Assembly: GCF_900168025.1 (NCBI RefSeq)
Contig: NZ_FUYN01000002.1
Location: 274,343 to 338,342 of the forward strand
Source: Acetoanaerobium noterae
GTDB lineage: Bacteria; Bacillota; Clostridia; Peptostreptococcales; Filifactoraceae
DNA: 64,000 nt
Reading direction: 5' to 3'
Shown one piece after another: positions 1-64,000 of the stretch. Position 1 is the first letter of the stretch. Each line of letters opens with the position of its first letter. Below the pieces are notes generated by a model. The model worked only from the letters and a program-made list of their open reading frames with translations, searched no databases and was not told the DNA's origin. Position numbers and translations under genes: made by a program.

Positions 1-1314
1 GTTATTTATCATTTGAGAGTGACCTCTATATACGAGTATATGGAGTTTAGACTAGGTGGATTTACAAGAAATCTTACTGTTGCTCAATTTTTTATAAACT
101 CATTAATTCAAGTTAGCTCCATGGTTTTCATTCCATCTTTAATTCTTCAAACTATAACTGGATGGTCTATTGTGGTTATAGTTCCTATTATTGTACTAAT
201 CTCAATTATATATACACTATTAGGCGGGATTAAGGCTGTAATTTGGACAGATACAGTCCAGACCTTAGTAGTAATTTCGGCTGTGATTTTATCTATATAT
301 ATACCTTTGAAATATTTAAATTTAAGTTTTTTCGATACGTTAGATATTGCAAAAGCTGCTGGAAAATTTAATACGCTAGATTTCACTTTTGATTTAAACA
401 CAGAAAATACATTTTATGCGGCTATCTTCGGTGGAACTATTATGTGGAGTAGGTACTTTTGCTTTGATCAAGCTCAAATTCAAAGAATACTAACAGCAAA
501 ATCTATAAAAGGAGTTAAACGTTCACTTACAAGTAGCGCGATACTCATGAATGTAATGTATTATTTTATGCTTTTAATTGGACTTTTTTTATGGGTTTTT
601 TATGATGGAAAGCCATTTGAAAATTCAAATCAGGTTATGATTAATTTTATAATAGATAAAGTGCCAGTAGGCATTACAGGGCTAATAATTGCAGGAACAT
701 TTGCAGCGGCTATGTCTAGCGTAGATTCACTTCTTAACTCCATGACTACTGTGTTTATAAAGGACATATATGAAAAATACTTTTATAAAGAAAAAGATGA
801 AGTTTCACTAAAAACAACGATGACGATTTCATCGATACTAGGAATAATAATAATTTTTATAGTTATATTTGCATTTGGAAATACGGTAAAATCGGTATTA
901 GACATAGTTGGTAAATATATATCGTATTTTACAGGACCAGCGTGTGCTGCATTTATTTTGGCGATGTTCACTAAAAAAGCAAATGATAAAGGTGTGGCTT
1001 CTGGATTTGTTCTAGGCTTTATATCTAGTTATTTTCTTATTAATCAATTAAAGACCTTTTGGCTATGGAATTCGGCTATAGGATGCTTGATAACATTTAT
1101 ATTAGGCTATGGGTTTAGTTTTATATTTAAAAATGATAAAACGCTAGAAGAAATTTCTAATTATACAGCAATGGGTATGAGGAAATATTTGATTAAAAAT
1201 AACGACCTTCAAGAAGATGGAGCATCTATAGTTCCTTTTAAACTAGATAAATACGGGATAATAATTTTAGGATTCTTTTTACTTCAATTTGTGATACTCG
1301 CTTTATTGAGCTAG
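1..1314 (+). CDS. Sodium/solute symporter (SSF family), 5'-truncated by window edge
   Basis: Reading frame 1 is open from base 1, so the gene begins outside the window; the TTG at 13 is an internal codon. The remaining ~437 residues are very hydrophobic, with about ten membrane segments. They fit the later helices of the solute:sodium symporter family, including a TSIYEYMEFRLGG loop near the left edge and AGTFAAAMSSVDSLLNSMTT, which resembles the conserved Na+-binding helix of this family. It probably imports an organic solute with Na+. The substrate cannot be told from sequence. The last ~50 residues are a cytoplasmic segment followed by one final helix. No partner gene is visible. Confidence 0.85.
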   Translation, partial: VIYHLRVTSIYEYMEFRLGGFTRNLTVAQFFINSLIQVSSMVFIPSLILQTITGWSIVVIVPIIVLISIIYTLLGGIKAVIWTDTVQTLVVISAVILSIYIPLKYLNLSFFDTLDIAKAAGKFNTLDFTFDLNTENTFYAAIFGGTIMWSRYFCFDQAQIQRILTAKSIKGVKRSLTSSAILMNVMYYFMLLIGLFLWVFYDGKPFENSNQVMINFIIDKVPVGITGLIIAGTFAAAMSSVDSLLNSMTTVFIKDIYEKYFYKEKDEVSLKTTMTISSILGIIIIFIVIFAFGNTVKSVLDIVGKYISYFTGPACAAFILAMFTKKANDKGVASGFVLGFISSYFLINQLKTFWLWNSAIGCLITFILGYGFSFIFKNDKTLEEISNYTAMGMRKYLIKNNDLQEDGASIVPFKLDKYGIIILGFFLLQFVILALLS

Positions 1315-1329
1315 TATAAATAGAAAAAA

Positions 1330-1483
1330 TAAAAGTTATTCCAACCAAAAAGAATAAGATTAATAAATTAAAAATTATTTCGTAATAATGAAATAAGATT
1401 AAAAAAATAAAAATTATTACGATGAAACGAAATAAAATCAAGAAATAAAAAAATATTACGACAGAACAAAATAAAATTTATTA
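1330..1483. repeat. Four imperfect tandem repeats of ~39 bp
   Basis: Units start at 1330, 1369, 1408 and 1446 and are 39, 39, 38 and ~38 bp long. Each starts TAAAA(A/G)TTAT or a close variant and carries GAATAAGAT, AAATAAGAT or AAATAAAAT about 23 bases later. The block fills most of the gap between the symporter gene and the next CDS and is almost free of C. It could be a minisatellite or a curved, AT-rich upstream element. No coding function is seen. Confidence 0.75.
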
Positions 1484-1501
1484 AAATATAACACTATAGG
1501 G

Positions 1502-1507
1502 TATAAT
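1502..1507 (+). promoter_or_regulatory. Candidate -10 box of the AAA ATPase gene
   Basis: TATAAT lies 20 bases before the ATG at 1528, just after the tandem repeats, and a GGAGGG Shine-Dalgarno follows. No good -35 is present at 16-18 bases; the repeat DNA occupies that position. With only 20 bases to the start codon, the leader would be very short. Confidence 0.4.
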
Positions 1508-1527
1508 GGAATCAAAGGAGGGATTTT

Positions 1528-2724
1528 ATGATTAAAAGAGAGCTTTATTTAAATAAAATTAGACCTTTTATTGATTCTGACCTAATTAAAGTCATCATAG
1601 GTATTCGTCGCTGCGGCAAATCGGTTCTTATGAAGCAAATAATATCTGAAATTAAAGAGAAGCATGTAGATGATGCACATATTATATATCTTAATTTTGA
1701 AGATCTTCAGTTTTCATTTATTGAAAATGAAATGGACTTATATAGATGTATTAAAGATAAAATACAAGATGAAGGAAAGTATTATCTACTATTTGATGAA
1801 ATACAAAATGTTAATAATTTCGAAAAAGCTATAAATTCGTTTCGAGCAACTTTAAATTGCAGCATATTTTTGACAGGCTCAAATGGGAAATTGCTATCTG
1901 GAGAACTTGCTACTCATCTTTCAGGTAGGTATGTAAGCTTTAGAATTATGCCTTTTTCATTTAAAGAGATGTGCAAGGTTAAGGATATAAGCAAAGATAG
2001 AGTAAGCGAAAAAGATTTTATGGAATACCTAAATTTTGGCGGAATGCCTCAGCGTTTTTTAATGGAAACGGAATCTCAGGTAAAGATTTATCTTCGTGAC
2101 TTATATGATTCTATAGTGCTTAGAGATATAGTACTTAGAAGTAAAGTAAGTGATGTGGATATTTTAAATAGAATAGTAGAGTATATGGTTATGAATACTT
2201 CTCAAACCTTTTCGGCAAAATCGATATCGGCTTATTTTGAAAGTATTAGCAGAAAAGTATCCATGGATACTATTTACCAATATTTAGAGCATATTACAAA
2301 TTCGCTTATATTTAATAAAGTAATGAGATATGACATAAGAGGAAAAAAAATCCTTACTAGATCTGATAAATTTTATTTATCGGACTTAGGCTTTGCTAAA
2401 ATTAATAATACTGGATTTAAAACTGAAATTGGAGCATTGATTGAAAATGTAGTTTACAATGAGCTTATAAATAGAGGCTACGAAGTTTATGTAGGCAAAA
2501 CTGTAAAAGGTGAAATAGATTTTATAGTTATGAATGATGGAGAAAAAAGTTACTATCAGGCTTTATATTTGCTTGCAGATGAAAAGGTAATAGATAGAGA
2601 ATTTGGAGCATATGAATCAGTAAGAGACAACTTTCCTAAATATGTGCTTTCTATGGATAAACTAGATTTTTCAAGAGATGGAATAGTACATAAAAATATT
2701 CTGGATTTTCTTTTAGAGGATTAA
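1528..2724 (+). CDS. AAA ATPase with DUF4143-type C-terminus (398 aa)
   Basis: The N-terminus has a Walker A motif, IGIRRCGKSVLMKQI (residues ~24-38), a Walker B-like YYLLFDEIQNV (~90) and an arginine-rich sensor region around LTGSNGKLLSGELATHLSGRY. The C-terminal half has the features of DUF4143, a winged-helix plus nuclease-like fold: FYLSDLGFAKIN, IENVVYNELINRGYEVYVGK and GEIDFIV. These proteins (AAA_14 + DUF4143) are widespread and of unclear role; some behave like accessory or defence-related ATPases. GGAGGG lies before the ATG. It stands alone after a repeat block and is followed by a terminator, so it looks monocistronic. E-x-D and later lysines may form a PD-(D/E)XK-like site; that is inference. 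Confidence 0.85.
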   Translation: MIKRELYLNKIRPFIDSDLIKVIIGIRRCGKSVLMKQIISEIKEKHVDDAHIIYLNFEDLQFSFIENEMDLYRCIKDKIQDEGKYYLLFDEIQNVNNFEKAINSFRATLNCSIFLTGSNGKLLSGELATHLSGRYVSFRIMPFSFKEMCKVKDISKDRVSEKDFMEYLNFGGMPQRFLMETESQVKIYLRDLYDSIVLRDIVLRSKVSDVDILNRIVEYMVMNTSQTFSAKSISAYFESISRKVSMDTIYQYLEHITNSLIFNKVMRYDIRGKKILTRSDKFYLSDLGFAKINNTGFKTEIGALIENVVYNELINRGYEVYVGKTVKGEIDFIVMNDGEKSYYQALYLLADEKVIDREFGAYESVRDNFPKYVLSMDKLDFSRDGIVHKNILDFLLED

Positions 2725-2775
2725 AAAAAGCCTTGCTCATCCACAAATTTGAATGTGTGATGAGTGAGGCTTTTT
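2725..2775. terminator. Bidirectional intrinsic terminator between convergent genes
   Basis: Long inverted repeat with arms AAAAAGCCT.GCTCATC and GATGAGTGAGGCTTTTT, flanked by A-tract and T-tract. It can end both the AAA ATPase transcript (+) and the metallophosphoesterase operon (-). Confidence 0.85.
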
Positions 2776-2791
2776 AAATTTAAGCATGCAC

Positions 2792-3601
2792 TTATTTAAA
2801 ATCTATAACTACAAGCTCTGGATTGTTGAACAGTCTAAAAGGAAACAAACTGTTTCCAAGTCCTCTACTGACTATCATTGTAGTTGGCCCTGAGGTATAA
2901 GCACCTGCATCGTAAGCAGGCAGGATGCCTTGATGTGGAGCTATTACACCACCTAGCATAGGGAGTCTTAGCTGACCGCCGTGGGCATGTCCAGTTAAAA
3001 CTAGGTCATAGCCAGATTCTACGTAGTCATTAAAATGTTCAGGTCTATGAGATAGCAAGATGTTGTATACTGTGTCATCTAGAATTTCTAAGCTGTTTTT
3101 AAATTCAGGTTCTCTATTTGCTCTGTCATAGGATATAGGGTCGTCCACTCCTTTTATCTGAACAGGGATATCGTTATAATAGTAGGTATCGCAAGCATTT
3201 TCTAATGTGACGATGTGAAGCTCATCTAGCTTTGGCTTTAAGGCATAGCCGTTATCACCAAAATCATGGTTTCCATTTACTCTATAGACAGTATAGTTTC
3301 TGGATAGTATGTCCATAAGAGTTAGGGCGTTTTGATGGCCTTTTCTTCTGCCGTCTACTAAATCTCCTGTAAATACTATCAAATCTGGTTTAATCTCATT
3401 TATTTTTTCAATAATTTTTTCTTGGTTCTTTCCAAAGCTTTTATTGTGCAAATCACTCAGATGAAGTATCCTAAGCCCTGATAACTCATCAGATGGTATT
3501 TCAAATGTAGTTATATCAAGGGCATTATTACCATGATAAAGTAGAAAAGGCAATAATAGCATCAATGAAAGTAAGGGGTATAGCCTTTTTTTCTTTTTCA
3601 T
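2792..3601 (-). CDS. Membrane-anchored calcineurin-like metallophosphoesterase (269 aa)
   Basis: A lysine-rich start followed by a hydrophobic stretch (residues ~7-22) gives a signal anchor, so the catalytic domain should face outside. The metal-binding motifs are in order: LHLSDLHNKSFG (~47-58), FTGDLVDGRR, NGNHDFGDNG, LLSHRPEHF and LTGHAHGGQLRLP. This matches the YkuE/YaeI-like branch of metallophosphoesterases, where some members cleave UDP-diacylglucosamine or related phosphodiesters; the substrate here is unknown. Its ATG directly follows the TAA of the TPM-domain gene with no gap, so the two are probably translationally coupled. Third gene of the lemA set. Confidence 0.9.
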   Translation of the reverse strand: MKKKKRLYPLLSLMLLLPFLLYHGNNALDITTFEIPSDELSGLRILHLSDLHNKSFGKNQEKIIEKINEIKPDLIVFTGDLVDGRRKGHQNALTLMDILSRNYTVYRVNGNHDFGDNGYALKPKLDELHIVTLENACDTYYYNDIPVQIKGVDDPISYDRANREPEFKNSLEILDDTVYNILLSHRPEHFNDYVESGYDLVLTGHAHGGQLRLPMLGGVIAPHQGILPAYDAGAYTSGPTTMIVSRGLGNSLFPFRLFNNPELVVIDFK

Positions 3602-4450
3602 TTAAAAACCTCTGCTTCCTCCGCCACCGCCGGAGCTTCCACCACCACCGAAGCTTCCGCCGCCAAAACCACCGCCAGAGCCGCCACCTCCAAAACCACC
3701 AGGAAAGCCTCCAAAGCCTCCCCCACCAAATGGGCTTGAGTTTCTGTAGGATTTGCGTCTTCCACCTCTTCCGCCGCCGTTACCGACTATAATTAAAAAG
3801 AGAATGAAAAGGATTATCCCAGTAGATAAAAAACTGCTGTCATCATCATCTGACATAGGCTCGGCTATTGGTCTTTCGACGATATTTGTGTATATTTTTT
3901 CGCTGTCATATCCGTATTCTAGATTGACTCTATCAGTTACATCGTAAAATATTTGAAGGATTCCTTTGTTGTAGTCACCCTCTGATAAAAATGGAGTGGC
4001 TCTATCTAGTATCTGTCCGACGGTTCCATCGGTGATAGCGCCCTCTAGTCCATAGCCTACTTCGATTCTTATTTTTCTTTCTTCTAAAGCCAGAACAATA
4101 AGGACGCCGTTATCGAGCTTGGCATCACCTATTTTCCATTTTTCAAATAGCTCTACAGCGTAGGTTTCTATATCTAGGCCTCCCATGTCAGGGACTGTAG
4201 CTACCACTACCTGAGGTTTTTCTTCCAGTGCTTCATAGTTTAAGTTCACTGAGCGTATGAAGGTTTTTGTATCCTCACTTAATAGCCCTGCATAGTCTGC
4301 ATGATAAAACTCTGTAGTAGGAGAGGGCATCTGAGCATAGCTAGTACTAGTAAAAACTAAAAGTATAGCAGCTGTTAGGCTTAGAAGTCTTAATATTAGT
4401 TTTTTATACAAATCACTTTTATATATGGCTTTATAATCAATTTCATTCAA
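3602..4450 (-). CDS. TPM-domain (YgcG-like) membrane protein with Gly-rich tail (282 aa)
   Basis: A hydrophobic signal segment (~19-38) is followed by an extracellular TPM domain (~50-180) with FYHADYAGLLSEDTK, GDAKLDNGVLIVLALEERKIRIEVGYGLEGAITD and YNKGI. One transmembrane helix follows (~212-228), then a basic patch and a ~55-residue tail of almost only Gly, Ser, Phe and Arg. Signal, TPM domain, helix and Gly-rich end are typical of the family, which is often encoded next to LemA. The gene lies 16 bases after lemA on the same strand. The role is unclear; involvement in membrane or photosystem-type protein assembly is known only for distant relatives. Confidence 0.88.
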   Translation of the reverse strand: MNEIDYKAIYKSDLYKKLILRLLSLTAAILLVFTSTSYAQMPSPTTEFYHADYAGLLSEDTKTFIRSVNLNYEALEEKPQVVVATVPDMGGLDIETYAVELFEKWKIGDAKLDNGVLIVLALEERKIRIEVGYGLEGAITDGTVGQILDRATPFLSEGDYNKGILQIFYDVTDRVNLEYGYDSEKIYTNIVERPIAEPMSDDDDSSFLSTGIILFILFLIIVGNGGGRGGRRKSYRNSSPFGGGGFGGFPGGFGGGGSGGGFGGGSFGGGGSSGGGGGSRGF

Positions 4451-4466
4451 GGCTTCTCACTCCAAT

Positions 4467-5042
4467 TTATGGATTAGTTAAATCAACTTTTGGTGCTGTT
4501 TCCGCTCCATCAGCTGCTTCAAAGTATGCACGCTCGTCAAAGCCCATCATTCCAGCTATTATTACAGTTGGAAATCTTTTGATTTTTCTGTTGTAGTCAG
4601 CAACTGTTTCGTTATACCTTCCTCTTTCTACACTGATACGATTTTCAGTGCCTGCAAGCTCATCCATAAGTCTAGTAACGTTGTCGTTAGAACGAAGCTC
4701 AGGATAATTTTCCATAACCACTAACAATCTTCCTAAGGCTCCTTCAAGCTGATTAGAAGCTTCTACTTGCTCATCTACAGTAGATGCTCCAGCCATAGCA
4801 GCTCTTGCATCAGCAATTTTTCCAAATACCTCTTGCTCCTGAGCCATAGCTCCCTTTACAGATTCTACTAGATTTGGAATCAAGTCATAACGTCTTTGAA
4901 GCACAGTCTCCACATTAGCCCATTGCTGGTCAGCATTTTCTGAGAGCGTCACAAGATTGTTGTATGAGCCAATCAGTGGCATTACTAAAAGCCCCGCTAT
5001 CACAACTAGAGCAATAATTACTCCTAATATACCTTTTTTCAT
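4467..5042 (-). CDS. lemA: LemA family protein (191 aa)
   Basis: One N-terminal transmembrane helix (residues ~5-23) is followed by the helical LemA domain: YNNLVTLSENADQQWANVETVLQRRYDLIPNLVESVKG, with the conserved motif QRRxDLIPNLV, and later AENRISVERGRYNETVADYNRKIKRFP. These are diagnostic of LemA, a small outward-facing helical protein of unsettled function. First gene of a three-gene minus-strand operon with the TPM protein and the phosphoesterase. A good ribosome site (AGGAGGAA on the minus strand) lies before the ATG. Confidence 0.93.
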   Translation of the reverse strand: MKKGILGVIIALVVIAGLLVMPLIGSYNNLVTLSENADQQWANVETVLQRRYDLIPNLVESVKGAMAQEQEVFGKIADARAAMAGASTVDEQVEASNQLEGALGRLLVVMENYPELRSNDNVTRLMDELAGTENRISVERGRYNETVADYNRKIKRFPTVIIAGMMGFDERAYFEAADGAETAPKVDLTNP

Positions 5043-5390
5043 CAGTCATTCCTCCTAAAAGAATAGGTGATATTCACCTTTATAATGGTTACACTTACCT
5101 TATAAATATATCCATTACTTAGTAAAACTAACAGCTTACTGCTAAGCTGCCTAGAATGCGATTATAGCACTGTGAGTATTTGAAATGTTTAAAAATTATT
5201 AACAAAATATTACAAATATGAAACTATTAGCTTGTATATACTTTTATAATACAAATAACATGGTTTAGTTTTAAACTTGAGATTTAAAATATAGCTTATA
5301 AGATTATTAGTCTCAAATATATCTTAAGCAGCTATGATATAATAAATAGAAGAAACAAATGTTTTGCTTATGAGCCATAGGAGGAAGATT
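5043..5390. other. Divergent intergenic region, lemA / addB
   Basis: About 350 AT-rich bases with no gene. Near lemA is the inverted repeat AGGTGA-TAT-TCACCT (5065-5079), in the lemA leader and a possible operator. Near addB is the extended -10 TGATATAAT (5335-5343). Nothing else is clear. Confidence 0.5.
5335..5343 (+). promoter_or_regulatory. Extended -10 promoter element of addBA
   Basis: TG-A-TATAAT is an extended -10 box, with no good -35. It lies ~48 bases before the ATG chosen for addB. Confidence 0.5.
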
Positions 5391-8300
5391 ATGATTAAAA
5401 TAATAACTTCAAGAGCTGGCTATGGAAAGACCAGCAGCTTATATAAAGAGATACTAGAAAAGGATAAAAATGCAGAGATAGCTTATCTTATGGTACCTGA
5501 GCAGTTTACGCTTCAAAGTGAGCTAGCTCTTATGGATAAAGTGGACTCAAAAGGGCTAATCTACGCACAGGTTATGAGCTTTGAGCGTTTGTCTAGATTA
5601 GTACTATCGAGGGTAGGCGGACTAAAAAGACCATATATAGATGAAATAGGAAAGCACATGGCTCTTAGACTTATATTTGATAAGCATGAGGAGAGCCTTC
5701 CTATGTATAAAACAGCCTATAAAAAAGAGGGTTTTTTAAGTGAGCTATCACATACCCTGTCAGAGCTAAAAAAGATGGCTGTACCGCCTTCTCTATTACT
5801 AGATAAATCAAATCAAATAGAAAACAATGCCCTTTTAAAGCAAAAATTGTTTGAGATAGGCTTTATTTACAATGAGTTTTTGAATTACATGCAGGACCAG
5901 TATATAGATAATGAAGACAGAATAAGTCTGCTAGCTGAAAAAATCAATCTCTATAAAGAAATCTCAAATTCAAGTTTTTATTTCGATAGCTTTACTGGCT
6001 TTACAGCTTTGGAGCTATCAGTGATAGAGCAGCTAGCTCAAATGGGCACTTCTCTTTGCTTTGCCCTGACTTATGATGAAACTTCAGCTGACAAAGATGT
6101 ATTTTCTCCTACTAGCCTAACTATAAATCAGCTAAAGACTATAGCAAAAGCTACAGGCAGTGAATTTGAAATCGAAGCTTTAGTGAACGAAAGCACTAAG
6201 TCTAAGGAAATAAGATATATAGAAAAGGCTCTTTACGATTATAAAGCGCCTTCATATAAAGAGGAAATTAACGATGTGAAGCTGTTTGAGGCTCTTGATA
6301 TGGGAAAAGAAGCAGAGCACTGCGCTCTTGAGGTACTTTCATTAGTTAGGGACTTTGGCTATAGATTTAAGGATATCTTAATCATCACTCCGATGCCTCA
6401 CCTCTATGCAGGTCCTATCAGCAGAGTATTCACCAGGCTTGAGATACCTCATTTTGTCGATGTAAAAAGAGATATAATGAGCAGTCCTCTTATCACACTT
6501 ATTTTTTCCTATCTGGATATGCATATCAAAAATCTTCGCTATGAAGATGTATTTAGTTTTCTCAAATCAGGCTTTACTCAGCTAGATGAAAGCCAGTATA
6601 TGCCCCTTGAAAACTTTGTCCTAAAGTGGGGCATCAAAGGCAAAATGTGGCTAGATGAAAATAGATTCAGTGAAGAAAGATTTTTTGACCAGTATGATTC
6701 TATTGAGTATAAAGAAAAAATCAAAATAGCTAGAGATTATCTTGTGAGCTTATTTGATTTAAACAAAAAAAGCTTTAAAGGCTCGGCAACTGGACCTAGC
6801 TATTCCAAGGCTTTATTTGGATTTTTGACTGAAATAAAAGCTCAGGACCAGCTTGAGATATTCGTAAATAGATTAAGAGAAGAAAATGCTTTTGACTATG
6901 CAAATGAAAACGCCCAAATATGGAATATAATCCTAGATACTCTAGACCAGCTTGTAGAAATTATGGGTGAAAAACCTATGAGCCTAGAGGAATTTAGAAA
7001 TATACTTTACGAAGGCATCAAGCAGCATGAGATAGGCATAATTCCACCTGCCTTAGATCAGGTTATAGTTGCAACTCTAGATAGAAGCAGAAGCACAGCT
7101 ATTAAAGCTCTGTTTTTTATGGGACTTAACGACACCTATGTACCTCATGTGGGAAAGGACAGCCCTATACTTCTAGATGATGACAAGAAAAAGCTAAAAG
7201 ACCTCGGAGTAAATCTACCATCAGAGCTAGACAATGCCATGTCAGATGAGACTCTATCCATATACAGCGCACTATCAAAGCCAAATGACAAGCTGTTCCT
7301 AAGCTACAGTCTATCAGGAGGAGAGGATAATAAAGCTCTTAGACCTTCCACTATAATAAACAGGCTTAAGACTTTATTTCCAAATTTACATGAACGCTCA
7401 TCTTTATCAGATACTAGTGTTTTTAGCTATATATCAACTCCTGACTACAGCTTTGTAAAGCTAGCAGGGGAGCTGAGAGATTTAGTAGAAGAAAAGCTCC
7501 TTGATAAGGATTGGCTATCACTATATAGCTGGTATATAGATAACGATGGCTGGGAAGCTAGAAGGCAAAGACTTCTCGATAATTTGTTTTATAAAAATCA
7601 GCAGGAATACATCACTCCTACTCAAGCAAAGCAGCTTTACGAGGCTCCGTTTAAAGCGAGCGTAAGTAGGCTAGAAAGGTTTGCAAAATGTCCGTTTGAC
7701 CATTTTGTGCAGTATGGTCTAAAGCCAGAGCCTAGAAAAGTTCATGAAATAGGACCACCAGAGCTAGGGACTATATTTCACAGTGCTATAGAGGATTTTG
7801 CAAAGCTTGCCAATAACAAGGCTAGCCTGCCACTTCTGCTAGATAAAAAAACCTGTGACGAGCAAATTGATAAGCTAATAGAAAACTGCTTATCTAGTCA
7901 TATCAAGATACTCATGGATAACTCAAAACGAAATGCCTATATGATGAAGAAGATAAAAAAAGTAGGAAGACGTGCCGCTTGGACTATGGTAAACCAAATG
8001 AGCAAGGGTAGGTTTGAGCCTTATGATTTTGAGATGAAATTGCCACCTATAGTGCTGGATTTAGGTGAGTATGGCACTATAGAGCTCACAGGTCAAATAG
8101 ACAGGGTAGATATTTTAGATGAAAATGAAAAAACCTATGTCAAAATCATAGATTATAAATCCAGAGAAAAGAAATTTAGTCTTTCAGATGCTTACAATGG
8201 GCTAGATATTCAGCTCATAGTGTATTTGGAATCGGTGCTAGAGCATCTGCCTAGCCTTAAAAAGACCAAAGCCTATCCAGCAGGAGCCTTTTATTTCCCT

Positions 8301-8747
8301 ATAGTGGATAAGCTCATAGAGTCTGACTTAACAGATGTAGAGGAAATAGAAAAGCAAATTGCAGGCAAGCTCAAGATGCAAGGCATAGTTCTAAAGGATA
8401 TAAATATAATCAAAGCCATAGATGCGGATATAGAAAACGAAGGTAGCGTAATAGATGTAAGAGTAAAGGATGAGGATATAAAAAGTGAAAATGCTCTTAG
8501 CGAGGAAGAATTTACAGCTTTATTAGACCATGTTATGGAGCTTGTAAAGGATATGTCAAAGGAGATACTAGCTGGAAATATATCTATACATCCTTACAGC
8601 GATAAACAAAAAGCTCAGTGTAGCTACTGTGAGTATTCTAGTATGTGTAAATTCGATACTTTATTTGAAGGAAATACTCACAAAACTGTAAAGGCATTAA
8701 AGGATAAGGAAGTAAAAGAATTATTAATGAAGAAGGAGGGAAACTAA
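5391..8747 (+). CDS. addB: ATP-dependent helicase/deoxyribonuclease subunit B (1118 aa)
   Basis: Works with AddA to resect double-strand breaks, the Firmicute counterpart of RecBCD. Walker A is SRAGYGKTS with K13. The C-terminal nuclease has ITGQIDRVD-like strands (here LTGQIDRVDIL) and IIDYKSREKKF with the catalytic D-x-K. Four cysteines for the AddB [4Fe-4S] cluster are present: C767 (FAKCPFDHF) and C1077, C1080 and C1086 (CSYCEYSSMC). The frame is open from an ATG at 5364, but the ATG at 5391 follows an AGGAGG at the right distance and begins directly with MIKIITSRAGYGKT, so it is preferred. The stop abuts the addA start. Confidence 0.95.
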   Translation: MIKIITSRAGYGKTSSLYKEILEKDKNAEIAYLMVPEQFTLQSELALMDKVDSKGLIYAQVMSFERLSRLVLSRVGGLKRPYIDEIGKHMALRLIFDKHEESLPMYKTAYKKEGFLSELSHTLSELKKMAVPPSLLLDKSNQIENNALLKQKLFEIGFIYNEFLNYMQDQYIDNEDRISLLAEKINLYKEISNSSFYFDSFTGFTALELSVIEQLAQMGTSLCFALTYDETSADKDVFSPTSLTINQLKTIAKATGSEFEIEALVNESTKSKEIRYIEKALYDYKAPSYKEEINDVKLFEALDMGKEAEHCALEVLSLVRDFGYRFKDILIITPMPHLYAGPISRVFTRLEIPHFVDVKRDIMSSPLITLIFSYLDMHIKNLRYEDVFSFLKSGFTQLDESQYMPLENFVLKWGIKGKMWLDENRFSEERFFDQYDSIEYKEKIKIARDYLVSLFDLNKKSFKGSATGPSYSKALFGFLTEIKAQDQLEIFVNRLREENAFDYANENAQIWNIILDTLDQLVEIMGEKPMSLEEFRNILYEGIKQHEIGIIPPALDQVIVATLDRSRSTAIKALFFMGLNDTYVPHVGKDSPILLDDDKKKLKDLGVNLPSELDNAMSDETLSIYSALSKPNDKLFLSYSLSGGEDNKALRPSTIINRLKTLFPNLHERSSLSDTSVFSYISTPDYSFVKLAGELRDLVEEKLLDKDWLSLYSWYIDNDGWEARRQRLLDNLFYKNQQEYITPTQAKQLYEAPFKASVSRLERFAKCPFDHFVQYGLKPEPRKVHEIGPPELGTIFHSAIEDFAKLANNKASLPLLLDKKTCDEQIDKLIENCLSSHIKILMDNSKRNAYMMKKIKKVGRRAAWTMVNQMSKGRFEPYDFEMKLPPIVLDLGEYGTIELTGQIDRVDILDENEKTYVKIIDYKSREKKFSLSDAYNGLDIQLIVYLESVLEHLPSLKKTKAYPAGAFYFPIVDKLIESDLTDVEEIEKQIAGKLKMQGIVLKDINIIKAIDADIENEGSVIDVRVKDEDIKSENALSEEEFTALLDHVMELVKDMSKEILAGNISIHPYSDKQKAQCSYCEYSSMCKFDTLFEGNTHKTVKALKDKEVKELLMKKEGN

Positions 8748-11700
8748 ATGGCATGGACAGATGCTCAGCAAAGTGCAATAGACAGTAGAGGAGAAAATCT
8801 TCTAGTGTCAGCGGCGGCAGGCTCAGGAAAAACAGCCGTACTGGTTCAAAGAATCATAGATATAGTGCTAAATGAAAAAGTAGATGTTCAAAACCTCCTC
8901 ATAGTTACTTTTACAAATGCAGCGGCGGCTGAAATGAAAGATAGAATACAAAAGATGCTCATGCAGAGGATGCTAGATAATCCAAAGGAGAGCCACTACC
9001 TAACGAAACAAATTCAAAATCTGCCTAGAGCCTCTATTAGCACTATGCATTCATTTTGTATAGATATATTAAGGCGAAACTTTCATATGCTAGACTTAGA
9101 TCCTTCTTTTAAAATAGCAAACAATGCCCTTGTTTCTATTATGAAAACTCAAGCTATGGAGAGCTTGTTTGATGAAGCCTATGACTCAGATGATGCTTTG
9201 TTTTTATCCTTGGTTGATAGCTATGGCGGAACAAAGGACGACAAGAAGCTAAGCGACCTCATAGATAAGGTATACAATTTCATCCAGAGCCAGCCCTATC
9301 CACTAAAATGGCTCGAAAGTGAAGCTGAAAGCTTTAATATATCGAGCTTTGATGAGCTTTCTACTAGTAAGTGGATGCAGGTAATTAAAGACGACATAAG
9401 AATCAAGCTAGATGCAGCCAATGATGCAGGCAAGAAAGCTATAGAGCTTTGTAAATTAGAAGGAGGGCCCCTTCCTTATTTAGCGGCTATTGAAGATGAT
9501 TTGCTACTTATAGATGATTTGAAATCCAAGCTAGAGCAGTCCTTTGCAGACTTTATACAGGCTATAGCAGAAGTGAAGCACAGCAGATTTGCAGCAATTT
9601 CTAAAAAAATGAAGGAAGAGCTAGATGTTGCTTTAGTTGATGAAGTAAAGGCTATAAGAGATACGGATATAAAAGCTAGCGGTATCAAAGCCATCCAAAA
9701 ATCAATAAAAAATATATCACAAGGATTTCAACTGGAAGATATTAAAAATCTCTATCCTCTTATGAAAGCTCTTTACAAAACTGTAGCAAGATATGACGAG
9801 CTATATTCTGAGATAAAGTTAGCAAATTCAGTCTTAGATTTCTCAGATTTGGAGCATTATGCTCTTAGATTGCTGGAAAATGAAGCTGTAAGAGAGGATT
9901 TAAGAGCTAAATACACCTATATTTTCTTTGATGAATATCAAGACAGTAATATCGTTCAGGAAACTATAATCTCAGCAATCAAAAGAGAAGATAATCTATT
10001 TTTAGTAGGAGACGTAAAGCAGTCCATATATAGATTTAGATTAGCTGACCCTACTTTGTTCATAGATAAATACCACTCCTATGCAAAAGCTGACGATAGA
10101 CCAAATAAAAGAATTGATTTATCAAACAACTTTAGAAGTAGGCCTGCAATACTGGAATTTATCAACGATATATTTTCAGCTATTATGAATGAAGACTTAG
10201 GAGAAGTAGACTATGACGATTCGGCCAAGCTAATTCCGGGGATGGATTTTCCTGTTGAGAAAAACAAGGTAGAGCTTGTAGTGCTTGAAAACCATAAGCT
10301 AGAGGAAGACGATGAGCTAGCTGAGGATGCAGATATGGATAACTCAGAGCTAGAGGCTATGTATGTATCATCTAGAATCAAGGAACTTCTTGGCAAGGAG
10401 CATTATAATCCAAAAGCTAAGGAATTTCAAAAAATAACCTATAGAGATATTGTTATTCTCATGCGCTCACCAAAAAGCAGTATTGCAGCTTTTGAAAAGG
10501 TCCTTAAGGACGACAGGATACCTTGCTATGTGGATTACAGTGCTTCATACTACGATGTGCTAGAGGTAAAGCTGTTTATAGATTTGCTTAAAATCATAGA
10601 CAATATAGAGCAGGACGAAGCTCTTCTAGCTGTTATGAATTCCTCTATAGGAGGTTTTAGCTTAGATGAAATAATCGAGATAAGAGTAGCTTATAAAAGA
10701 GGCGCAATATATGAGGCCTTGCTTTCTTATATGGCTGACAATGATAATGAGCTTTCAATAAAAATAAAAGCTTTCCTAGATAGAATTAAAACCTATCGCT
10801 TTAAGGAAAAGCTCCAAAGACTAGATGAATTTTTATGGTATCTGATGAATGACACAGGCTATTATAGCGATTTGGCTGCTATGCCAGGAGGGCAGATGAG
10901 GCAGGAAAATCTAAAAGCTCTGCTCGATAAAGCCTCGGAATTTCAGTCAAACACTACAAATGGACTTTTCAACTTCCTGCATTATATAGACAAGCTTCTA
11001 AAGGACAAGGGAGATACTCAGGAAGCCAAAGCTCTCAGTGAGAGCGAGGATAGAGTTCGAATCATGAGCATACACAAAAGTAAGGGACTTGAGTTTCCTG
11101 TTGTTTTTGTATGTGGACTGAGCAAGGGCTTTAATAAAGCTGATTTTAAGCAAGATATTATGCTTCACAACTCCCTAGGCATAGGGCCGAAATACGTAGA
11201 CCTCGACAAAAACGTCTACAGAGAATCTCTGCCAAAGACGGCCATAAAAATTCAGTCGAATAAAGAAATGCTATCTGAGGAACTGAGAATCCTTTATGTT
11301 GCTCTTACTAGAGCAGTAGATACTTTGATAATGGTGGGAAGTGTAAAGGATATAGAAAAGCTAGCTACAAAGGCAAGTAAATCAACTAGCACTAGCTATC
11401 TACTGTCACAGAGCAACTATCTTTCATGGATGCTCATCGCCCTGTATAAACATAGGGATGCATCAGCTCTTAGAGACTACGCTGTAAGAGAAGTAATAGA
11501 AGACGATACATCTTATAAATCGAGCTTCAAGCTTTCATTAGTAGCAAAATACGACCTGCTTAAGCTGTCTCAAAGAGAGCGAGAGGATATAGACAATATG
11601 GAGGCTATTTTAAGAGACTATAAAGCTGACTCTAGTGAAAGCCTAAATCCTGAAGTGATATCTGTGATAAACTCTAGATTCAGCTATGAATATCCATATA

Positions 11701-12302
11701 AAGAGCAGACTATGCAGGTGTCCAAAACGAGCGCAACTATGCTTGCAAAATCAGTACTAGATGCTTCGAAAATCTCAGTAGCAATCCAAAGCATGCCGAG
11801 GTTCATGCAGAAAGTAAAAACCTTTAGTGCTTCACAAAGAGGAACTCTTATGCATTTTGCTATGCAAAATATAAACCTAAATCAAGTATCAAGTCCTAGC
11901 GAAATAGAAGACCAGCTGGATATGATGCATGTAAATGAGCTTCTTACCTCAGAAGAGAGAGCTTCTTTAGATTCTGAGATGCTTTATGAATTTTTCTGCT
12001 CCGAGCTAGGAAAAAGGATGCGTAGGTCTAAAAATGTAATAAGAGAAAATTCATTTATGCTAAAAAAAGACGAGGTTCTAGTAAGCGGAGTAATAGACTC
12101 TTACTTTGAAGAAGATGGTAAGTGGGTGCTAGTAGATTACAAAACAGACTATCTAGGTGCTGGCTCAAAGAAAGATAAAGCTGAAATGTACAGACCTCAG
12201 CTAGAGCTTTATAAAGAAGCTTTAGAATCAAGCACAGATAAGGCTGTAAAGGAAGCTTATATTTATTTATTTGATATTCAAGAGGCTGTTAAAGTAATCT
12301 AA
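8748..12302 (+). CDS. addA: ATP-dependent helicase/deoxyribonuclease subunit A (1184 aa)
   Basis: UvrD-family helicase plus RecB-type nuclease. The Q-motif/Walker A region is WTDAQQSAID...AAAGSGKTAV with K28. Further motifs are LLIVTFTNAAAAEMKDRI (Ia), IFFDEYQDSN (II), GDVKQSIYRFRLADP (III), IMSIHKSKGLEFPVVF (V) and ELRILYVALTRAVDTL (VI). The C-terminus carries the nuclease motif VSGVIDSYFEEDGKWVLVDYKTDY. Length is normal for AddA (~1200). The ATG directly follows the addB stop and a GGAGGG site lies inside the end of addB, so the two are translationally coupled. It forms the AddAB complex that creates recombinogenic 3' ends. Confidence 0.96.
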   Translation: MAWTDAQQSAIDSRGENLLVSAAAGSGKTAVLVQRIIDIVLNEKVDVQNLLIVTFTNAAAAEMKDRIQKMLMQRMLDNPKESHYLTKQIQNLPRASISTMHSFCIDILRRNFHMLDLDPSFKIANNALVSIMKTQAMESLFDEAYDSDDALFLSLVDSYGGTKDDKKLSDLIDKVYNFIQSQPYPLKWLESEAESFNISSFDELSTSKWMQVIKDDIRIKLDAANDAGKKAIELCKLEGGPLPYLAAIEDDLLLIDDLKSKLEQSFADFIQAIAEVKHSRFAAISKKMKEELDVALVDEVKAIRDTDIKASGIKAIQKSIKNISQGFQLEDIKNLYPLMKALYKTVARYDELYSEIKLANSVLDFSDLEHYALRLLENEAVREDLRAKYTYIFFDEYQDSNIVQETIISAIKREDNLFLVGDVKQSIYRFRLADPTLFIDKYHSYAKADDRPNKRIDLSNNFRSRPAILEFINDIFSAIMNEDLGEVDYDDSAKLIPGMDFPVEKNKVELVVLENHKLEEDDELAEDADMDNSELEAMYVSSRIKELLGKEHYNPKAKEFQKITYRDIVILMRSPKSSIAAFEKVLKDDRIPCYVDYSASYYDVLEVKLFIDLLKIIDNIEQDEALLAVMNSSIGGFSLDEIIEIRVAYKRGAIYEALLSYMADNDNELSIKIKAFLDRIKTYRFKEKLQRLDEFLWYLMNDTGYYSDLAAMPGGQMRQENLKALLDKASEFQSNTTNGLFNFLHYIDKLLKDKGDTQEAKALSESEDRVRIMSIHKSKGLEFPVVFVCGLSKGFNKADFKQDIMLHNSLGIGPKYVDLDKNVYRESLPKTAIKIQSNKEMLSEELRILYVALTRAVDTLIMVGSVKDIEKLATKASKSTSTSYLLSQSNYLSWMLIALYKHRDASALRDYAVREVIEDDTSYKSSFKLSLVAKYDLLKLSQREREDIDNMEAILRDYKADSSESLNPEVISVINSRFSYEYPYKEQTMQVSKTSATMLAKSVLDASKISVAIQSMPRFMQKVKTFSASQRGTLMHFAMQNINLNQVSSPSEIEDQLDMMHVNELLTSEERASLDSEMLYEFFCSELGKRMRRSKNVIRENSFMLKKDEVLVSGVIDSYFEEDGKWVLVDYKTDYLGAGSKKDKAEMYRPQLELYKEALESSTDKAVKEAYIYLFDIQEAVKVI

Positions 12303-12449
12303 AGAGCAATTTAAGCTCTAAAATTTTATAATTGTGTGAGATAAAAGTAAAATAGGGTAAAATATATATGGTAAACTGTGAATCAAATATGGGATAGTTT
12401 AGGATTATAGTTTATAATTAATTTAAATCCCTTATGAAGGAGAGAGAAT

Positions 12450-13334
12450 ATGGAAAAAATAGCTATCATTACGGATTCCACATCTGACCTTACTCAGGAC
12501 ATCATAGACAAATATGATATAAAGGTAATGCCACTTCAGATAATTTATCAAAGCAAAATATATAGAGACAAGGTAGACATCACACCAGAACAGATTTACT
12601 CTGGTATGGAAAGAGAAGTTCCTAAGACTTCGCTTCCTCTTACGGCTGATGTGGTAAAGACCTTTGAACAGCTTAAACAAGAGGGATACACTCATATTCT
12701 AGGTGCTTTTATTTCATCTGGACTGAGCGGTACCTACAATATGGTTAGAAATATGGCGAATGACTACAAAGATGATTTCGTAATTGAGCTTCTTGACTCA
12801 AAAAGCATTTCATGGGGTTCTGGCTTTGGAATAGTAGAAGCAGCTAAAGCAAGAGAAGCAGGCTCTAATTTTGAAGAAATAGTGGCTATTGCAAAGAAAG
12901 CTATAAAGAACACTAGATCTATATTCGTACTTCCTACGCTTTACTACCTTAAAAAAGGTGGAAGAATGGGAAGAGTAGAAGGTACAGTGGGAGATTTACT
13001 AAACATCAAGCCTATAGTAGGCGTAGATGAAGCAGGAGACGGCCAGTACTTTACAATCAAAAAAGTAAGAGGAAGAAAAAAATCTCTTACAGAATTATTT
13101 AATGTAATTCACAACCTTGTAAAGGACAAAGAAGCCTTTGAGGTTATAGTTCTAAGTGGTAACGCACCTGAAGAATCTACGGAAATAGCTGAAAAATTCA
13201 AAGCTATGCCAAACTGTAAATATGTGTTAGAGACTTCTGTAAGCCCTGTTATAGGTGTGCATACAGGACCTGGACTTTTGGCACTTTCAGTAAAATGTGA
13301 CAGTGGAATGGATAATATAAAAGAAGACAAATAA
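12450..13334 (+). CDS. DegV family fatty-acid-binding protein (294 aa)
   Basis: Full-length DegV fold: IAIITDSTSDL at the N-terminus, the SGLSGTY motif (~90) and ISWGSGFGIVEA, then LPTLYYLKKGGRMGRVEGTVGDLLNIKPIV and a C-terminal GVHTGPGLLALSV. Family members bind a single fatty acid, and the FakB subset presents it to the kinase FakA. No fakA is next to it. GAAGGAGAG precedes the ATG. A TATAAT at 12413-12418 may be its -10 box. Confidence 0.92.
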   Translation: MEKIAIITDSTSDLTQDIIDKYDIKVMPLQIIYQSKIYRDKVDITPEQIYSGMEREVPKTSLPLTADVVKTFEQLKQEGYTHILGAFISSGLSGTYNMVRNMANDYKDDFVIELLDSKSISWGSGFGIVEAAKAREAGSNFEEIVAIAKKAIKNTRSIFVLPTLYYLKKGGRMGRVEGTVGDLLNIKPIVGVDEAGDGQYFTIKKVRGRKKSLTELFNVIHNLVKDKEAFEVIVLSGNAPEESTEIAEKFKAMPNCKYVLETSVSPVIGVHTGPGLLALSVKCDSGMDNIKEDK

Positions 13335-13349
13335 GAGCCATGGCCATAT

Positions 13350-13397
13350 AGCAATCAAAGATTGCTGATAGGTGCTGGAACCTTGTTATTTTAACAA
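13350..13397. other. Two small perfect hairpins between degV and the next gene
   Basis: AGCAATC-AAA-GATTGCT (13350-13366) and TTGTTA-TTT-TAACAA (13383-13397) are short perfect inverted repeats in a 75-base gap. Neither has a T-tract, so they are not standard terminators. They may be RNA-processing or translational elements. Confidence 0.35.
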
Positions 13398-13409
13398 TAA
13401 TAGATAGGA

Positions 13410-13838
13410 ATGATGAAAATAATGGAGCCATTTGCAGTGATATTGATGAGAAAAGATAGAGAAACAGGTTTTTTCGAGTCGGAAGTAGGAAGTTACAATA
13501 TTCCTAGCATGGGAGAGTATTTAGAGAGTATTTTTGTGATAGACAAAGAGGAAGAGGACATGGTTCATCTTAGAATCACTACTGCAACTCCAGTAAAAGA
13601 CTGGGAATACTCAGCTATATACGATTACTATGATGAAGATAGAGTGTCAGCTCTTGATTTTGTCATAAAAGTTGAACCGATAGAAGATGATTACGATCCT
13701 CTATGGGAAGTTACATTTAAACTTCTAGACAATATAGAAGAAACAGAGGAGCAGATTCAAAAAATTCTAGAGACTCATCATATAGAGCTACAAGAGGTAA
13801 TGCAAGAGATAGAAGATAAAGAGGAAGAATATAAATAA
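13410..13838 (+). CDS. Conserved-looking small acidic protein, function unknown (142 aa)
   Basis: I do not recognise the family with certainty. The protein has no signal or membrane segment and is strongly acidic. It looks like a compact alpha/beta domain (residues ~5-110, with FAVILMRKDRETGFFESEVGSYNIPSM and WEYSAIYDYYDED), followed by a Glu/Gln-rich helix (~110-142) that may be a coiled coil. Start is uncertain: ATGs at 13410, 13413 and 13422 all lie close to a weak GATAGGAATGAT site. A strong terminator follows. It may be co-transcribed with degV 75 bases upstream. Confidence 0.6.
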   Translation: MMKIMEPFAVILMRKDRETGFFESEVGSYNIPSMGEYLESIFVIDKEEEDMVHLRITTATPVKDWEYSAIYDYYDEDRVSALDFVIKVEPIEDDYDPLWEVTFKLLDNIEETEEQIQKILETHHIELQEVMQEIEDKEEEYK

Positions 13839-13857
13839 AAATAAATTATTAATTTTA

Positions 13858-13892
13858 GAATACCGTAACATTTGTTACGGTATTCTTTGTTT
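13858..13892 (+). terminator. Intrinsic terminator after the small acidic protein
   Basis: Perfect 12-bp stem GAATACCGTAAC/GTTACGGTATTC (13858-13869 and 13874-13885) with loop ATTT and a T-rich tail. Confidence 0.85.
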
Positions 13893-14019
13893 ATATGATG
13901 TAAATTAAGAGCATAAGTTTTATAAAATTTATTTTCTGCTTAAAAAGTATACTATTTTAGTAGAAAATATAATTAGTTTTAAATTTTGGTTATAAATTGA
14001 TAAATATTCGTAAAATTTT

Positions 14020-14047
14020 AATATTTTGTGTTTATATTCAAAATATT
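14020..14047. promoter_or_regulatory. Perfect inverted repeat upstream of hcp, candidate operator
   Basis: AATATTTTG (14020-14028) and CAAAATATT (14039-14047) form 9-bp perfect arms with a 10-bp spacer, 87 bases before the hcp ATG. Half-sites are about two helical turns apart, which suits a dimeric regulator. The regulator is not identified. Confidence 0.4.
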
Positions 14048-14080
14048 GGGTACTTATCAACTAGCACTAGGATAGTAGGT

Positions 14081-14096
14081 TGTGGTTTTTGTCACA
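14081..14096. promoter_or_regulatory. CRP/FNR-type palindrome upstream of hcp
   Basis: TGTGG-N6-TCACA matches the CRP/FNR-family half-site layout with one mismatch. It lies 37 bases before the hcp ATG. HcpR, a CRP/FNR-family nitrosative-stress regulator, is known to control hcp genes in many anaerobes, but this position is close to the start codon and would suit repression better than activation. Confidence 0.35.
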
Positions 14097-14133
14097 GCTA
14101 AAAAATATTTTAAAAAACCATGGAGGTGTCTTT

Positions 14134-15765
14134 ATGTATTGTAATCAATGTCAAGAAGCTGCAAAAGGATATGCATGTACATCAGTTGGAGTATGTGGAA
14201 AGAAGAACGACTTAGCTAACATGATGGACTTACTTATTTATTCAACGGAAGGTATTTCACTTTATGCTCAAGAATTAAGAGCAAAAGGTCAAAAGATTGA
14301 CCCTAAAGTGGATTTATTCATAATGGAGTCACTATTTGCTACTATTACTAATGCTAACTTTGATGATGAAGTTATCATTAAAAGAGTAAAAGATGCACTT
14401 GTTATAAGAGAAGAACTTAAAAAGCAATTAGGAGCAGAAATCAATCATCCTACAGCTACATTTACAGCTGCAACTTTAGATGAAATGAACTCATTAGCTC
14501 AAAAAGTTGGATTCCTTTCAATAGAAAATGAAGATGTTAGAGCGCTTAAATCACTTATCCTATTTGGACTTAAGGGACTTGCTGCTTACTACCATCATGC
14601 ACATAACCTAGGACATAACGACGAAAAACTTGATAACTTTATGGAAGAAGCACTAGTTGTAATGACTAGAGAAGATATGTCTGCAGACGAGCTTACAGCT
14701 TATGTACTTAAGACTGGTGAGTTTGGAGTAACTGCAATGGCACTTCTAGATGCTGCTAATACTTCAACTTACGGAAATCCAGAAATTACTACTGTTAACC
14801 TTGGAACTAGAAATAACCCAGGTATCCTAATCTCTGGTCACGACCTAAAAGATATGGAAGAGTTATTAAAGCAAACTGAGGGAACTGGTGTAGATGTATA
14901 TACTCACGGTGAAATGCTTCCAGCTAACTACTATCCAGCATTCAAGAAATATGAGCACTTTGTTGGGAACTATGGTGGATCTTGGTGGAGCCAAAACCCA
15001 GAGTTTGAATCTTTCAACGGACCTATCCTATTTACTACTAACTGTATAGTTCCTCTAAAATCAAACAACACTTATTTAAATAGAATGTACACTACAGGAG
15101 CATCTGGATATCCAGGAGCAGTTCATATTCCAGATAGAGAAGATGGAAAAGCTAAAGATTTCTCAGCTATTATAGAGCAAGCTAAAAAATGTGCTCCTCC
15201 AGTTCAAATCGAAGAAGGACAAATCGTTGGAGGCTTTGCACATAATCAAGTTATCGCTCTTGCTGACAAGGTTGTAGATGCAGTTAAAACTGGAGCTATC
15301 AAAAAGTTCTTTGTTATGGCTGGATGCGACGGAAGATTTAAAGAAAGAAGCTACTATACTGATTTTGCTGAGGCACTTCCTCAGGATACAGTTATCCTTA
15401 CTGCTGGATGCGCAAAATATCGTTACAACAAGCTTAACCTTGGCGATATCGGTGGAATTCCTAGAGTACTTGATGCTGGACAGTGTAACGACTCTTACTC
15501 ACTAGCAGTTATTGCTCTAAAACTTAAAGAAGTATTTGGACTTGAAGATATCAATGAGCTTCCAATAGCGTACAATATAGCTTGGTATGAGCAAAAAGCT
15601 GTTATCGTTCTACTTGCTCTATTATATCTTGGAGTTAAGAACATCCATCTTGGACCTACACTTCCTGCTTTCTTATCACCAAATGTTGCTAATGTATTAG
15701 TAAATAACTTTGGTATAGCTGGAATCGGAACTGTAGAAGACGATATGAAGGTTTTCCTAGGATAA
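14134..15765 (+). CDS. hcp: Hydroxylamine reductase / hybrid cluster protein (543 aa)
   Basis: Reduces hydroxylamine to ammonia in vitro; in vivo Hcp acts in nitric-oxide/nitrosative stress defence. The N-terminal cysteines C3, C6, C15 and C21 (C-x2-C-x8-C-x5-C) are the [4Fe-4S] pattern of strict anaerobes. Hybrid-cluster ligand segments are visible: [69 protein letters not shown] and [12 protein letters not shown]. The frame is open from 14080, but the ATG at 14134 follows TGGAGGTG and starts right at MYCNQCQ. Codon use (more AAC, TTC, ATC) differs from neighbours, suggesting high expression. Confidence 0.96.
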
Positions 15766-15804
15766 TTCCCCTATCCTAAAACATAAATTATTCTCATTTT
15801 AACT

Positions 15805-15849
15805 AAAAAGGTGCTGTAAGTCTTTAATTAGACCTACGGCATCTTTTTT
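15805..15849 (+). terminator. Intrinsic terminator after hcp
   Basis: Stem AAAAAGGTGCTGTAAGTCT paired with AGACCTACGGCATCTTTTTT (a few mismatches), loop TTAATT, ending in a run of T. Confidence 0.85.
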
Positions 15850-15928
15850 GCATTTTATCTTTTTCAATCGCAGACTTTAGGGTATATTAGATAAAATAGA
15901 CATGAAGTGTTTTGAGGAGGAAATATGT

Positions 15929-17488
15929 ATGGCAGATATGGATTTATCAAAATTTGAGAAAAAGATAGTACTTAGGAATATAGAAGAAAAGGATATAGAT
16001 GAAATAATAGAGCTTGCCCTCGTTTGTTTTCCAAATATGAAGCCTTGGACTAAAGAACAGCTTCGAAGTCATCTTAGATATTTTCCAGAGGGGCAGTTTT
16101 GTATAGAGTATGAGGATAAAATCATAGGCTCGTGCTCTAGCCTTATCGTGAATTTTGACGAGTACGATGTCCAGCATACCTGGGATGAAATCACTGACAA
16201 GGGCTATATCAGAAACCACGATCCAAAGGGATACAACCTATACGGAATAGAAGTTATGGTCCATCCAGAATACAGAAGAATGAAAATAGGAAGGCGTCTT
16301 TACGATGCTAGAAAGGATTTGGCTGTGAGGCTGAATCTCAAGAGCATAGTAATAGGTGGCAGAATTCCAAACTATCATAAATATTCTGAGGATATGACAC
16401 CTAGAGAGTATGTGGAAGAGGTAATGGCTCAAAACATCTATGACCCAGTGCTTACTTTTCAGCTTATGAATGGATTTGTACTAAAGCGTATAAATAACAA
16501 CTATCTCAAGGATGACTTTAATTCCATGAAGTATGCAACTCTTATGGAATGGTCAAACATAGATTATAGACCTATGACTAAAAGAACCTATAAGACTTCG
16601 TTTCCAGTTAGAGTTTTTGTAGTTCAGTACATGATGAAGCAAATAAACTCATTTCATGATTTTGCTCATCAGTGTGAATATTATGTGGATATAAGCTCTG
16701 ATTATAAATCAGACTTTATAGTATTTCCTGAGATATTTACCACTCAGCTACTTTCTTTTATAGAAGAAAAAACTCCTAGCCTTGCAATTAGAAGGCTTAC
16801 TAGATATACAGAGGACTATATCAAGCTGTTTACAGAGCTAGCTGTCAAGTACAACGTAAATATCATAGGAGGCTCTCACTTTGTAGAAGAAGATGGAGAT
16901 ATATACAACATTGCATATCTATTCAGACGTGATGGAACTATAGACAAACAGTACAAGCTTCATATTACGCCAAATGAAGAACGCTGGTGGGGGATTCAGC
17001 CTGGTCACGAAATTAAGATTTTTGATACTGACTGTGGCAAAATATCTATACTCATCTGCTATGATATGGAGTTTCCTGAGCTTTCTAGAATAGTTGCTGA
17101 AAAAGGAGCAAATATAATATTTTCTCCATTTTGTACTGATGATAGACAAGGTTATCTAAGAGTGAGATACTGCGCACAAGCAAGAGCTGTTGAAAATCAA
17201 GTATATACAGTTATTGCAGGCACAGTTGGAAACCTAACTGAAGCAGAAAATATGGATATTCAGTATGCTCAGTCTGCTATATTTACGCCTTCTGATTTTG
17301 GATTCCCTAGAGATGGGATAGTGGCTGAATGTACTCCAAATATTGAGATGGTTATAGTTGGAGATCTAGATTTGGAAATTCTAAGAAGAAGCAGAAGCAC
17401 GGGAAGTGTGATGCAGTTTAACAACAGAAGAACTGACCTTTATGAAATAACTGTAAAAGAAGGAAAAAATCCAAGAATTTCTAAGTGA
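15929..17488 (+). CDS. GNAT acetyltransferase fused to carbon-nitrogen hydrolase (519 aa)
   Basis: Residues ~10-200 form a GNAT N-acetyltransferase: VLRNIEEKDIDEIIELALVCFP and the acetyl-CoA loop VMVHPEYRRMKIGRRLYDARKDLA. Residues ~220-500 form a nitrilase-superfamily amidohydrolase with the Glu-Lys-Cys triad: FPEIFT (Glu), YKLHITPNEE (Lys) and ILICYDMEFPEL (Cys). This two-domain architecture is known in bacteria; substrate is unknown. The ORF could begin at 15902, but the ATG at 15929 has AGGAGG eight bases upstream and is chosen. Likely monocistronic. Confidence 0.9.
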   Translation: MADMDLSKFEKKIVLRNIEEKDIDEIIELALVCFPNMKPWTKEQLRSHLRYFPEGQFCIEYEDKIIGSCSSLIVNFDEYDVQHTWDEITDKGYIRNHDPKGYNLYGIEVMVHPEYRRMKIGRRLYDARKDLAVRLNLKSIVIGGRIPNYHKYSEDMTPREYVEEVMAQNIYDPVLTFQLMNGFVLKRINNNYLKDDFNSMKYATLMEWSNIDYRPMTKRTYKTSFPVRVFVVQYMMKQINSFHDFAHQCEYYVDISSDYKSDFIVFPEIFTTQLLSFIEEKTPSLAIRRLTRYTEDYIKLFTELAVKYNVNIIGGSHFVEEDGDIYNIAYLFRRDGTIDKQYKLHITPNEERWWGIQPGHEIKIFDTDCGKISILICYDMEFPELSRIVAEKGANIIFSPFCTDDRQGYLRVRYCAQARAVENQVYTVIAGTVGNLTEAENMDIQYAQSAIFTPSDFGFPRDGIVAECTPNIEMVIVGDLDLEILRRSRSTGSVMQFNNRRTDLYEITVKEGKNPRISK

Positions 17489-17665
17489 TAGTTATCGATT
17501 GGTGAATAAAAATAGTTTTCTAGTTCTAATTAAAATTTTTAAAAAGGTTATGTAAAGCTTACAAATAATATATGAGGATATATATAATCGTAGAATTTTT
17601 CATATGTGATGTAGCAAAATATCTTAAGGTGTGATACAATATCCTAGCTTTGCAATATATTAAAA

Positions 17666-17715
17666 AAGAAGTGTTTACTTGGCACCCACTTCTAAAAAAT
17701 AAAAATCAAGGGAGG
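17666..17715 (+). ncRNA. preQ1-I-like riboswitch controlling queT translation
   Basis: P1 is a hairpin GAAGTG (17668-17673)/CACTTC (17687-17692), extendable by one A-T pair, with a 13-base loop ending in GGCACC. An A-rich tail follows. The loop's CTTG (17678-17681) can pair with CAAG (17707-17710), making the H-type pseudoknot typical of preQ1-I aptamers. The CAAG is joined to the Shine-Dalgarno GGAGG (17711-17715), so ligand-stabilised folding would hide the ribosome site. The downstream gene is a queuosine-precursor transporter, which fits. A -10-like TACAAT is at 17635-17640. Confidence 0.75.
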
Positions 17716-17723
17716 TAAATATT

Positions 17724-18209
17724 TTGCAAAAGTTAAATTCAAAGAAAATGGCAATGATAGGAGCAACAGCTGCTATCTACGCAGTACTGACAGTCGCTAT
17801 GGCACCTATAAGCTATGGAGCTGTTCAGCTTAGACTTTCAGAAGTAATGACCCTACTGGCATTTGTAGATCCAGTGTTTATTCCAGGACTAGTGCTTGGA
17901 AACTTTATCGCCAACTTATTTAGTCCATTTGGACTTCCAGATGTTGTTTTTGGAACTCTAGCTACCTTTATAGCAGTGTTCATGATGTCAAAGATGAAGT
18001 CTATGTTTATTGCTTCTTTTTGGCCTACAATTGCAAACGGACTTATAATTGGTCTAGAGCTTGCTATATTTACAGGAGCACCTTTTGTATCTACAGCGCT
18101 TTATGTAGCACTTGGAGAATTTTTAGTAGTTACAGTGCTAGGGTATCCTGTGTTTAAAGTAGTTATGAAAAATAAGACTATACAGAACTTGACTCAAGTG
18201 ACAGATTAA
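17724..18209 (+). CDS. queT: Queuosine precursor transporter QueT (161 aa)
   Basis: Small ECF-type S-component (COG4708/QueT) with five to six membrane helices. Recognisable segments are KMAMIGATAAIYAVLTVAMAPISYGAVQLRLSEVM, then LGNFIANLFSPFGLPDVVFGTLATF and ALYVALGEFLVVTVLGYPVFK. It imports queuine precursors such as preQ1 using a shared ECF energising module, not encoded nearby. The start is TTG, eight bases after GGAGG; no nearby ATG fits. The preQ1-I-like aptamer upstream supports the assignment. Confidence 0.93.
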   Translation: MQKLNSKKMAMIGATAAIYAVLTVAMAPISYGAVQLRLSEVMTLLAFVDPVFIPGLVLGNFIANLFSPFGLPDVVFGTLATFIAVFMMSKMKSMFIASFWPTIANGLIIGLELAIFTGAPFVSTALYVALGEFLVVTVLGYPVFKVVMKNKTIQNLTQVTD

Positions 18210-18271
18210 AAAGTAGATTGTTTTATAATTTTCCTATATAAAACAGTGTTTATAAGTTAATCAATCAACTT

Positions 18272-18305
18272 GCCGCTTTTTATTTATATGAAAGGCGGCT
18301 TTTTT
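18272..18305 (+). terminator. Intrinsic terminator after queT
   Basis: GCCGC and GCGGC arms with adjoining T/A pairs, A/T-rich loop and a T6 tail. Confidence 0.8.
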
Positions 18306-18680
18306 AGTTTTAAAGAAAAAATTAGTAAGATTTTTTAAAAGTTTTCTAAATATTTAATTTCAATAGAAAAGTTATAGATATTAATAATTACGGTATTTAG
18401 CTATAGAATTAATTTTAACTTAGAATTTTACTTAATTAAAAATAAATATATAAAATAATAGGCTATAGTATTGTAAAAACTATTTACAAGTAGTAAAATA
18501 GTTACAGAAATATTACTGCAAATGTTTTAATATTCCAAAAATGGTTATAAATAGCGTATATATATTAATTTCAATAAAAACTCTAATCTTTTCTATTTAT
18601 GTGACGATAAAAGAATATAGTTTTTATTCAATTTTAGCAAGAAGAGTAGTTATGGAATTCAATTGTGGAGGGGTGTCAAA
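18306..18680. other. AT-rich non-coding region before the chemoreceptor gene
   Basis: About 375 bases of very AT-rich DNA with no ORF. The only clear signal is a sigma-28-like promoter near its right end. No c-di-GMP riboswitch consensus, which sometimes precedes clostridial chemoreceptors, was found. Confidence 0.5.
18584..18610 (+). promoter_or_regulatory. Sigma-28 (flagellar/SigD-type) promoter of the chemoreceptor gene
   Basis: TAATCTTT-N11-GACGATAA matches the sigma-28 consensus TAAAGTTT-N11-GCCGATAA at 6 of 8 and 7 of 8 positions with exact spacing. Chemoreceptor genes are common members of that regulon. Transcription would start near 18617, leaving a ~60-base leader before the ATG at 18681. 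Confidence 0.65.
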
Positions 18681-20681
18681 ATGAAAATGAATCTTAAAAC
18701 CAAAATCGTAATCATGCTAATTATTCTTATCACTTTGCCAATGTTTGTTATGGGCTTAAGAAGTACTAGATTAGCAGAGGAAAAAATGTTAGAACAATAT
18801 CTAGCTTCTATGCAAGAGATAAATAAAGCTACTACAACTTCCCTAGAAAATGTGCTAGAAGGGAATGCGAAATCGCTTCAATTACATGCGGGGAATTATA
18901 ATCTTAGAAATATATTAGTGGATCCAACTACGGAGCCGTATTTAGTAGATGCGATAGCTGCATATAGAGACGTGAATCCAAATGTACTAAACTCATTTGT
19001 AGGAACTAGAGAAAAGAAGATGTATATAAGCCCATATATTGAGCTTCCAGCTGACTATGATCCTACTACAAGAGGATGGTATCAGGCTGCAGATGTAACT
19101 GATGAGGTTATTTGGACTGACCCATATGTGGACGCTGGAACGGGAGAAACTGTAATTACAGCGGCTATAAAAATTCCTGAATCAACTGATGGAACATCTC
19201 CTGGAATTACAGGAATAGATTTACAACTTAGCTATTTTTCTGAGTTAATAAGTCAAGTTAAAATAGGTGAAACAGGCGAGGCTTATATAATAGCAAAAGA
19301 TGGTATGATATTTGCCCATCCTAATCCAGAAATGATAGGAAAAAATATCAAGGATATTGGTTTTACTGATGAAACTCTAAACACCTATTTTGAAACAGGA
19401 AGTGGAACCTTAGACTACACTGATGAGGCTACTAAGGATGAAAGATTTATAGTTTATCAGAAATTTACAACTGCTGACTGGATACTAGTAAATACAGTTT
19501 CGTATAAAGAAATTACTGCAGTAACAGACCAAATGACTCTAAATATTATAACTATAGGAGTGATTTCTCTAATAGTTGCAATTCTAATAGGGATATTTGC
19601 TACTGGTTTTGTAACTAAAGCGGTTAAGAATATAGAACAAAAAATGAAGCTAGTAGCAGCTGGGGATTTTACTGTTACTATGGATGTTAAGAGTAATGAT
19701 GAGATAGGAAGTCTAAGTAAAAGCTTTAATATAATGATTGCTGAGGTTAAAGATCTTATGACTGCCACAGTAGGGGTAAGTCAAGAGGTTCTAAAAGCAT
19801 CTGAGAACTTAGCAGCTTTTGCTGAGCAGACTAGCGCGGCATCTACAGATGTTGCAAATACTGTTGATGAAATAGCTAGAGGAGCATCAGACCAAGCAGA
19901 AGAAACTGAAACTGGTGTTCAAATAGCAAATTCGCTATCCGAAAAATTTGAAAATCTAGCTGAAAATAGTAAAGAAATGAACCTTAATGCTCAAAGCACT
20001 TTAGAGGTTAATGAAGAGGGAATTAAGACATTAGAAGAGTTAAAGCAAGCAAGTAAAGTCAGCCTAGAATCTAATGACAGAGTTGAAAAGGCTATTGTGG
20101 ACTTAGATAAGAGTGCAACTTCTATCAATGCAATTCTTGAGACCATAACATCTATAGCTAGTCAGACTAATCTACTTGCACTTAATGCATCTATAGAGGC
20201 GGCTAGAGCAGGAGAAGCAGGAAGAGGGTTTGCCGTAGTTGCTGACGAGATTAGAAAGCTCGCTGAAGGCTCAGACAATGCAGCTCAAGAAATTAAAATA
20301 ATCTTAGATAAGATTCAAAATGAAAGTAAGCACACTGTAAATATTATGCAAGAAGTAAAGGGCATATATGTAGAGCAAGAGATGTCAGTTGAAAAAGTAA
20401 ATTCTGCTTTTGGAGAAATATCTTCTTCTATAGGAAAAGTGGCTCAAAGAATAGAAGAAATGACAACTCAAGTAGCAAGCTTAATGACAGAAAAAGAGAA
20501 AATTGTAAGTACAATGGAAAATATTTCAGCTGTATCTGAAGAAACTGCAGCAGCATCTGAGGAAGTAACGGCTTCTATGCAGCAACAGACAGACGCTGTA
20601 GAACAGGTTGCTCAAAGTGCATCTGGACTTAGTGCTCTTGCAGCTGAGGTTATGGAAAGACTATCTAGATTTAAGATTTAG
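18681..20681 (+). CDS. Methyl-accepting chemotaxis protein with dCache sensor (666 aa)
   Basis: Transmembrane helix 1 (residues ~7-25); an extracellular dCache-type sensor (~30-285) with [18 protein letters not shown]-like signature (here [16 protein letters not shown]), [16 protein letters not shown] and GIDLQLSYF; helix 2 (~290-312); HAMP (~313-365); and a cytoplasmic signalling hairpin with the tip [24 protein letters not shown]. dCache receptors usually bind amino acids or other small metabolites; ligand unknown. The ATG at 18681, seven bases after GGAGGGG, is preferred to an upstream in-frame ATG at 18663. Monocistronic, behind a sigma-28-like promoter. Confidence 0.94.
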
Positions 20682-20696
20682 AGTATGAAATTTGAG

Positions 20697-20740
20697 AGGC
20701 GGTTTTTGACTAATATATATTTAGTCAGAAACCGCCTTTG
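20697..20740 (+). terminator. Intrinsic terminator after the chemoreceptor gene
   Basis: Long stem: AGGCGGTTT and TGACTAA pair with TTAGTCA and AAACCGCCT around a TATATAT-like loop, then TTTG. Confidence 0.88.
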
Positions 20741-20908
20741 TTGTTATTAAAGCAAGGCTCTCTTACTTATAAAATAGATTTGATTGAATTAATCAGCTAG
20801 ATTTTCATTGCTTTGTTATATTACTGTAATCATTATTTATCTTTACGTATATTTTACTAAGGGGTAGAATATAACTGAATATATAAAATAAATTTTAAAG
20901 GTGATAAT

Positions 20909-21880
20909 TTGAAAAAAATCTTGAAATACCTAATAATTATTTTGACTATTTTAATCGTAATAGCAGCAGCTGGATTTTTTGCGTTCCAGCAATATTACCA
21001 CAAGACTTCATATGAAGAATTTGAAGCAGTAGACACTACTGAGCAGTCAGAAGAGGAAAAAGAACAAAGTGAATTAGATGAGAAATACGGAAAGCTAAAG
21101 AGAGTTAATATTTTGGTAGCTGGAATAGAAGGCGAAAGAACAGATACCTTGATGGTGTTCAGCTACGACAAAGAAGCCAATATAATAGATATAATATCAG
21201 TCCCAAGAGATACCTATGTAGATTATGGCTATGAAGACGCAGGAAGAAGAAAAATAAATGCTGTATATGGATATCCGGACGGTAAAGGTGGAATCAAAGC
21301 GACTGCAAATGCGGTTTCCAAGGTTTTATCCGTACCTATTCATGAGTATATTACTGTTGATTACGATGGGGTAGAGGACGTGGTCGATGCTATAGGAGGA
21401 GTAGAGGTAGATATTCCATTTAACATGAGATATGATGACCCTTACGCAGAGCCACCGCTTCATATTAATCTTAAAAAAGGCGAGCAGTTACTAGATGGAG
21501 AAAAAGCAATTCAGTTTTTAAGATGGAGAAAAAATAACAGTGGAAGTCTAGGAGCAGAGGGCGATATAGGCAGGATTAAAAGACAGCAGGAATTTGTTAT
21601 ATCTGCAATAAAAAAAGGGATTCAGCCTTCGAACTTGACCAAGGCTATTACTATAGGGCTTAAAAATACAAAGACGAGTATGGATTTGAAAGAAGCTATG
21701 TATTTTGGAACAAAGCTAGCTGGACTTAAGGATGAAAATATAAATGCCTACAGCGTGGTAGGAGAAGATGAAATAATAGACGGAATCTGGTATTTTAAGC
21801 ACGATGCTAAGGCTACCAAGGAGCTAATTCGAAACCTTTACCTTGGGATAAAGCCTATAACAGATGATCAGCAGGACTAA
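20909..21880 (+). CDS. LytR-CpsA-Psr (LCP) family protein (323 aa)
   Basis: N-terminal membrane anchor (residues ~5-24), an acidic linker, then the LCP domain: RVNILVAGIEGERTDTLMVFSYDKE, IISVPRDTYVDY, VDYDGVEDVVDAIGGVEVDIP and LLDGEKAIQFLRWRKN...GDIGRIKRQQEF, carrying the conserved Arg and Asp residues. LCP enzymes transfer undecaprenyl-linked glycopolymers to peptidoglycan outside the cell. The start is TTG after AAAGGTGATAA. The next gene lies 30 bases on and may be co-transcribed. Confidence 0.93.
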   Translation: MKKILKYLIIILTILIVIAAAGFFAFQQYYHKTSYEEFEAVDTTEQSEEEKEQSELDEKYGKLKRVNILVAGIEGERTDTLMVFSYDKEANIIDIISVPRDTYVDYGYEDAGRRKINAVYGYPDGKGGIKATANAVSKVLSVPIHEYITVDYDGVEDVVDAIGGVEVDIPFNMRYDDPYAEPPLHINLKKGEQLLDGEKAIQFLRWRKNNSGSLGAEGDIGRIKRQQEFVISAIKKGIQPSNLTKAITIGLKNTKTSMDLKEAMYFGTKLAGLKDENINAYSVVGEDEIIDGIWYFKHDAKATKELIRNLYLGIKPITDDQQD

Positions 21881-21910
21881 TGAATCTTACAATATAAATA
21901 AGATAGAAGG

Positions 21911-22219
21911 ATGATGCACATGAATGAAAATGTAAAAATTTTTATTATAGCAACTCTAGTAATTGCATTTGTGCTATTTTTGCCATCGCTGATAGAAAGT
22001 GCCAAGCTTCTCAGTCCTGAAGCTGGGTTTGCTGATGAAAAAGCTGCTGAGGAAATACTTGATGACAAAAGCAACAATGAAACTCAGCCTATTTTAGAAG
22101 ACGATGAAAAAGAAGAAGATAAAGAGGAAGATCAGATATTGCCTGAAGAGGAAGTACCACAGGAAGTAATGCCAGCAGATGAATTTGATATGAAAATTTT
22201 GCCTGATGATGATAACTAG
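21911..22219 (+). CDS. Small single-pass membrane protein with acidic tail, unknown (102 aa)
   Basis: Not a family I recognise. One hydrophobic helix (residues ~8-25, KIFIIATLVIAFVLFLPSL) is followed by ~75 residues dominated by Glu and Asp with several prolines, probably disordered. Orientation (outside or inside) is not clear. ATGs at 21911, 21914 and 21920 are possible; the GAAGGAT upstream suits 21920 best. It lies between the LCP gene and an MFS transporter, all on the same strand. Confidence 0.55.
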   Translation: MMHMNENVKIFIIATLVIAFVLFLPSLIESAKLLSPEAGFADEKAAEEILDDKSNNETQPILEDDEKEEDKEEDQILPEEEVPQEVMPADEFDMKILPDDDN

Positions 22220-22257
22220 ACTATACAGGTTCTAGTGCAAAACGGGGGACATCGGTG

Positions 22258-23475
22258 ATGAAGGAAAAACTCAGCAGTAACATAAAAAGTTATTTGACAG
22301 CCAATTTTTTGCTTTCATTTTCTGCTGGAGTATTCAGCATGTACGTGGGTATTTTTCTAAAAGAAAGCGGATATACAGAGGATTTTGTAGGGAATATGCT
22401 TTCAGTGCATACTTTATCAACAGCACTATTTTCTCTAGTAGGAGCTTTTCTGATAGGACAAATTGGAAGCAAAAAAAGCTTCATGCTAGGCTCTTTAGCT
22501 GTGTTTTTGGGTTTTGCGCTTATGGGAAATACAGTAAATCCATATCTGCTTATATTTGCAGGTATACTAAGCGGTCTAGGTTTTTCGATGAAGAGCACTG
22601 GAGAGGCTATGTTTCTGAGTGAAAACTCTTCTGCATCTCAAAGGGTGCTTGTTTTTAGTATTAACTTTACTGTTATGAATGCGGGTTTCACAAGTGCAAA
22701 TTTTTTTGGAGGGCTACTGGCGAATTACCTTTCTATAAAGATACCGTATATAGAAGCGATTTTAGCGGTTATAGCACTAGGTGGAGCATTTGCAATAGTG
22801 TCCTTCATTCCGATTTTAACAATAAAACAAAACCAGATAACAAAAAGAAGAAACCTAGGTCAGTACCTAGTCGGATATAAAAATATTTTAGAAAATCGCA
22901 GTGCTTTAGATTTTCTAATATTTAATGCAGTAATAGGAATGGGAGCTGGAATGGTAGTTCCTTTTTTCAGCATCTATCTTAAATATGCTCTAGATATTCA
23001 AGATGCAGTAGTAGGTGGGATACTGTCCTTTTCTCAATTTGGATGTGTTTTAGGTGGCATGCTCATACCGTTGATGGCAAAGAAGCTAGGAGAGCATAAG
23101 TCAGTAGTGGTATGCCAGCTGTTTTCCATACCATTTTTGATATCCATAGCATTTCCTCAAGGCATAATGTTTGTTGCGATTTCTTTCTTTATGCGCTCGT
23201 CTCTTATGAATATGGGAACTCCTATAATCCAAAATCTAGGTATGAACCTAGTGCATCCACTAGATAGAGCCAACCTTTCTAGCCTTATGTCTCTTTCGAG
23301 CAACCTTACAAGAGCTATAGGAATCGCAATAGGAGGCTACATAATGCATAGATATGATTACAACACTCCTTATTACTTTACAGTAGCTCTTTATTTAGTT
23401 GCCACTGTATTATTCATAAAATTATATCAGAGTGAGTTTTTAAAAAAATCACCTTGTCCAGACAAAGTAACCTAG
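22258..23475 (+). CDS. Major facilitator superfamily transporter (405 aa)
   Basis: Twelve predicted membrane helices in two halves joined by a charged loop (ITKRRNLGQYLVGYKNILENRS). The A-like loop between helices 2 and 3 is FLIGQIGSKKSFM, a degenerate MFS signature. The N-terminus MKEKLSSNIKSYLTANFLLSFSAG begins at the ATG at 22258 after GGGGG; a GTG codon lies just before it at 22255. Substrate unknown; drug-efflux or sugar-efflux type are both possible. Confidence 0.85.
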   Translation: MKEKLSSNIKSYLTANFLLSFSAGVFSMYVGIFLKESGYTEDFVGNMLSVHTLSTALFSLVGAFLIGQIGSKKSFMLGSLAVFLGFALMGNTVNPYLLIFAGILSGLGFSMKSTGEAMFLSENSSASQRVLVFSINFTVMNAGFTSANFFGGLLANYLSIKIPYIEAILAVIALGGAFAIVSFIPILTIKQNQITKRRNLGQYLVGYKNILENRSALDFLIFNAVIGMGAGMVVPFFSIYLKYALDIQDAVVGGILSFSQFGCVLGGMLIPLMAKKLGEHKSVVVCQLFSIPFLISIAFPQGIMFVAISFFMRSSLMNMGTPIIQNLGMNLVHPLDRANLSSLMSLSSNLTRAIGIAIGGYIMHRYDYNTPYYFTVALYLVATVLFIKLYQSEFLKKSPCPDKVT

Positions 23476-23521
23476 TAATTGCTATTTCCTGAAAATATTA
23501 GAAAGGCAGGATAATTAAATT

Positions 23522-23860
23522 ATGAAGCTAGCTAACCCATTGTGGTTTAAAATAGTTCTTTGCATTATGTTCATTATGTATACTGTGACGTTGATACCTT
23601 ATATTACGGCTTGGAATTCTATTGCTTATCATTTAGGAATTTATGGTACAGTCTTTTTTATCTGCTATCTTATGATTTTAATATCCATAGGTATGATGCT
23701 CAGAGGCTTTAGAATGGGCTATTATATATTTCTAGGAGCCTCTGCTCTTATTCCGGTGATATATTTGCTTCAAGGCACTAATTTTTCTTTAGAACAAGCA
23801 ATATTAAGGCCAGTTATTTTTTGCGGTCTTGTTGCTTTAGGTGTAAATTCAAAAAAGTAA
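23522..23860 (+). CDS. Small hydrophobic membrane protein, unknown (112 aa)
   Basis: Four predicted membrane helices (residues ~8-26, ~35-57, ~65-85 and ~92-108) in a protein with few charged residues. No family recognised. GAAAGGCAGG precedes the ATG. It follows the MFS gene by 46 bases and ends at a strong terminator, so it is probably the last gene of that transcript. Confidence 0.6.
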   Translation: MKLANPLWFKIVLCIMFIMYTVTLIPYITAWNSIAYHLGIYGTVFFICYLMILISIGMMLRGFRMGYYIFLGASALIPVIYLLQGTNFSLEQAILRPVIFCGLVALGVNSKK

Positions 23861-23865
23861 ACTCA

Positions 23866-23897
23866 AAATTAAGTCTGATTTTAGACTTAATTTTTTT
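23866..23897 (+). terminator. Intrinsic terminator after the small membrane protein
   Basis: Perfect arms AAATTAAGTCT (23866-23876) and AGACTTAATTT (23883-23893) with a T-tract. Confidence 0.85.
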
Positions 23898-23974
23898 GTA
23901 AATACATTTTTTTGTAAAAACCTTATAGTGGTATAAGTGATAAAACAATCCCCGAATGTTATGGAGGAAAGAAT

Positions 23975-25309
23975 GTGAAAAAAATAAAGCCCGTATTACT
24001 GGCAATGGCAGTTGCGCTAGTGTTCACTGGCTGTACCAATATAGCCACGCCAGAGGAATTGATAGAGCCGCCTGAACTTAATCTGGAAAAGCAATCCATG
24101 AAGGAAGCTCTTGAAAAGTTTTTGCCTGAAGATAGCACGATTACAGCTCTTCCAAATCTAGATGGAGTAGATAAGGAGATGGCATTTTCACCTATAGATT
24201 TAAATGATGATGGTCAATTAGAGATGATAGCTTTTTATAAGGATAAAAATACTAAGCTTATGGGAATGCTAATTTTATCTAATAAAAGAGATAAATGGGA
24301 AAAAATTTCAGATATCAAGCTAAACTCTTTTGATATACTTCAGTTTAAGGTACTAGATTTAGACAATGATAAGAATAAAGAAATAGTGCTGGGAACTTAC
24401 TCTGATGAGTCCATTAGCTATGGGAAAAAGCTCACAATACTGAGCTTTAAAGATAATAAGGTCACTTCTATATTAGAAATGCCTTATGCTGGTATGGCGC
24501 TAGGAGATTTAGATAAGGACGATAGCTATGAGATAGCCATTTTATATCAAAACGAAGAGATGATAGAAAATAGACTTAGAATGATGAGAGTGTCTGGAAA
24601 TAAAGTCTCTAGAATAGATGAGAAAATATTTCCTCAAGGGGTAGATCCCTACTCTATAGCTATAGGAAATATCTATGATGATGAGGAAGTAATCTTTGTA
24701 GATTCTTTTTCAGGAATTTACGAAGGACGTACGGATATTTTCTTCTTTAAGGATAAAAAAATAAAAGACATCGAAGATTATAAAGGGTTTAAGCTCAGTG
24801 ATAAGTCCTTTCCAGTTCAGACTAAGGATGTAGACTCTGATGGGATAATGGAGGTTGGTATACCTTTTTCTCCTCCTGACAACGACCAGCTATATGATCC
24901 TCTAAAGCCATGGGTGAAGAGCTATTATAAGATAAATAAGGATTCTACTATGAGCCTTGTCAAGCAGATATACGAAGATTACAAGATGAGCTTTTTGTTT
25001 GAAATTCCAGACAGCTTTGGAAACAACTACAGCATAACTGGCAATGAAACTTCTGATAAGATTGAAATTAATTTTATAGCTAGCAATAAAAAAGCTTATA
25101 AATTAGCTGAAATCAAAATGATAAACAAAACAAAATGGCAGGAAACTGACGAGGTGCTTCAAATAATTTCTGAAACAAATGACGATATTACTGGAGGCAA
25201 GGTAGAAGACCTTTCAAATCAGCTCACTGGAAAAGATAAAGAGCAGTATATCAAGATGAGGTCTGACATTTTAAATCTTTCGAATGTTACTAAACCAAGC
25301 GGAATTTAG
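23975..25309 (+). CDS. Lipoprotein with FG-GAP/VCBS-like repeats (444 aa)
   Basis: GTG start after GGAGGAAAGAAT. The signal peptide ends in lipobox FTGC, so the mature protein is a lipoprotein anchored outside the membrane. At least four acidic blade-type repeats follow: DLNDDGQLEMIAFY, DLDNDKNKEIVLGTY, DLDKDDSYEIAILY and DVDSDGIMEVGIPF. These are the D-x-[DN]-x-[DN]-G calcium-loop pattern of FG-GAP/VCBS propeller proteins. It lies 13 bases before a response regulator and sensor kinase, so it may be an extracellular input or target of that system. This is inference from position. Confidence 0.8.
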   Translation: MKKIKPVLLAMAVALVFTGCTNIATPEELIEPPELNLEKQSMKEALEKFLPEDSTITALPNLDGVDKEMAFSPIDLNDDGQLEMIAFYKDKNTKLMGMLILSNKRDKWEKISDIKLNSFDILQFKVLDLDNDKNKEIVLGTYSDESISYGKKLTILSFKDNKVTSILEMPYAGMALGDLDKDDSYEIAILYQNEEMIENRLRMMRVSGNKVSRIDEKIFPQGVDPYSIAIGNIYDDEEVIFVDSFSGIYEGRTDIFFFKDKKIKDIEDYKGFKLSDKSFPVQTKDVDSDGIMEVGIPFSPPDNDQLYDPLKPWVKSYYKINKDSTMSLVKQIYEDYKMSFLFEIPDSFGNNYSITGNETSDKIEINFIASNKKAYKLAEIKMINKTKWQETDEVLQIISETNDDITGGKVEDLSNQLTGKDKEQYIKMRSDILNLSNVTKPSGI

Positions 25310-25322
25310 GAGGATATAGAGT

Positions 25323-26018
25323 ATGAAATTAATGGTATTAGAGGATGAATATGCAATAAGGAGCTTTGTTACTCTTAACTTAAAAAGAGAAGGCTATGAA
25401 GTGATAGAAGCAGAATCTGGAGAGCAGGCTATAGAGCTATATAATGCCAATCCAGATATTAAGGTGGCTATTCTTGACGTTATGCTTCCTGGGATAGATG
25501 GATTTGAGGTGCTTAAGTATCTTAGAGAGAAAAATCCCCAGATGGGCGTGATTATGCTTACGGCGAGAACTCATGAACAGGATAAGGTGCTAGGACTTGA
25601 GTATGGAGCAGACGATTATATTAGCAAGCCGTTTAGTCCTACAGAGCTAGTTGCTAGAATAAGGTCTCTGATCAGAAGACTTACAAGCAGTCACATAGAT
25701 GAAAAGCAGGATATATTAAAAAGTGGCCCTTTTACTCTTAATCTATCTGATAGAAAATTTTACAAAGCTGAAGAAGAAATTGAGCTGACTCCTAAGGAGT
25801 TTGAAATATTAGAGCTATTTTTAAAGAATGCAAAGAAATCTCTAAGCAGAGACCAGATATTAAACGAAATCTGGGGGAAAAACTATTTTGGAGATTTAAA
25901 GGTAGTCGATGTAAATATGAGACGAATCAGAAAGAAAATAGAAGATGACCCAGCTGAGCCTAGATTTTTAAAGACAGTGTGGGGATATGGATATAGGTGG
26001 GAAGAGGATGGGATTTAA
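25323..26018 (+). CDS. OmpR/PhoP-family response regulator (231 aa)
   Basis: Receiver domain with EDE acidic pocket, phospho-acceptor Asp in VAILDVMLPGIDGFEVL, Thr in IMLTART and Lys in YISKPFSP, then a winged-helix DNA-binding domain (ELTPKEFEILELFLKNAKKSLSRDQILNEIWG and VVDVNMRRIRKKIE, with TVWGYGYRW). It sits between the lipoprotein and the sensor kinase, with the kinase gene overlapping its 3' end by 11 bases. Targets unknown. Confidence 0.95.
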   Translation: MKLMVLEDEYAIRSFVTLNLKREGYEVIEAESGEQAIELYNANPDIKVAILDVMLPGIDGFEVLKYLREKNPQMGVIMLTARTHEQDKVLGLEYGADDYISKPFSPTELVARIRSLIRRLTSSHIDEKQDILKSGPFTLNLSDRKFYKAEEEIELTPKEFEILELFLKNAKKSLSRDQILNEIWGKNYFGDLKVVDVNMRRIRKKIEDDPAEPRFLKTVWGYGYRWEEDGI

Positions 26019-27411
26019 ATCCAGTATCAGAAGTAGGATAATTATAAATTTTGGAGCTATAGTAATTGCTACGGTAGTGGTTTTAGAGGTGTTATTTGTT
26101 GCCTTTGTCCAAAACTACTACTATGGAGGAGTGGAGCAGATTCTAAAGGATAGAGTTAATATATCTGCAGAATTTTTAAACAGATACTTCACTTATTCAT
26201 CAGTAGAAGAAAAAGCTAAATTCCTATTTGAAAATAATATATCCTCTTATGACAATAAATTTTTAGTTCAAATTTTAAATAAAGAAAAAATAGTAGTTAT
26301 GGATTCAAATGGCTTGTCTGAGTTTTCAGTTTTAGAAACTGACGATATAAATGATGCCTTTAACAACAAAATAACTATATATGAAAGCTACAGTGAAATG
26401 ACAGGAGAAAGAATGCTCTCTGCATCTAGACCTCTTCTAAAATATAACCAGATAGATGGAGTGATACGATATACTGTATCTATGGAAAAGGTCGATAGGG
26501 AAGTAAAAAACTATATTCTCGGTGGACTAGCGCTCGGAGCAACGGTTATAATATTTTTCATGCTTTTAGCTTTGATTATTTCAAAATCTATAGTAAACCC
26601 TATAATGAAGCTAAATGTAGTAGCAAAGAGCATGGCAGAAGGTAATTTCGACCAAAAAGCCAAGAAAATCTACGATGACGAAATAGGTCAGCTTACAGAA
26701 ACCATGAACTATATGGCTGAAGAGATTCTAAAAACAGATAAAATTAAAAAGGATTTCATTTCATCTATATCACATGAGCTACGAACACCACTTACATCTA
26801 TAAAAGGATGGAGTGAGACCTTGATGATGGAGGAGTCTGTATCTCAAAATGAAGCTCTAGGTATGGGACTTGGAATCATATCTGGAGAAGCAGATAGACT
26901 AAAGGATATGGTTGAAGAGCTCTTGGATTTTTCTAGACTAGAATCCAGCAGGATGAAAGTAGTAAAAAGAAAAATTAATCCAAAACACGTGCTCGAGCAG
27001 GTATATAGACAGCTTCAGCCAAGAGCTGCCCATATAACCTTAAGCTGCAATAAAATAGGTAAAGATACAATGATTATGGGAGATGAAAATAGATTAAGAC
27101 AGGTCTTTATAAATCTTCTAGCAAACGCAATTAAGTTTACTCCAGCTGGCGGAAGTGTTCAGATAGAAGCGGAAGGTCAGGATGAGCAAATCATAATAAG
27201 ATTTATAGACACAGGGCTAGGTATTTCAAAAGAAGATCTTCCAAATGTAACTCAAAAATTCTATAAAGGAAATCAAACCATGGCAGGAAGTGGACTGGGA
27301 CTTTCTATAGTTGACGAGATACTAAAGCTTCACGATGCAAAATTCTATATAGATAGTAAGCTAGGAGAAGGAACCACTGTAACAGTTATAATACCAGCAG
27401 TTACAGAATAA
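26008..27411 (+). CDS. Membrane sensor histidine kinase (467 aa)
   Basis: Two membrane helices (residues ~12-32 and ~172-195) bracket a ~140-residue extracellular sensor. HAMP (~196-245), HisKA with FISSISHELRTPLTSIKGWSE and HATPase with LANAIKFTPAGGS, IRFIDTGLGIS and GSGLGLSIV follow. This is the WalK/PhoR-like layout. The ATG at 26008 overlaps the response regulator end by 11 bases and follows GGAAGAGG; an upstream in-frame ATG at 25987 lies deeper in that gene. Signal unknown. Confidence 0.94.
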   Translation: MGFKSSIRSRIIINFGAIVIATVVVLEVLFVAFVQNYYYGGVEQILKDRVNISAEFLNRYFTYSSVEEKAKFLFENNISSYDNKFLVQILNKEKIVVMDSNGLSEFSVLETDDINDAFNNKITIYESYSEMTGERMLSASRPLLKYNQIDGVIRYTVSMEKVDREVKNYILGGLALGATVIIFFMLLALIISKSIVNPIMKLNVVAKSMAEGNFDQKAKKIYDDEIGQLTETMNYMAEEILKTDKIKKDFISSISHELRTPLTSIKGWSETLMMEESVSQNEALGMGLGIISGEADRLKDMVEELLDFSRLESSRMKVVKRKINPKHVLEQVYRQLQPRAAHITLSCNKIGKDTMIMGDENRLRQVFINLLANAIKFTPAGGSVQIEAEGQDEQIIIRFIDTGLGISKEDLPNVTQKFYKGNQTMAGSGLGLSIVDEILKLHDAKFYIDSKLGEGTTVTVIIPAVTE

Positions 27412-27551
27412 GTATGAAATAAGATTGTTAGAAGAACTACGAAATTTCACTATAGAAAGAGCATGATAGCTATATAGTAAAACATGGAAATTAATTTGAG
27501 CATAAAAGCATATAATAAATCAAAATATTCAAAAAACTTTTCTTTTAAGTA

Positions 27552-27580
27552 TTGATGAATTGACTTTGTGATGGTAAAAT
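27552..27580 (+). promoter_or_regulatory. Promoter of the eut operon
   Basis: TTGATG (27552-27557) is separated by 17 bases from TAAAAT (27575-27580). Transcription would begin about 27587, ~15 bases before the first EutV hairpin. A TTGACT at 27560-27565 overlaps the spacer and has no good -10 partner. Confidence 0.5.
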
Positions 27581-27601
27581 TAGGTAAGTAAAATTTTGTG
27601 A

Positions 27602-27661
27602 GTGCTCCACATAGGCGTGTAGCACATGAAGTCAATGTTTACTAGCAAAGAGGCTAAAAAC
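27602..27661 (+). promoter_or_regulatory. EutV (ANTAR) dual-hairpin binding site
   Basis: P1 at 27602-27625: GTGCT and CAC pair with GTG and AGCAC around the hexaloop ATAGGC. P2 at 27637-27661: TAGC pairs with GCTA around hexaloop AAAGAG, with weaker outer pairs. Both loops have A at position 1 and G at position 4, the ANTAR recognition rule. P2's loop and 3' arm are also the 5' arm of the terminator at 27647-27688, so P2 and the terminator are mutually exclusive. EutV binding would favour read-through into eutS. Confidence 0.85.
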
Positions 27662-27688
27662 AGCTTATGTTTTTATGTCTCTTTTTTT
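27647..27688 (+). terminator. Regulated terminator in the eut leader
   Basis: AAAGAG and AAAAAC pair with GTTTTT and CTCTTT, with an internal loop and a T7 run. It overlaps the second EutV hairpin and lies 31 bases before eutS. Confidence 0.85.
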
Positions 27689-27718
27689 ATTGTGATTTAA
27701 CAAGGCGGGAGGGTTTTC

Positions 27719-28063
27719 ATGCAGGATAAAGCGAGAATAATACAAGAATATGTTCCGGGCAAGCAGATAACTATAGCTCACGTTATAGCAAATCCCAAAC
27801 CAGAGGTATATAAAAAATTAGGACTAGATGAGCATCAAAAAGGAGCTATAGGCATCCTTACCATAACTCCAGCCGAGGGAACGATAATAGCTGCTGATAT
27901 AGCAAGTAAGGCAGCATCAATAGATATTGGATTCATAGATAGATTCAGTGGAGCACTGCTGATCACAGGTGATGTAGCAAGTGTGGAATCAGCACTTAGT
28001 GAGATTATAAATGGTCTTTTTAATATTTTAAACTTTGCACCTACAACGATAACCAGAACGTAA
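27719..28063 (+). CDS. eutS: Microcompartment hexameric shell protein EutS (114 aa)
   Basis: Circularly permuted BMC-domain protein: [30 protein letters not shown] at the N-terminus, then [51 protein letters not shown], typical of EutS/PduU. It forms a facet hexamer of the Eut shell. First gene of the operon, behind the EutV-controlled leader, with GGCGGGAGGG before the ATG. Length is normal (~111-116). Confidence 0.96.
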
Positions 28064-28088
28064 TTTATATGGGAAGGGTTGTTTAAAA

Positions 28089-28520
28089 TTGAAAAAAGTA
28101 ATGATAATAGGACGAAGCGGAAGTGGAAAGACAACGCTTATTCATAATATTTTATATGGAAAAAGCAACGCCAAAAAAACTCAATCAATAGAAAGACTAC
28201 ATAACTTAATCGATACTCCAGGAGAATATATAGAAAATCCTAGACTATATAGAGCTATTTTGCTTACTTCCTACGATGTTGACTCTGTAGTGCTCGTCAT
28301 AGATTCAGAAGAGGATTCATCTATTTTTCCACCTGAATTCGCAAGTGCTTTTAACAGAGAGGTAATTGGGGTAGTAACAAAGATAGACAAAAAGAAGGAT
28401 TTTTGTAGAGCCGTGGAATTTCTTGAAAAAGCAGGAGTTAAGAAAATCTACTATACAAGCTCAAAGGATCTTACGACAATTGAAGAGTTAAAAAACTACT
28501 TACTTGAAGAAGGGGTGTAA
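28089..28520 (+). CDS. eutP: EutP, small P-loop protein of ethanolamine utilisation (143 aa)
   Basis: Walker A GRSGSGKTTL near the N-terminus, DTPGEYIENPRLYRA as the G3-like segment and GVVTKIDKK as the G4-like motif. EutP/PduV is a Ras-like GTPase-fold protein; some EutP proteins have acetate-kinase activity, which could matter here because no ackA is in the operon. The start is TTG after GGGAAGGG. It lies 25 bases after eutS and three bases before eutV. Confidence 0.93.
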   Translation: MKKVMIIGRSGSGKTTLIHNILYGKSNAKKTQSIERLHNLIDTPGEYIENPRLYRAILLTSYDVDSVVLVIDSEEDSSIFPPEFASAFNREVIGVVTKIDKKKDFCRAVEFLEKAGVKKIYYTSSKDLTTIEELKNYLLEEGV

Positions 28521-28523
28521 CTC

Positions 28524-29126
28524 ATGAAAGAAAGTTCTGAAATGATATCCAAAAATATCCTCATCGCCGAAGATGAGCTTATTACCAGAATGGACATAGC
28601 AGAAATTATCAAGGAAGCACAGCACAATGTAGTGGGAGAAGCTTCAGATGGGTTTGACTGTATTGAGTTATGTAGAAAGCATAGACCAGATCTCGTAATC
28701 ATGGATATTAAGATGCCTATACTAGATGGGATAAAGGCTTCCAAGATAATTATGGAGGAAAATATCGCAGGTTGCATAGTTCTATTGACTGCTTATAACG
28801 ACAAGGAATACGTAGAAGAGGCAAAAAAAGTAGGGGTTATGAATTATCTTATAAAGCCTATTGATGAAAAATCTATAATCCCAGCTATTGAAGTAGCTCT
28901 TAGCAGAAATGAAGAGATGAGAGCTATGAAAAGTGAAGTAGAAAAACTGGAGAAAAAGCTAGAAGATAGAAAAATCATAGAAAAAGCGAAAGGCATAATA
29001 ATGCATAGAGAAAAAATCTCTGAAGAAGAAGCTTACTGTATGCTCAGAAATATGAGCATGAAAAAACGCTGTAGTCTAAGGACACTAGCAGAAATTATTG
29101 TAAAAACTGAGACAGTTGCAGTTTAA
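28524..29126 (+). CDS. eutV: ANTAR response regulator / antiterminator EutV (200 aa)
   Basis: Receiver domain (residues ~10-125) with acidic pocket AEDE, phospho-Asp in LVIMDIKMPILDG, LLTAYNDK and LIKPIDE. A coiled-coil linker (~130-150) and a C-terminal ANTAR domain follow: KKLEDRKIIEKAKGIIMHREKISEEEAYCMLRNMSM. Phosphorylated EutV binds paired hairpins in nascent RNA and prevents terminator formation. The site it should bind lies at 27602-27661. In Enterococcus and Listeria it is titrated by a B12-riboswitch RNA; no such RNA is visible here. Confidence 0.96.
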   Translation: MKESSEMISKNILIAEDELITRMDIAEIIKEAQHNVVGEASDGFDCIELCRKHRPDLVIMDIKMPILDGIKASKIIMEENIAGCIVLLTAYNDKEYVEEAKKVGVMNYLIKPIDEKSIIPAIEVALSRNEEMRAMKSEVEKLEKKLEDRKIIEKAKGIIMHREKISEEEAYCMLRNMSMKKRCSLRTLAEIIVKTETVAV

Positions 29127-29169
29127 CAGGCATATAGCTTCTATATTCGATGAAAAGAGATGATGAGAC

Positions 29170-30588
29170 TTGATAAGAAAATTATGCGAAAAATTCACGA
29201 CCCTTAACGAAAGCGATATACAGCTGCTTTACAATGTAAATGAATTTCTGCCTCTTATATCTCAGGTTACAAATGGAGATGTATTTATAGATTGTATGAC
29301 GAGAGAGCCTGATACAGCTATAGTTGTGGCTGAAGCGAAAAAGAAAAAATCATTATACAAGAAAAACGTAGTAGGCGAATTTGCTTTGAGAGAAAACGAG
29401 CCTGCTGTACTTAGAACTATGGATACGGGACTCACCACAAGAGAGCTAAAGGGTATAAGTCAGGAAAACATACCTATAGAGCAAAGTGTAACTGCTATTA
29501 AAAATGGCGACAAGGTAGTTGGAACCTTGATTGTGGAAAAAGATGCCACAAAGGATTTTGCGGAAAGAAGAAATATAGAAATTCTATCTGAGACAGCTCA
29601 GCAGCTTACTCAAGCTCTTATGTTTCACAATAGAGGAGAAGAGCACAAGATAGACTACATCACAAACTACGTAACTGATGGAATTATGATTTTTGATAAA
29701 GAGGGAGTAGTAATCTATGCCAATCCTATGGCTATATCCATTTATAAAAAGATAGGCTATAAGGATGACATCATAGGAATGCATTTTGACAATGTTGCCT
29801 TAGATGAAAAAACCTTTAAGGACGTCACTGAGACTACCTATATGGAAGTCCCTGAAATTCACATTGGGAAACTAAACTTAAATGTTCAGTACTCAGTATT
29901 AAAAAATAAGGATGATGACCAGCGCCTAGTGGTTCTTATTAGAGATATGACAGAGCTTAGAAATAGAGAAAAAGAGCTGATATTAAAATCAGTGGCAATA
30001 AGAGAAATTCACCATAGAGTAAAAAATAATCTTCAGACTATAGCCTCGCTTCTTAGGATGCAGTCTAGAAGAATCACCGATGACCAAGCAAAAAAAGCTT
30101 TCTCGGAGAGTATAAATAGAGTCCTAAGCATTGCTGTTACTCACGAGCTCTTAGCTCAAAATGGTGTGGATGACGTAGATATTAAGGATATTCTTACAAA
30201 TCTCGTTCAAAATACAATTTATTATAATTCCAAGCCCTCTACTAATATAAAAGTAGAAATTACTGGAGATAATTTTAGCATAGATTCAGATAAAGCTACA
30301 TCAATAGCTCTAGCTGTAAATGAGCTCGTTCAAAACTGTATGGAATACGCTTTCCCAAACAGAAAAGAAGGAAATATCAGAATACATATAGAAAAGGATG
30401 AGCTGTATTCGAAAATTATAGTAGCTGATGATGGCGTAGGATTTGACAAAACTGAAAGACCTGCAGGGTCTTTAGGGCTAAATATAGTAGAGGGATTAGT
30501 GGTTGAAAAGCTAGATGGAAGCTTTGGAATTTCATCTTCGCCTTTTGGAACTCAGGTTGAAATAGAAATAATCAATAAATGTAGATAA
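29170..30588 (+). CDS. eutW: Ethanolamine-sensing histidine kinase EutW (472 aa)
   Basis: N-terminal sensor region (residues ~1-150) beginning CEKFTTLNESDIQLLYNVNEFLPLISQVTNGDVFIDC, a PAS domain (~158-265, YVTDGIMIFDKEGVVIYANP), then HisKA_2 with REIHHRVKNNLQTIASLLRMQSRR and HATPase with ALAVNELVQNCMEYAF and DDGVGFD. No membrane helix, so it senses cytoplasmic ligand. EutW phosphorylates EutV on ethanolamine. The start is TTG; no good ATG is near. 43 bases after eutV. Confidence 0.95.
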   Translation: MIRKLCEKFTTLNESDIQLLYNVNEFLPLISQVTNGDVFIDCMTREPDTAIVVAEAKKKKSLYKKNVVGEFALRENEPAVLRTMDTGLTTRELKGISQENIPIEQSVTAIKNGDKVVGTLIVEKDATKDFAERRNIEILSETAQQLTQALMFHNRGEEHKIDYITNYVTDGIMIFDKEGVVIYANPMAISIYKKIGYKDDIIGMHFDNVALDEKTFKDVTETTYMEVPEIHIGKLNLNVQYSVLKNKDDDQRLVVLIRDMTELRNREKELILKSVAIREIHHRVKNNLQTIASLLRMQSRRITDDQAKKAFSESINRVLSIAVTHELLAQNGVDDVDIKDILTNLVQNTIYYNSKPSTNIKVEITGDNFSIDSDKATSIALAVNELVQNCMEYAFPNRKEGNIRIHIEKDELYSKIIVADDGVGFDKTERPAGSLGLNIVEGLVVEKLDGSFGISSSPFGTQVEIEIINKCR

Positions 30589-30606
30589 TAAAGCAGGAGG
30601 GGAGTT

Positions 30607-32052
30607 ATGAAGGAGACCTTAATCAGTGTGGGAATAGATGTAGGGACTACGACTACTCAGGTGATTTTTTCTAATATAACCATAGAAAATATGTCATCAG
30701 GAGCTAGAGTACCTGAATTCAAAATTGTAGGAAAAGAAATTTTCTACAAAGGCAAGATTCATTTCACTCCTCTTCGCTCAAATACAGAAATAGATGAAAC
30801 GGCTTTAAAGGAAATAATAGAAAGAGAATATAAAATCGCTGGAATAAATCCAGATGATATAGATAGTGGAGCAGTAATAATAACTGGAGAAACTGCTAGA
30901 AAAGAAAATGCTCAAAATATAAGCAAGGTGCTTTCTGGATATGCAGGAGAGTTTGTAGTTGCAACGGCAGGGCCTGATTTAGAAGGAATAATAGCTGGAA
31001 AAGGCTCAGGAGCAGCAAAGCTATCCTATGAAAACAACGATATAGTTGCGAATTTCGATATAGGAGGAGGCACTACAAATATAGCTGTGTTTAGCCAAGG
31101 GGAGCCTATTGATACTACTTGCCTAGATTTAGGAGGAAGACTGCTTAGATTTGATAAATCTGGACTTGTAGAGTACATAAGTCCAAAGCTTGCTGATATT
31201 TGCAAAGAAATAAATGTCAGCCTAGAAAAAGGCAAAAGATATTCAGATGAAGTAATTAGAAAGATATGCAGATACATGGCTGAAATTTTACTCGAAGTTT
31301 CAGGAGTTAGGCCTAGTTCGAGACTACTTGAGCTCACCTTAAGTCCAAAGAGCACGGCTCTCAGACTGGATTACAAGATAGATAGAGTGAGCTTTACAGG
31401 TGGAGTTGCAGATTACATTTACAACAACCAATCCGAAAAAGATTTATATAAATTTGGAGATATTGGAATCCTGCTTGGCTATGAGATAAAAGCTATTTTA
31501 AATGAGTTTGCTTCAAAGGTAATAATGCCTGAGGAAACTATAATGGCTACAGTAGTTGGAGCAGGCACACAGACTATGGACATAAGCGGCAGTACAATAA
31601 GCTATTCACAATCAGCAGCATTGCCGCTAAAAAATATACCTATCATAGAAATCACTGAAAAGGAGGAGAGAGTAAACGAGGAAGAACTGGAAAAGACTAT
31701 CATGGCAAAACTGCAATGGTACTGTCTTGAGACACAAAAACAAAAAGTGGCACTTTTTCTCAAAGGCGAGAGGAATGTGAGTTTCGAAAAGGTGACTTCA
31801 CTTTCAAAAGTAATTGCCAAGGTTTGGGAGGAATTTTATCCTCATGGCGAAGAAGTGATAGTGGTCATCGAAAATGACATGGCAAAGGTGCTTGGTCAAT
31901 CCATATCTAGAAAGCTTAGTAACAAACAGCGTGAGGTAGTATGTATAGATGGAATCAAAGTTTCCAGCGGAGATTACATAGATATAGGTAAGCCCATTGG
32001 AAATGGTTCTGTACTACCCGTTGTTATAAAAACCTTAGTTTTTAACTATTAA
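30607..32052 (+). CDS. eutA: Ethanolamine ammonia-lyase reactivating factor EutA (481 aa)
   Basis: Actin/Hsp70-like ATPase fold: [16 protein letters not shown] (phosphate 1), [13 protein letters not shown] (phosphate 2) and [12 protein letters not shown]. It exchanges inactivated cobalamin in EutBC for fresh adenosylcobalamin. Length and start (GGAGGGG before ATG) are normal. It precedes eutB by six bases. Confidence 0.96.
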
Positions 32053-32067
32053 TGAGAGGTGAAAAGC

Positions 32068-33435
32068 ATGAGATTAAAAACCAAGCTGTTTGGAAGCGTA
32101 TATCAGTTTGCCTCTATCAAAGAGCTTCTGGCTAAAGCTAATGAAGAAAAGTCAGGCGACGTTCTGGCAGGAGTAGCTGCAGCAGACCATCTTGAGAGAG
32201 TAGCAGCAAAAGAAGTACTTTCCAATCTTCTGGTGTCTGACATCAGAAATAATCCTGTGGTTCCTTATGAAGAGGACGAGGTTACGAGAATTATCCAAGA
32301 TGATGTAAATGAAAGCATTTACAAGGAAATCCAAAACTGGACGATTAGCGAGCTTAGAGAGTGGATCCTCGATAACAACACTACAGGAGAGCAGATAAAG
32401 CGAATCAGCAAGGGCTTAACAAGCGAAGTTGTAGCAGCTGTAGCAAAGCTTATGTCAAATATGGACCTCGTTTTAGGAGCTAAAAAAATAAGAGTAAGTG
32501 CACACTGTAACACCACTATAGGACTTCCAGGCACATTATCAATTAGGCTTCAGCCTAACCACACTACGGACAACCTAGATGGGATAGCAATCTCTACTTA
32601 TGAGGGCTTGAGCTATGGAGCTGGGGATGCGGTTATAGGTCTAAATCCAGTTGACGACACTGTGGATAATGTATCGAGAATACTCAATCTCTTTAATGAT
32701 ATAAAAAATAAATGGGAAATTCCAACTCAAATATGTGTTTTGGCCCATGTTACTACTGTTATGGAAAGTGTAAAAAAAGGTGCGCCTACTGACCTTATCT
32801 TCCAAAGTATAGCAGGATCTCAAAAGGGAAATGAAGCTTTTGGAATCACAGCAGATATGCTTCAAGAAGCAAGAGAATTGGCGCTTAAATATGGAACTGC
32901 ATCAGGTGAAAATGTGATGTATTTTGAAACAGGTCAAGGCTCTGAGCTTTCATCTGAAGCTCATCATGGAGCAGACCAGGTTACTATGGAAGCTAGATGC
33001 TACGGACTTGCTAAAAGATTTAAGCCATTTTTAGTAAATACAGTTGTTGGATTTATAGGCCCTGAATACCTTTATGACAGTAAGCAGGTTACTAGAGCTG
33101 GACTTGAGGACCATTTCATGGGCAAGCTTACAGGAATATCAATGGGAGTAGACGCTTGCTATACAAATCACATGAAAGCAGATCAAAACGATATTGAAAA
33201 TCTTTCTGTGCTTTTGACAGCTGCAGGCTGTAACTATTTCATGGGAATACCTGCTGGCGATGATATCATGCTGAATTATCAGTGTACAGGTTACCATGAA
33301 GCTCCTAGTCTTAGAGAACTTTTCGATCTTTCTCCTACAAAGGAATTCGCAGCATGGATGGAAAAGATGGGAATCACTGAAAATGGAAAACTCAGCAGTA
33401 GAGCTGGGGATGCTTCGATATTCTTGAAAAAATAG
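32068..33435 (+). CDS. eutB: Ethanolamine ammonia-lyase large subunit EutB (455 aa)
   Basis: TIM-barrel subunit with the active site; with EutC it converts ethanolamine to acetaldehyde and ammonia using adenosylcobalamin. Family blocks include GDVLAGVAAADHLERVAAKEVLSNLLVSDI, GLPGTLSIRLQPNHTTDN, MYFETGQGSELSSEAHHGADQVTMEARCY and AAGCNYFMGIPAGDDIMLNYQ. A GTG at 32059 is in frame, but the ATG at 32068 after GAGAGGTG is better placed. It ends 11 bases before eutC. Confidence 0.97.
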   Translation: MRLKTKLFGSVYQFASIKELLAKANEEKSGDVLAGVAAADHLERVAAKEVLSNLLVSDIRNNPVVPYEEDEVTRIIQDDVNESIYKEIQNWTISELREWILDNNTTGEQIKRISKGLTSEVVAAVAKLMSNMDLVLGAKKIRVSAHCNTTIGLPGTLSIRLQPNHTTDNLDGIAISTYEGLSYGAGDAVIGLNPVDDTVDNVSRILNLFNDIKNKWEIPTQICVLAHVTTVMESVKKGAPTDLIFQSIAGSQKGNEAFGITADMLQEARELALKYGTASGENVMYFETGQGSELSSEAHHGADQVTMEARCYGLAKRFKPFLVNTVVGFIGPEYLYDSKQVTRAGLEDHFMGKLTGISMGVDACYTNHMKADQNDIENLSVLLTAAGCNYFMGIPAGDDIMLNYQCTGYHEAPSLRELFDLSPTKEFAAWMEKMGITENGKLSSRAGDASIFLKK

Positions 33436-33446
33436 GAGGTGGAACT

Positions 33447-34331
33447 ATGATTTCAGAAAAAGATTTAAAATGCTTGATTGAAAAGGTTATGACTGAATAT
33501 GCAAAGGAAAATTCTAACCTGAATGATATGTCTTCTGCTTCTCCAAAGATAGAAGATAATATAGACGATGCAGATATTAAGGATATAACAGCAAAGCCTA
33601 TACAAGAGATATTTTATGTACCAAACCCAGAAAACAAAGAAGAATATATGAAATTAAAAGCAAAGACTCCTGCTAGAGTTGGAGTTTGGAGAGCGGGATG
33701 TAGATACACAACAGAGACCATGCTCAGATTTAGAGCTGACCATGCTGTGGCTATGGATGCAGTGTTTAATGATGTTCCAGATGATTTTCCAGCAGAGCTT
33801 GGATTGTTTTCTGTAAAAACCAAATGCAAGGATAAGGATGAATATCTTACAAGACCTGATTTAGGCAGAGTATTTGATGAAGAAAATATAAATATCATCA
33901 AAGAAAAATGCAAGAAAAATCCTAAGGTTCAGGTTTATGTATCAGATGGACTGAGCTCTACAGCTATAGAAGCCAATGTGAAGAACACTCTTCCAGCTAT
34001 TATGGCAGGGCTTAAAGATTACGGAATAGATGTAGGAACTCCATTCTTTGTAAAATACGGCAGAGTAGGAGCTATGGATGCTATCTCTGAGGCAGTAGGA
34101 GCAGAATTAACCTGCGTGCTTATAGGAGAAAGACCTGGTCTTGCAACAGGAGAAAGTATGAGCTGCTATATGACCTATAAAGCATACCCAGGTATACCAG
34201 AGGCAAAGAGAACAGTAGTTTCAAATATTCATAAAAGTGGAACACCATCTTCTGAGGCTGGAGCGCATATAGCTGATATTTTGAAAAAAATATTAGAAAA
34301 CAAAGCCAGTGGTGTAGATTTAAAATTGTAA
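33447..34331 (+). CDS. eutC: Ethanolamine ammonia-lyase small subunit EutC (294 aa)
   Basis: Residues 1-20 are an amphipathic helix (MISEKDLKCLIEKVM...) followed by an acidic, Ser/Asn-rich linker to ~50, the pattern of a microcompartment encapsulation peptide. The catalytic domain follows with RVGVWRAGCRYTTETMLRFRADHA, VYVSDGLSSTAIEANV and GRVGAMDAISEAVGAELTCVLIGERPGLATGESMSCYM. Binds the adenosylcobalamin interface with EutB. AGGAGGTGG precedes the ATG. Confidence 0.97.
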   Translation: MISEKDLKCLIEKVMTEYAKENSNLNDMSSASPKIEDNIDDADIKDITAKPIQEIFYVPNPENKEEYMKLKAKTPARVGVWRAGCRYTTETMLRFRADHAVAMDAVFNDVPDDFPAELGLFSVKTKCKDKDEYLTRPDLGRVFDEENINIIKEKCKKNPKVQVYVSDGLSSTAIEANVKNTLPAIMAGLKDYGIDVGTPFFVKYGRVGAMDAISEAVGAELTCVLIGERPGLATGESMSCYMTYKAYPGIPEAKRTVVSNIHKSGTPSSEAGAHIADILKKILENKASGVDLKL

Positions 34332-34346
34332 AAGGAGGCTAAGACC

Positions 34347-35000
34347 ATGAAAAATGATGCTCTAAAGACGACTATACTGAGCATGAAAGTTATATCAAAT
34401 GTAGATGAATCAATGGTAAGAGAATTCACTCTTCCTCAGGGGCATAAAAGTATAGGTATGTTTACAGCTGACTGCGACGATGTGTCTTATACTGCTTTGG
34501 ATGAAGCTACTAAAAAAGCTGATGTAAAGGTAGTGTATGCAAAATCATTCTATGGAGGGGCTGCAAATGCCAACACTAAGCTAGCTGGTGAAGTAATAGG
34601 AATAATTTCAGGTCCTAACCCAGCTGAAGTAAAAAGCGGACTTAATGCCATAGTGGATTTTATAGAAAGTGGAGTATCCTTCACAAGTGCAAATGACGAT
34701 GATTCCATAGCTTATTATGCTTATTGCATATCAAGAACAGGAAGCTATCTTTCTGAAGTGGCAGGGATACAAGAAGGCGAAGCAATAGCTTACCTTATTG
34801 CACCACCACTTGAGGCTATGTACGCTCTTGATGCAGCGCTAAAGGCTGCAGATGTAAGAATGGCTGCCTTTTATGGACCGCCATCTGAAACTAACTTTGG
34901 AGGAGGACTGTTAACTGGAAGCCAATCTGCTTGTAAAGCTGCTTGTGATGCTTTTGCAGAGGCTGTGAAGTTTGTAGCTGAGAATCCTACAAAGTTCTAA
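34347..35000 (+). CDS. eutL: Trimeric tandem-BMC shell protein EutL (217 aa)
   Basis: Two circularly permuted BMC domains in tandem, with EutL blocks SVDVDMVREF-like (here NVDESMVREFTLPQGHKSIGMFTADCDD), AKSFYGGAANANTKLAGEVIGIISGPNPAEVKSGL and PPSETNFGGGLLTGSQSACKAACDAF. EutL trimers have a gated central pore, thought to pass larger cofactors. Normal length. Confidence 0.96.
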   Translation: MKNDALKTTILSMKVISNVDESMVREFTLPQGHKSIGMFTADCDDVSYTALDEATKKADVKVVYAKSFYGGAANANTKLAGEVIGIISGPNPAEVKSGLNAIVDFIESGVSFTSANDDDSIAYYAYCISRTGSYLSEVAGIQEGEAIAYLIAPPLEAMYALDAALKAADVRMAAFYGPPSETNFGGGLLTGSQSACKAACDAFAEAVKFVAENPTKF

Positions 35001-35025
35001 TAAGAACTTAAGGCGGTGAAGGCCC

Positions 35026-35607
35026 ATGAAAAATAAAGCCTTAGGACTGATAGAAACCTATGGATATATAGGAGCCATAGAAGCTGCGGATACAGCAGTA
35101 AAAGCAGCCTATGTAGAGCTGAGCGCAGTTGAAAAGGTCAAAGGAGGCCTAGTGACTGTTCAGCTTCTAGGAGATGTAGGTGCGGTAAAGGCTGCAGTTG
35201 ATGCAGGAGTCCAAAAGTGCAAGGCTCTGGGAGTCTATGTATCTTCTCATGTAATAGCTCGACCAGACAGTGAGCTTTACAAAATAGTTCCTAAGCTGAA
35301 CTCTGAGGAAACTGACAAGCCAAAAGAGATAATAGCTTTTGAGGATGAAAATGCCAAAGAAGATGAAAAAATCGAAAAAGCCGATAAGATTGAAAAAGAT
35401 GAGAAGGCTGACAAGCTTGAAACTTCAGAACCAGAATTTAAGCTTCCTAAGCATTTTTACACAATGAAGGTGGTACTGCTTAGAAACTATGTTAGAAAGC
35501 TGGATAATTTTCCAATACCTAATAAAAAAATCAAATTTGCTAATAAGCAACAGCTGATTGACGGATTGATAGAATATTATAAAACCAAACCTATGACAAA
35601 AGAATAG
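35026..35607 (+). CDS. EutK-like shell protein: BMC domain with C-terminal extra domain (193 aa)
   Basis: Residues 1-88 are a canonical BMC domain ([50 protein letters not shown]). Residues ~105-140 are a charged linker made of repeated Glu/Lys/Asp/Ala words (EKADK, EKDEK). Residues ~143-193 form a small basic helical domain with MKVVLLRNYVRKL, FPIPNKKIKFANKQQLIDGLIEYY. The plan resembles EutK of enterics, whose C-terminal domain is a nucleic-acid-binding-like winged helix, but this tail looks different. Named EutK-like by architecture only. Confidence 0.8.
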   Translation: MKNKALGLIETYGYIGAIEAADTAVKAAYVELSAVEKVKGGLVTVQLLGDVGAVKAAVDAGVQKCKALGVYVSSHVIARPDSELYKIVPKLNSEETDKPKEIIAFEDENAKEDEKIEKADKIEKDEKADKLETSEPEFKLPKHFYTMKVVLLRNYVRKLDNFPIPNKKIKFANKQQLIDGLIEYYKTKPMTKE

Positions 35608-35635
35608 TAATTGCTAAAGAGAGGAGGACAATCAT

Positions 35636-37120
35636 TTGGAATATGAAATGGACAAGGATTTACGTTCTTTGCAGATTGTAAGAGACCTCGTAAAAAAAGC
35701 AAAAATCGCTCAAAAGATGTTTCGTGAATATGATCAGATTCATGTGGATTTCATAGTGGATGAGCTTGCAAAAGCAGCTGAAAAAAATTCAGTGAAATTA
35801 GCAGAAATGGCAGTATCTGAAACTGGCTATGGAAACGTAAAGGATAAAACTACAAAAAATGTTTTCGCCAGCAGAATACTACATGAATACATCAAAAATA
35901 TGAAGACCATAGGCGTGATTCATGAAGATGAGCAGCATGGTATTGTGGAAATAGGTGTGCCTTTTGGAGTAATTGCAGGACTCGTGCCATCCACTAATCC
36001 AACCTCTACAGCTATATACAAGGCTTTGATATCGCTAAAAGCAGGAAATGCCATTATTTTTAGCCCACATCCAGCAGCGCTTTGCTGCATTATGGAGGTG
36101 GTAGATATTTTAAGAGAGACTCTTAAGAAAAATGGATTTCCTGAGGATTTGATATCCTGTATATCTGTTCCGACTATGGAGGCGACAGATGCACTTATGA
36201 AGCATCAGGATGTATCTCTTATACTCGCTACAGGAGGCTCAGCAATGGTAAGAGCAGCGTACAGCTCAGGAACTCCAGCACTTGGAGTAGGTCCTGGAAA
36301 CGTACCTGCCTTTATTGAAAAAACTGCTGATATCAAAATGGCTGTTAGCAGAATAATAGCTGGAAAAATCTTTGACAACGGCGTGATATGTGCTTCAGAG
36401 CAAGCCGTAGTAGTTGAAAGAGAAATTTACAAGGAAGTTAAGAAAGAATTTATAAATCAAGGCTGTTACTTTGTAAATGAAGAAGAAAAGCTCAAAATGG
36501 AAAAAATAATAGATACGCCATATGGAAGTCTGAATGCAAAGATAGTAGGTAAAACTGCAAGCCAGCTCGCAGATATGGCAAAAATAGAAGTGCCAGAGGA
36601 TACAAAAATAATAATTGCTGAAGAAACTGGAGTAGGAAAGGGTTATCCATTTTCTAGAGAAAAGCTATCGCCTATCCTTGCTTTTTATGTAGAGGATGAT
36701 TGGAAAAAAGGCTGTGATAAGTGCATAGAGCTACTTGATTATGGAGGAATGGGACATACTCTTGGAATCCATTCAAACGACAAGGATATAATCATGGAGT
36801 TTGCACTTAGAAAGCCAGCATCTAGAATAATTGTAAACTCTCCTACTACTCACGGAGCAATAGGAGCAACCACTAACCTTGCGCCAGCTCTTACCCTAGG
36901 ATGCGGTGCTGTAGGAGGAAGTGCTACCTCAGACAATGTGAGCCCTATGAACTTAATAAATATAAGGCGCCTAGCATATGGCAAAAGTGAAGCAGAGGAT
37001 CTAAAGCCAAGAGAGCTTGTTAATAGCTCATGCCAGACACCAAATATAAGCCAAATAAATGATACTGAAAAGCTTGTTAAGACAGTTGTGGATTTGTTGA
37101 TGAAACAGCTTAGTCACTAA
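35636..37120 (+). CDS. eutE: CoA-acylating acetaldehyde dehydrogenase EutE (494 aa)
   Basis: Converts acetaldehyde, NAD+ and CoA to acetyl-CoA in the compartment lumen. Aldehyde dehydrogenase fold with [56 protein letters not shown] and the catalytic Cys in [17 protein letters not shown]. The N-terminal ~20 residues may serve in encapsulation. TTG at 35636 lies eight bases after AGGAGG; ATG at 35648 is an alternative. Confidence 0.96.
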
Positions 37121-37153
37121 TTTTATATTTAAATTGATGAGGAGGAAATTAAA

Positions 37154-37447
37154 ATGGCAAACGCTAACGCATTAGGAATGATAGAAACTAAAGGTCTTAT
37201 TGGAGCAATAGAGGCAGCAGATGCAATGGTAAAAGCAGCTAACGTTACCTTGGTAGGAAAAGAGCTTGTTGGTGGAGGACTAGTTACAGTTATGGTAAGA
37301 GGAGATGTAGGAGCTGTAAAGGCAGCTACAGATGCAGGAGCAGCAGCGGCTGATAGAGTAGGAGAGCTACTATCAGTACACGTAATACCAAGACCACATA
37401 TGGAAGTAGAGTCTATCCTTCCTCAGACTAAACCTCAAGCTGAATAG
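37154..37447 (+). CDS. eutM: Major hexameric shell protein EutM (97 aa)
   Basis: Classical single BMC domain: [57 protein letters not shown] and SVHVIPRPH. It tiles the facets of the shell; strong GAGGAGG and codon use fit high expression. Similar to the N-terminal half of the EutK-like gene upstream, which may derive from it. Confidence 0.97.
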
Positions 37448-37484
37448 CTTTTAATAAGGTAAGCCTAAAGGGAGGTGTGGATTT

Positions 37485-38249
37485 ATGGCAGTAATTACAG
37501 AATCTGCCTTAAGGACTCAGTTAAAAAGTAAAACTGCTACGGTCTATGCCGTAAATAAAGGTGATAAACTCACTCCCTCAGCTTCAGAATATCTCAAAAC
37601 CAAAGGAATAGAATTAATCTACTCCGATGATGAAAGAGCAGTGAATGATAAAGTAGCCTCTAAAGGGGATGAACCTCCTGTAAAAAGTGCAGATGAAAAT
37701 AAAATATCCAAAAAATATGTCTGTTATTATACAGGGGCTTGGTTTTCTGAAAAACCAGAATTTATGACTCAAATTGAAGGAAATAAACTGGTATACAAAG
37801 ATCACCAAAGAATCGCTTTTAGAGGTAAGCTGGATTCAACTGAAGCTCAGGCGCTCTATACACTTAGCCTTATAGATGATTCAAAAAAGCAGATTAAGGC
37901 AGGTCTAAAGGAAATATATCTGCATCTTAGAAAAATGATGCGTGCAGAGGTTTTAGGAGAGCATTTAGAAGAATTCTCTATGCTCTCAATGGATCAGGCT
38001 CAGCTAAGGGAGCTATCTCATAATCCTAAGAAATATTTTGGAAATGGCCATTTTATTTTAACAGGAGAAGAGGATAAGGATGTACTGCTTTTAAATATTC
38101 TAAGAACTAGGCTAAGAGAGCTTGAGATAGAGGGACTAAGAGCGTTTAGAAAAGAAAATACTGTAGATAGAAAAGATATAATGATGAATCTCAATAGACT
38201 TAGCAGTGCTGTGTATGTATTAATGCTAAAAGCAACCTATGAGAAATGA
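37485..38249 (+). CDS. eutT: Ethanolamine cobalamin adenosyltransferase EutT (254 aa)
   Basis: Makes adenosylcobalamin for EutBC. Residues 1-48 are the N-terminal 'LTP' module (VITESALRTQL...KLTPSASEYLKTKGIELI). Residues ~75-254 are the helical adenosyltransferase domain with SEKPEFMTQIEGNKLVYKDHQRIAFRGKLDS. The cysteine cluster CCxxC found in enteric EutT before this block is missing; only one Cys (YVCYYTGAW) is there. EutT proteins lacking the cluster are known in Listeria and other Firmicutes. GGAGGTG precedes the ATG. Confidence 0.93.
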   Translation: MAVITESALRTQLKSKTATVYAVNKGDKLTPSASEYLKTKGIELIYSDDERAVNDKVASKGDEPPVKSADENKISKKYVCYYTGAWFSEKPEFMTQIEGNKLVYKDHQRIAFRGKLDSTEAQALYTLSLIDDSKKQIKAGLKEIYLHLRKMMRAEVLGEHLEEFSMLSMDQAQLRELSHNPKKYFGNGHFILTGEEDKDVLLLNILRTRLRELEIEGLRAFRKENTVDRKDIMMNLNRLSSAVYVLMLKATYEK

Positions 38250-38266
38250 AAGCAAGGTGATAAGCG

Positions 38267-39169
38267 ATGAATGAAGAAATGATGAAGGAGCTCATATTAA
38301 AAATTATGAAAGAGCTCGATTTTAATAAAGATTCTTCTATTCTTGAAGCATCACCTGATGAAAAGGTCCAAACTGGAGCTTTTGATGATTCGTTTCAAGT
38401 AGAAGTCTCAGCAAGGCATATCCACCTTAGTAAAGAGCATCTTGAGGCACTTTTCAAGGATCAGGAAATAGGAATAAAAAAGGAGCTTTCTCAGCCAGGA
38501 CAGTATCAGGCGGATATTAGAGTAACTCTAATAGGACCAAAGGGAGTGCTTCAAAATATAGCAGTTCTTGGTCCATCTAGAAATAATACTCAAATAGAGC
38601 TATCTCTTACAGATGCTAGAGTTCTTGGGATTAATCCTCCTGTTCGTGATTCTGGAGATACAAAGGGAAGTGCAGGAGTTATAATCAGTGCTAACGGCAG
38701 AGCTATTGAGCTTACTGAAGGAGTTATAATTGCTAAGAGGCATATTCATATGACTCCTAAAGATGCAGTCTTAAGAGGAGTGAAGGACAAGGATTTAGTA
38801 AAGGTAAGAGTTGAAGGAGATAGACCTCTGATATTTGATGATGTACTGGTGAGAGTCAGTGATAAATACAGCCTTGCTATGCATATAGATTTTGATGAGG
38901 CAAATGCTGTTGGCCATAGACCAGATAGCAGAGGAAGAATAGTGTTTGATTCTGAAAGAATCAAGCTGGAAAATAAGCCTCTAGTTAAAGAGGAAACTAG
39001 CAGTGAGCTTAAAGAGTGCTTTATAGAAAAAAAGCTTATATCTGAGGAAATGATTAAGGAGCTAGTAAAATCAGAGCCTAAGATAGTCAATATTCCTAAA
39101 GCTAGCATATTGACTCCTCTAGCTGCAGATTTTATTAAAGAAAAAAGGATAGAGCTAAAAAGAGTGTAA
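38267..39169 (+). CDS. pduL: PduL-type phosphotransacylase with extra C-terminal LTP module (300 aa)
   Basis: Converts acetyl-CoA and phosphate to acetyl-phosphate, recycling CoA inside the compartment; it takes the place of EutD. Residues 1-19 (MNEEMMKELILKIMKEL) look like an encapsulation helix. The PduL core has two zinc-site repeats: VEVSARHIHLSKEHLEALF and GVIIAKRHIHMTPKDA, plus GPSRNNTQIELSLTDARVLG and HIDFDEANAV. Residues ~253-300 are an added segment, LISEEMIKELVKS...ASILTPLAADFIKEKRIEL, that matches the EutT N-terminus. Typical PduL is ~210-230 residues. Confidence 0.94.
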   Translation: MNEEMMKELILKIMKELDFNKDSSILEASPDEKVQTGAFDDSFQVEVSARHIHLSKEHLEALFKDQEIGIKKELSQPGQYQADIRVTLIGPKGVLQNIAVLGPSRNNTQIELSLTDARVLGINPPVRDSGDTKGSAGVIISANGRAIELTEGVIIAKRHIHMTPKDAVLRGVKDKDLVKVRVEGDRPLIFDDVLVRVSDKYSLAMHIDFDEANAVGHRPDSRGRIVFDSERIKLENKPLVKEETSSELKECFIEKKLISEEMIKELVKSEPKIVNIPKASILTPLAADFIKEKRIELKRV

Positions 39170-39204
39170 TCAAGTCTCCTAAGGCACTGCAAAGGAGTGA
39201 TGAA

Positions 39205-39474
39205 ATGAAAAAAATACTCATTACTAAGAAAAATATAAATGAGTACCTAGATGCAAAGACCTGTAGCCTAGTGATGGGGCCAGATATGATACTGACTCCT
39301 GGAGCAAAGGATGAGGTCAGAGAAAGAAATTACGCTATAGTCTATAAAGAGATTTCTGAATCTTCAGACGAAATATCTTTAGAGGACAGAATAAAATGTA
39401 TACTAAAAAATGACTATAACGTGGAAGATGAAGCATTACTAAAGCTACTGGTTAAAAAAATTGGAGCAAAATAA
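39205..39474 (+). CDS. Stand-alone LTP-module protein, unknown function (89 aa)
   Basis: Residues 1-50 (KKILITKKNINEYLDAKTC...MILTPGAKDEVRERNYAIVY) match the EutT N-terminus and the PduL C-terminus. Residues ~52-89 are an acidic linker and a short helix (DEALLKLLVKKIG) that resembles encapsulation helices. No catalytic residues are apparent. It lies between pduL and eutH; Clostridioides eut operons have a small unknown gene at about this place. A role in docking or cargo ordering is a guess. Confidence 0.75.
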   Translation: MKKILITKKNINEYLDAKTCSLVMGPDMILTPGAKDEVRERNYAIVYKEISESSDEISLEDRIKCILKNDYNVEDEALLKLLVKKIGAK

Positions 39475-39519
39475 ACTCAACACCAGATATAAAAACGGAT
39501 GAGTAAGGGAGGTTTTGCA

Positions 39520-40647
39520 ATGCCAAGCATTAATGAAATCATCCTGTATATCATGATTGTTTTCATGGTAGTAGGAGCAGTAGATAAGATTTTTGGAAAT
39601 AAATTTGGTTATGGGGAAAAATTTGACGAAGGCTTTATGGCTATGGGCTCACTTGCTATTGCAATGGTAGGGGTAGTTTCTCTTGCTCCTGTGCTTGCAA
39701 ATGTACTAAGACCTATAGTAGAGCCAGTGTATGTATTTTTGGGGGCTGACCCAGCGATGTTTGCAACTACGCTTCTTGCAAACGATATGGGAGGCTATCC
39801 TCTAGCTATGCAGCTTGCAAAGACAGAAGAAGCAGGTCTGTTTGCAGGACTGATCTTAGGAGCTATGATGGGGCCTACAATAGTATTTACAATACCTGTA
39901 GCTCTAGGAATAATTAAAAAAGAAGATCATAAATATCTAGCAAAGGGTGTTCTTGCAGGTATGATTACTATACCTATAGGATGTTTTGTTGGAGGACTAG
40001 TTGCAGGCTTTGATTTGACTATGATACTAAAAAATCTTGTACCAATCATCATAGTTTCAGCACTGCTTGCTGTTGGACTGTGGTTTATACCAGAAAAAAT
40101 GATAAAGGGCTTTACTGTATTTGGACAGGGCGTAGTAGTAGTTATAACTATAGGTACTGCAGCGATTATAGTTGAGACCTTGACAGGAGGAAAGCTAGTG
40201 CTTATCCCTGGAATGGCGCCTATTCAAGATGGTATTTTAATTGTAGGTTCAATTGCGATTACACTTGCTGGAGCTTTTCCTCTGGTGCATTTTATCACCA
40301 AGGTTTTCAATAAGCCTCTAATGCAGGTTGGAAAGCTTCTTGGCATGGGAGAAGTAGCCGCAGCAGGTATGGTTGCTACTCTTGCAAACAATATACCTAT
40401 GTTTGGACTTATGAAGGATATGGATGAAAGAGGGAAGGTTCTTAACGTTGCATTTGCAGTAAGTGCTGCCTTTGTATTTGGAGATCACTTGGGCTTTACT
40501 GCTGGAGTTAACAAGGATATGATTTTCCCTATGGTAGCAGGAAAACTAGTAGCAGGTATAACAGCTGTAATTCTAGCTAGCTTTATTACTCCTAAAAGCA
40601 AAATAGAAGAGCCTACAGCAGAGCAGCCAAATGTGATTTCAGAGTAA
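39520..40647 (+). CDS. eutH: Ethanolamine permease-like protein EutH (375 aa)
   Basis: Ten or more membrane helices, beginning SINEIILYIMIVFMVVGAVDKIFGNKFGYGEKFDEGF, with LLANDMGGYPLAMQLA, GAMMGPTIVFTIPVALGII and AAAGMVATLANNIPMFGLMKDMDERGK. EutH imports protonated ethanolamine when it is scarce. The frame is open from 39499, but the ATG at 39520 follows GGGAGG and starts MPSINEI. 45 bases after the 89-aa gene. Confidence 0.96.
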   Translation: MPSINEIILYIMIVFMVVGAVDKIFGNKFGYGEKFDEGFMAMGSLAIAMVGVVSLAPVLANVLRPIVEPVYVFLGADPAMFATTLLANDMGGYPLAMQLAKTEEAGLFAGLILGAMMGPTIVFTIPVALGIIKKEDHKYLAKGVLAGMITIPIGCFVGGLVAGFDLTMILKNLVPIIIVSALLAVGLWFIPEKMIKGFTVFGQGVVVVITIGTAAIIVETLTGGKLVLIPGMAPIQDGILIVGSIAITLAGAFPLVHFITKVFNKPLMQVGKLLGMGEVAAAGMVATLANNIPMFGLMKDMDERGKVLNVAFAVSAAFVFGDHLGFTAGVNKDMIFPMVAGKLVAGITAVILASFITPKSKIEEPTAEQPNVISE

Positions 40648-40666
40648 ACTCTGTCAGGAGGGTATT

Positions 40667-41116
40667 ATGAATCTAGATGAAAAGGTACTAGAGTCTTTAG
40701 TTAGAAAGGTAGTAGGAGAGCTTATGGCAGCCAAAATGCCAGAGTTTGAAAAGGATATTGATCCTAAGACAGGGATAATGTCTATTAAAGCAGAAAAAGT
40801 AGTATGTGAGAAATTTGATACAGGCCATATTAATGACAAGGTTTATTTAAAGGATGTACTAAGCCTTGATGAAAGCCCAAGACTAGGCTGTGGCATGATG
40901 GAAATGGATCACTCTGCTTTTGAATGGACGCTTAAATACGATGAAATAGATTATGTGATAGATGGGGTTCTTGAAATCAGGTTAAAGGATAAAACCATAA
41001 GAGGGGAAAAGGGAGATATTATATTTATTCCAAAGGATTCAGAGATAGTATTTGCTACTCCTTCCACTGTTAGATTTATGTATGTAACCTATCCGGCAAA
41101 TTGGAGTGAGCAGTAA
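40667..41116 (+). CDS. eutQ: EutQ cupin protein (149 aa)
   Basis: N-terminal helix MNLDEKVLESLVRKVVGEL (residues 1-19) looks like an encapsulation peptide. The rest is a cupin beta-barrel: GCGMMEMDHSAFEWTLKYDEIDYVIDGVLEIRLKDKTIRGEKGDIIFIPKDSEI. EutQ has been linked to acetate-kinase activity and to compartment assembly. The protein lacks the longer N-terminal half of enteric EutQ (~230 aa). GGAGGG precedes the ATG. A ~100-base gap follows. Confidence 0.9.
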   Translation: MNLDEKVLESLVRKVVGELMAAKMPEFEKDIDPKTGIMSIKAEKVVCEKFDTGHINDKVYLKDVLSLDESPRLGCGMMEMDHSAFEWTLKYDEIDYVIDGVLEIRLKDKTIRGEKGDIIFIPKDSEIVFATPSTVRFMYVTYPANWSEQ

Positions 41117-41215
41117 AGCTTAAAAATTTATAGAGTAAAAGGTTTGGCGTTTAGCTGATTAAAAGGATAATTCCTGCCTTTTTCTCATAAATCCTATCAG
41201 GAAGGAGGAGGGCTT
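41117..41215 (+). other. 99-base gap between eutQ and eutJ with a weak hairpin
   Basis: The largest gap inside the operon. AAAAGG...CCTTTTT (41160-41183) is a short terminator-like hairpin. No convincing A1/G4 hexaloop pair is present, so a second EutV site is not supported. Confidence 0.35.
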
Positions 41216-42061
41216 ATGAGCTCTTGCCTCAAAATATTTTCCTATTGCGATGAGCTAGTAGATGAATTTGAAAAAGTTATAAGCTGTCCTAAAAAAGAAA
41301 AATCCTCTGTATACTACACAGGAGTGGATTTGGGTACGGCATATGTAGTGCTTGCAGTGCTCGATGAAAATAAAAAACCAGTTGCTGGAGCCTATAGAAG
41401 AGCTTCCGTAGTAAAAGATGGTATGGTAGTAGACTACATGGGAGCAATAAAAATAGTAAGAGAATTAAAAAAAGAAATAGAAGAAAAGCTAGATACTGAT
41501 CTTGTTTATGCAGCAGCGGCGCTTCCACCAGGGACCACGAGTCTTGACTCTGGAGCGATAAAGCATGTAGTTCAGGGAGCGGGATTCGAACTCACTGCAC
41601 TTTTAGATGAGCCTACAGCTGCAAATGCAGTGCTTAAAATAAGCGATGGAGCAATAGTTGATGTGGGCGGCGGAACTACAGGGATTTCTATACTTAAGGA
41701 TTCAAAGGTTATATATGTGGCTGATGAGCCTACAGGAGGCACGCATTTTTCCCTAGTAATAGCAGGGGCATATAAAATGCCTTTTGAAGAAGCTGACACC
41801 TACAAAAGAGATGAGAAAAATCACAAAGAGCTCACTCCTGTAATTAAGCCAGTGGTTGACAAGGTCTCATCCATAATAAATACCCATATTAAAAACCACG
41901 ATGTAAGTGAAGTATATCTTGTTGGAGGAACATGCTGCTTTAATAATATAGAAGAAATGATTGAGAATTATATTAAGATACCTACAATAAAACCTAAAAA
42001 TCCTTTATTCGTAACACCACTTGGAATTGCACTTAATTGTACTCAGGAAATAATGGAATAA
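41216..42061 (+). CDS. eutJ: EutJ, Hsp70-like chaperone-fold protein (281 aa)
   Basis: Actin/DnaK-type ATPase domain: YYTGVDLGTAYVVLAVLDENKKPVAGAYRRASVVKDGMVVDY, ALPPGTTSLDSGAIKHVVQGAGFELTALLDEPTAANAVL, AIVDVGGGTTGISIL and YLVGGTCCFNNIEEMIE. Normal length for EutJ. Exact role unproven; perhaps assembly or cofactor exchange. GGAGGAGG precedes the ATG. Confidence 0.94.
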   Translation: MSSCLKIFSYCDELVDEFEKVISCPKKEKSSVYYTGVDLGTAYVVLAVLDENKKPVAGAYRRASVVKDGMVVDYMGAIKIVRELKKEIEEKLDTDLVYAAAALPPGTTSLDSGAIKHVVQGAGFELTALLDEPTAANAVLKISDGAIVDVGGGTTGISILKDSKVIYVADEPTGGTHFSLVIAGAYKMPFEEADTYKRDEKNHKELTPVIKPVVDKVSSIINTHIKNHDVSEVYLVGGTCCFNNIEEMIENYIKIPTIKPKNPLFVTPLGIALNCTQEIME

Positions 42062-42075
42062 AAGGAGCTGGTAAG

Positions 42076-42336
42076 ATGATAGCCGGAAAAGTAATTGATA
42101 ATATTTGGGCTACGAGAAAATCGGATTCTCTAAAAGGCCTTAAATTCATGCTCATAGAAGCTATAGGGGGCAAGGAATCTGGCAAGTATATCATAGCTGC
42201 AGATACTATAGGAGCGGGTATAGGAGAGAGAGTGTTGATTTGTGGTGGAAGCTCAGCAAGAAAGATGCTAGGCAAAGACGATGTGCCAGTAGATGCTGTC
42301 ATAGTTGGGATTATAGATGAGGATTGCATTTTTTAG
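42076..42336 (+). CDS. eutN: Pentameric vertex protein EutN (86 aa)
   Basis: BMC-P (EutN/CcmL) fold: MIAGKVIDNIWATRKSDSLKGLKFMLIE, IIAADTIGAGIGERVLICGGSSARKML and PVDAVIVGIID. Pentamers close the shell's vertices. The frame is open from 42037 inside eutJ, but the ATG at 42076 follows AAAGGAG and starts at the family's usual MIxGxV. 14 bases after eutJ. Confidence 0.96.
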   Translation: MIAGKVIDNIWATRKSDSLKGLKFMLIEAIGGKESGKYIIAADTIGAGIGERVLICGGSSARKMLGKDDVPVDAVIVGIIDEDCIF

Positions 42337-42363
42337 TAAGGTAAAAAAGCAGAGGTGAAAAAA

Positions 42364-43701
42364 GTGGACTTACAGCAAATAGTAAAAGATGCAGGGATAG
42401 TAGGAGCAGGAGGAGCTGGCTTTCCAACTCATGCAAAGCTCACAGAAAAAGCTGAGTACATCCTTCTAAACGCAGCTGAATGCGAGCCACTGCTAAGAGT
42501 GGATCAGCAGCTTATGGAGATTTATCCAAAGGAAATCATATTGGGCTTTGAAGCGGCAGGAAAACAAGTAGGAGCGTCACAAGCAATCATAGGAATAAAA
42601 AATAAGCATAAAAAAGTAATAAAAATTTTAAATGAAGCAATAGAAGCTTTGAACTTAACTGATTATGTCAAGGTAACTCCTCTTGAGGATGTATATCCAG
42701 CTGGAGATGAGCATGTCCTAGTATATGAGCTTACAAAAAAAATAGTGCCAGAGCTAGGAATACCACTTAGAGTAGGGTGCGTAGTTATAAATTCAGAAAC
42801 TGCATTAAATATTTACAATGCCATAAATCAGGTTCCAGTAACAGATACCTATTTGACTATAGCTGGAGATATAGAAAATCCTGTGACGCTCAAGGTTCCA
42901 GTAGGCACGCCAATTAGAGCCTTATTTGAAAAAGCAGGCATAAAGGATATAGATAGCTACGCAGTAATAGATGGTGGTCCTATGATGGGACCTGTGATGG
43001 AAAATATAGATGGCTTTGTAAATAAAAAAAGCAAGGGCTATATTCTTTTGAAAAAAGACCATTTTCTAATAAAAAGAAAAACAGTGAGCTTAGAAAGGGC
43101 TAGTGTTGTTAGCAGAACTGCTTGTGAGCAGTGCAGAATGTGTACTGATTTATGCCCTAGATATCTTCTAGGACATAATATGCAGCCTCACAAGATGATG
43201 AGAACTCTGGGTTATCAGCTTAAGGATATAAGTGAGCAGGATATTTCTCAGCTATGCTGTGAGTGCAATGTATGCGAACTATTTGCTTGCCCAGTAAACA
43301 TCCACCCAAGAGCTGTAAACGTAATATATAAAAAGAAGCTTCAGGAGCAGGGAATAAGATATGAGCCTATTAAAACTGAATTTACTCCGAGGGTGGCAAG
43401 GGATTTTAGATTGATACCTACAAAACGCCTCATTTTCAAACTAGGGCTTCATGATTATGACAGACCAGCACCTCTTGATTTTGATGAATACAAATCGTCG
43501 TACGTTGAAATACCTATGAGCCAGCATATAGGAAGGCCATCACAGCCTATAGTAAGCGCTGGAGAGCAAGTGAAAAAAGGACAGCTGATAGCTGTGATTC
43601 CAGAAAATTCACTAGGGGCAGCTATTCATGCTAGTATAGACGGGGTGGTAGTAAAGGTAGATGAAAAATCTATAGCGATAAAGGTGGGAGATTATGAGTA
43701 A
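42364..43701 (+). CDS. pduS: PduS-like Fe-S flavoprotein (445 aa)
   Basis: RnfC/NQO1-like fold: GIVGAGGAGFPTHAKL (FMN/NADH-site loop), LNAAECEPLLRVDQQLM and an SLBB segment. Two [4Fe-4S] motifs follow: CEQCRMCTDLCPRYLLG and CCECNVCELFACPVN. PduS is a cobalamin reductase of Pdu compartments and partners PduT for electron passage across the shell. Here it could reduce cob(II)alamin for EutT or reoxidise NADH. GTG at 42364 follows GAGGTG; an earlier in-frame GTG (42355) overlaps that site. Confidence 0.93.
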   Translation: MDLQQIVKDAGIVGAGGAGFPTHAKLTEKAEYILLNAAECEPLLRVDQQLMEIYPKEIILGFEAAGKQVGASQAIIGIKNKHKKVIKILNEAIEALNLTDYVKVTPLEDVYPAGDEHVLVYELTKKIVPELGIPLRVGCVVINSETALNIYNAINQVPVTDTYLTIAGDIENPVTLKVPVGTPIRALFEKAGIKDIDSYAVIDGGPMMGPVMENIDGFVNKKSKGYILLKKDHFLIKRKTVSLERASVVSRTACEQCRMCTDLCPRYLLGHNMQPHKMMRTLGYQLKDISEQDISQLCCECNVCELFACPVNIHPRAVNVIYKKKLQEQGIRYEPIKTEFTPRVARDFRLIPTKRLIFKLGLHDYDRPAPLDFDEYKSSYVEIPMSQHIGRPSQPIVSAGEQVKKGQLIAVIPENSLGAAIHASIDGVVVKVDEKSIAIKVGDYE

Positions 43702-44242
43702 CTCAATTGGAATGATAGAGCTTACCAGCATTGCGAAAGGCATATATGCAACTGATATGATGATTAAGGCAGCAAATATTGAAGTCGTAAGTGCAACTCC
43801 AGTATGCCCAGGAAAGTATATAGCGATAATTCAAGGAGATGTAGCGGCGGTTGAAAGCTCAATAAATGCTGGTGTAAGAGCATCTGAGGAATACTTAGTA
43901 GATAGCTTTATATTAGCAAATGTTCATCCGGCTGTATTTCCAGCCATAACAGCAACTACACTTCCAGATGGAAGCGGAGCCCTAGGGGTTATGGAATCCT
44001 TTTCTATGGCTTCTATGATTATGGCGGCAGACGCTGCGCTTAAAACAGCTGAAATACAAGCGCTTGAGCTTAGACTTGGCAGTGGGCTTGGAGGAAAGGC
44101 GTATTTTACATTCACAGGTGACGTTGCGGCTGTAAATGAAGCAGTAGAAGCAGGAAAAGTAATGGCTATGGAAAAAGGCTTGCTGGTTGATGTAGCAATA
44201 ATGCCATCCCCTGCAAAAAAACTTTGGCAGGCTCTTTTTTAA
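43694..44242 (+). CDS. pduT: PduT-like Fe-S tandem-BMC shell protein (182 aa)
   Basis: Two BMC domains in tandem (SIGMIELTSIAKGIYATDMMIKAANIEVV and ALGVMESFSMASMIMAADAALKTAEIQALEL). The Cys in ATPVCPGKYIA corresponds to the residue that holds a [4Fe-4S] cluster at the trimer pore in PduT. It would conduct electrons to and from lumenal PduS. ATG overlaps the pduS end by eight bases, so they are coupled. Last gene of the operon. Confidence 0.95.
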   Translation: MSNSIGMIELTSIAKGIYATDMMIKAANIEVVSATPVCPGKYIAIIQGDVAAVESSINAGVRASEEYLVDSFILANVHPAVFPAITATTLPDGSGALGVMESFSMASMIMAADAALKTAEIQALELRLGSGLGGKAYFTFTGDVAAVNEAVEAGKVMAMEKGLLVDVAIMPSPAKKLWQALF

Positions 44243-44337
44243 AATTATTAAGAATCCTATCCGTTTGTTTTAACGTACAGAGTTTAATATAAGTAAAAAT
44301 TAATGTGGGATTGATATTAAGAGAAATCTAAGCATAG

Positions 44338-44377
44338 AAAAAGAGCTTTGGAGGTTTAAGACCAAAACTCTTTTTTT
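44338..44377 (+). terminator. Intrinsic terminator near the end of the eut operon
   Basis: AAAAAGAG and TTTGG pair with CCAAA and CTCTTTTT, with a ten-base loop and a T-tract, ~95 bases after pduT. Confidence 0.85.
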
Positions 44378-44439
44378 ATTGTGAATAAAGCAAGGTAATC
44401 TCGTTATATTGAAATCTGTATTGCAATAACGGATGAGAA

Positions 44440-45666
44440 TTATATTGCTTTTACTTGATGGTAGGTTTTTTTGCCTTTTTTAATCATCAGTACCCCGTCG
44501 TTTAACATATCAGCAGTTACGTTAAAATCTATAGATTCAACCTTGATATCATTAACAGAGATACCTCCTTGAGAGATAAGTCTTCTTGCTTCGCTTGAAG
44601 ATGGAACTAGGCCAGTTTCTTTAAGAACTTCTAATATAGCTATTCCACTTTCTAGTCTAGATAGTTCGACTTCTGTAGTAGGAGCATTTGCAGAAGCGTT
44701 GTTGTTAGTAAATAATGCTCTTGCAGCTTCCATAGCAGCATCAGCATCTTCTTTGCTGTGAACTAGCTTAGTAACCTCGTAAGCAAGAACTTCCTTTGCA
44801 TGGTTTATTTCTGAGCCCTCAAGCGCTCCTAGTCTTCTTACCTCATCCATAGGAAGGAAGGTAAGCAGTGCTAGGCATTTCTCAACTGAAGCATCTTCTA
44901 TATTTCTCCAGTATTGGAAGAACTCATATGGAGTAGTTTTTTCTCTGTCTAGCCATACTGCACCAGCCATAGTCTTGCCCATTTTTTTGCCGTCTGATGT
45001 AGTTAGAAGATTAAAGGTCATTCCGTATGCCTGTTTACCCTCTTTTCTTCTTATAAGGTCAGTTCCAGCTATGATATTAGACCACTGATCGTCTCCACCT
45101 AGCTGCATAACGCATCCATGCCTTCTATTTAGTTCTAAAAAGTCATATGCTTGCATAATCATGTAGTTGAACTCTAAGAAGGATAGACCTTTTTCCATTC
45201 TAGATTTAAAGCATTCTGCAGTAAGCATTCTATTAACTGAAAAATGCATACCTATTTCTCTTAAAAAAGGGATATATTCCAAATTCATCAGCCAGTCAGC
45301 GTTGTTTGCCATGATTGCGTTATCTGCTGTGAAATCTATAAATCTGCCTAGCTGAGCTTTAAAGCGCTCTCCATTTTCTTTTATAGTTTCAGGGGTGATC
45401 ATTTGACGCATATCTGTTCTGCCAGACGGGTCCCCTATCATTGTAGTGCCGCCGCCTATTAGAACGATAGGCGTATGACCAGCAAGTTGCAGATGACGCA
45501 TCGCTACAGCCTGTAGAAAATGTCCTACATGAAGGCTATCAGCTGTAGGGTCGTAGCCTGTATAAAAAACAACCTTCTCCTTCCCTAATAACTCTCTGAT
45601 TTCATCTTCATGTGTTGCTTGAGCGATAAATCCGCGCTCCTTTAGAACATCAAATACATTCTCCAT
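44440..45666 (-). CDS. tyrS: Tyrosyl-tRNA synthetase (408 aa)
   Basis: Class I synthetase with HIGH motif variant [12 protein letters not shown], tyrosine-pocket segments [25 protein letters not shown] and KMSKS-type loop [13 protein letters not shown]-terminal S4 domain ([17 protein letters not shown]) binds tRNA. No T-box leader: the promoter lies only ~65 bases upstream. Confidence 0.97.
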
Positions 45667-45730
45667 TTTCTCACCTCTTTGTTTTAATTTTTATGCCAAA
45701 AGCAAGCTTCCTTGATTTAGCATTAAACCT

Positions 45731-45760
45731 ATTATAATACTATAATACATGGTATTTCAA
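45731..45760 (-). promoter_or_regulatory. Promoter of tyrS
   Basis: On the minus strand, TTGAAA (45760-45755), an 18-base spacer, then TATAAT (45736-45731). It leaves a short leader, too short for a T-box. Confidence 0.65.
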
Positions 45761-45867
45761 TAAAAATACTCACAAAAAATTTATGTTTGCCGATATAAGA
45801 TATGTGAATTTGTGCAGATTTGTCTGATAATTTCGCTTAAATTCTGTTATTATAACAATTAAAATGG

Positions 45868-45873
45868 TATAAT
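45868..45873 (+). promoter_or_regulatory. Candidate -10 box of the CorC-like gene
   Basis: TATAAT lies 44 bases before the ATG at 45917; the -35 position (TGTTAT) is weak. Confidence 0.4.
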
Positions 45874-45916
45874 AAGTATTGAAAATTATAAAGAATGAAA
45901 CTGGAGGGAAAAACTA

Positions 45917-46837
45917 ATGGAAGATGGCGTCGGGAGTACCTTGAGAAATTTACTCAAGTCACCACTTGGCATTATTTCAGGAGGAAGAGGGTTCAAAGGA
46001 ATTTTTTCTAAAAATGAACAATCTGAAGAAACTGAAGAAGCGCTAAAAGAGGAGCTTATCACTATATTGGATGAAGAAGAGGGCAAAGGAGCTGTTAATC
46101 TTTTTGAAAAAGAAATGATTAAACGTGTTCTTAAGCTTTATGAAACAAAAGCAAAGGAAATTATGATACCTAGAACCTCAGTGTTTGCAGTAAATATTGA
46201 GGATGATGTCTGTGATATCATAGATGAAATCATTGAGGAACGTTATTCTAGAGTTCCTGTATATGAAAAGGATATAGACAATATCATAGGAGTAGTGCAT
46301 ATCAAAGACCTTTTTGCTCAGATGAGAAAGGGAAACATAGATTGCATTAATCTGAGAGGAATCATGAAGCAGCCTTATTTTGTGCATGAGTATAAAAGTA
46401 TAGATGAAATTTTTCTTGAAATGCAGAAAAATAGAACTCATATGGCTCTTGTAATCGACGAATATGGTGGATTTTCAGGTATTATTACCATTGAAGATCT
46501 GGTAGAAGAAATAGTAGGAGATATCTCTGATGAGGATGATGAATACGAGGTAGATGAACCTATATTTAGGATTAGTGAAAACACTTATAAAGTGGATGGA
46601 CTAACTAGTATATCGGATGTCAATGAGCTATTGGAAATTGAATTGCCTACAGATGTCAATGACACAATCGGGGGACTACTTCTGGGAACCCTTGGCAAGA
46701 TACCTAATCTTGAAGAAGAAAATGAAGAAACAAATGCTTTCTTTGACGATGTAGAATTAAAAGCAATCAAAGTAAGCGACAAAAGAATAGAGACCTTGCT
46801 GGTTAAACTCAAGCCAAAGTCATTTTTGGATATTTAA
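45917..46837 (+). CDS. CBS-pair CorC/HlyC-type protein (306 aa)
   Basis: A short N-terminal stretch and an acidic segment are followed by a CBS pair (EIMIPRTSVFAVNIEDDVCDIIDEIIEERYSRVPVYEKDIDNIIGVVHIKDL and THMALVIDEYGGFSGIITIEDLVEEIVGDI) and a CorC/HlyC domain. It lacks the DUF21 membrane domain of longer relatives, so it is the soluble CorC form, linked to Mg2+/Co2+ efflux or ion homeostasis in other bacteria. Followed 39 bases later by the Rossmann-MCP gene. Confidence 0.9.
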   Translation: MEDGVGSTLRNLLKSPLGIISGGRGFKGIFSKNEQSEETEEALKEELITILDEEEGKGAVNLFEKEMIKRVLKLYETKAKEIMIPRTSVFAVNIEDDVCDIIDEIIEERYSRVPVYEKDIDNIIGVVHIKDLFAQMRKGNIDCINLRGIMKQPYFVHEYKSIDEIFLEMQKNRTHMALVIDEYGGFSGIITIEDLVEEIVGDISDEDDEYEVDEPIFRISENTYKVDGLTSISDVNELLEIELPTDVNDTIGGLLLGTLGKIPNLEEENEETNAFFDDVELKAIKVSDKRIETLLVKLKPKSFLDI

Positions 46838-46876
46838 CTAGAGTAAGGCTCGCAAATAACTTTTAGGAGTGTTCCC

Positions 46877-47659
46877 ATGAAAATTGCAATTGTTGGAGCT
46901 GGAACAGGTGGGACGAAGCTCATAGAATTATTTAACGACATTAAAGAGACAGAGATAGTTGGGGTAATAGATAGAAATATGCAATCTGCGGGAATTGAAT
47001 ATGCAAGAAAGCTGGGCATTCGCTGTTCTACGGATATCAGTGAAATCGATTCAGCCTGTGAAATGATAATTGAGGCTACAGGAAATGCGAGTGTGTTAGA
47101 GTCATTGAGAGAAAGATATGGCTCAACTAAGCATATTGTAGACTCTATTACTGCAAAGCTTATGATGTTTATTGTAGATAAACAAATTGAAATGAGAGAC
47201 AGGCTTAATTTTCAACTGGAGGAGATAAATAAAACCAGTGAAAGTCTTCATTTTGAGATGAATAATATGGTAAAAATAACTGAAAAGCTCAACGGCATAA
47301 ATACGGATTTGGCTCAATCTGCCATGCAATCGAATCAGTTCATAGAAAAAACTGATGAAATGACTAAGGCAGTAAATAAAATAACTCAGCAGATAAAGAT
47401 ACTAGGCTTAAACGCAAATATCGAAGCTGCACGTGCAGGAGAGCATGGAAGAGGATTCTCTGTTGTAGCGACTGAGGTTCAAAAGATGTCTGACAGCACT
47501 AGTGAGTTTGCTTCTCAAATTTCAGACCTTCTTAATTCATTAAGAGCAGAAAATGAAAAGATATCTTCTGAGGTATCAAAGCTAGGTATATTATCAGAAA
47601 ATCAAGATACTATAACTCATAAAGCTAGAAATATAGCAGATGAGCTGAAAAATATATAG
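46877..47659 (+). CDS. Soluble chemoreceptor-like protein with N-terminal Rossmann domain (260 aa)
   Basis: Residues 1-~105 form a Rossmann-type domain: MKIAIVGAGTGGTKLIELF, with the G-x-G-x-x-G dinucleotide loop, GVIDRN after beta-2, and MIIEATGNASVLESL. Residues ~115-260 are coiled-coil helices with a chemoreceptor hairpin tip, [21 protein letters not shown]. There is no membrane segment or HAMP. The helical bundle is short. It may report NAD(P)H or redox state, or a dinucleotide-linked ligand, to the CheA/CheW array. Function is inferred. Confidence 0.8.
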   Translation: MKIAIVGAGTGGTKLIELFNDIKETEIVGVIDRNMQSAGIEYARKLGIRCSTDISEIDSACEMIIEATGNASVLESLRERYGSTKHIVDSITAKLMMFIVDKQIEMRDRLNFQLEEINKTSESLHFEMNNMVKITEKLNGINTDLAQSAMQSNQFIEKTDEMTKAVNKITQQIKILGLNANIEAARAGEHGRGFSVVATEVQKMSDSTSEFASQISDLLNSLRAENEKISSEVSKLGILSENQDTITHKARNIADELKNI

Positions 47660-47743
47660 TTTATATTTAAAAATAAAAAGAATAACTTATTATTTAAAGC
47701 ACAGAAGTCAATATCTAGAGAATATACTATTGTATAAATTACT

Positions 47744-47788
47744 AAATCCCTTGGTTTATATCAAACGATATAGCCAAGGGATTTTTTA
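47744..47788 (+). terminator. Strong intrinsic terminator between convergent genes
   Basis: AAATCCCTTGG pairs with CCAAGGGATTT; inner TATATC/GATATA pairs; T6 tail. The symmetric A-tract means it may also end the feo transcript on the minus strand. Confidence 0.88.
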
Positions 47789-47815
47789 GTGAATTTAATA
47801 TTCAATTATAATCAT

Positions 47816-47989
47816 TTACTTTTTTTCATCTGTTTTTATATCTCTTATTACATTACAGCCAGCTTTTGAGCAGGAGCCTTTTGATGAGCAAGCATAGCAA
47901 CCATCGGTAGCTTCTCTTTTTACACTTCTAACAAGCAGAAAAATGCCTAGGCAAACTATAACTGCACCTATTAAATACGATATTATCAT
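47816..47989 (-). CDS. FeoB-associated Cys-rich small membrane protein (57 aa)
   Basis: One membrane helix (residues ~2-21, MIISYLIGAVIVCLGIFLLV) and a Cys-rich tail (GCYACSSKGSCSKAGC) are typical of the short proteins encoded after feoB. Possibly a metal-binding accessory of iron uptake. The ATG at 47989 follows GAGAGGCGAT; an earlier TTG at 48007 is in frame. 97 bases after feoB on the same strand. Confidence 0.85.
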   Translation of the reverse strand: MIISYLIGAVIVCLGIFLLVRSVKREATDGCYACSSKGSCSKAGCNVIRDIKTDEKK

Positions 47990-48086
47990 TTTATCATCGC
48001 CTCTCAAAAGGGTTATTAGTAATTGTTACCCAATTTCTGTATACTTGAATAAAAATTATTTTAAATTTATCATTTTTAGTTTAGAT

Positions 48087-49958
48087 TTATATGAAAAAAG
48101 AGCCTACTTGATATACTAGAGTTGCGACTAGCCAAGCTACAAATAGCTGATATAAAATTGAAAAAGCAGTCCATTTGTAGGAATTTGTCTCTCTTTTTAC
48201 AACTCCCATTACAGCAACGCAAGGTGTATATAGTAGGACAAACACCATAAAGGCATAGGCTGAAAGAGTACTAAAGGTTCCAGAAAGAGCAGAAGCAAAA
48301 TCTCCAGCTGATTCGCCTATTCCATATATTATAGCCATGTTTGATATTACTATTTCTTTTGCAATTACACCTGTAAATAGGGAAAGTGCAGCCTGCCAGT
48401 TTCCAAAGCCAGCAGTAGATAGCATAGGAGCAAAGAATTTACCTATACTAGCTCCAAAACTTTGATTTATTTCACTAGGGCCTGACATATTAAAGCCTAA
48501 TAAGAACCAAAGTACAACAGAGGCTCCAAAGATAAGAGTACCAGCTTTTGCTATATATCCCTTTACTCTATCCCATACGTGAAGAGCTAGGTTTTTTATG
48601 CTAGGAAATCTATAAGGAGGAAGCTCCATGATAAAAGGGGTCTCATCTGCTTTAAATATAGTTTTTTTAAATATTAAGCCTACTAAGATAGCAACTACTA
48701 CTCCAAGAACATAAAGCGAAAACACTATGTATTTTTCATTTCCTGGAAAGAAAGCTGCAGCAAACAATGTATAAACTGGAAGTCTGGCTGAGCAAGAAAC
48801 AAATGGAGTGATAAGGGTAGTTGTAAGCCTATCCTTTTGACTTTCAAGGGTACGTGTACTCATGATAGCTGGAACACTACAACCTAGACCTAGAACCATA
48901 GGAATAAATGCTTTTCCGCTTAAGCCTATGCCCCTCATAGCTCTATCCATAATAAAGGCAACTCTAGCCATGTAGCCTGTATCTTCCATAAGAGATATCA
49001 TCAGAAACAAGCAAGCGACGTTTGGAACAAATATTATTACACCACCTACACCGCCTATAATTCCATCTACTACAAGAGAGATAAGCCAGTCTTGAGCGCC
49101 TATAGCCATAAGTCCAGCCTCGGCTGTAGGGGCTACTATTCCTGTGATGAACTCATCTAACATTCCGTTTAGAACATTTCCTGCAAGGTCATAGGTGAAA
49201 AAGAAAGTAAAAAACATCACCAGTGCAAAGATAGGTAGCCCTAAGTACTTGTGCGTAAGTACAGAGTCTACTTTGTCAGACGTAGTGATTTTATGAGATG
49301 AAGGTTTTTTTACAGCTGATTTTATAATGCCTTCAATATATTCATAGGTATAATCAGTTTTTGTTTCTTCTGCTAGCTCTGGGTCAGTAATACCAGAAAT
49401 TTTCTCTTCCAATTTGTTTACGAAAGCCTGCATTTTTTGAGGCATAGTTTGATTTTTTACATCAGCTTCAGTTATAGCCCTGCTTATAAGCTCGTTTATG
49501 CCTTCGCTTTTTGAGGCTATTATAGGCACAACTGGTACTCCAAGCTCCATTGATAGCTTAGTTATATCAATTTCATAACCTTTTGCTTTTGCGACATCCA
49601 TCATATTAAGGGCGATAACAGTAGGACGACCTAGCTCTAGAAGCTGCATCGTAAGGAAGAGATTTCTTTCTATATTAGAAGCATCGACGATATTTACAAC
49701 TACGTCGGGCTTTTCGTTTATGACATAATTTTTGGCAATTATTTCCTCCATAGAGTATGGAGAAAGACTGTAGGTACCAGGTAAATCAACAAGAATTAGA
49801 TTTTTATCTTCAAATTTCAGTTTTCCCTCTTTTTTTTCTACTGTCACCCCTGGCCAGTTTCCTACATATTGTCTAGCACCAGTTAGAGCATTGAATAAAG
49901 TGGTCTTACCGCTGTTAGGGTTTCCTGCCAGAGCCATAGTTATGTGGCTAATAGTCAT
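48087..49958 (-). CDS. feoB: Ferrous iron transporter FeoB (623 aa)
   Basis: N-terminal G protein: ALAGNPNSGKTTLFNALTG (G1), VEKKEGKL, LVDLPGTYSLSPYS (G3) and ALNMMDVAKAKG (G4), followed by a helical spacer. The membrane part has two Gate domains: GGVGGVIIFVPNVACLFLMISLMEDTGYMARVAF and CSVPAIMSTRTLESQKDR. It imports Fe2+ under anoxic conditions. Length is on the short side of the family, but all landmarks are present. 12 bases after feoA. Confidence 0.96.
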   Translation of the reverse strand: MTISHITMALAGNPNSGKTTLFNALTGARQYVGNWPGVTVEKKEGKLKFEDKNLILVDLPGTYSLSPYSMEEIIAKNYVINEKPDVVVNIVDASNIERNLFLTMQLLELGRPTVIALNMMDVAKAKGYEIDITKLSMELGVPVVPIIASKSEGINELISRAITEADVKNQTMPQKMQAFVNKLEEKISGITDPELAEETKTDYTYEYIEGIIKSAVKKPSSHKITTSDKVDSVLTHKYLGLPIFALVMFFTFFFTYDLAGNVLNGMLDEFITGIVAPTAEAGLMAIGAQDWLISLVVDGIIGGVGGVIIFVPNVACLFLMISLMEDTGYMARVAFIMDRAMRGIGLSGKAFIPMVLGLGCSVPAIMSTRTLESQKDRLTTTLITPFVSCSARLPVYTLFAAAFFPGNEKYIVFSLYVLGVVVAILVGLIFKKTIFKADETPFIMELPPYRFPSIKNLALHVWDRVKGYIAKAGTLIFGASVVLWFLLGFNMSGPSEINQSFGASIGKFFAPMLSTAGFGNWQAALSLFTGVIAKEIVISNMAIIYGIGESAGDFASALSGTFSTLSAYAFMVFVLLYTPCVAVMGVVKRETNSYKWTAFSILYQLFVAWLVATLVYQVGSFFI

Positions 49959-49970
49959 GCTGAGTCTCCT

Positions 49971-50192
49971 TTATTTTACAATGATATTTTTTGCGTCTGA
50001 TTTTCTAATTGCTATATGGTAATCCTTAACTCTTATATCTATAGGGTCGCCTAGAGGAGCAAATTTTTCTACTTTTATCTCACAGCCTTTAGTTATTCCC
50101 ATATCTATCATTCTTCTTTTTAGAATTCCTGTGACATTTATGCTGTCAATTATAGCTGTTTCGCCTACCTTTAAATCAGAAAGCGTCTTCAT
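49971..50192 (-). CDS. feoA: FeoA-domain protein, proximal to feoB (73 aa)
   Basis: SH3-like FeoA domain: LSDLKVGETAIIDSINVTGILKRRMIDMGITKGCEIKVEKFAPLGDPIDIRVKDYHIAIRKSDAKNI. It is thought to regulate or gate FeoB. The ATG at 50192 after AGGAGAG is preferred to an upstream one at 50216. Second of two feoA genes. Confidence 0.93.
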   Translation of the reverse strand: MKTLSDLKVGETAIIDSINVTGILKRRMIDMGITKGCEIKVEKFAPLGDPIDIRVKDYHIAIRKSDAKNIIVK

Positions 50193-50206
50193 TATGAAAA
50201 TCTCTC

Positions 50207-50422
50207 CTAACTGCACTGGATTTTGTGAGCAGTAGATGCGTTTAGCACTACCTTTGAATCTCTAACCTTTACCATTATAGAGCCTTTAGTAAGTCCCTGA
50301 AGCACATAGAGCTTACAGCCTTTAGTAAAGCCCATATTCATTAACTTTTGCTTTAATTCAGCACTTGCAATTACATCAGATATAATTACTTCTTGGTTAC
50401 TGCTTACCATTGAAAGCGGCAT
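50207..50422 (-). CDS. feoA: FeoA-domain protein, distal (71 aa)
   Basis: FeoA domain with MVSSNQEVIISDVIASAELKQKLMNMGFTKGCKLYVLQGLTKGSIMVKVRDSKVVLN. It differs from the other FeoA by lacking the PLGDP turn. The ATG at 50422 follows AAAGGAGAT; the frame extends further upstream to 50485 but that would run into the Fur box region. First gene of the feo operon. Confidence 0.9.
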   Translation of the reverse strand: MPLSMVSSNQEVIISDVIASAELKQKLMNMGFTKGCKLYVLQGLTKGSIMVKVRDSKVVLNASTAHKIQCS

Positions 50423-50476
50423 ATTTGCATCTCCTTTTGTGATGAAATATATGTATAATAAATTAGTTGTATTATT

Positions 50477-50489
50477 GATAATCATTATC
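50477..50489. promoter_or_regulatory. Fur box of the feo operon
   Basis: GATAAT-C-ATTATC is a perfect 6-1-6 Fur palindrome, with T before and G after (7-1-7 type). It lies in the feo leader, about 32-44 bases after the predicted start of transcription. Iron-loaded Fur should repress. Confidence 0.8.
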
Positions 50490-50527
50490 GCAGACTAATT
50501 GATAATGGGTTTCATTCTTTAATATTA

Positions 50528-50556
50528 ATTATAGTACTTAGATAAAGTACTGTCAA
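50528..50556 (-). promoter_or_regulatory. Promoter of the feo operon
   Basis: Consensus TTGACA (50556-50551), 17-base spacer and TATAAT (50533-50528) on the minus strand. Confidence 0.85.
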
Positions 50557-50618
50557 TGATAAAACTTATTAGTTGAGGGATTGTACCTATTACTTAATGC
50601 AATTATTTTGCAACAAAA

Positions 50619-50639
50619 TTCTAGGATAATAACCTAGAA
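50619..50639. promoter_or_regulatory. Inverted repeat at the cbiKQO promoter, candidate operator
   Basis: TTCTAGG-N7-CCTAGAA, perfect 7-bp arms, ends two bases before the extended -10 TGATATAAT (50642-50650). It covers the -35 region, as expected for a repressor site. The regulator is unknown. Confidence 0.5.
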
Positions 50640-50641
50640 AC

Positions 50642-50650
50642 TGATATAAT
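50642..50650 (+). promoter_or_regulatory. Extended -10 promoter of cbiKQO
   Basis: TG-A-TATAAT, 43 bases before the GTG start of cbiK. No clear -35. Confidence 0.6.
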
Positions 50651-50693
50651 ATAAAGCGAAGTTTCAGTTTACCTAATGAAGGGATGATATTTA

Positions 50694-51470
50694 GTGAAAA
50701 AAGGTATTTTGGTTGCTAGCTTTGGAACGACATATATATCAACTAGAGAAAAAACAATAGGTGCAATAGAAGAAAAAATAGCTAAGGCATTTCCTGATTT
50801 TGAAGTGAGAAGAGCATTTACATCTTCTATGGTTAGAAAGCGTATATTAAAAAATGAAGGCATTCATGTCGATGATGTGGATGAGGCACTTTCTAAAATG
50901 AAGGAAGAGGGCTTTGAAGAGGTATATGTGGCTTCATTACATATAATAGCAGGCCATGAATATAAAAAGGTGAGCCACAGTATAAATAGATTCAAGGATG
51001 ATTTTAAGGTTATAAAAGGAGCAAAGCCGCTTCTTTACTCAAAAGCTCACTACGATGAGGCAGTGGATGCCATTGCAAAGCTTATGCCAGAACTAAGTGA
51101 AAATGAAGCCTTAGTACTTATGGGACATGGAAGCGACCATGCAGCAAATGCAGCCTATGTAATGCTATACCATATGCTTGAGAGAAATCCACTTACTTCA
51201 CATGTTTATTTAGGGACTGTGGAGGGCTATCCAGAGGCAGAGGATATACTGGAGGAATTAGAAGGTCAAGGCTATGAAAAGCTATACCTGCTTCCATTTA
51301 TGATAGTGGCTGGAGATCATGCAATTAACGATATGGCATCTGATGAAGAGGATTCTTGGAAATCATTTTTTGAGTCAAATGGATATGGTGTAGAGCCTAT
51401 ATTAAAAGGGCTAGGAGAGTTTGAGCCAATATCAGAAATGTTTATTAAAAGACTTAAAGACTCTATGTAA
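50694..51470 (+). CDS. cbiK: Anaerobic cobaltochelatase CbiK-like (258 aa)
   Basis: Inserts Co2+ into sirohydrochlorin in the early-cobalt B12 pathway. N-terminal GILVASFGTTYISTREKTIGAIE, DFEVRRAFTSSMVRKRI and metal/tetrapyrrole residues in SLHIIAGHEYKKV, LMGHGSDHAANAAYVM and LLPFMIVAGDHAINDMA. No signal peptide, so cytoplasmic. GTG start after GAAGGGATG. Followed by the CbiQ and CbiO transporter genes, in keeping with cobalt use. Confidence 0.93.
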   Translation: MKKGILVASFGTTYISTREKTIGAIEEKIAKAFPDFEVRRAFTSSMVRKRILKNEGIHVDDVDEALSKMKEEGFEEVYVASLHIIAGHEYKKVSHSINRFKDDFKVIKGAKPLLYSKAHYDEAVDAIAKLMPELSENEALVLMGHGSDHAANAAYVMLYHMLERNPLTSHVYLGTVEGYPEAEDILEELEGQGYEKLYLLPFMIVAGDHAINDMASDEEDSWKSFFESNGYGVEPILKGLGEFEPISEMFIKRLKDSM

Positions 51471-51526
51471 TTTTGATTGAGAAAGACCGTGTAATTTTGT
51501 AGATTAAAGCTTAAGAAGGAATAAAG

Positions 51527-52231
51527 ATGCTAATAATAGATAAATTTGCTTATACTAATAACCTTAAGGACTTAAGTCCGAAAAAGAAATTTGGATACTC
51601 TATGGGGCTTTTGCTTGCGAGCTTGATTAACAAAGAGCCTCTTATTTTTATTGCAATTATTGCTTTTGCATTTGCAGGAACTGTGTTTTGGGCGAAGATT
51701 CCACTAGGAAAGTACTTAAAGATGCTAACTGTGCCTTTTGCATTTTTATTTACAAGTATTCTTGCAATAGTTTTTTCTTTTTCTCAGGACCAATCCGTAT
51801 TTATATGGAGTGTAAATTTAAAGGTGTTTTATGTCGGGGTGACTGAGTTAGGACTCAACAATGCCCTGATTCTCTTCTTAAGAGCTATGTCAGCGCTTGG
51901 ATGTCTTTATTTTCTAACGCTCACGACTCCTATGGATCAGCAGCTGTATATTATGAGAAAGCTTCATCTTCCAGCTTATTTTTTGGATTTATATGCGCTT
52001 ACCTATAGATTTATATTTATTTTACTTGATGAATCCATTGAGATATACAGAGCTCAGGAGCTTAGATTTGGATATAATAATTTAAAAAACTCATATTCTT
52101 CTCTTTCTATACTCATTAGAGTCTTGTTTGAGAGAGTCATGAATAGATATCAAGATATGGAAATTGCACTAGATAGCAAGCTGTACACAGGAGATTTTCA
52201 TATGGAAAAGCAGGAGGAACAAGATGCTTGA
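51527..52231 (+). CDS. cbiQ: ECF transporter membrane subunit CbiQ (234 aa)
   Basis: T-component with about five helices and the two coupling-helix motifs, including YRFIFILLDESIEIYRAQELRFG and RVLFERVMNRYQDMEIALDSKLY. Works with CbiO and a substrate-binding CbiM/CbiN, which are not in the window. Overlaps cbiO by eight bases. Confidence 0.92.
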   Translation: MLIIDKFAYTNNLKDLSPKKKFGYSMGLLLASLINKEPLIFIAIIAFAFAGTVFWAKIPLGKYLKMLTVPFAFLFTSILAIVFSFSQDQSVFIWSVNLKVFYVGVTELGLNNALILFLRAMSALGCLYFLTLTTPMDQQLYIMRKLHLPAYFLDLYALTYRFIFILLDESIEIYRAQELRFGYNNLKNSYSSLSILIRVLFERVMNRYQDMEIALDSKLYTGDFHMEKQEEQDA

Positions 52232-53030
52232 GATGAAAAATGTAACCTATATCTATGAAGACCAGACAGTTGCTTTAAAGGATATATCGATGGATTTGTC
52301 TAAAGGAAGCTGTATTGGAATAATAGGCTCTAACGGTGCTGGAAAATCTACATTATTTTTAAACTTTACAGGCGTACTAAAGCCTAAGCAAGGACAGATT
52401 TTTTATGATGAAAAACCTATGAAATACGATAAGGCAAGTCTAAGAGAGCTTAGAAAGCAGGTATCTATAGTATTTCAAGATCCAGATAAGCAGATATTTT
52501 TTTCAAAGGTCTATGACGATGTTGCCTTTGCTCTTAGAAATCTAGGGGTAGATGAGAAGGAGATAAATCACAGAGTAAATATAGCTTTAGCAAGCGTAGG
52601 AGCTAAGGATTTTGCTGACAAGCCAGTTCATTTCTTAAGTCATGGACAGAAAAAAAGAGTTGCGATTGCTGGAGTTATAGCTATGGACAGCGAGATAATT
52701 TTTATGGATGAGCCTAGTGCAGGCTTAGACCCGGTAGCTACAACTCAAGTAGAAGAGATAATAAAATCTCTATCAGAGCAAGACCGTAAGAAGGTTGTTA
52801 TATCTAGTCACGACATGGATTTGATTTACAAGGTCTGTGATTATGTTTATGTAATGGATGAAGGAAGCATAATAGCTCATGGAGATGTATCTGAGGTGTT
52901 TATGATGGAAGAGGTACTAAATAAAGCAGGACTAATTCAGCCTTGGCTAGTAAAGCTTCATGCAAGGATGGGCTATCCTCTTTTTAAAACAGAAGAGGAA
53001 TTATATAAATTTAAAGGATGTGCTAAGTAG
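52224..53030 (+). CDS. cbiO: ECF transporter ATPase CbiO (268 aa)
   Basis: ABC ATPase: Walker A IGSNGAGKSTLFLNF, Q-loop SIVFQDPDKQIF, signature LSHGQKKRVAIAGV, Walker B IIFMDEPSAGLDP and H-loop ISSHDMDL. The D-P-D-x-Q motif after the Q-loop is typical of cobalt/nickel ECF ATPases. Its stop codon lies inside the terminator hairpin (53013-53040). Confidence 0.95.
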   Translation: MLEMKNVTYIYEDQTVALKDISMDLSKGSCIGIIGSNGAGKSTLFLNFTGVLKPKQGQIFYDEKPMKYDKASLRELRKQVSIVFQDPDKQIFFSKVYDDVAFALRNLGVDEKEINHRVNIALASVGAKDFADKPVHFLSHGQKKRVAIAGVIAMDSEIIFMDEPSAGLDPVATTQVEEIIKSLSEQDRKKVVISSHDMDLIYKVCDYVYVMDEGSIIAHGDVSEVFMMEEVLNKAGLIQPWLVKLHARMGYPLFKTEEELYKFKGCAK

Positions 53031-53040
53031 CACATCCTTT
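53013..53040 (+). terminator. Terminator overlapping the end of cbiO
   Basis: Perfect 12-bp stem AAAGGATGTGCT/AGCACATCCTTT with loop AAGT. The TAG stop of cbiO (53028-53030) is in the hairpin. The following AAATTTT is only a modest T-tract. Confidence 0.75.
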
Positions 53041-53101
53041 AAATTTTACTATTGCCAATAAAATAAAATTTCTTGGAGTAGGTTTGATTTGGTTTATTAT
53101 G

Positions 53102-53467
53102 TTAATGAGTGAGATTTTTATCATCAGAGATTGTAGAAGTATTTAATCTAGACTCTTCAGAGTCTAAGCTCATAGCATTTTTGGTATGGAGCTCACCATT
53201 CTCAATTTCTAGCTTTGCGACTGACATTTCTAAATTTCGTATTTGCTTGTCTTTATCCTTGATGGCTTTGTTCATGTTAAACTGCTTCATAAGACCAAGC
53301 GAAAATGCAATTATAGCTCCGATGATAGCAGAGATAAGTATTATAAGGGCTTGAGAAATTTCGAGATGATATACTATGAAGTTGACAGGAACGGCTGCTG
53401 AGTTTTGAATTGCAAATATAGCAACCAGTACTGCTAAAATTAAAGAAAAAATAAACTTTGCCTGCAT
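53102..53467 (-). CDS. LapA-domain (DUF1049) membrane protein (121 aa)
   Basis: Two membrane helices (residues ~4-22, FIFSLILAVLVAIFAIQNSAAVPVNF, and ~38-60) followed by a cytoplasmic coiled coil (IKDKDKQIRNLEMSVAKLEIENGEL). This is the LapA/YciS plan; in Gram-negatives LapA acts in LPS assembly, but here, in a Firmicute, the role is unknown. AGGAGGG precedes the ATG. A 28-bp palindrome lies in the upstream region. Confidence 0.85.
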   Translation of the reverse strand: MQAKFIFSLILAVLVAIFAIQNSAAVPVNFIVYHLEISQALIILISAIIGAIIAFSLGLMKQFNMNKAIKDKDKQIRNLEMSVAKLEIENGELHTKNAMSLDSEESRLNTSTISDDKNLTH

Positions 53468-53483
53468 ATGATACCCTCCTTTA

Positions 53484-53511
53484 AATTTATTTGAAATATT
53501 TCAAATAAATT
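53484..53511. repeat. Perfect 28-bp palindrome upstream of the LapA-like gene
   Basis: AATTTATTTGAAAT (53484-53497) is directly followed by its exact reverse complement (53498-53511). It lies 17 bases upstream of the LapA-like start codon, in its promoter or leader. Could be an operator or an RNA hairpin. Confidence 0.7.
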
Positions 53512-53731
53512 AGTTTTTGTAAAAAATAAAATTATGCCTAATAAATTTTATTTCTATTTTATTATATCTCTAAATACCTAACTTTAAACATATTATTATT
53601 TCCAATAGTATAAAATTGGCGAAGTTTTTGGGATTTTATTATCAAATTTGTTGAATATAATGTATAGTTGCTATTTTTTCTAAAATTTGGGTAATAGATA
53701 AATGATAATAAAAAGTGAGGGGGCCTCAGTT

Positions 53732-54163
53732 ATGAAAGTTGATACCATATTAGTACCAGTAGACGGATCAGAAGGCAGTTTATTAGCTATAGACACAGCA
53801 AAAGCTATAGCACAAAAGTTCGACTCTAAAATTGTATTAATCCACGTGGTGGATGTGGGCACCAGAGGAACAATGCATGAATTCTATTCTTATGACCCAG
53901 TGGTTGAAGAGGCGCTTATTAAAAGAGGGGAAAAGCTACTAGATAAAGAAGCTCTTAAATTTGAGGGTATGAAGGTAGAAAAAATATCTCTAAAAGGCCA
54001 AGCTGGCGATGGCATAGTGACCTATGCAGATGAGAATCCAGTGGATTTAATAGTAATGGCTACAAGAGGCATGACTAGAGTTAGAAGATTCTTCGTGGGC
54101 TCAGTTACCAACTATGTAGTTCATCATTCAAAAGTGCCAGTACTTGCAATACCAGTAGAATAA
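53732..54163 (+). CDS. Universal stress protein UspA family (143 aa)
   Basis: Single Usp domain: VDTILVPVDGSEGSLLAIDTAKAIAQKFDSKIVLIHVVD and the ATP-binding run MATRGMTRVRRFFVGSVTNYVVHHSKVPVLAI, fitting G-x2-G-x9-G-S. It is thus an ATP-binding type. The ATG at 53732 lies after GAGGGGGCC; an earlier ATG at 53702 is in frame but adds residues foreign to the family. Confidence 0.93.
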   Translation: MKVDTILVPVDGSEGSLLAIDTAKAIAQKFDSKIVLIHVVDVGTRGTMHEFYSYDPVVEEALIKRGEKLLDKEALKFEGMKVEKISLKGQAGDGIVTYADENPVDLIVMATRGMTRVRRFFVGSVTNYVVHHSKVPVLAIPVE

Positions 54164-54171
54164 AAGATTAT

Positions 54172-54196
54172 GGGCTAAGAAATTAGCCCTTTTTTT
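54172..54196 (+). terminator. Intrinsic terminator after uspA
   Basis: GGGCTAA-GAAA-TTAGCCC followed by T7. Confidence 0.9.
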
Positions 54197-54233
54197 AAGA
54201 AAGAAAAGCTTTTTAATGAGCATTAAAAAATAA

Positions 54234-54262
54234 TTGACAAGGATATTTAGCAGGTGTATTAT
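54234..54262 (+). promoter_or_regulatory. Promoter of the pyr operon
   Basis: Consensus TTGACA (54234-54239), 17-base spacer, TATTAT (54257-54262). Transcription would start near 54269, giving a ~70-base leader. Confidence 0.85.
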
Positions 54263-54306
54263 TAGTAAAGAAAAACAAAATAGACTGTTAACTCAGCTCT
54301 TTTAAT

Positions 54307-54323
54307 TTAGTCCGAGAGACTAA
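54307..54323 (+). promoter_or_regulatory. PyrR-like RNA-binding hairpin next to the pyrB ribosome site
   Basis: TTAGTC and GACTAA form a 6-bp stem around loop CGAGA, one base after which comes AAGGAGG (54325-54331). The surrounding sequence (TTTAATTTAGTCC-GAGAGACTAACAAGG) resembles the PyrR binding consensus (AGUCCnGAGAGgCU...AAGG), with one loop base fewer. A terminator is not visible, so it would act on translation. No pyrR in the window. Confidence 0.6.
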
Positions 54324-54339
54324 CAAGGAGGAAAATGAT

Positions 54340-55413
54340 ATGAAACATTTTATCGAAGTAAGTGACTTTTCTAAAGAGGAATTAATCTCATTAATCGAGG
54401 TAGGTCAAGACATCATGCAAAACCCAGCAAAATATGGGGATGCCATGAAGGGAAGACTCCTTGCCACACTATTCTATGAGCCATCAACTAGAACCCGTTT
54501 CAGCTTTGAAGCAGCTATGCTAAGACTAGGCGGACAGGTTATCGGCTTTTCAGAAGCACAAAATTCATCCGTTGCCAAAGGCGAATCCGTAAAAGATACA
54601 ATCAGAACCGTAGCTTGCTATGCAGATATAGCAGTAATGCGCCATTATTTAGAGGGAGCACCTAAACTAGCATCTGTCTACTCAGATATTCCTGTAGTAA
54701 ATGCTGGAGATGGAGGGCACCAACACCCTACTCAGACCATTACTGACCTTCTTACTATCCAAATGGAAAAAGGAAGACTTACAAATCTTAATGTAGTACT
54801 TTGCGGAGACTTAAAAAACGGAAGAACAGTGCATTCACTAGTAAAAGCATTATCAAAGTTTGAAAACAACACTTTCTACTTTGTATCACCTAAAGAATTA
54901 AAAATCCCTGATTATATAAAAAATCACATAAAAGACAGCTTGTTCTTTGAAATGGAATCATTGGAAGATGCTCTACCAATGGCTGATGTACTTTACATGA
55001 CTAGAATCCAAAGAGAAAGGTTTGCTGACCCTGAGCAGTATGAGAAGCTAAAGGATTCTTGCGTACTTACTAAGCACAAAATGATACTTGCAAAAAGTGA
55101 CATGATAGTAATGCATCCACTTCCAAGAGTAAATGAAATCTCAGAAGACGTAGACTCTGACCCAAGAGCAGTATACTTCCCACAAGCTAAATACGGAATG
55201 TTCGTACGTATGGCGCTTATTCTAAAGCTAGTAAGCGAAAAAGAAAACTCAGCAGAAAACCATGAAGAGCATAGACATGAATTATACTCAAGCTGTAGCA
55301 ATCCAAAATGCGTATCTAACCATGAGAAGCTTGAAAAAGTTGGGTTTGGTCTACTTGATAAAGAAAACCACATCTACGCTTGTGAGTACTGCGATACTTA
55401 CTACGCAGTATAA
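54340..55413 (+). CDS. pyrB: Aspartate carbamoyltransferase with C-terminal zinc domain (357 aa)
   Basis: Joins carbamoyl phosphate and aspartate. Catalytic landmarks: [21 protein letters not shown], ATDxK-type loop [25 protein letters not shown] and HPLPRVNEI. Residues ~318-357 add a Cys4 segment ([10 protein letters not shown]...[10 protein letters not shown]) like the zinc domain of the regulatory subunit PyrI, but without PyrI's nucleotide-binding N-terminal domain. The zinc domain contacts the catalytic chain in the classic enzyme. AAGGAGG precedes the ATG. Confidence 0.96.
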
Positions 55414-55427
55414 TGAAGGAGGCTACC

Positions 55428-56639
55428 ATGCTCTATCTTAAAAACTGCCATATAATAGACGAGGTATCGGACTATATTGACGATATCTTGATAGATTCAG
55501 GTAAGATAAAGCTTATTGGAAAAGCCAAAATAACTAACTATATAACTGAAAAGAATCAGGAAGCTTCGCTTCCTGATTTGCATGTCCAAACAAAGCTCGA
55601 TATCCTCGAGCTAGATTTATGTAATAGGTTAGTTATGCCGGCTTTTGTAGATTTACACTTTCATATGAGAAATCCAGGTCAAGAACATAAAGAAACACTT
55701 CTATCTGCCAATAAGGCTGCCATAAAAGGCGGGTATACAGACCTTCTTGCTATGGCAAACACAAATCCTGTAATAGATAACAAAACTCTAATAACAGAAA
55801 TAATAGAAAAAAATAATTCACTGGGTATGACTAGATTGCTGCAGGTGAGTGCAGTAACCAAGGAGCTAAATGGCAAGGATTTAGTAGATTTTGAGGAAAA
55901 CAGAAAAGCAACTAAATTTTTTTCTGACGATGGCAAAAATATAGATGATGAACAAATCATGAGAGAAGCTCTACTTGCTTCAAAGCAGCATGATTTTATA
56001 ATCCTAGACCACAGTGAAGAAGAAACTGAAATGGTAATAAGAAATCTAGACCTAGTAAGACAGACTGGTGGCAACCTGCACTTTTGCCATATAAGCAAAA
56101 AAGCTTCTATGGAGGCAATAATAAAAGCAAAAGAAGAAGGACTCAAAGTAACTGTAGAGGTAGCGCCTCATCATATATACGCTAGTAATGTAAGCTATAG
56201 AGTCAATCCTCCATTTGCGTCAGAAGAAGATAGACTGTTTCTCATAGAGAGCATAAAAAATGGATATGTAGATGCAATAGCAACTGATCATGCACCACAT
56301 ACACCAGAGGATAAAGGCAATAATGCACCTGGAATATCAGGCATAGAAACTTCATTTTCCCTATGCCACAAGGTATTTACTGACAACGAAATATCACTAA
56401 AGCTTCTAAGCAAACTACTTTCAGCAAGTCCAGCAAGGTTCTTAGGTCTTAGTCCTAGAGTGATAAGAGCAGGAATGCAGGCAAATCTAGTAGTAATAGA
56501 AGAAAAAAAATCTCAGATAGATAGCAGTTTGTTTGAGTCAAAAGGCAAAAATACGCCATTTGACAAGGAAATGGTATATGCAGTAATTGATAAAACGATA
56601 AGAAAAGGAGATATCCTATATGATAATGGACAAAATTAA
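55428..56639 (+). CDS. pyrC: Dihydroorotase (403 aa)
   Basis: Amidohydrolase class I dihydroorotase: DLHFHMRNPGQEHKET (metal His), AMANTNPVIDN, DHSEE and ATDHAPHTPEDKG. It cyclises carbamoyl aspartate. The ORF can be read from 55413, touching the pyrB stop, but ATG at 55428 after GAAGGAGG begins MLYLKNCHIID and is chosen. Overlaps pyrF by 20 bases. Confidence 0.95.
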   Translation: MLYLKNCHIIDEVSDYIDDILIDSGKIKLIGKAKITNYITEKNQEASLPDLHVQTKLDILELDLCNRLVMPAFVDLHFHMRNPGQEHKETLLSANKAAIKGGYTDLLAMANTNPVIDNKTLITEIIEKNNSLGMTRLLQVSAVTKELNGKDLVDFEENRKATKFFSDDGKNIDDEQIMREALLASKQHDFIILDHSEEETEMVIRNLDLVRQTGGNLHFCHISKKASMEAIIKAKEEGLKVTVEVAPHHIYASNVSYRVNPPFASEEDRLFLIESIKNGYVDAIATDHAPHTPEDKGNNAPGISGIETSFSLCHKVFTDNEISLKLLSKLLSASPARFLGLSPRVIRAGMQANLVVIEEKKSQIDSSLFESKGKNTPFDKEMVYAVIDKTIRKGDILYDNGQN

Positions 56640-57462
56640 AGAGAGGGCAATCAGCAGAAGCCCTTTTTGTGTGGGCATAGACCTTAGAATGGACCATGTT
56701 CCAGCAGAATTGCAAAACTCATTTACAAAGACATCTGACAAGCTAGTAGCCTATGCAAAGGAAGCTATAGATGCATCAAAGGAATATGCAGCTTGCTACA
56801 AAGTTCAAATTGCTTGCTACGAGGCAGAGGGCTTAGACGGCATGGTAGCATATCAGCAGATAGTATCATATATACGCTCTATAGGTGAAATTGTGATAGC
56901 TGATGTAAAAAGAGGAGACATAGGCTCTACAGCAGGACTTTATGCAAAAGGGCATCTAAGCGGAGACTTTGAAGCTGATGTAGTAACTCTTAGTCCATAT
57001 ATGGGAAAAGATGCAATATCTCCATACTTTGATTTCTTTGCAAAGGACAAGGGAGCTTTTGTACTTGCAAAAACATCAAATGAAGGTTCAAAAGATTTTC
57101 AAGATTTAATAATAGATGGACAGCCACTGTACATGAGTGTGCTTCAAAAACTAAAAGAGTGGAGCAAGGAAATCCCTGGGGATTACAAGTTTTCACCTCT
57201 AGGAGCAGTAGTAGGAGTAAATGAATTAAAGGATATAAAGGCTCTAAAAGAAAACAGCAAGGATACCTACCTACTTATTCCAGGCTATGGAGCGCAGGGA
57301 GCAAATATAGAAGATATAAGAGCCCTAATTCAAGAAAATAAAAACGGAGTAATAAATGTATCTAGAGGATACACTGCTGGTATAAAAGAAAGTGATTTTA
57401 GAAAAGTTCTAAGCCAAAGAGCACAGCAGTTAGCAAAGGAGCTGTCTGAATGTATAAAATAA
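56620..57462 (+). CDS. pyrF: Orotidine 5'-phosphate decarboxylase, type 2 (280 aa)
   Basis: TIM barrel with FCVGIDLRMDHVP, KVQIACYEAEGLDGM and the catalytic D-x-K-x2-D in DVKRGDIGSTAGLYA. Length (~280) is that of the larger subfamily 2. ATG lies nine bases after AAGGAGA, inside the end of pyrC, and its end overlaps pyrK by 13 bases. Confidence 0.96.
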   Translation: MIMDKIKERAISRSPFCVGIDLRMDHVPAELQNSFTKTSDKLVAYAKEAIDASKEYAACYKVQIACYEAEGLDGMVAYQQIVSYIRSIGEIVIADVKRGDIGSTAGLYAKGHLSGDFEADVVTLSPYMGKDAISPYFDFFAKDKGAFVLAKTSNEGSKDFQDLIIDGQPLYMSVLQKLKEWSKEIPGDYKFSPLGAVVGVNELKDIKALKENSKDTYLLIPGYGAQGANIEDIRALIQENKNGVINVSRGYTAGIKESDFRKVLSQRAQQLAKELSECIK

Positions 57463-58169
57463 TCTCTAATCAGCAGATTGGAAACGACTTTTATATAATG
57501 GCAATAGAAGGAAGCTTTGAAGCAAATCCAGGCCAATTTTATATGCTAAGAGGCATAGGCTCGTTTATGACTCTTTCTAGACCTATAAGTGTATTTGATG
57601 TAGGAAAGGATAAAATTGCTTTTATGTATAGAGTAGTAGGAGAAGGAACTAAGTACTTTTCAAAGCTAAAAGAAGGCGATGAAATAACTTTATATGGACC
57701 ATACGGAAATGGATACCCAGTATCTGATTACAAGGATAAAAAAGTAGCTTTAATCGGAGGAGGAATGGGGATAGCACCTTTATTTTACCTTGCAAAGCAG
57801 CTTGATAATGCAGAGATTCATTTGGGACTAAATAGCAGAGATTTGACTGCTGAGCAAAAGCAGTATTTAGGTCAGCTTTACGCTACTCATGCACCGACTA
57901 CTATACATATAGACACGGATATGAGCGAAAAGCTGGACTTTTCAAAGTATGATGCTGTCATGACCTGCGGACCGGAAATAATGATGTACAAGCTTACTAA
58001 AAAGCATGAAAATGTCTATGTATCACTTGAAAAACACATGGGATGCGCTGTGGGAGCTTGTCTTTCCTGTACCTGTGATGTAGCTGGAAAAAGAGTAAAG
58101 GTATGTAAGGATGGGCCTGTGTTTAAAGGAAGTGAGGTGAGCTATGACGATGCAATCAAATTACTTTAA
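57450..58169 (+). CDS. pyrK: Dihydroorotate dehydrogenase electron transfer subunit (239 aa)
   Basis: Ferredoxin-reductase fold: FYMLRG and SRPISVFDV (FAD site), [16 protein letters not shown] (NAD site), and [2Fe-2S] cysteines in [29 protein letters not shown]. Passes electrons from PyrD to NAD+. Overlaps pyrF and pyrD (26 bases). Confidence 0.96.
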
Positions 58170-59085
58170 TCTAAGCTTCAAAAACCCTGTAATAGCAGCA
58201 TCAGGCACCTTTGGCTTTGGTCAGGAATACAAAGCCTACTACAATCCATCAATTCTAGGAGGAATCTCAGCAAAAGGGATAACTCTGGAAGCTAGAAGAG
58301 GAAACTCAGGAATTAGAATTACTGAGACTGCTGGAGGAATAATGAACTCAATAGGACTTGAAAATCCTGGAGTAGAGTCTTTCTTAGCAGATGAACTACA
58401 GCAAATGAGCACTATAGATACAGTAAAAATAGCAAACCTAGGAGGCTCTACGCTAGAGACCTATATAGAAGGTGCTAAGCTAATAGAAGAGCATAACAAA
58501 AAAGTAAAAGCAAATGCATCTACGCTTCTTCACACAGCAGTTGATTTGGTTGAGCTAAATATCTCATGTCCAAATGTAAAAGAGGGCGGGATAGCTTTTG
58601 GAATCACCTGCGAAGGGGCAGAAAAAGTAGTAAGGGAAGTAAGAAAAGTTCTTAGTGTTCCTATGGCTGTAAAGCTTTCACCAAATGCAGAAAATATAGT
58701 AAATGTAGCAAAAACTTGTGAATACGAAGGAGCAGATGGAATCTCACTTATAAACACCTTTTCTGCCCTTAAGATAGATATTAAAAAGAGAAGACCAGTA
58801 TTTGACAATGTATATGCAGGGCTGTCAGGACCAGCTATAAAGCCTATAGCATTAAAAATGGTAAGAGAGGTAGCTAAAGCAGTAAAGGTACCTGTTATAG
58901 GTATGGGAGGAATAACAACAGCAGAGGATGCCATAGAATTTATCATGGCAGGAGCTCACTTGATACAATTTGGAACGGCTTCATTTATCAACCCTTATGC
59001 AGGAAAAGATATAGTTGAAGGGATAGAAGCCTTTATGAAGGAAGAAAACATTAAATCACTAGATGAAATAAGGGGGATAATATAA
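58144..59085 (+). CDS. pyrD: Dihydroorotate dehydrogenase, class 1B catalytic subunit (313 aa)
   Basis: FMN TIM barrel: [57 protein letters not shown] with the catalytic-base Cys, and [27 protein letters not shown]. Pairs with PyrK to oxidise dihydroorotate with NAD+. GTGAGGTGAG precedes the ATG. Confidence 0.97.
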
Positions 59086-59640
59086 ATGATAGAATTACTA
59101 AAGCAAACTGATGCACTACTTGAGGGGCATTTTCTACTATCTTCAGGCAAGCATTCAAATAGATATGTGCAATGTGCAAGAATACTTCGCTACCCAGATA
59201 AAGCGGAGGCTATATTAAAGCCAGTAGCTGAAAAGCTAAAGGAAATGAAGATAGATTTACTAGTTGGGCCAGCAATGGGAGGAATCCTAGTAGCTTATGA
59301 GCTAGGCAGACAGCTAGGAATAGAGGCTATATTTACTGAGAGAGTAGATAATATTATGGCTCTAAGAAGAGGCTTCGAGGTAAGTGAAGGAATGAATATA
59401 GTAATCTGCGAGGATGTAGTAACTACTGGAAAATCATCAATGGAAGTAAAAGCTCTGCTAGAATCAATGGGAGCAAAGGTAATAGCTATAGCATCTATCA
59501 TAGACAGAACAAATGAAGAGCTAGAGCTTCCACTTATCAGCTCTCTGAGAGTAGAAATAGATACCTTTGATGCAGATGCTTGTCCACTTTGTAAACAAGG
59601 AACTCCTGTAGTAAAGCCTGGAAGTAGAAAAATGGACTAA
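59086..59640 (+). CDS. pyrE: Orotate phosphoribosyltransferase (184 aa)
   Basis: PRPP-binding motif VICEDVVTTGKSSMEV and GPAMGGILVAYELGRQLG; substrate loop FTERVDNIMALRRGFE. Makes OMP. The ATG follows pyrD directly. Last gene of pyrBCFKDE. Confidence 0.96.
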   Translation: MIELLKQTDALLEGHFLLSSGKHSNRYVQCARILRYPDKAEAILKPVAEKLKEMKIDLLVGPAMGGILVAYELGRQLGIEAIFTERVDNIMALRRGFEVSEGMNIVICEDVVTTGKSSMEVKALLESMGAKVIAIASIIDRTNEELELPLISSLRVEIDTFDADACPLCKQGTPVVKPGSRKMD

Positions 59641-59652
59641 GTAAAAATATAT

Positions 59653-59680
59653 TTTACAAATATTTCTCCTATGATATAAT
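59653..59680 (+). promoter_or_regulatory. Promoter of copZ
   Basis: TTTACA (59653-59658), 16-base spacer, TATAAT (59675-59680), preceded by TG (extended -10). Confidence 0.65.
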
Positions 59681-59690
59681 TAAATTAAAC

Positions 59691-59708
59691 TTACCCCAAG
59701 GGGGTATA
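59691..59708. promoter_or_regulatory. CsoR-type copper operator upstream of copZ
   Basis: TTACCCC-AA-GGGGGTA, the G/C-run palindrome expected for CsoR (TACCC...GGGTA), placed just after the predicted transcription start. Copper should release the repressor. Confidence 0.7.
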
Positions 59709-59723
59709 AAATAGGAGGCTATT

Positions 59724-59933
59724 ATGAAAAAAACACTTTCAGTATTTGGAATGACTTGTCATAAATGCGTTGCCCATGTAAAAATGGCTTTAGAAGAGCT
59801 AGAGCAGGTAAAAAGCGCTGAAGTATCACTTCAAGAGCAAAGCGCAGTAGTTGAGCTAAATGAAGATGTAGCTGATGAAGTGCTTAAAAATGCAGTAGAA
59901 GAATTTGGTTATGAGGTTAGAGAAATAAGATAA
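59724..59933 (+). CDS. copZ: CopZ-like copper chaperone (69 aa)
   Basis: Single HMA domain: FGMTCHKCVAHVKMALEEL with the metal-binding C-x-x-C, and EVREIR end. Delivers Cu+ to a P-type ATPase, but no copA or csoR is in the window. It sits 83 bases after pyrE, with its own promoter, CsoR-type site and terminator. Confidence 0.93.
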   Translation: MKKTLSVFGMTCHKCVAHVKMALEELEQVKSAEVSLQEQSAVVELNEDVADEVLKNAVEEFGYEVREIR

Positions 59934-59995
59934 GGTGTTATAGCAAAAGAACTGTCTAAAAATGATATTTATTGATAAATAGACCTTAAAAATTT

Positions 59996-60059
59996 AAAAA
60001 TCCTAGATTATTTAGAGCTTACAGAGATGTAAACAGATAAAATAATCTAGGATTTTTTT
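59996..60059 (+). terminator. Intrinsic terminator after copZ
   Basis: AAATCCTAGATTATTT pairs with AAATAATCTAGGATTT around a ~25-base loop; T7 tail. Confidence 0.85.
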
Positions 60060-60137
60060 GTCTAATCAATCATATAGTGAATATATTTAAAAAAGCTAAA
60101 ATTAGCATTATAAATGATTAACTAGCGAAAATTAAGT

Positions 60138-61913
60138 TTAATGAACTGGAAGCTTGATAACTTGACCAGCTTTTAATTTTAGCATTGGGTTAGAAATTTC
60201 TGGATTTAATACTAAAACATGTTGCCAAGCGAAGCCATGATCCATAGCAAGCTCCATTATGCTCATGTCGTGATGAACAGTGTAATTCATAGTTTCTGCA
60301 GGAGAAGGAACTATAACTTTTCCATCGTGATGCATAGGAGGCATAGGTTCAGGCATTGGTGCTGGAGTAACAGGAGCTGTTTCATTTACAGTCATTCTAG
60401 GAACTAGTGTAGTAGAAATAGTACCCATTTTCTTAATATAGTTTACTAAGATTTCATCAAATGCTGCATATTCATTAACTGTAGCATAAGGCTTAAGCAT
60501 AGTGTAATCATCTCCACCAGCTGCCATAAAGTCATTAGTAACGAATAAATAAGCTTTTTCCATATCTACAGGAGAGCCGCCTATCATTAAATCACTTACT
60601 CTTGAGCCTGCAGGATTAGCAGTGTTAAAAGTAAATGTTATCCCAGCAACGTGAGGGAAGCCTCCGTTTTGTTCTGGATATTTAGAAAGTCCGTGCTCTA
60701 AAGCTGCTTTGATATCTTTTCCTTTCACTTCTTTAGTTACTAGATAGTTTCCAAATGGGAAAGAAGTTACTATGTGATTCTTAGTGATGTCTCCAGCTTC
60801 TATAGAAGCACGAATTCCACCACCGTTAGTAAGAGCTACTTCGGCTCCAGTAGCATCTAGCATAGCATCAGCTACTAATTGTCCGAAGTTAGTTTCTTTA
60901 GTACGAACATTTTCTCTAGCGCCATCAAGCATAACTGTAGAAGTACCTATTTTTTCAGATAGGATTTCATTTAGTCCTTTATCGATATCAGCTAGAAGTG
61001 CTACAACATCTGGATGAGGAACTATATCTTTAGTATCAGCTGCAGCCATAAGCTTAGCAGATTTTTCTGTAACTTCGCCATTTGCGATTTTTAAAGTTAC
61101 AATTCCAAAAGCTTTGTCATATTCGCCAGTACTAGCGATAAGAGTATTTTTTACCATACGTCCTTCTTCAAGTGTAGTATGGCTGTGTCCATCTATTACT
61201 ATATCAATTCCATCTACAGCTTCTGCTACTTTATCAGAAGTGTCATCTCCTTGGTCTAGGCCTAGGTGAGTAAGAGCTATAATAACATCTACATTTTCTT
61301 TTTCTAGAGCTTCTACAGCTTTTTTAGCAGCAGCTATGGTGTCTGTAAAGTCTATTGTTTCTACGTTTTTAGGATTTGTTTTGTATGAAGTCTCAGGAGT
61401 AGAAAGTCCAAAGATACCTACCTTAAATCCATCCATTTCTTTTATAACATAAGGCTTGAAAACCTCTTTGCCTGATTTATCCATAACATTTGCAGATACG
61501 ATAGGAAAGTTCATCATCTTCTCTAATTCCTGCAATCTAGCAAAGCCATAGTTAAAGTCGTGGTTTCCTGGAGTAAAAGCATCGATGCCCATAAGATTAA
61601 GAATCTTAACTATACTTTCGCCTTGGCTAAGTGTAGCTATAGGCTGACCATGAAGAGTATCCCCAGCATCTAGCATAAGCACGTTTGGATTTTCCTTTAG
61701 TAAATCTTGCTTGTACTGAGCAATACGGTCAAAACCTACACCTGTTACTACTCCATCTTTCTCCACTGATTTAACTCTGGCATGAGTATCATTGAAATGA
61801 AGGATAACAAGCTCTTTTGCATCGTCAGCAAAAGCAGAAATAGGATTAAATAATACAAGAGAAAGTACCATAGTGATACTTAAAGCAAGTGACATAAATC
61901 TTTTGTTTCGCAT
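60138..61913 (-). CDS. Secreted 5'-nucleotidase/UshA-like protein with LysM (591 aa)
   Basis: Signal peptide (residues ~1-28, ending SAFADD); metallophosphatase domain with LVILHFNDTHARVK, LMLDAGDTLHGQP, TPGNHDFNYG, ALTHLGLDQ and VIDGHSHTTL; a 5'-nucleotidase C domain with ALTNGGGIRASIEAGDIT and FPFGNYL. A Pro/Met-rich linker leads to a C-terminal LysM (YTVHHDMSIMELAMDHGFAWQHVLVLNPEI), which would hold it on peptidoglycan. Releases phosphate or nucleosides from extracellular nucleotides. Confidence 0.94.
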   Translation of the reverse strand: MRNKRFMSLALSITMVLSLVLFNPISAFADDAKELVILHFNDTHARVKSVEKDGVVTGVGFDRIAQYKQDLLKENPNVLMLDAGDTLHGQPIATLSQGESIVKILNLMGIDAFTPGNHDFNYGFARLQELEKMMNFPIVSANVMDKSGKEVFKPYVIKEMDGFKVGIFGLSTPETSYKTNPKNVETIDFTDTIAAAKKAVEALEKENVDVIIALTHLGLDQGDDTSDKVAEAVDGIDIVIDGHSHTTLEEGRMVKNTLIASTGEYDKAFGIVTLKIANGEVTEKSAKLMAAADTKDIVPHPDVVALLADIDKGLNEILSEKIGTSTVMLDGARENVRTKETNFGQLVADAMLDATGAEVALTNGGGIRASIEAGDITKNHIVTSFPFGNYLVTKEVKGKDIKAALEHGLSKYPEQNGGFPHVAGITFTFNTANPAGSRVSDLMIGGSPVDMEKAYLFVTNDFMAAGGDDYTMLKPYATVNEYAAFDEILVNYIKKMGTISTTLVPRMTVNETAPVTPAPMPEPMPPMHHDGKVIVPSPAETMNYTVHHDMSIMELAMDHGFAWQHVLVLNPEISNPMLKLKAGQVIKLPVH

Positions 61914-62039
61914 AAAACCCTCCTTATTATAATAATATTATTGCGAGGAATTAATTTACCCCGCTATATAATTATAGACCAAATATCCGTCAAATAAACA
62001 TATAAATGTAAAATTAGCTTTAATTTTTTGAATTTTCTT

Positions 62040-63086
62040 TTAAACTGTAAAACCAGCTTCCTCAAAGGTATACATATTTTTGTAGGTAAAGTTAGCTGCT
62101 TCAATTATATTAAAGCAAAGTGCAGCACCAGAGCCTTCGCCTAGTCTCATGTCCATCTGAAGCATAGGTGAGAGCTCAAGTAAATCAAAAGCTTTTTTTG
62201 AGGCAGGCTCAGCAGAAAAATGTGATGGAATCATATAAAGCTTTGATAATGGGTTTAGCTTGATTGCAAGTATAGCTGAAGCATAAGAAATAACTCCATC
62301 TAGCACTACAGGAATATTTCTGCTAGCACATGCTAGGATAGCGCCTGTCATGGCACCTATTTCAAAGCCACCTACCTTAGCAAGCACATCTACAGGGTCA
62401 TTTTTATCAGGAGCATTAAGCTCGATAGATTTTTTAATTACATTTGCTTTATGTATTACACCTTCGCTGTTGAGTCCAGCGCCTATACCAGTTACTTCTA
62501 TAGGCTCATAGTCTCCGTAAACTGATATGATAGCGCTAGTAGGCGTAGTATTTGCTATACCCATTTCACCTACTCCTATTACTCTGTAGCCGGCATCTAT
62601 TAGTTTGTTAGTTTCTTCTATGCCTATTTCAATAGAAAAAATCGCTTCTTCATAGCTCATTGCAGGTCCTTTTGCCATATTAGAAGTGCCTTTTCTTATT
62701 TTTCTGTTGATTACTCCTGGAAGAAGCTCGTCGCAGTTTACACCTACGTCTACACCATAGACATCAGCATTTGCAAATCTAGCTAGAGCACCTACTCCAG
62801 TTATTTTTCTCACATAATTTGGAATCTGAATTTTTGTTATTTCCTGAGCGTTTGGAGCTACTCCTTCCTCATATACTCCGTGGTCGCCAGCAAAAGCTAT
62901 GATAGCTTTTTTAGTAGTGTCGTAAAAATCCTGCCCATATATTCCTGCAAGCTGAATTGATATTTCCTCTAGCTTTCCTAGACTGCCCTTAGGCTTTATG
63001 AGTAAATCTTGTCTTTCCTGTGCTTTTTTCATCATTTCTTCGTTCAAATTTGTTATACTAGCGATAGTACTCTTAAAAAGTTCCAT
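62040..63086 (-). CDS. cobT: Nicotinate-nucleotide:dimethylbenzimidazole phosphoribosyltransferase (348 aa)
   Basis: Activates the lower base of cobalamin. Family blocks: RQDLLIKPKGSLGKLEEISIQLAGI, AFAGDHGVYEEGVAPNAQEIT, VGVNCDELLPGVINRKI, GEMGIANTTPTSAIIS, GIGAGLNSEGVIHK, FEIGAMTGAILACASRNIPVVLDGV and LGEGSGAALCFNII with the catalytic Glu. AAGGGGAG precedes the ATG. No other cob/cbi gene adjoins it. Confidence 0.96.
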   Translation of the reverse strand: MELFKSTIASITNLNEEMMKKAQERQDLLIKPKGSLGKLEEISIQLAGIYGQDFYDTTKKAIIAFAGDHGVYEEGVAPNAQEITKIQIPNYVRKITGVGALARFANADVYGVDVGVNCDELLPGVINRKIRKGTSNMAKGPAMSYEEAIFSIEIGIEETNKLIDAGYRVIGVGEMGIANTTPTSAIISVYGDYEPIEVTGIGAGLNSEGVIHKANVIKKSIELNAPDKNDPVDVLAKVGGFEIGAMTGAILACASRNIPVVLDGVISYASAILAIKLNPLSKLYMIPSHFSAEPASKKAFDLLELSPMLQMDMRLGEGSGAALCFNIIEAANFTYKNMYTFEEAGFTV

Positions 63087-63117
63087 TAATTTACTCCCCT
63101 TATCCCGTATATTTAAC

Positions 63118-63130
63118 GCAAATGATTTGC
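63118..63130. promoter_or_regulatory. Palindrome in the cobT promoter/leader, candidate operator
   Basis: GCAAAT-G-ATTTGC, a perfect 6-1-6 palindrome, lies between the -10-like TATAAT (minus, 63148-63143) and the cobT start. No B12 riboswitch is present; the region is too short. Confidence 0.45.
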
Positions 63131-63202
63131 ATCTTTATATTTATTATACTACCGTTAGTCAAGCCTGAAAATGGGTAAAAAGATAATCAGCGAGGTGAGA
63201 AA

Positions 63203-64000
63203 ATGAAACTATATCAAGAAAATAATAAAGTAATAATCGATAAAATCAAAGATTTTGAACCAAAGCATATATTTGAGTGTGGGCAGTGCTTCAGATGGGA
63301 TAAAGAGGAAGATGGCTCCTACACAGGAGTAGCAAATGGAAAAATACTCAATGTAAAGCTAGAAGGCGATACTTTGATACTAGATAACACAAATCTAGAT
63401 GATTATCATAAAATCTGGCATAACTACTTTGACATGGATAGGGATTATTCCGCTATTAAAGCAGAGCTTGCTAAAATGGATGAACATCTTTACAATGCAA
63501 CTATATTTGGTCAAGGAATGAGGATTTTGAATCAGGATACCTTTGAAATTGTTATTTCCTTTATAATCTCAGCTAGAAATGCCATTCCTATGATAAAAAG
63601 AAGCGTGGCGTTTTTATCGAAAGCTCTAGGAGAGGAAATCGGAGAATATAGAGGAAAGAAGTATTATGCTTTTCCGACTCCAAAAGCTCTTTCATCTTGT
63701 GATGAGCAGGTACTCATTGATTCGAAGGTGGCTTTTAGAAAAGGCTATATAAGAGACGCAAGCTATATCCAGCATTCACTTCAAATGGATATGTATAAGC
63801 TAAGGAATCTACCTACAGATATGGCGAGAAAAGAGCTAATGACAATTCCTGGAGTTGGGCCAAAGGTTTCAGATTGTATTTTGCTGTTTGGACTTTCAAA
63901 ATACGATGTATTTCCTGTAGATGTGTGGGTACAAAGAGTAATGCATGAGTTTTATATTGAAAAAGAAATGAAGGACCTAAAGAAAATTAGAGAGTTTGGA
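63203..64000 (+). CDS. OGG1-like 8-oxoguanine DNA glycosylase, 3'-truncated by window edge
   Basis: Open to the last base (266 codons, no stop). The N-terminal OGG domain has FECGQCFRW; the HhH-GPD domain has VISFIISARNAIPMIKR, LMTIPGVGPKVSDCILLFGL and VFPVDVWVQRVM. The Lys in GPKVSDC matches the catalytic lysine of OGG1 and the Asp in PVD its partner. Excises 8-oxoguanine and cuts the AP site. GAGGTGAG precedes the ATG; divergent from cobT. Confidence 0.93.
   Translation, partial: MKLYQENNKVIIDKIKDFEPKHIFECGQCFRWDKEEDGSYTGVANGKILNVKLEGDTLILDNTNLDDYHKIWHNYFDMDRDYSAIKAELAKMDEHLYNATIFGQGMRILNQDTFEIVISFIISARNAIPMIKRSVAFLSKALGEEIGEYRGKKYYAFPTPKALSSCDEQVLIDSKVAFRKGYIRDASYIQHSLQMDMYKLRNLPTDMARKELMTIPGVGPKVSDCILLFGLSKYDVFPVDVWVQRVMHEFYIEKEMKDLKKIREFG

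Follow-up and report, generated by a model that had tools for sequence, protein, structure and literature searches.

The closest described counterpart of the module analyzed here was the N-terminal H1/H2 region of the ethanolamine-utilization protein EutQ, which published work treats as part of EutQ. Work on the Salmonella protein by deletion, colocalisation, NMR, and ITC gave the following picture (PMC12487888): (i) removal of residues 9-41 separated cargo and shell, the truncated EutQ staying with the cargo; (ii) the next two helices after H1/H2 bound the encapsulation peptides of EutC and EutE, and H1/H2 made no contact with the EutC peptide by NMR; and (iii) the EutM/EutL interface was the shell partner in the model. 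In an earlier study, the EutM pull-down of EutQ depended on EutQ residues 1-100, and EutM K53 and D57 were required for EutQ binding (PMC4827028). A different assembly of Gram-positive Eut compartments was inferred in the former account, since EutQ there was without the shell-linking helices (PMC12487888).

Several other proteins were close in job or in sequence. PduM was described as having an N-terminal core-targeting signal and aiding core-shell joining (PMC12108088, PMC9132943), as being without known homologues outside Pdu (PMC12108088), and as remaining in Salmonella with the cargo, not the shell, on removal of the PduB N-terminus (PMC9132943). CcmN, CsoS2, and residues 1-37 of PduB have broadly the same job of joining shell and cargo (PMC12487888); the likeness drawn here is one of job. 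Unlike the described counterpart on Salmonella and E. coli EutQ, the module of the Acetoanaerobium noterae locus was carried by three other products, namely EutT, PduL, and a protein of 89 aa (p89), and its EutQ was without one.

Three copies of one module in the window

The window (the whole 64,000-nt stretch of A. noterae DNA analyzed) harbored three module copies, all on the forward strand: (i) residues 1-46 of the cobalamin adenosyltransferase EutT (37485-37622; module HMM and C-terminus of NCBIfam model TIGR02536); (ii) residues 255-298 of the 300-aa PduL/EutD phosphotransacylase (39029-39160; TIGR02536, module HMM, and AlphaFold); and (iii) residues 3-47 of p89 (39211-39345; module HMM, TIGR02536, and AlphaFold). 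The genes, at 37485-38249, 38267-39169, and 39205-39474, were located as in the first-pass annotation, which had proposed a shared ~45-residue pattern for their products. The homology was upheld: the EutT N-terminus, the PduL C-terminus, and p89 carry one homologous ~45-residue module. The pattern as written was approximate, because the acid after A-x was D in PduL and p89 and E in EutT (SASE), and KxKxIxL fitted EutT and PduL while p89 departed from it (RNYAIVY).

Local alignments of 48-residue segments scored 59 for EutT-PduL, 44 for PduL-p89, and 41 for EutT-p89, reached by 0, 2, and 20 of 20,000 shuffles, respectively. BLASTP aligned whole EutT with whole PduL (E 5e-4) and EutT residues 1-55 with p89 (E 0.007), and reported no alignment for PduL versus p89. 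TIGR02536, a curated model of other makers and independent of the present seed, had three matches at E<=1 in the whole 2.8-Mb genome, namely the PduL (4.3e-9), p89 (0.0057), and EutT (0.055) segments, all at the C-terminus of the model; since this loose cut-off also gave matches in 5 of 14 control genomes, the weight of the scan lay in the 4.3e-9 and in the location of all three matches on neighboring genes. The iterated module HMM, with the three window segments, E. coli EutT, and E. coli EutQ as seed rows, matched EutT residues 1-45 (E 1.6e-13), PduL residues 255-297 (E 1.2e-14), and p89 residues 3-46 (E 8.1e-13), each segment being itself a seed row.

The predicted topology was beta-alpha-beta-beta-alpha-beta, with the same order and place of elements in the AlphaFold models of p89 and the PduL tail (mean pLDDT 84.3 and 87.7, respectively); a difference in predicted folds, which the first-pass annotation had named as refuting its proposal, was thus not seen for these two segments. 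Foldseek with these models detected no known fold at E<=0.001 (best 1.6 and 0.56), VIA-align 2 over Foldseek's own list gave Z of at most 4.3 with unrelated proteins, and a sequence search of solved structures gave no convincing match to the module (best E 0.016, scattered pieces). The PSBD/E3-binding domain (PF02817), a parent fold brought to mind by LTPxA, was rejected: it had a single sub-threshold match (12.5 bits; Pfam cut-off, 23.7) in the 10 relatives scanned and no match in the window proteins. Across a 38-row module alignment, a single column (A33) displayed >=90% conservation, and the recurring polar positions were the early IT, the T of T-P, and the acidic residue after A-x.

The three carriers differed in what accompanied the module. 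In EutT, the Cob_adeno_trans match began only at residue 94, after the module; all EutT proteins in 80 named loci (the best 80 of 542) carried the module, a count biased by the ranking of loci by similarity to full-length EutT. Window PduL matched only the C-terminal part of TIGR02536 (model positions 155-205 of 207, 36.3 bits, E 4.2e-9), far under the whole-protein curated cut-off of 152.6 bits, and its module scored best with the FLAV-C (TIGR02536-type) subgroup profile (52.6 bits). That PduL of usual size lacks the module, as originally claimed, was borne out: both NCBIfam PduL models stopped at residues 225-226 of the 300, and a C-terminal module was present in 7 and absent in 103 of the 110 de-duplicated loci holding a PTAC protein. 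The best-scoring subgroup was FLAV-C for 7/7 C-terminal PduL copies and EutT-N for the single N-terminal one. The amphipathic helix at PduL residues 1-22 (38267-38332, forward strand) fits encapsulation peptides in position and pattern, but its hydrophobic moment of 0.54 (shuffle p 0.087) made it only suggestive of one.

In p89, the module was followed by a linker (residues 51-56, low confidence in the AlphaFold model) and two C-terminal helices (residues 59-88, 39379-39468, forward strand; helices 59-70 and 76-88), the hydrophobic moments of which did not exceed those of shuffled sequences (p 0.26 and 0.58). A literal split-off EutQ N-terminus was set aside as the origin of p89: the p89 tail HMM gave 1.1 bits on E. 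coli EutQ H3/H4, where shuffles attained 13.9, i.e., no detectable homology, and a profile comparison of tails with long EutQ gave 4.5% probability. A module followed by a flexible linker plus homologous H3/H4 was thus found in none of the three proteins, EutT and PduL having catalytic domains at that place; the module of p89 matched and its tail did not, and of the split-off idea we retain only a common plan.

EutQ, proposed shell partners, and other carriers

The window contained a short EutQ (40667-41116, forward strand; PF06249 E 1.4e-48 from residue 4), a separate cupin gene without an N-terminal module by the module HMM, and the cupin was fused to the module in none of the three window carriers. 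One gene (EutH) lay between p89 and this EutQ, the gap being 1,193 bp; the corresponding gap was 1.1-1.5 kb in 18 of the 33 loci having both a standalone module protein and a short EutQ. One Desulfobacterales locus (L186) seemed to have a stand-alone EutQ N-terminal region of 96 aa, followed by a stop and then a shell gene. Two shell proteins were encoded upstream on the same strand as inferred docking partners: (i) EutM (37154-37447), identical to its E. coli counterpart at 71% of 86 residues, in the alignment of which K53 and D57 were conserved (K56 and D60 of window EutM) and Q64 was replaced by D; and (ii) a protein that we take from its sequence and gene order to be EutL (34347-35000), with two PF00936 matches (G000:C2:308791-309006 and 309157-309312).

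By sequence, the H1/H2 region of Salmonella and E. coli EutQ was the same domain as the window module, which formed the N-terminus of long EutQ (residues 2-45 in E. coli EutQ, a seed row). Nine long EutQ proteins with the module, E. coli EutQ included, were among the module proteins, and TIGR02536 matched the N-terminus of one of the long EutQ proteins (L078, E 4.2e-6) independently of our seed. Profiles of the EutT-N, FLAV-C, standalone, and EutQ-N subgroups aligned mutually at 98.1-99.5% HHalign probability, EutQ-N against the other three at 98.1-99.4%. The single aldehyde dehydrogenase copy of the module scored best as EutQ-N.

The last ~50 residues of the TIGR02536 'ethanolamine utilization protein' (positions 155-205 of 207) were the module, at the C-terminus as in window PduL; the window had no such protein, its C-terminal form being on PduL. 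In C. difficile the family probably corresponds to CD1921, whose function is listed as unknown. The body of TIGR02536 proteins was flavoprotein-like, PF02441 being above cut-off in one (L093) of six C-type representatives and just under it in L044. PduM, found among none of the window proteins, appears to carry the module at its C-terminus, less clearly than EutQ and TIGR02536: the FLAV-C profile scored this stretch (residues ~121-159) at 18.1 and 19.4 bits in two PduM proteins, and the PduM C-terminus gave 14 bits with the general module profile (best of 2,000 shuffles, 5.3). PduM models (PF15953, TIGR04493, and NF011957) in turn matched module stretches in 4 of 10 relatives (L085, L093, L050, and L099; E 5.8e-5 to 0.12, all under the curated cut-offs). 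PduM thus resembled TIGR02536 in its C-terminus, but its copy was divergent and the protein mainly cargo-associated (PMC9132943); this cargo retention speaks against strong anchoring to the shell by the PduM C-terminal module alone.

Distribution and interchange of carriers

The iterated HMM recovered 108 module proteins, five being seed rows, among 4,605 ORFs of 62 loci; 60 of the 64 match clusters counted by hand were fetched (G025, G038, G055, and G077 left out), and the match in one fetched locus (L101 of G033) was lost on iteration. A shell gene lay <=5 kb from 134 of 140 module proteins (median distance 68.5 bp), part of the loci having been selected for holding the module. In a random, Bacillota-side sample the module was present in 82/107 BMC genomes versus 11/291 others (p 1e-49, shared ancestry being ignored in locus and genome counts alike), and in nearer relatives in 43/54 versus 1/44; no copy was detected in 25/107 and 11/54 of the respective BMC genomes. 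Exclusivity to BMCs was rejected by matches in 11 BMC-negative genomes (G212, G295, G323, G413, and G434 left out of inspection) and by ACT-domain proteins with the module N-terminal to ACT in six genomes without PF00936, two of the six having been scanned with Pfam. Wide occurrence outside BMC loci had been set down as counting against the first-pass proposal; the module did occur there, yet it was far commoner in BMC genomes. Enterococcus and Listeria, the genera named in PMC12487888 (2025), were absent from the loci analyzed.

C-terminal-form carriers replaced one another between loci. After removal of eight duplicate loci, and with kinship ignored, another C-type carrier was found in 0/7 loci with a C-terminal-module PduL versus 89/103 with plain PduL (p 3.7e-6), and a standalone module protein in 1/13 long-EutQ loci versus 33/69 short-only EutQ loci (p 0.012). 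C-type carriers were present in 65/69 short-only versus 3/13 long-EutQ loci, and 6/103 plain-PduL loci were without any other C-type carrier, long EutQ, or aldehyde dehydrogenase fusion.

Role of the module and competing explanations

The three segments are probably copies of one mobile ~45-residue mini-domain docking its carrier to the shell, with EutM/EutL as the likely site. This was the best reading because, by experiment in Salmonella, the link between cargo and the EutM/EutL shell depends on the EutQ region; docking by the EutT, PduL, and p89 copies would follow by analogy. The first-pass annotation had likewise favored docking over catalysis, and homology to the EutQ N-terminus, whose deletion parts cargo from shell in Salmonella (PMC12487888), agreed with it; what went against the proposal as worded was that the module was neither BMC-confined nor limited to these three proteins. 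In the proposed mechanism, the beta-alpha-beta-beta-alpha-beta mini-domain would hold its carrier at the shell, with three putative outcomes: (i) EutT would be positioned there by its own copy; (ii) PduL, with an encapsulation-peptide-like N-terminus and a C-terminal module, would take the bridging place held by TIGR02536 proteins in most relatives; and (iii) p89, with module, flexible linker, and two helices, would be a minimal linker built like the N-terminal region of EutQ, a part absent from the short EutQ of the locus.

It was unlikely, though worth weighing, that a generic protein-interaction module binds cargo, core scaffold, or itself rather than the shell, thereby gathering EutT, PduL, and linkers into the core. 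ACT-domain carriers in genomes without shell genes fit such a module, as does the divergent copy in PduM, which stays with cargo on removal of the PduB N-terminus (PMC9132943); EutQ minus residues 9-41, however, stays with cargo and off the shell, H1/H2 make no EutC-peptide contact by NMR (PMC12487888), and the first 100 residues of EutQ are required for EutM binding (PMC4827028).

A small ligand-sensing or regulatory domain, e.g., one reading a metabolite and tuning the attached enzyme, was improbable. ACT domains are usually metabolite sensors, and the N-terminal fusions to them, like the few recurring polar positions that might form a polar site, are in keeping with sensing; but the carriers were enzymes of differing ligands plus short proteins without another domain, a single column at 90% is unusual for a binding site, and the EutQ region acts in assembly (PMC12487888).

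That the module is an unusual encapsulation peptide, i.e., a targeting signal of the short amphipathic-helix kind, was very doubtful. Encapsulation peptides extend cargo enzymes at a terminus and serve in encapsulation, and the module was likewise terminal on cargo enzymes. Known peptides are ~18-residue helices, whereas the module was a ~45-residue predicted mixed alpha/beta fold with strands and helices in both models rather than a single terminal amphipathic helix; the first 22 residues were amphipathic above shuffles in 3/113 EutT-type versus 61/118 PTAC proteins (starts by our own ORF rule, duplicates retained), and PduL had its encapsulation-peptide-like helix at the opposite end. Chance similarity, or convergent evolution of a widespread beta-alpha-beta pattern, was hinted at by the shortness of the motif and the one of three pairs that BLASTP left unaligned, and was ruled out for practical purposes by the shuffle tests, the matches of a curated model made independently, and profile-profile alignments at >=98% probability.

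Returning to the mobile shell-docking module, we hold it an even call whether one interchangeable module is common to metabolosomes of several kinds, namely Eut, Pdu, and that of a purine/allantoin-type locus found in this analysis, and is moved between carriers (EutQ, TIGR02536, PduM, either end of PduL, EutT, aldehyde dehydrogenase, and stand-alone proteins) with each compartment keeping at least one bridging carrier. If so, what has been taken for a missing EutQ linker in Gram-positive Eut compartments would reflect a module moved elsewhere, and a previously unrecognised domain would be common to PduM and EutQ; since the module here sits on other proteins, the published inference on Gram-positive assembly may need revision. 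For most metabolosomes, the attachment of cargo to the shell awaits explanation, and a recognisable module makes two published statements testable, namely the Gram-positive assembly difference and the absence of PduM homologues outside Pdu. It also points to a role for proteins with no assigned function (probably CD1921), and is a candidate folded tag for loading engineered compartments.

A module shared by EutT, PduL, and p89

The window harbored an ethanolamine (eut) microcompartment locus encoding EutS, EutP, EutV, EutW, EutA, EutB, EutC, EutL, an EutM-like protein with a C-terminal extension, EutE, EutM, EutT, PduL/EutD, p89 (an 89-aa protein; gene at 39205–39474, forward strand, between those of PduL and EutH), EutH, a short EutQ, EutJ, EutN, an RnfC-like protein, and a two-domain shell protein. 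Six window proteins were run against Pfam and NCBIfam, and shell domains were located by domain search; the other names are presumed from sequence and gene order. The EutM-like shell protein (35026–35607) had a partly charged extension of about 110 residues behind its bacterial microcompartment (BMC) domain. The same genome contained, outside the window, a second cluster with four BMC-domain matches (contig C3, 287315–288506), and the module profile search gave zero matches on this contig at E ≤ 0.01.

The module occupied EutT residues 1–46, PduL residues 255–298, and p89 residues 3–47, and Pfam placed no known domain at these three segments: the PTAC match of PduL stopped at residue 216 of 300, the adenosyltransferase match of EutT began only at residue 94, and p89 had a single sub-threshold match elsewhere (SSXRD, residues 39–56). 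The sharing of one module by the three segments, as noticed in the first-pass annotation, was borne out by two lines of evidence: (i) the real alignment scores of the 48-residue segments were reached by 0, 2, and 20 of 20,000 shuffles for the three pairs, and (ii) the C-terminal end of TIGR02536, a curated NCBIfam family of eut proteins with function not known, matched all three (whole-genome E-values 4.3e-9, 0.0057, and 0.055). These were the only TIGR02536 matches in the whole genome at E ≤ 1, a loose cut-off that also gave matches in 5 of 14 control genomes. Since the TIGR02536 model itself matched the segments, the module extends beyond the three proteins.

Carriers of the module and their complementarity

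A first seed profile, composed of the three window segments plus the N-termini of Escherichia coli EutT and EutQ, matched in 44 of 98 related genomes (E ≤ 0.01); 60 of the 64 match clusters were fetched, and an iterated profile search over the 4,605 ORFs of 62 loci (those fetched plus the window and that of E. coli) identified 108 module proteins, five of which were seed rows. With 20 further loci from a phylum-wide search, the final set comprised 140 module proteins: 52 TIGR02536/flavoprotein-like proteins with a C-terminal module (FLAV-C), 31 EutT-type adenosyltransferases and nine long EutQ proteins with an N-terminal one, six PduL proteins with a C-terminal and one (L115) with an N-terminal one, three other short proteins with a C-terminal one, 26 proteins sorted as stand-alone (four ACT fusions among them), and 12 with an N-terminal module and none of these partner domains (among them two ACT fusions and an aldehyde dehydrogenase). 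The module was thus present in the three proteins originally named but was not confined to them. The aldehyde dehydrogenase (L109:8115–9944) had an EutQ-type module as its N-terminus. TIGR02536, independent of our seed, also matched a long EutQ N-terminus (L078, E = 4.2e-6), and all pairs of the four main subgroup profiles, compared profile to profile, gave 98.1–99.5% probability. The Clostridium difficile genome contained only two copies at E ≤ 0.01, in EutT and, by position, in a 241-aa TIGR02536-type protein; the latter fits, by length and gene order, CD1921, listed as of 'unknown function' in PMC3483176.

Loci with long EutQ also encoded a 221–227-aa protein with an EutT-type module (L046:7928–8599, L052:7987–8652, L056:8033–8713, L069:10517–11182, L073:8035–8712, L078:11243–11926, and L087:11369–12052); the one scanned (L046) had a mere trace of adenosyltransferase likeness (E = 0.02), and these proteins are perhaps degenerate EutT retained for the module.

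Two PduM sequences, one from a Klebsiella and one from an E. coli record, matched the FLAV-C profile at residues 121–159, scoring 18.1 and 19.4 bits. With the general module profile the score was 14 bits (best of 2,000 PduM-tail shuffles, 5.3), and the stand-alone and EutQ subgroup profiles gave next to nothing (≤5.9 bits). In reverse, the Pfam and NCBIfam PduM models matched module stretches in 4 of 10 relatives through their own C-terminal ends, below curated cut-offs. Several models thus point to a relation of PduM, described in PMC12108088 as having no known homologues outside Pdu, to the module, weaker than the matches of the other carriers.

Carrier complementarity was assessed after addition of 80 named loci (the best 80 of 542 by EutT search, annotated like the rest) and removal of eight duplicates, leaving 154 of 162 loci; the resulting counts take no account of phylogeny, and many of the loci had been picked for holding the module. 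Another C-terminal carrier was found in none of the seven loci with a PduL C-terminal module (window included) versus 89 of 103 plain-PduL loci (p = 3.7e-6). The 14 plain-PduL loci lacking such a carrier included seven with long EutQ, one with the aldehyde dehydrogenase fusion, and six with neither, namely three with a short module ORF and three with EutT only, some on short contigs. Stand-alone module proteins occurred in 1 of 13 long-EutQ loci versus 33 of 69 short-only EutQ loci (p = 0.012; 36 of the 69 had none), and C-terminal carriers in 3 of 13 versus 65 of 69. The best-scoring subgroup was FLAV-C for all seven PduL C-terminal copies, EutT for the PduL N-terminal copy, and EutQ for the aldehyde dehydrogenase copy (profiles built on 115, 99, 49, and 13 sequences, with scores not strictly comparable), as expected if the domain came from a lost or neighboring carrier. 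Complementarity and subgroup matches together give strong hints, short of proof, of domain relocation.

Link to microcompartments

A shell gene lay within 5 kb of 134 of the 140 module proteins (median distance 68.5 bp). Module matches were found in 43 of 54 BMC genomes versus 1 of 44 others among the relatives (p = 5e-16), and in 82 of 107 versus 11 of 291 in a phylum sample of 398 genomes (p = 1e-49); 11 of the 54 and 25 of the 107 BMC genomes had no match. In 6 of the 11 module-positive BMC-negative genomes, without a shell gene, the module formed the N-terminus of a 152–156-aa ACT-domain protein: L103:3491–3949 and L104:8274–8744 (ACT domain by Pfam) and L105:8976–9443, L106:9073–9537, L107:5237–5707, and L108:8700–9170 (assigned by likeness). 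The module was strongly linked to BMCs but, contrary to a strict restriction, not limited to them. It also occurred in a Pdu-type locus with diol dehydratase (L117) and, as TIGR02536-type proteins beside shell genes and adenine deaminase, in two probable purine-degrading microcompartments, accompanied by allantoinase in L048 and by a xanthine-dehydrogenase-like protein (below model cut-offs) in L072.

Predicted fold and a possible shell–cargo bridge

The AlphaFold2 model of p89 (mean pLDDT 84.3, pTM 0.46) displayed, in the module, strands 4–6, 21–24, and 28–30, helix 32–40, and strand 44–47, followed by a poorly predicted linker and helices 59–70 and 76–88. The PduL tail, predicted by itself from another alignment (mean pLDDT 87.7, pTM 0.61), displayed strand 5–6, helix 8–17, strands 21–24 and 29–30, helix 32–41, and strand 44–47. 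The two predicted folds agree in order and places of elements, with the first helix just three residues long in p89. No known fold stood out in comparison with either model, and none of the solved structures searched contained the module convincingly.

Functional evidence came from EutQ, whose module in E. coli spanned residues 2–45 (profile match; seed row). In Salmonella, EutQ residues 1–99 were enough to send sfGFP to the compartment; deletion of residues 9–41 parted shell and cargo, with EutQ staying with cargo, and without residues 62–99 it stayed with the shell; by NMR, an EutC peptide affected residues 63–99 and nothing in 2–62 (PMC12487888). In vitro, EutM binding required the first 100 residues of EutQ, failed with an N-terminal tag, and was lost in EutM mutants at K53, D57, and Q64 (PMC4827028); by alignment, window EutM kept K53 and D57, not Q64. 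In Enterococcus and Listeria, the first three EutQ helices are reported to be missing, from which a different Gram-positive assembly was inferred (PMC12487888, 2025); the short EutQ of the window likewise had no module, and three other proteins of the same locus carried it.

A bridge composed of a shell-docking module and a cargo-side element may be proposed. The cargo side is H3/H4 in long EutQ of Salmonella (PMC12487888) and the published N-terminal signal in PduM; in window PduL, it would be an encapsulation-peptide-like N-terminal helix (hydrophobic moment p = 0.087 only, versus shuffles) plus the enzyme itself. FLAV-C N-termini were amphipathic above shuffles in 34 of 124 cases, and an N-terminal encapsulation-type peptide is plausible for some of these proteins. 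p89 would be the smallest bridge, provided its two helices bind peptides, for which neither sequence comparison with EutQ H3/H4 nor hydrophobic moment gave support; EutT would perhaps be merely held at the shell. The docking role suggested by the first-pass annotation gains from the EutQ-homologous region that links shell to cargo in Salmonella (PMC12487888), and against it stand, above all, the cargo-side behavior of PduM and the existence of ACT-domain fusions.

In the open-access literature accessible to search (subscription papers and preprints outside its scope), no paper was found describing the module across EutT, EutQ, PduM, PduL, and TIGR02536. Shell–cargo linkers as a function class, and EutQ as one carrier, were already known. 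What appears to be new is the mobile domain that these proteins share, together with the pattern in which its carriers replace one another.
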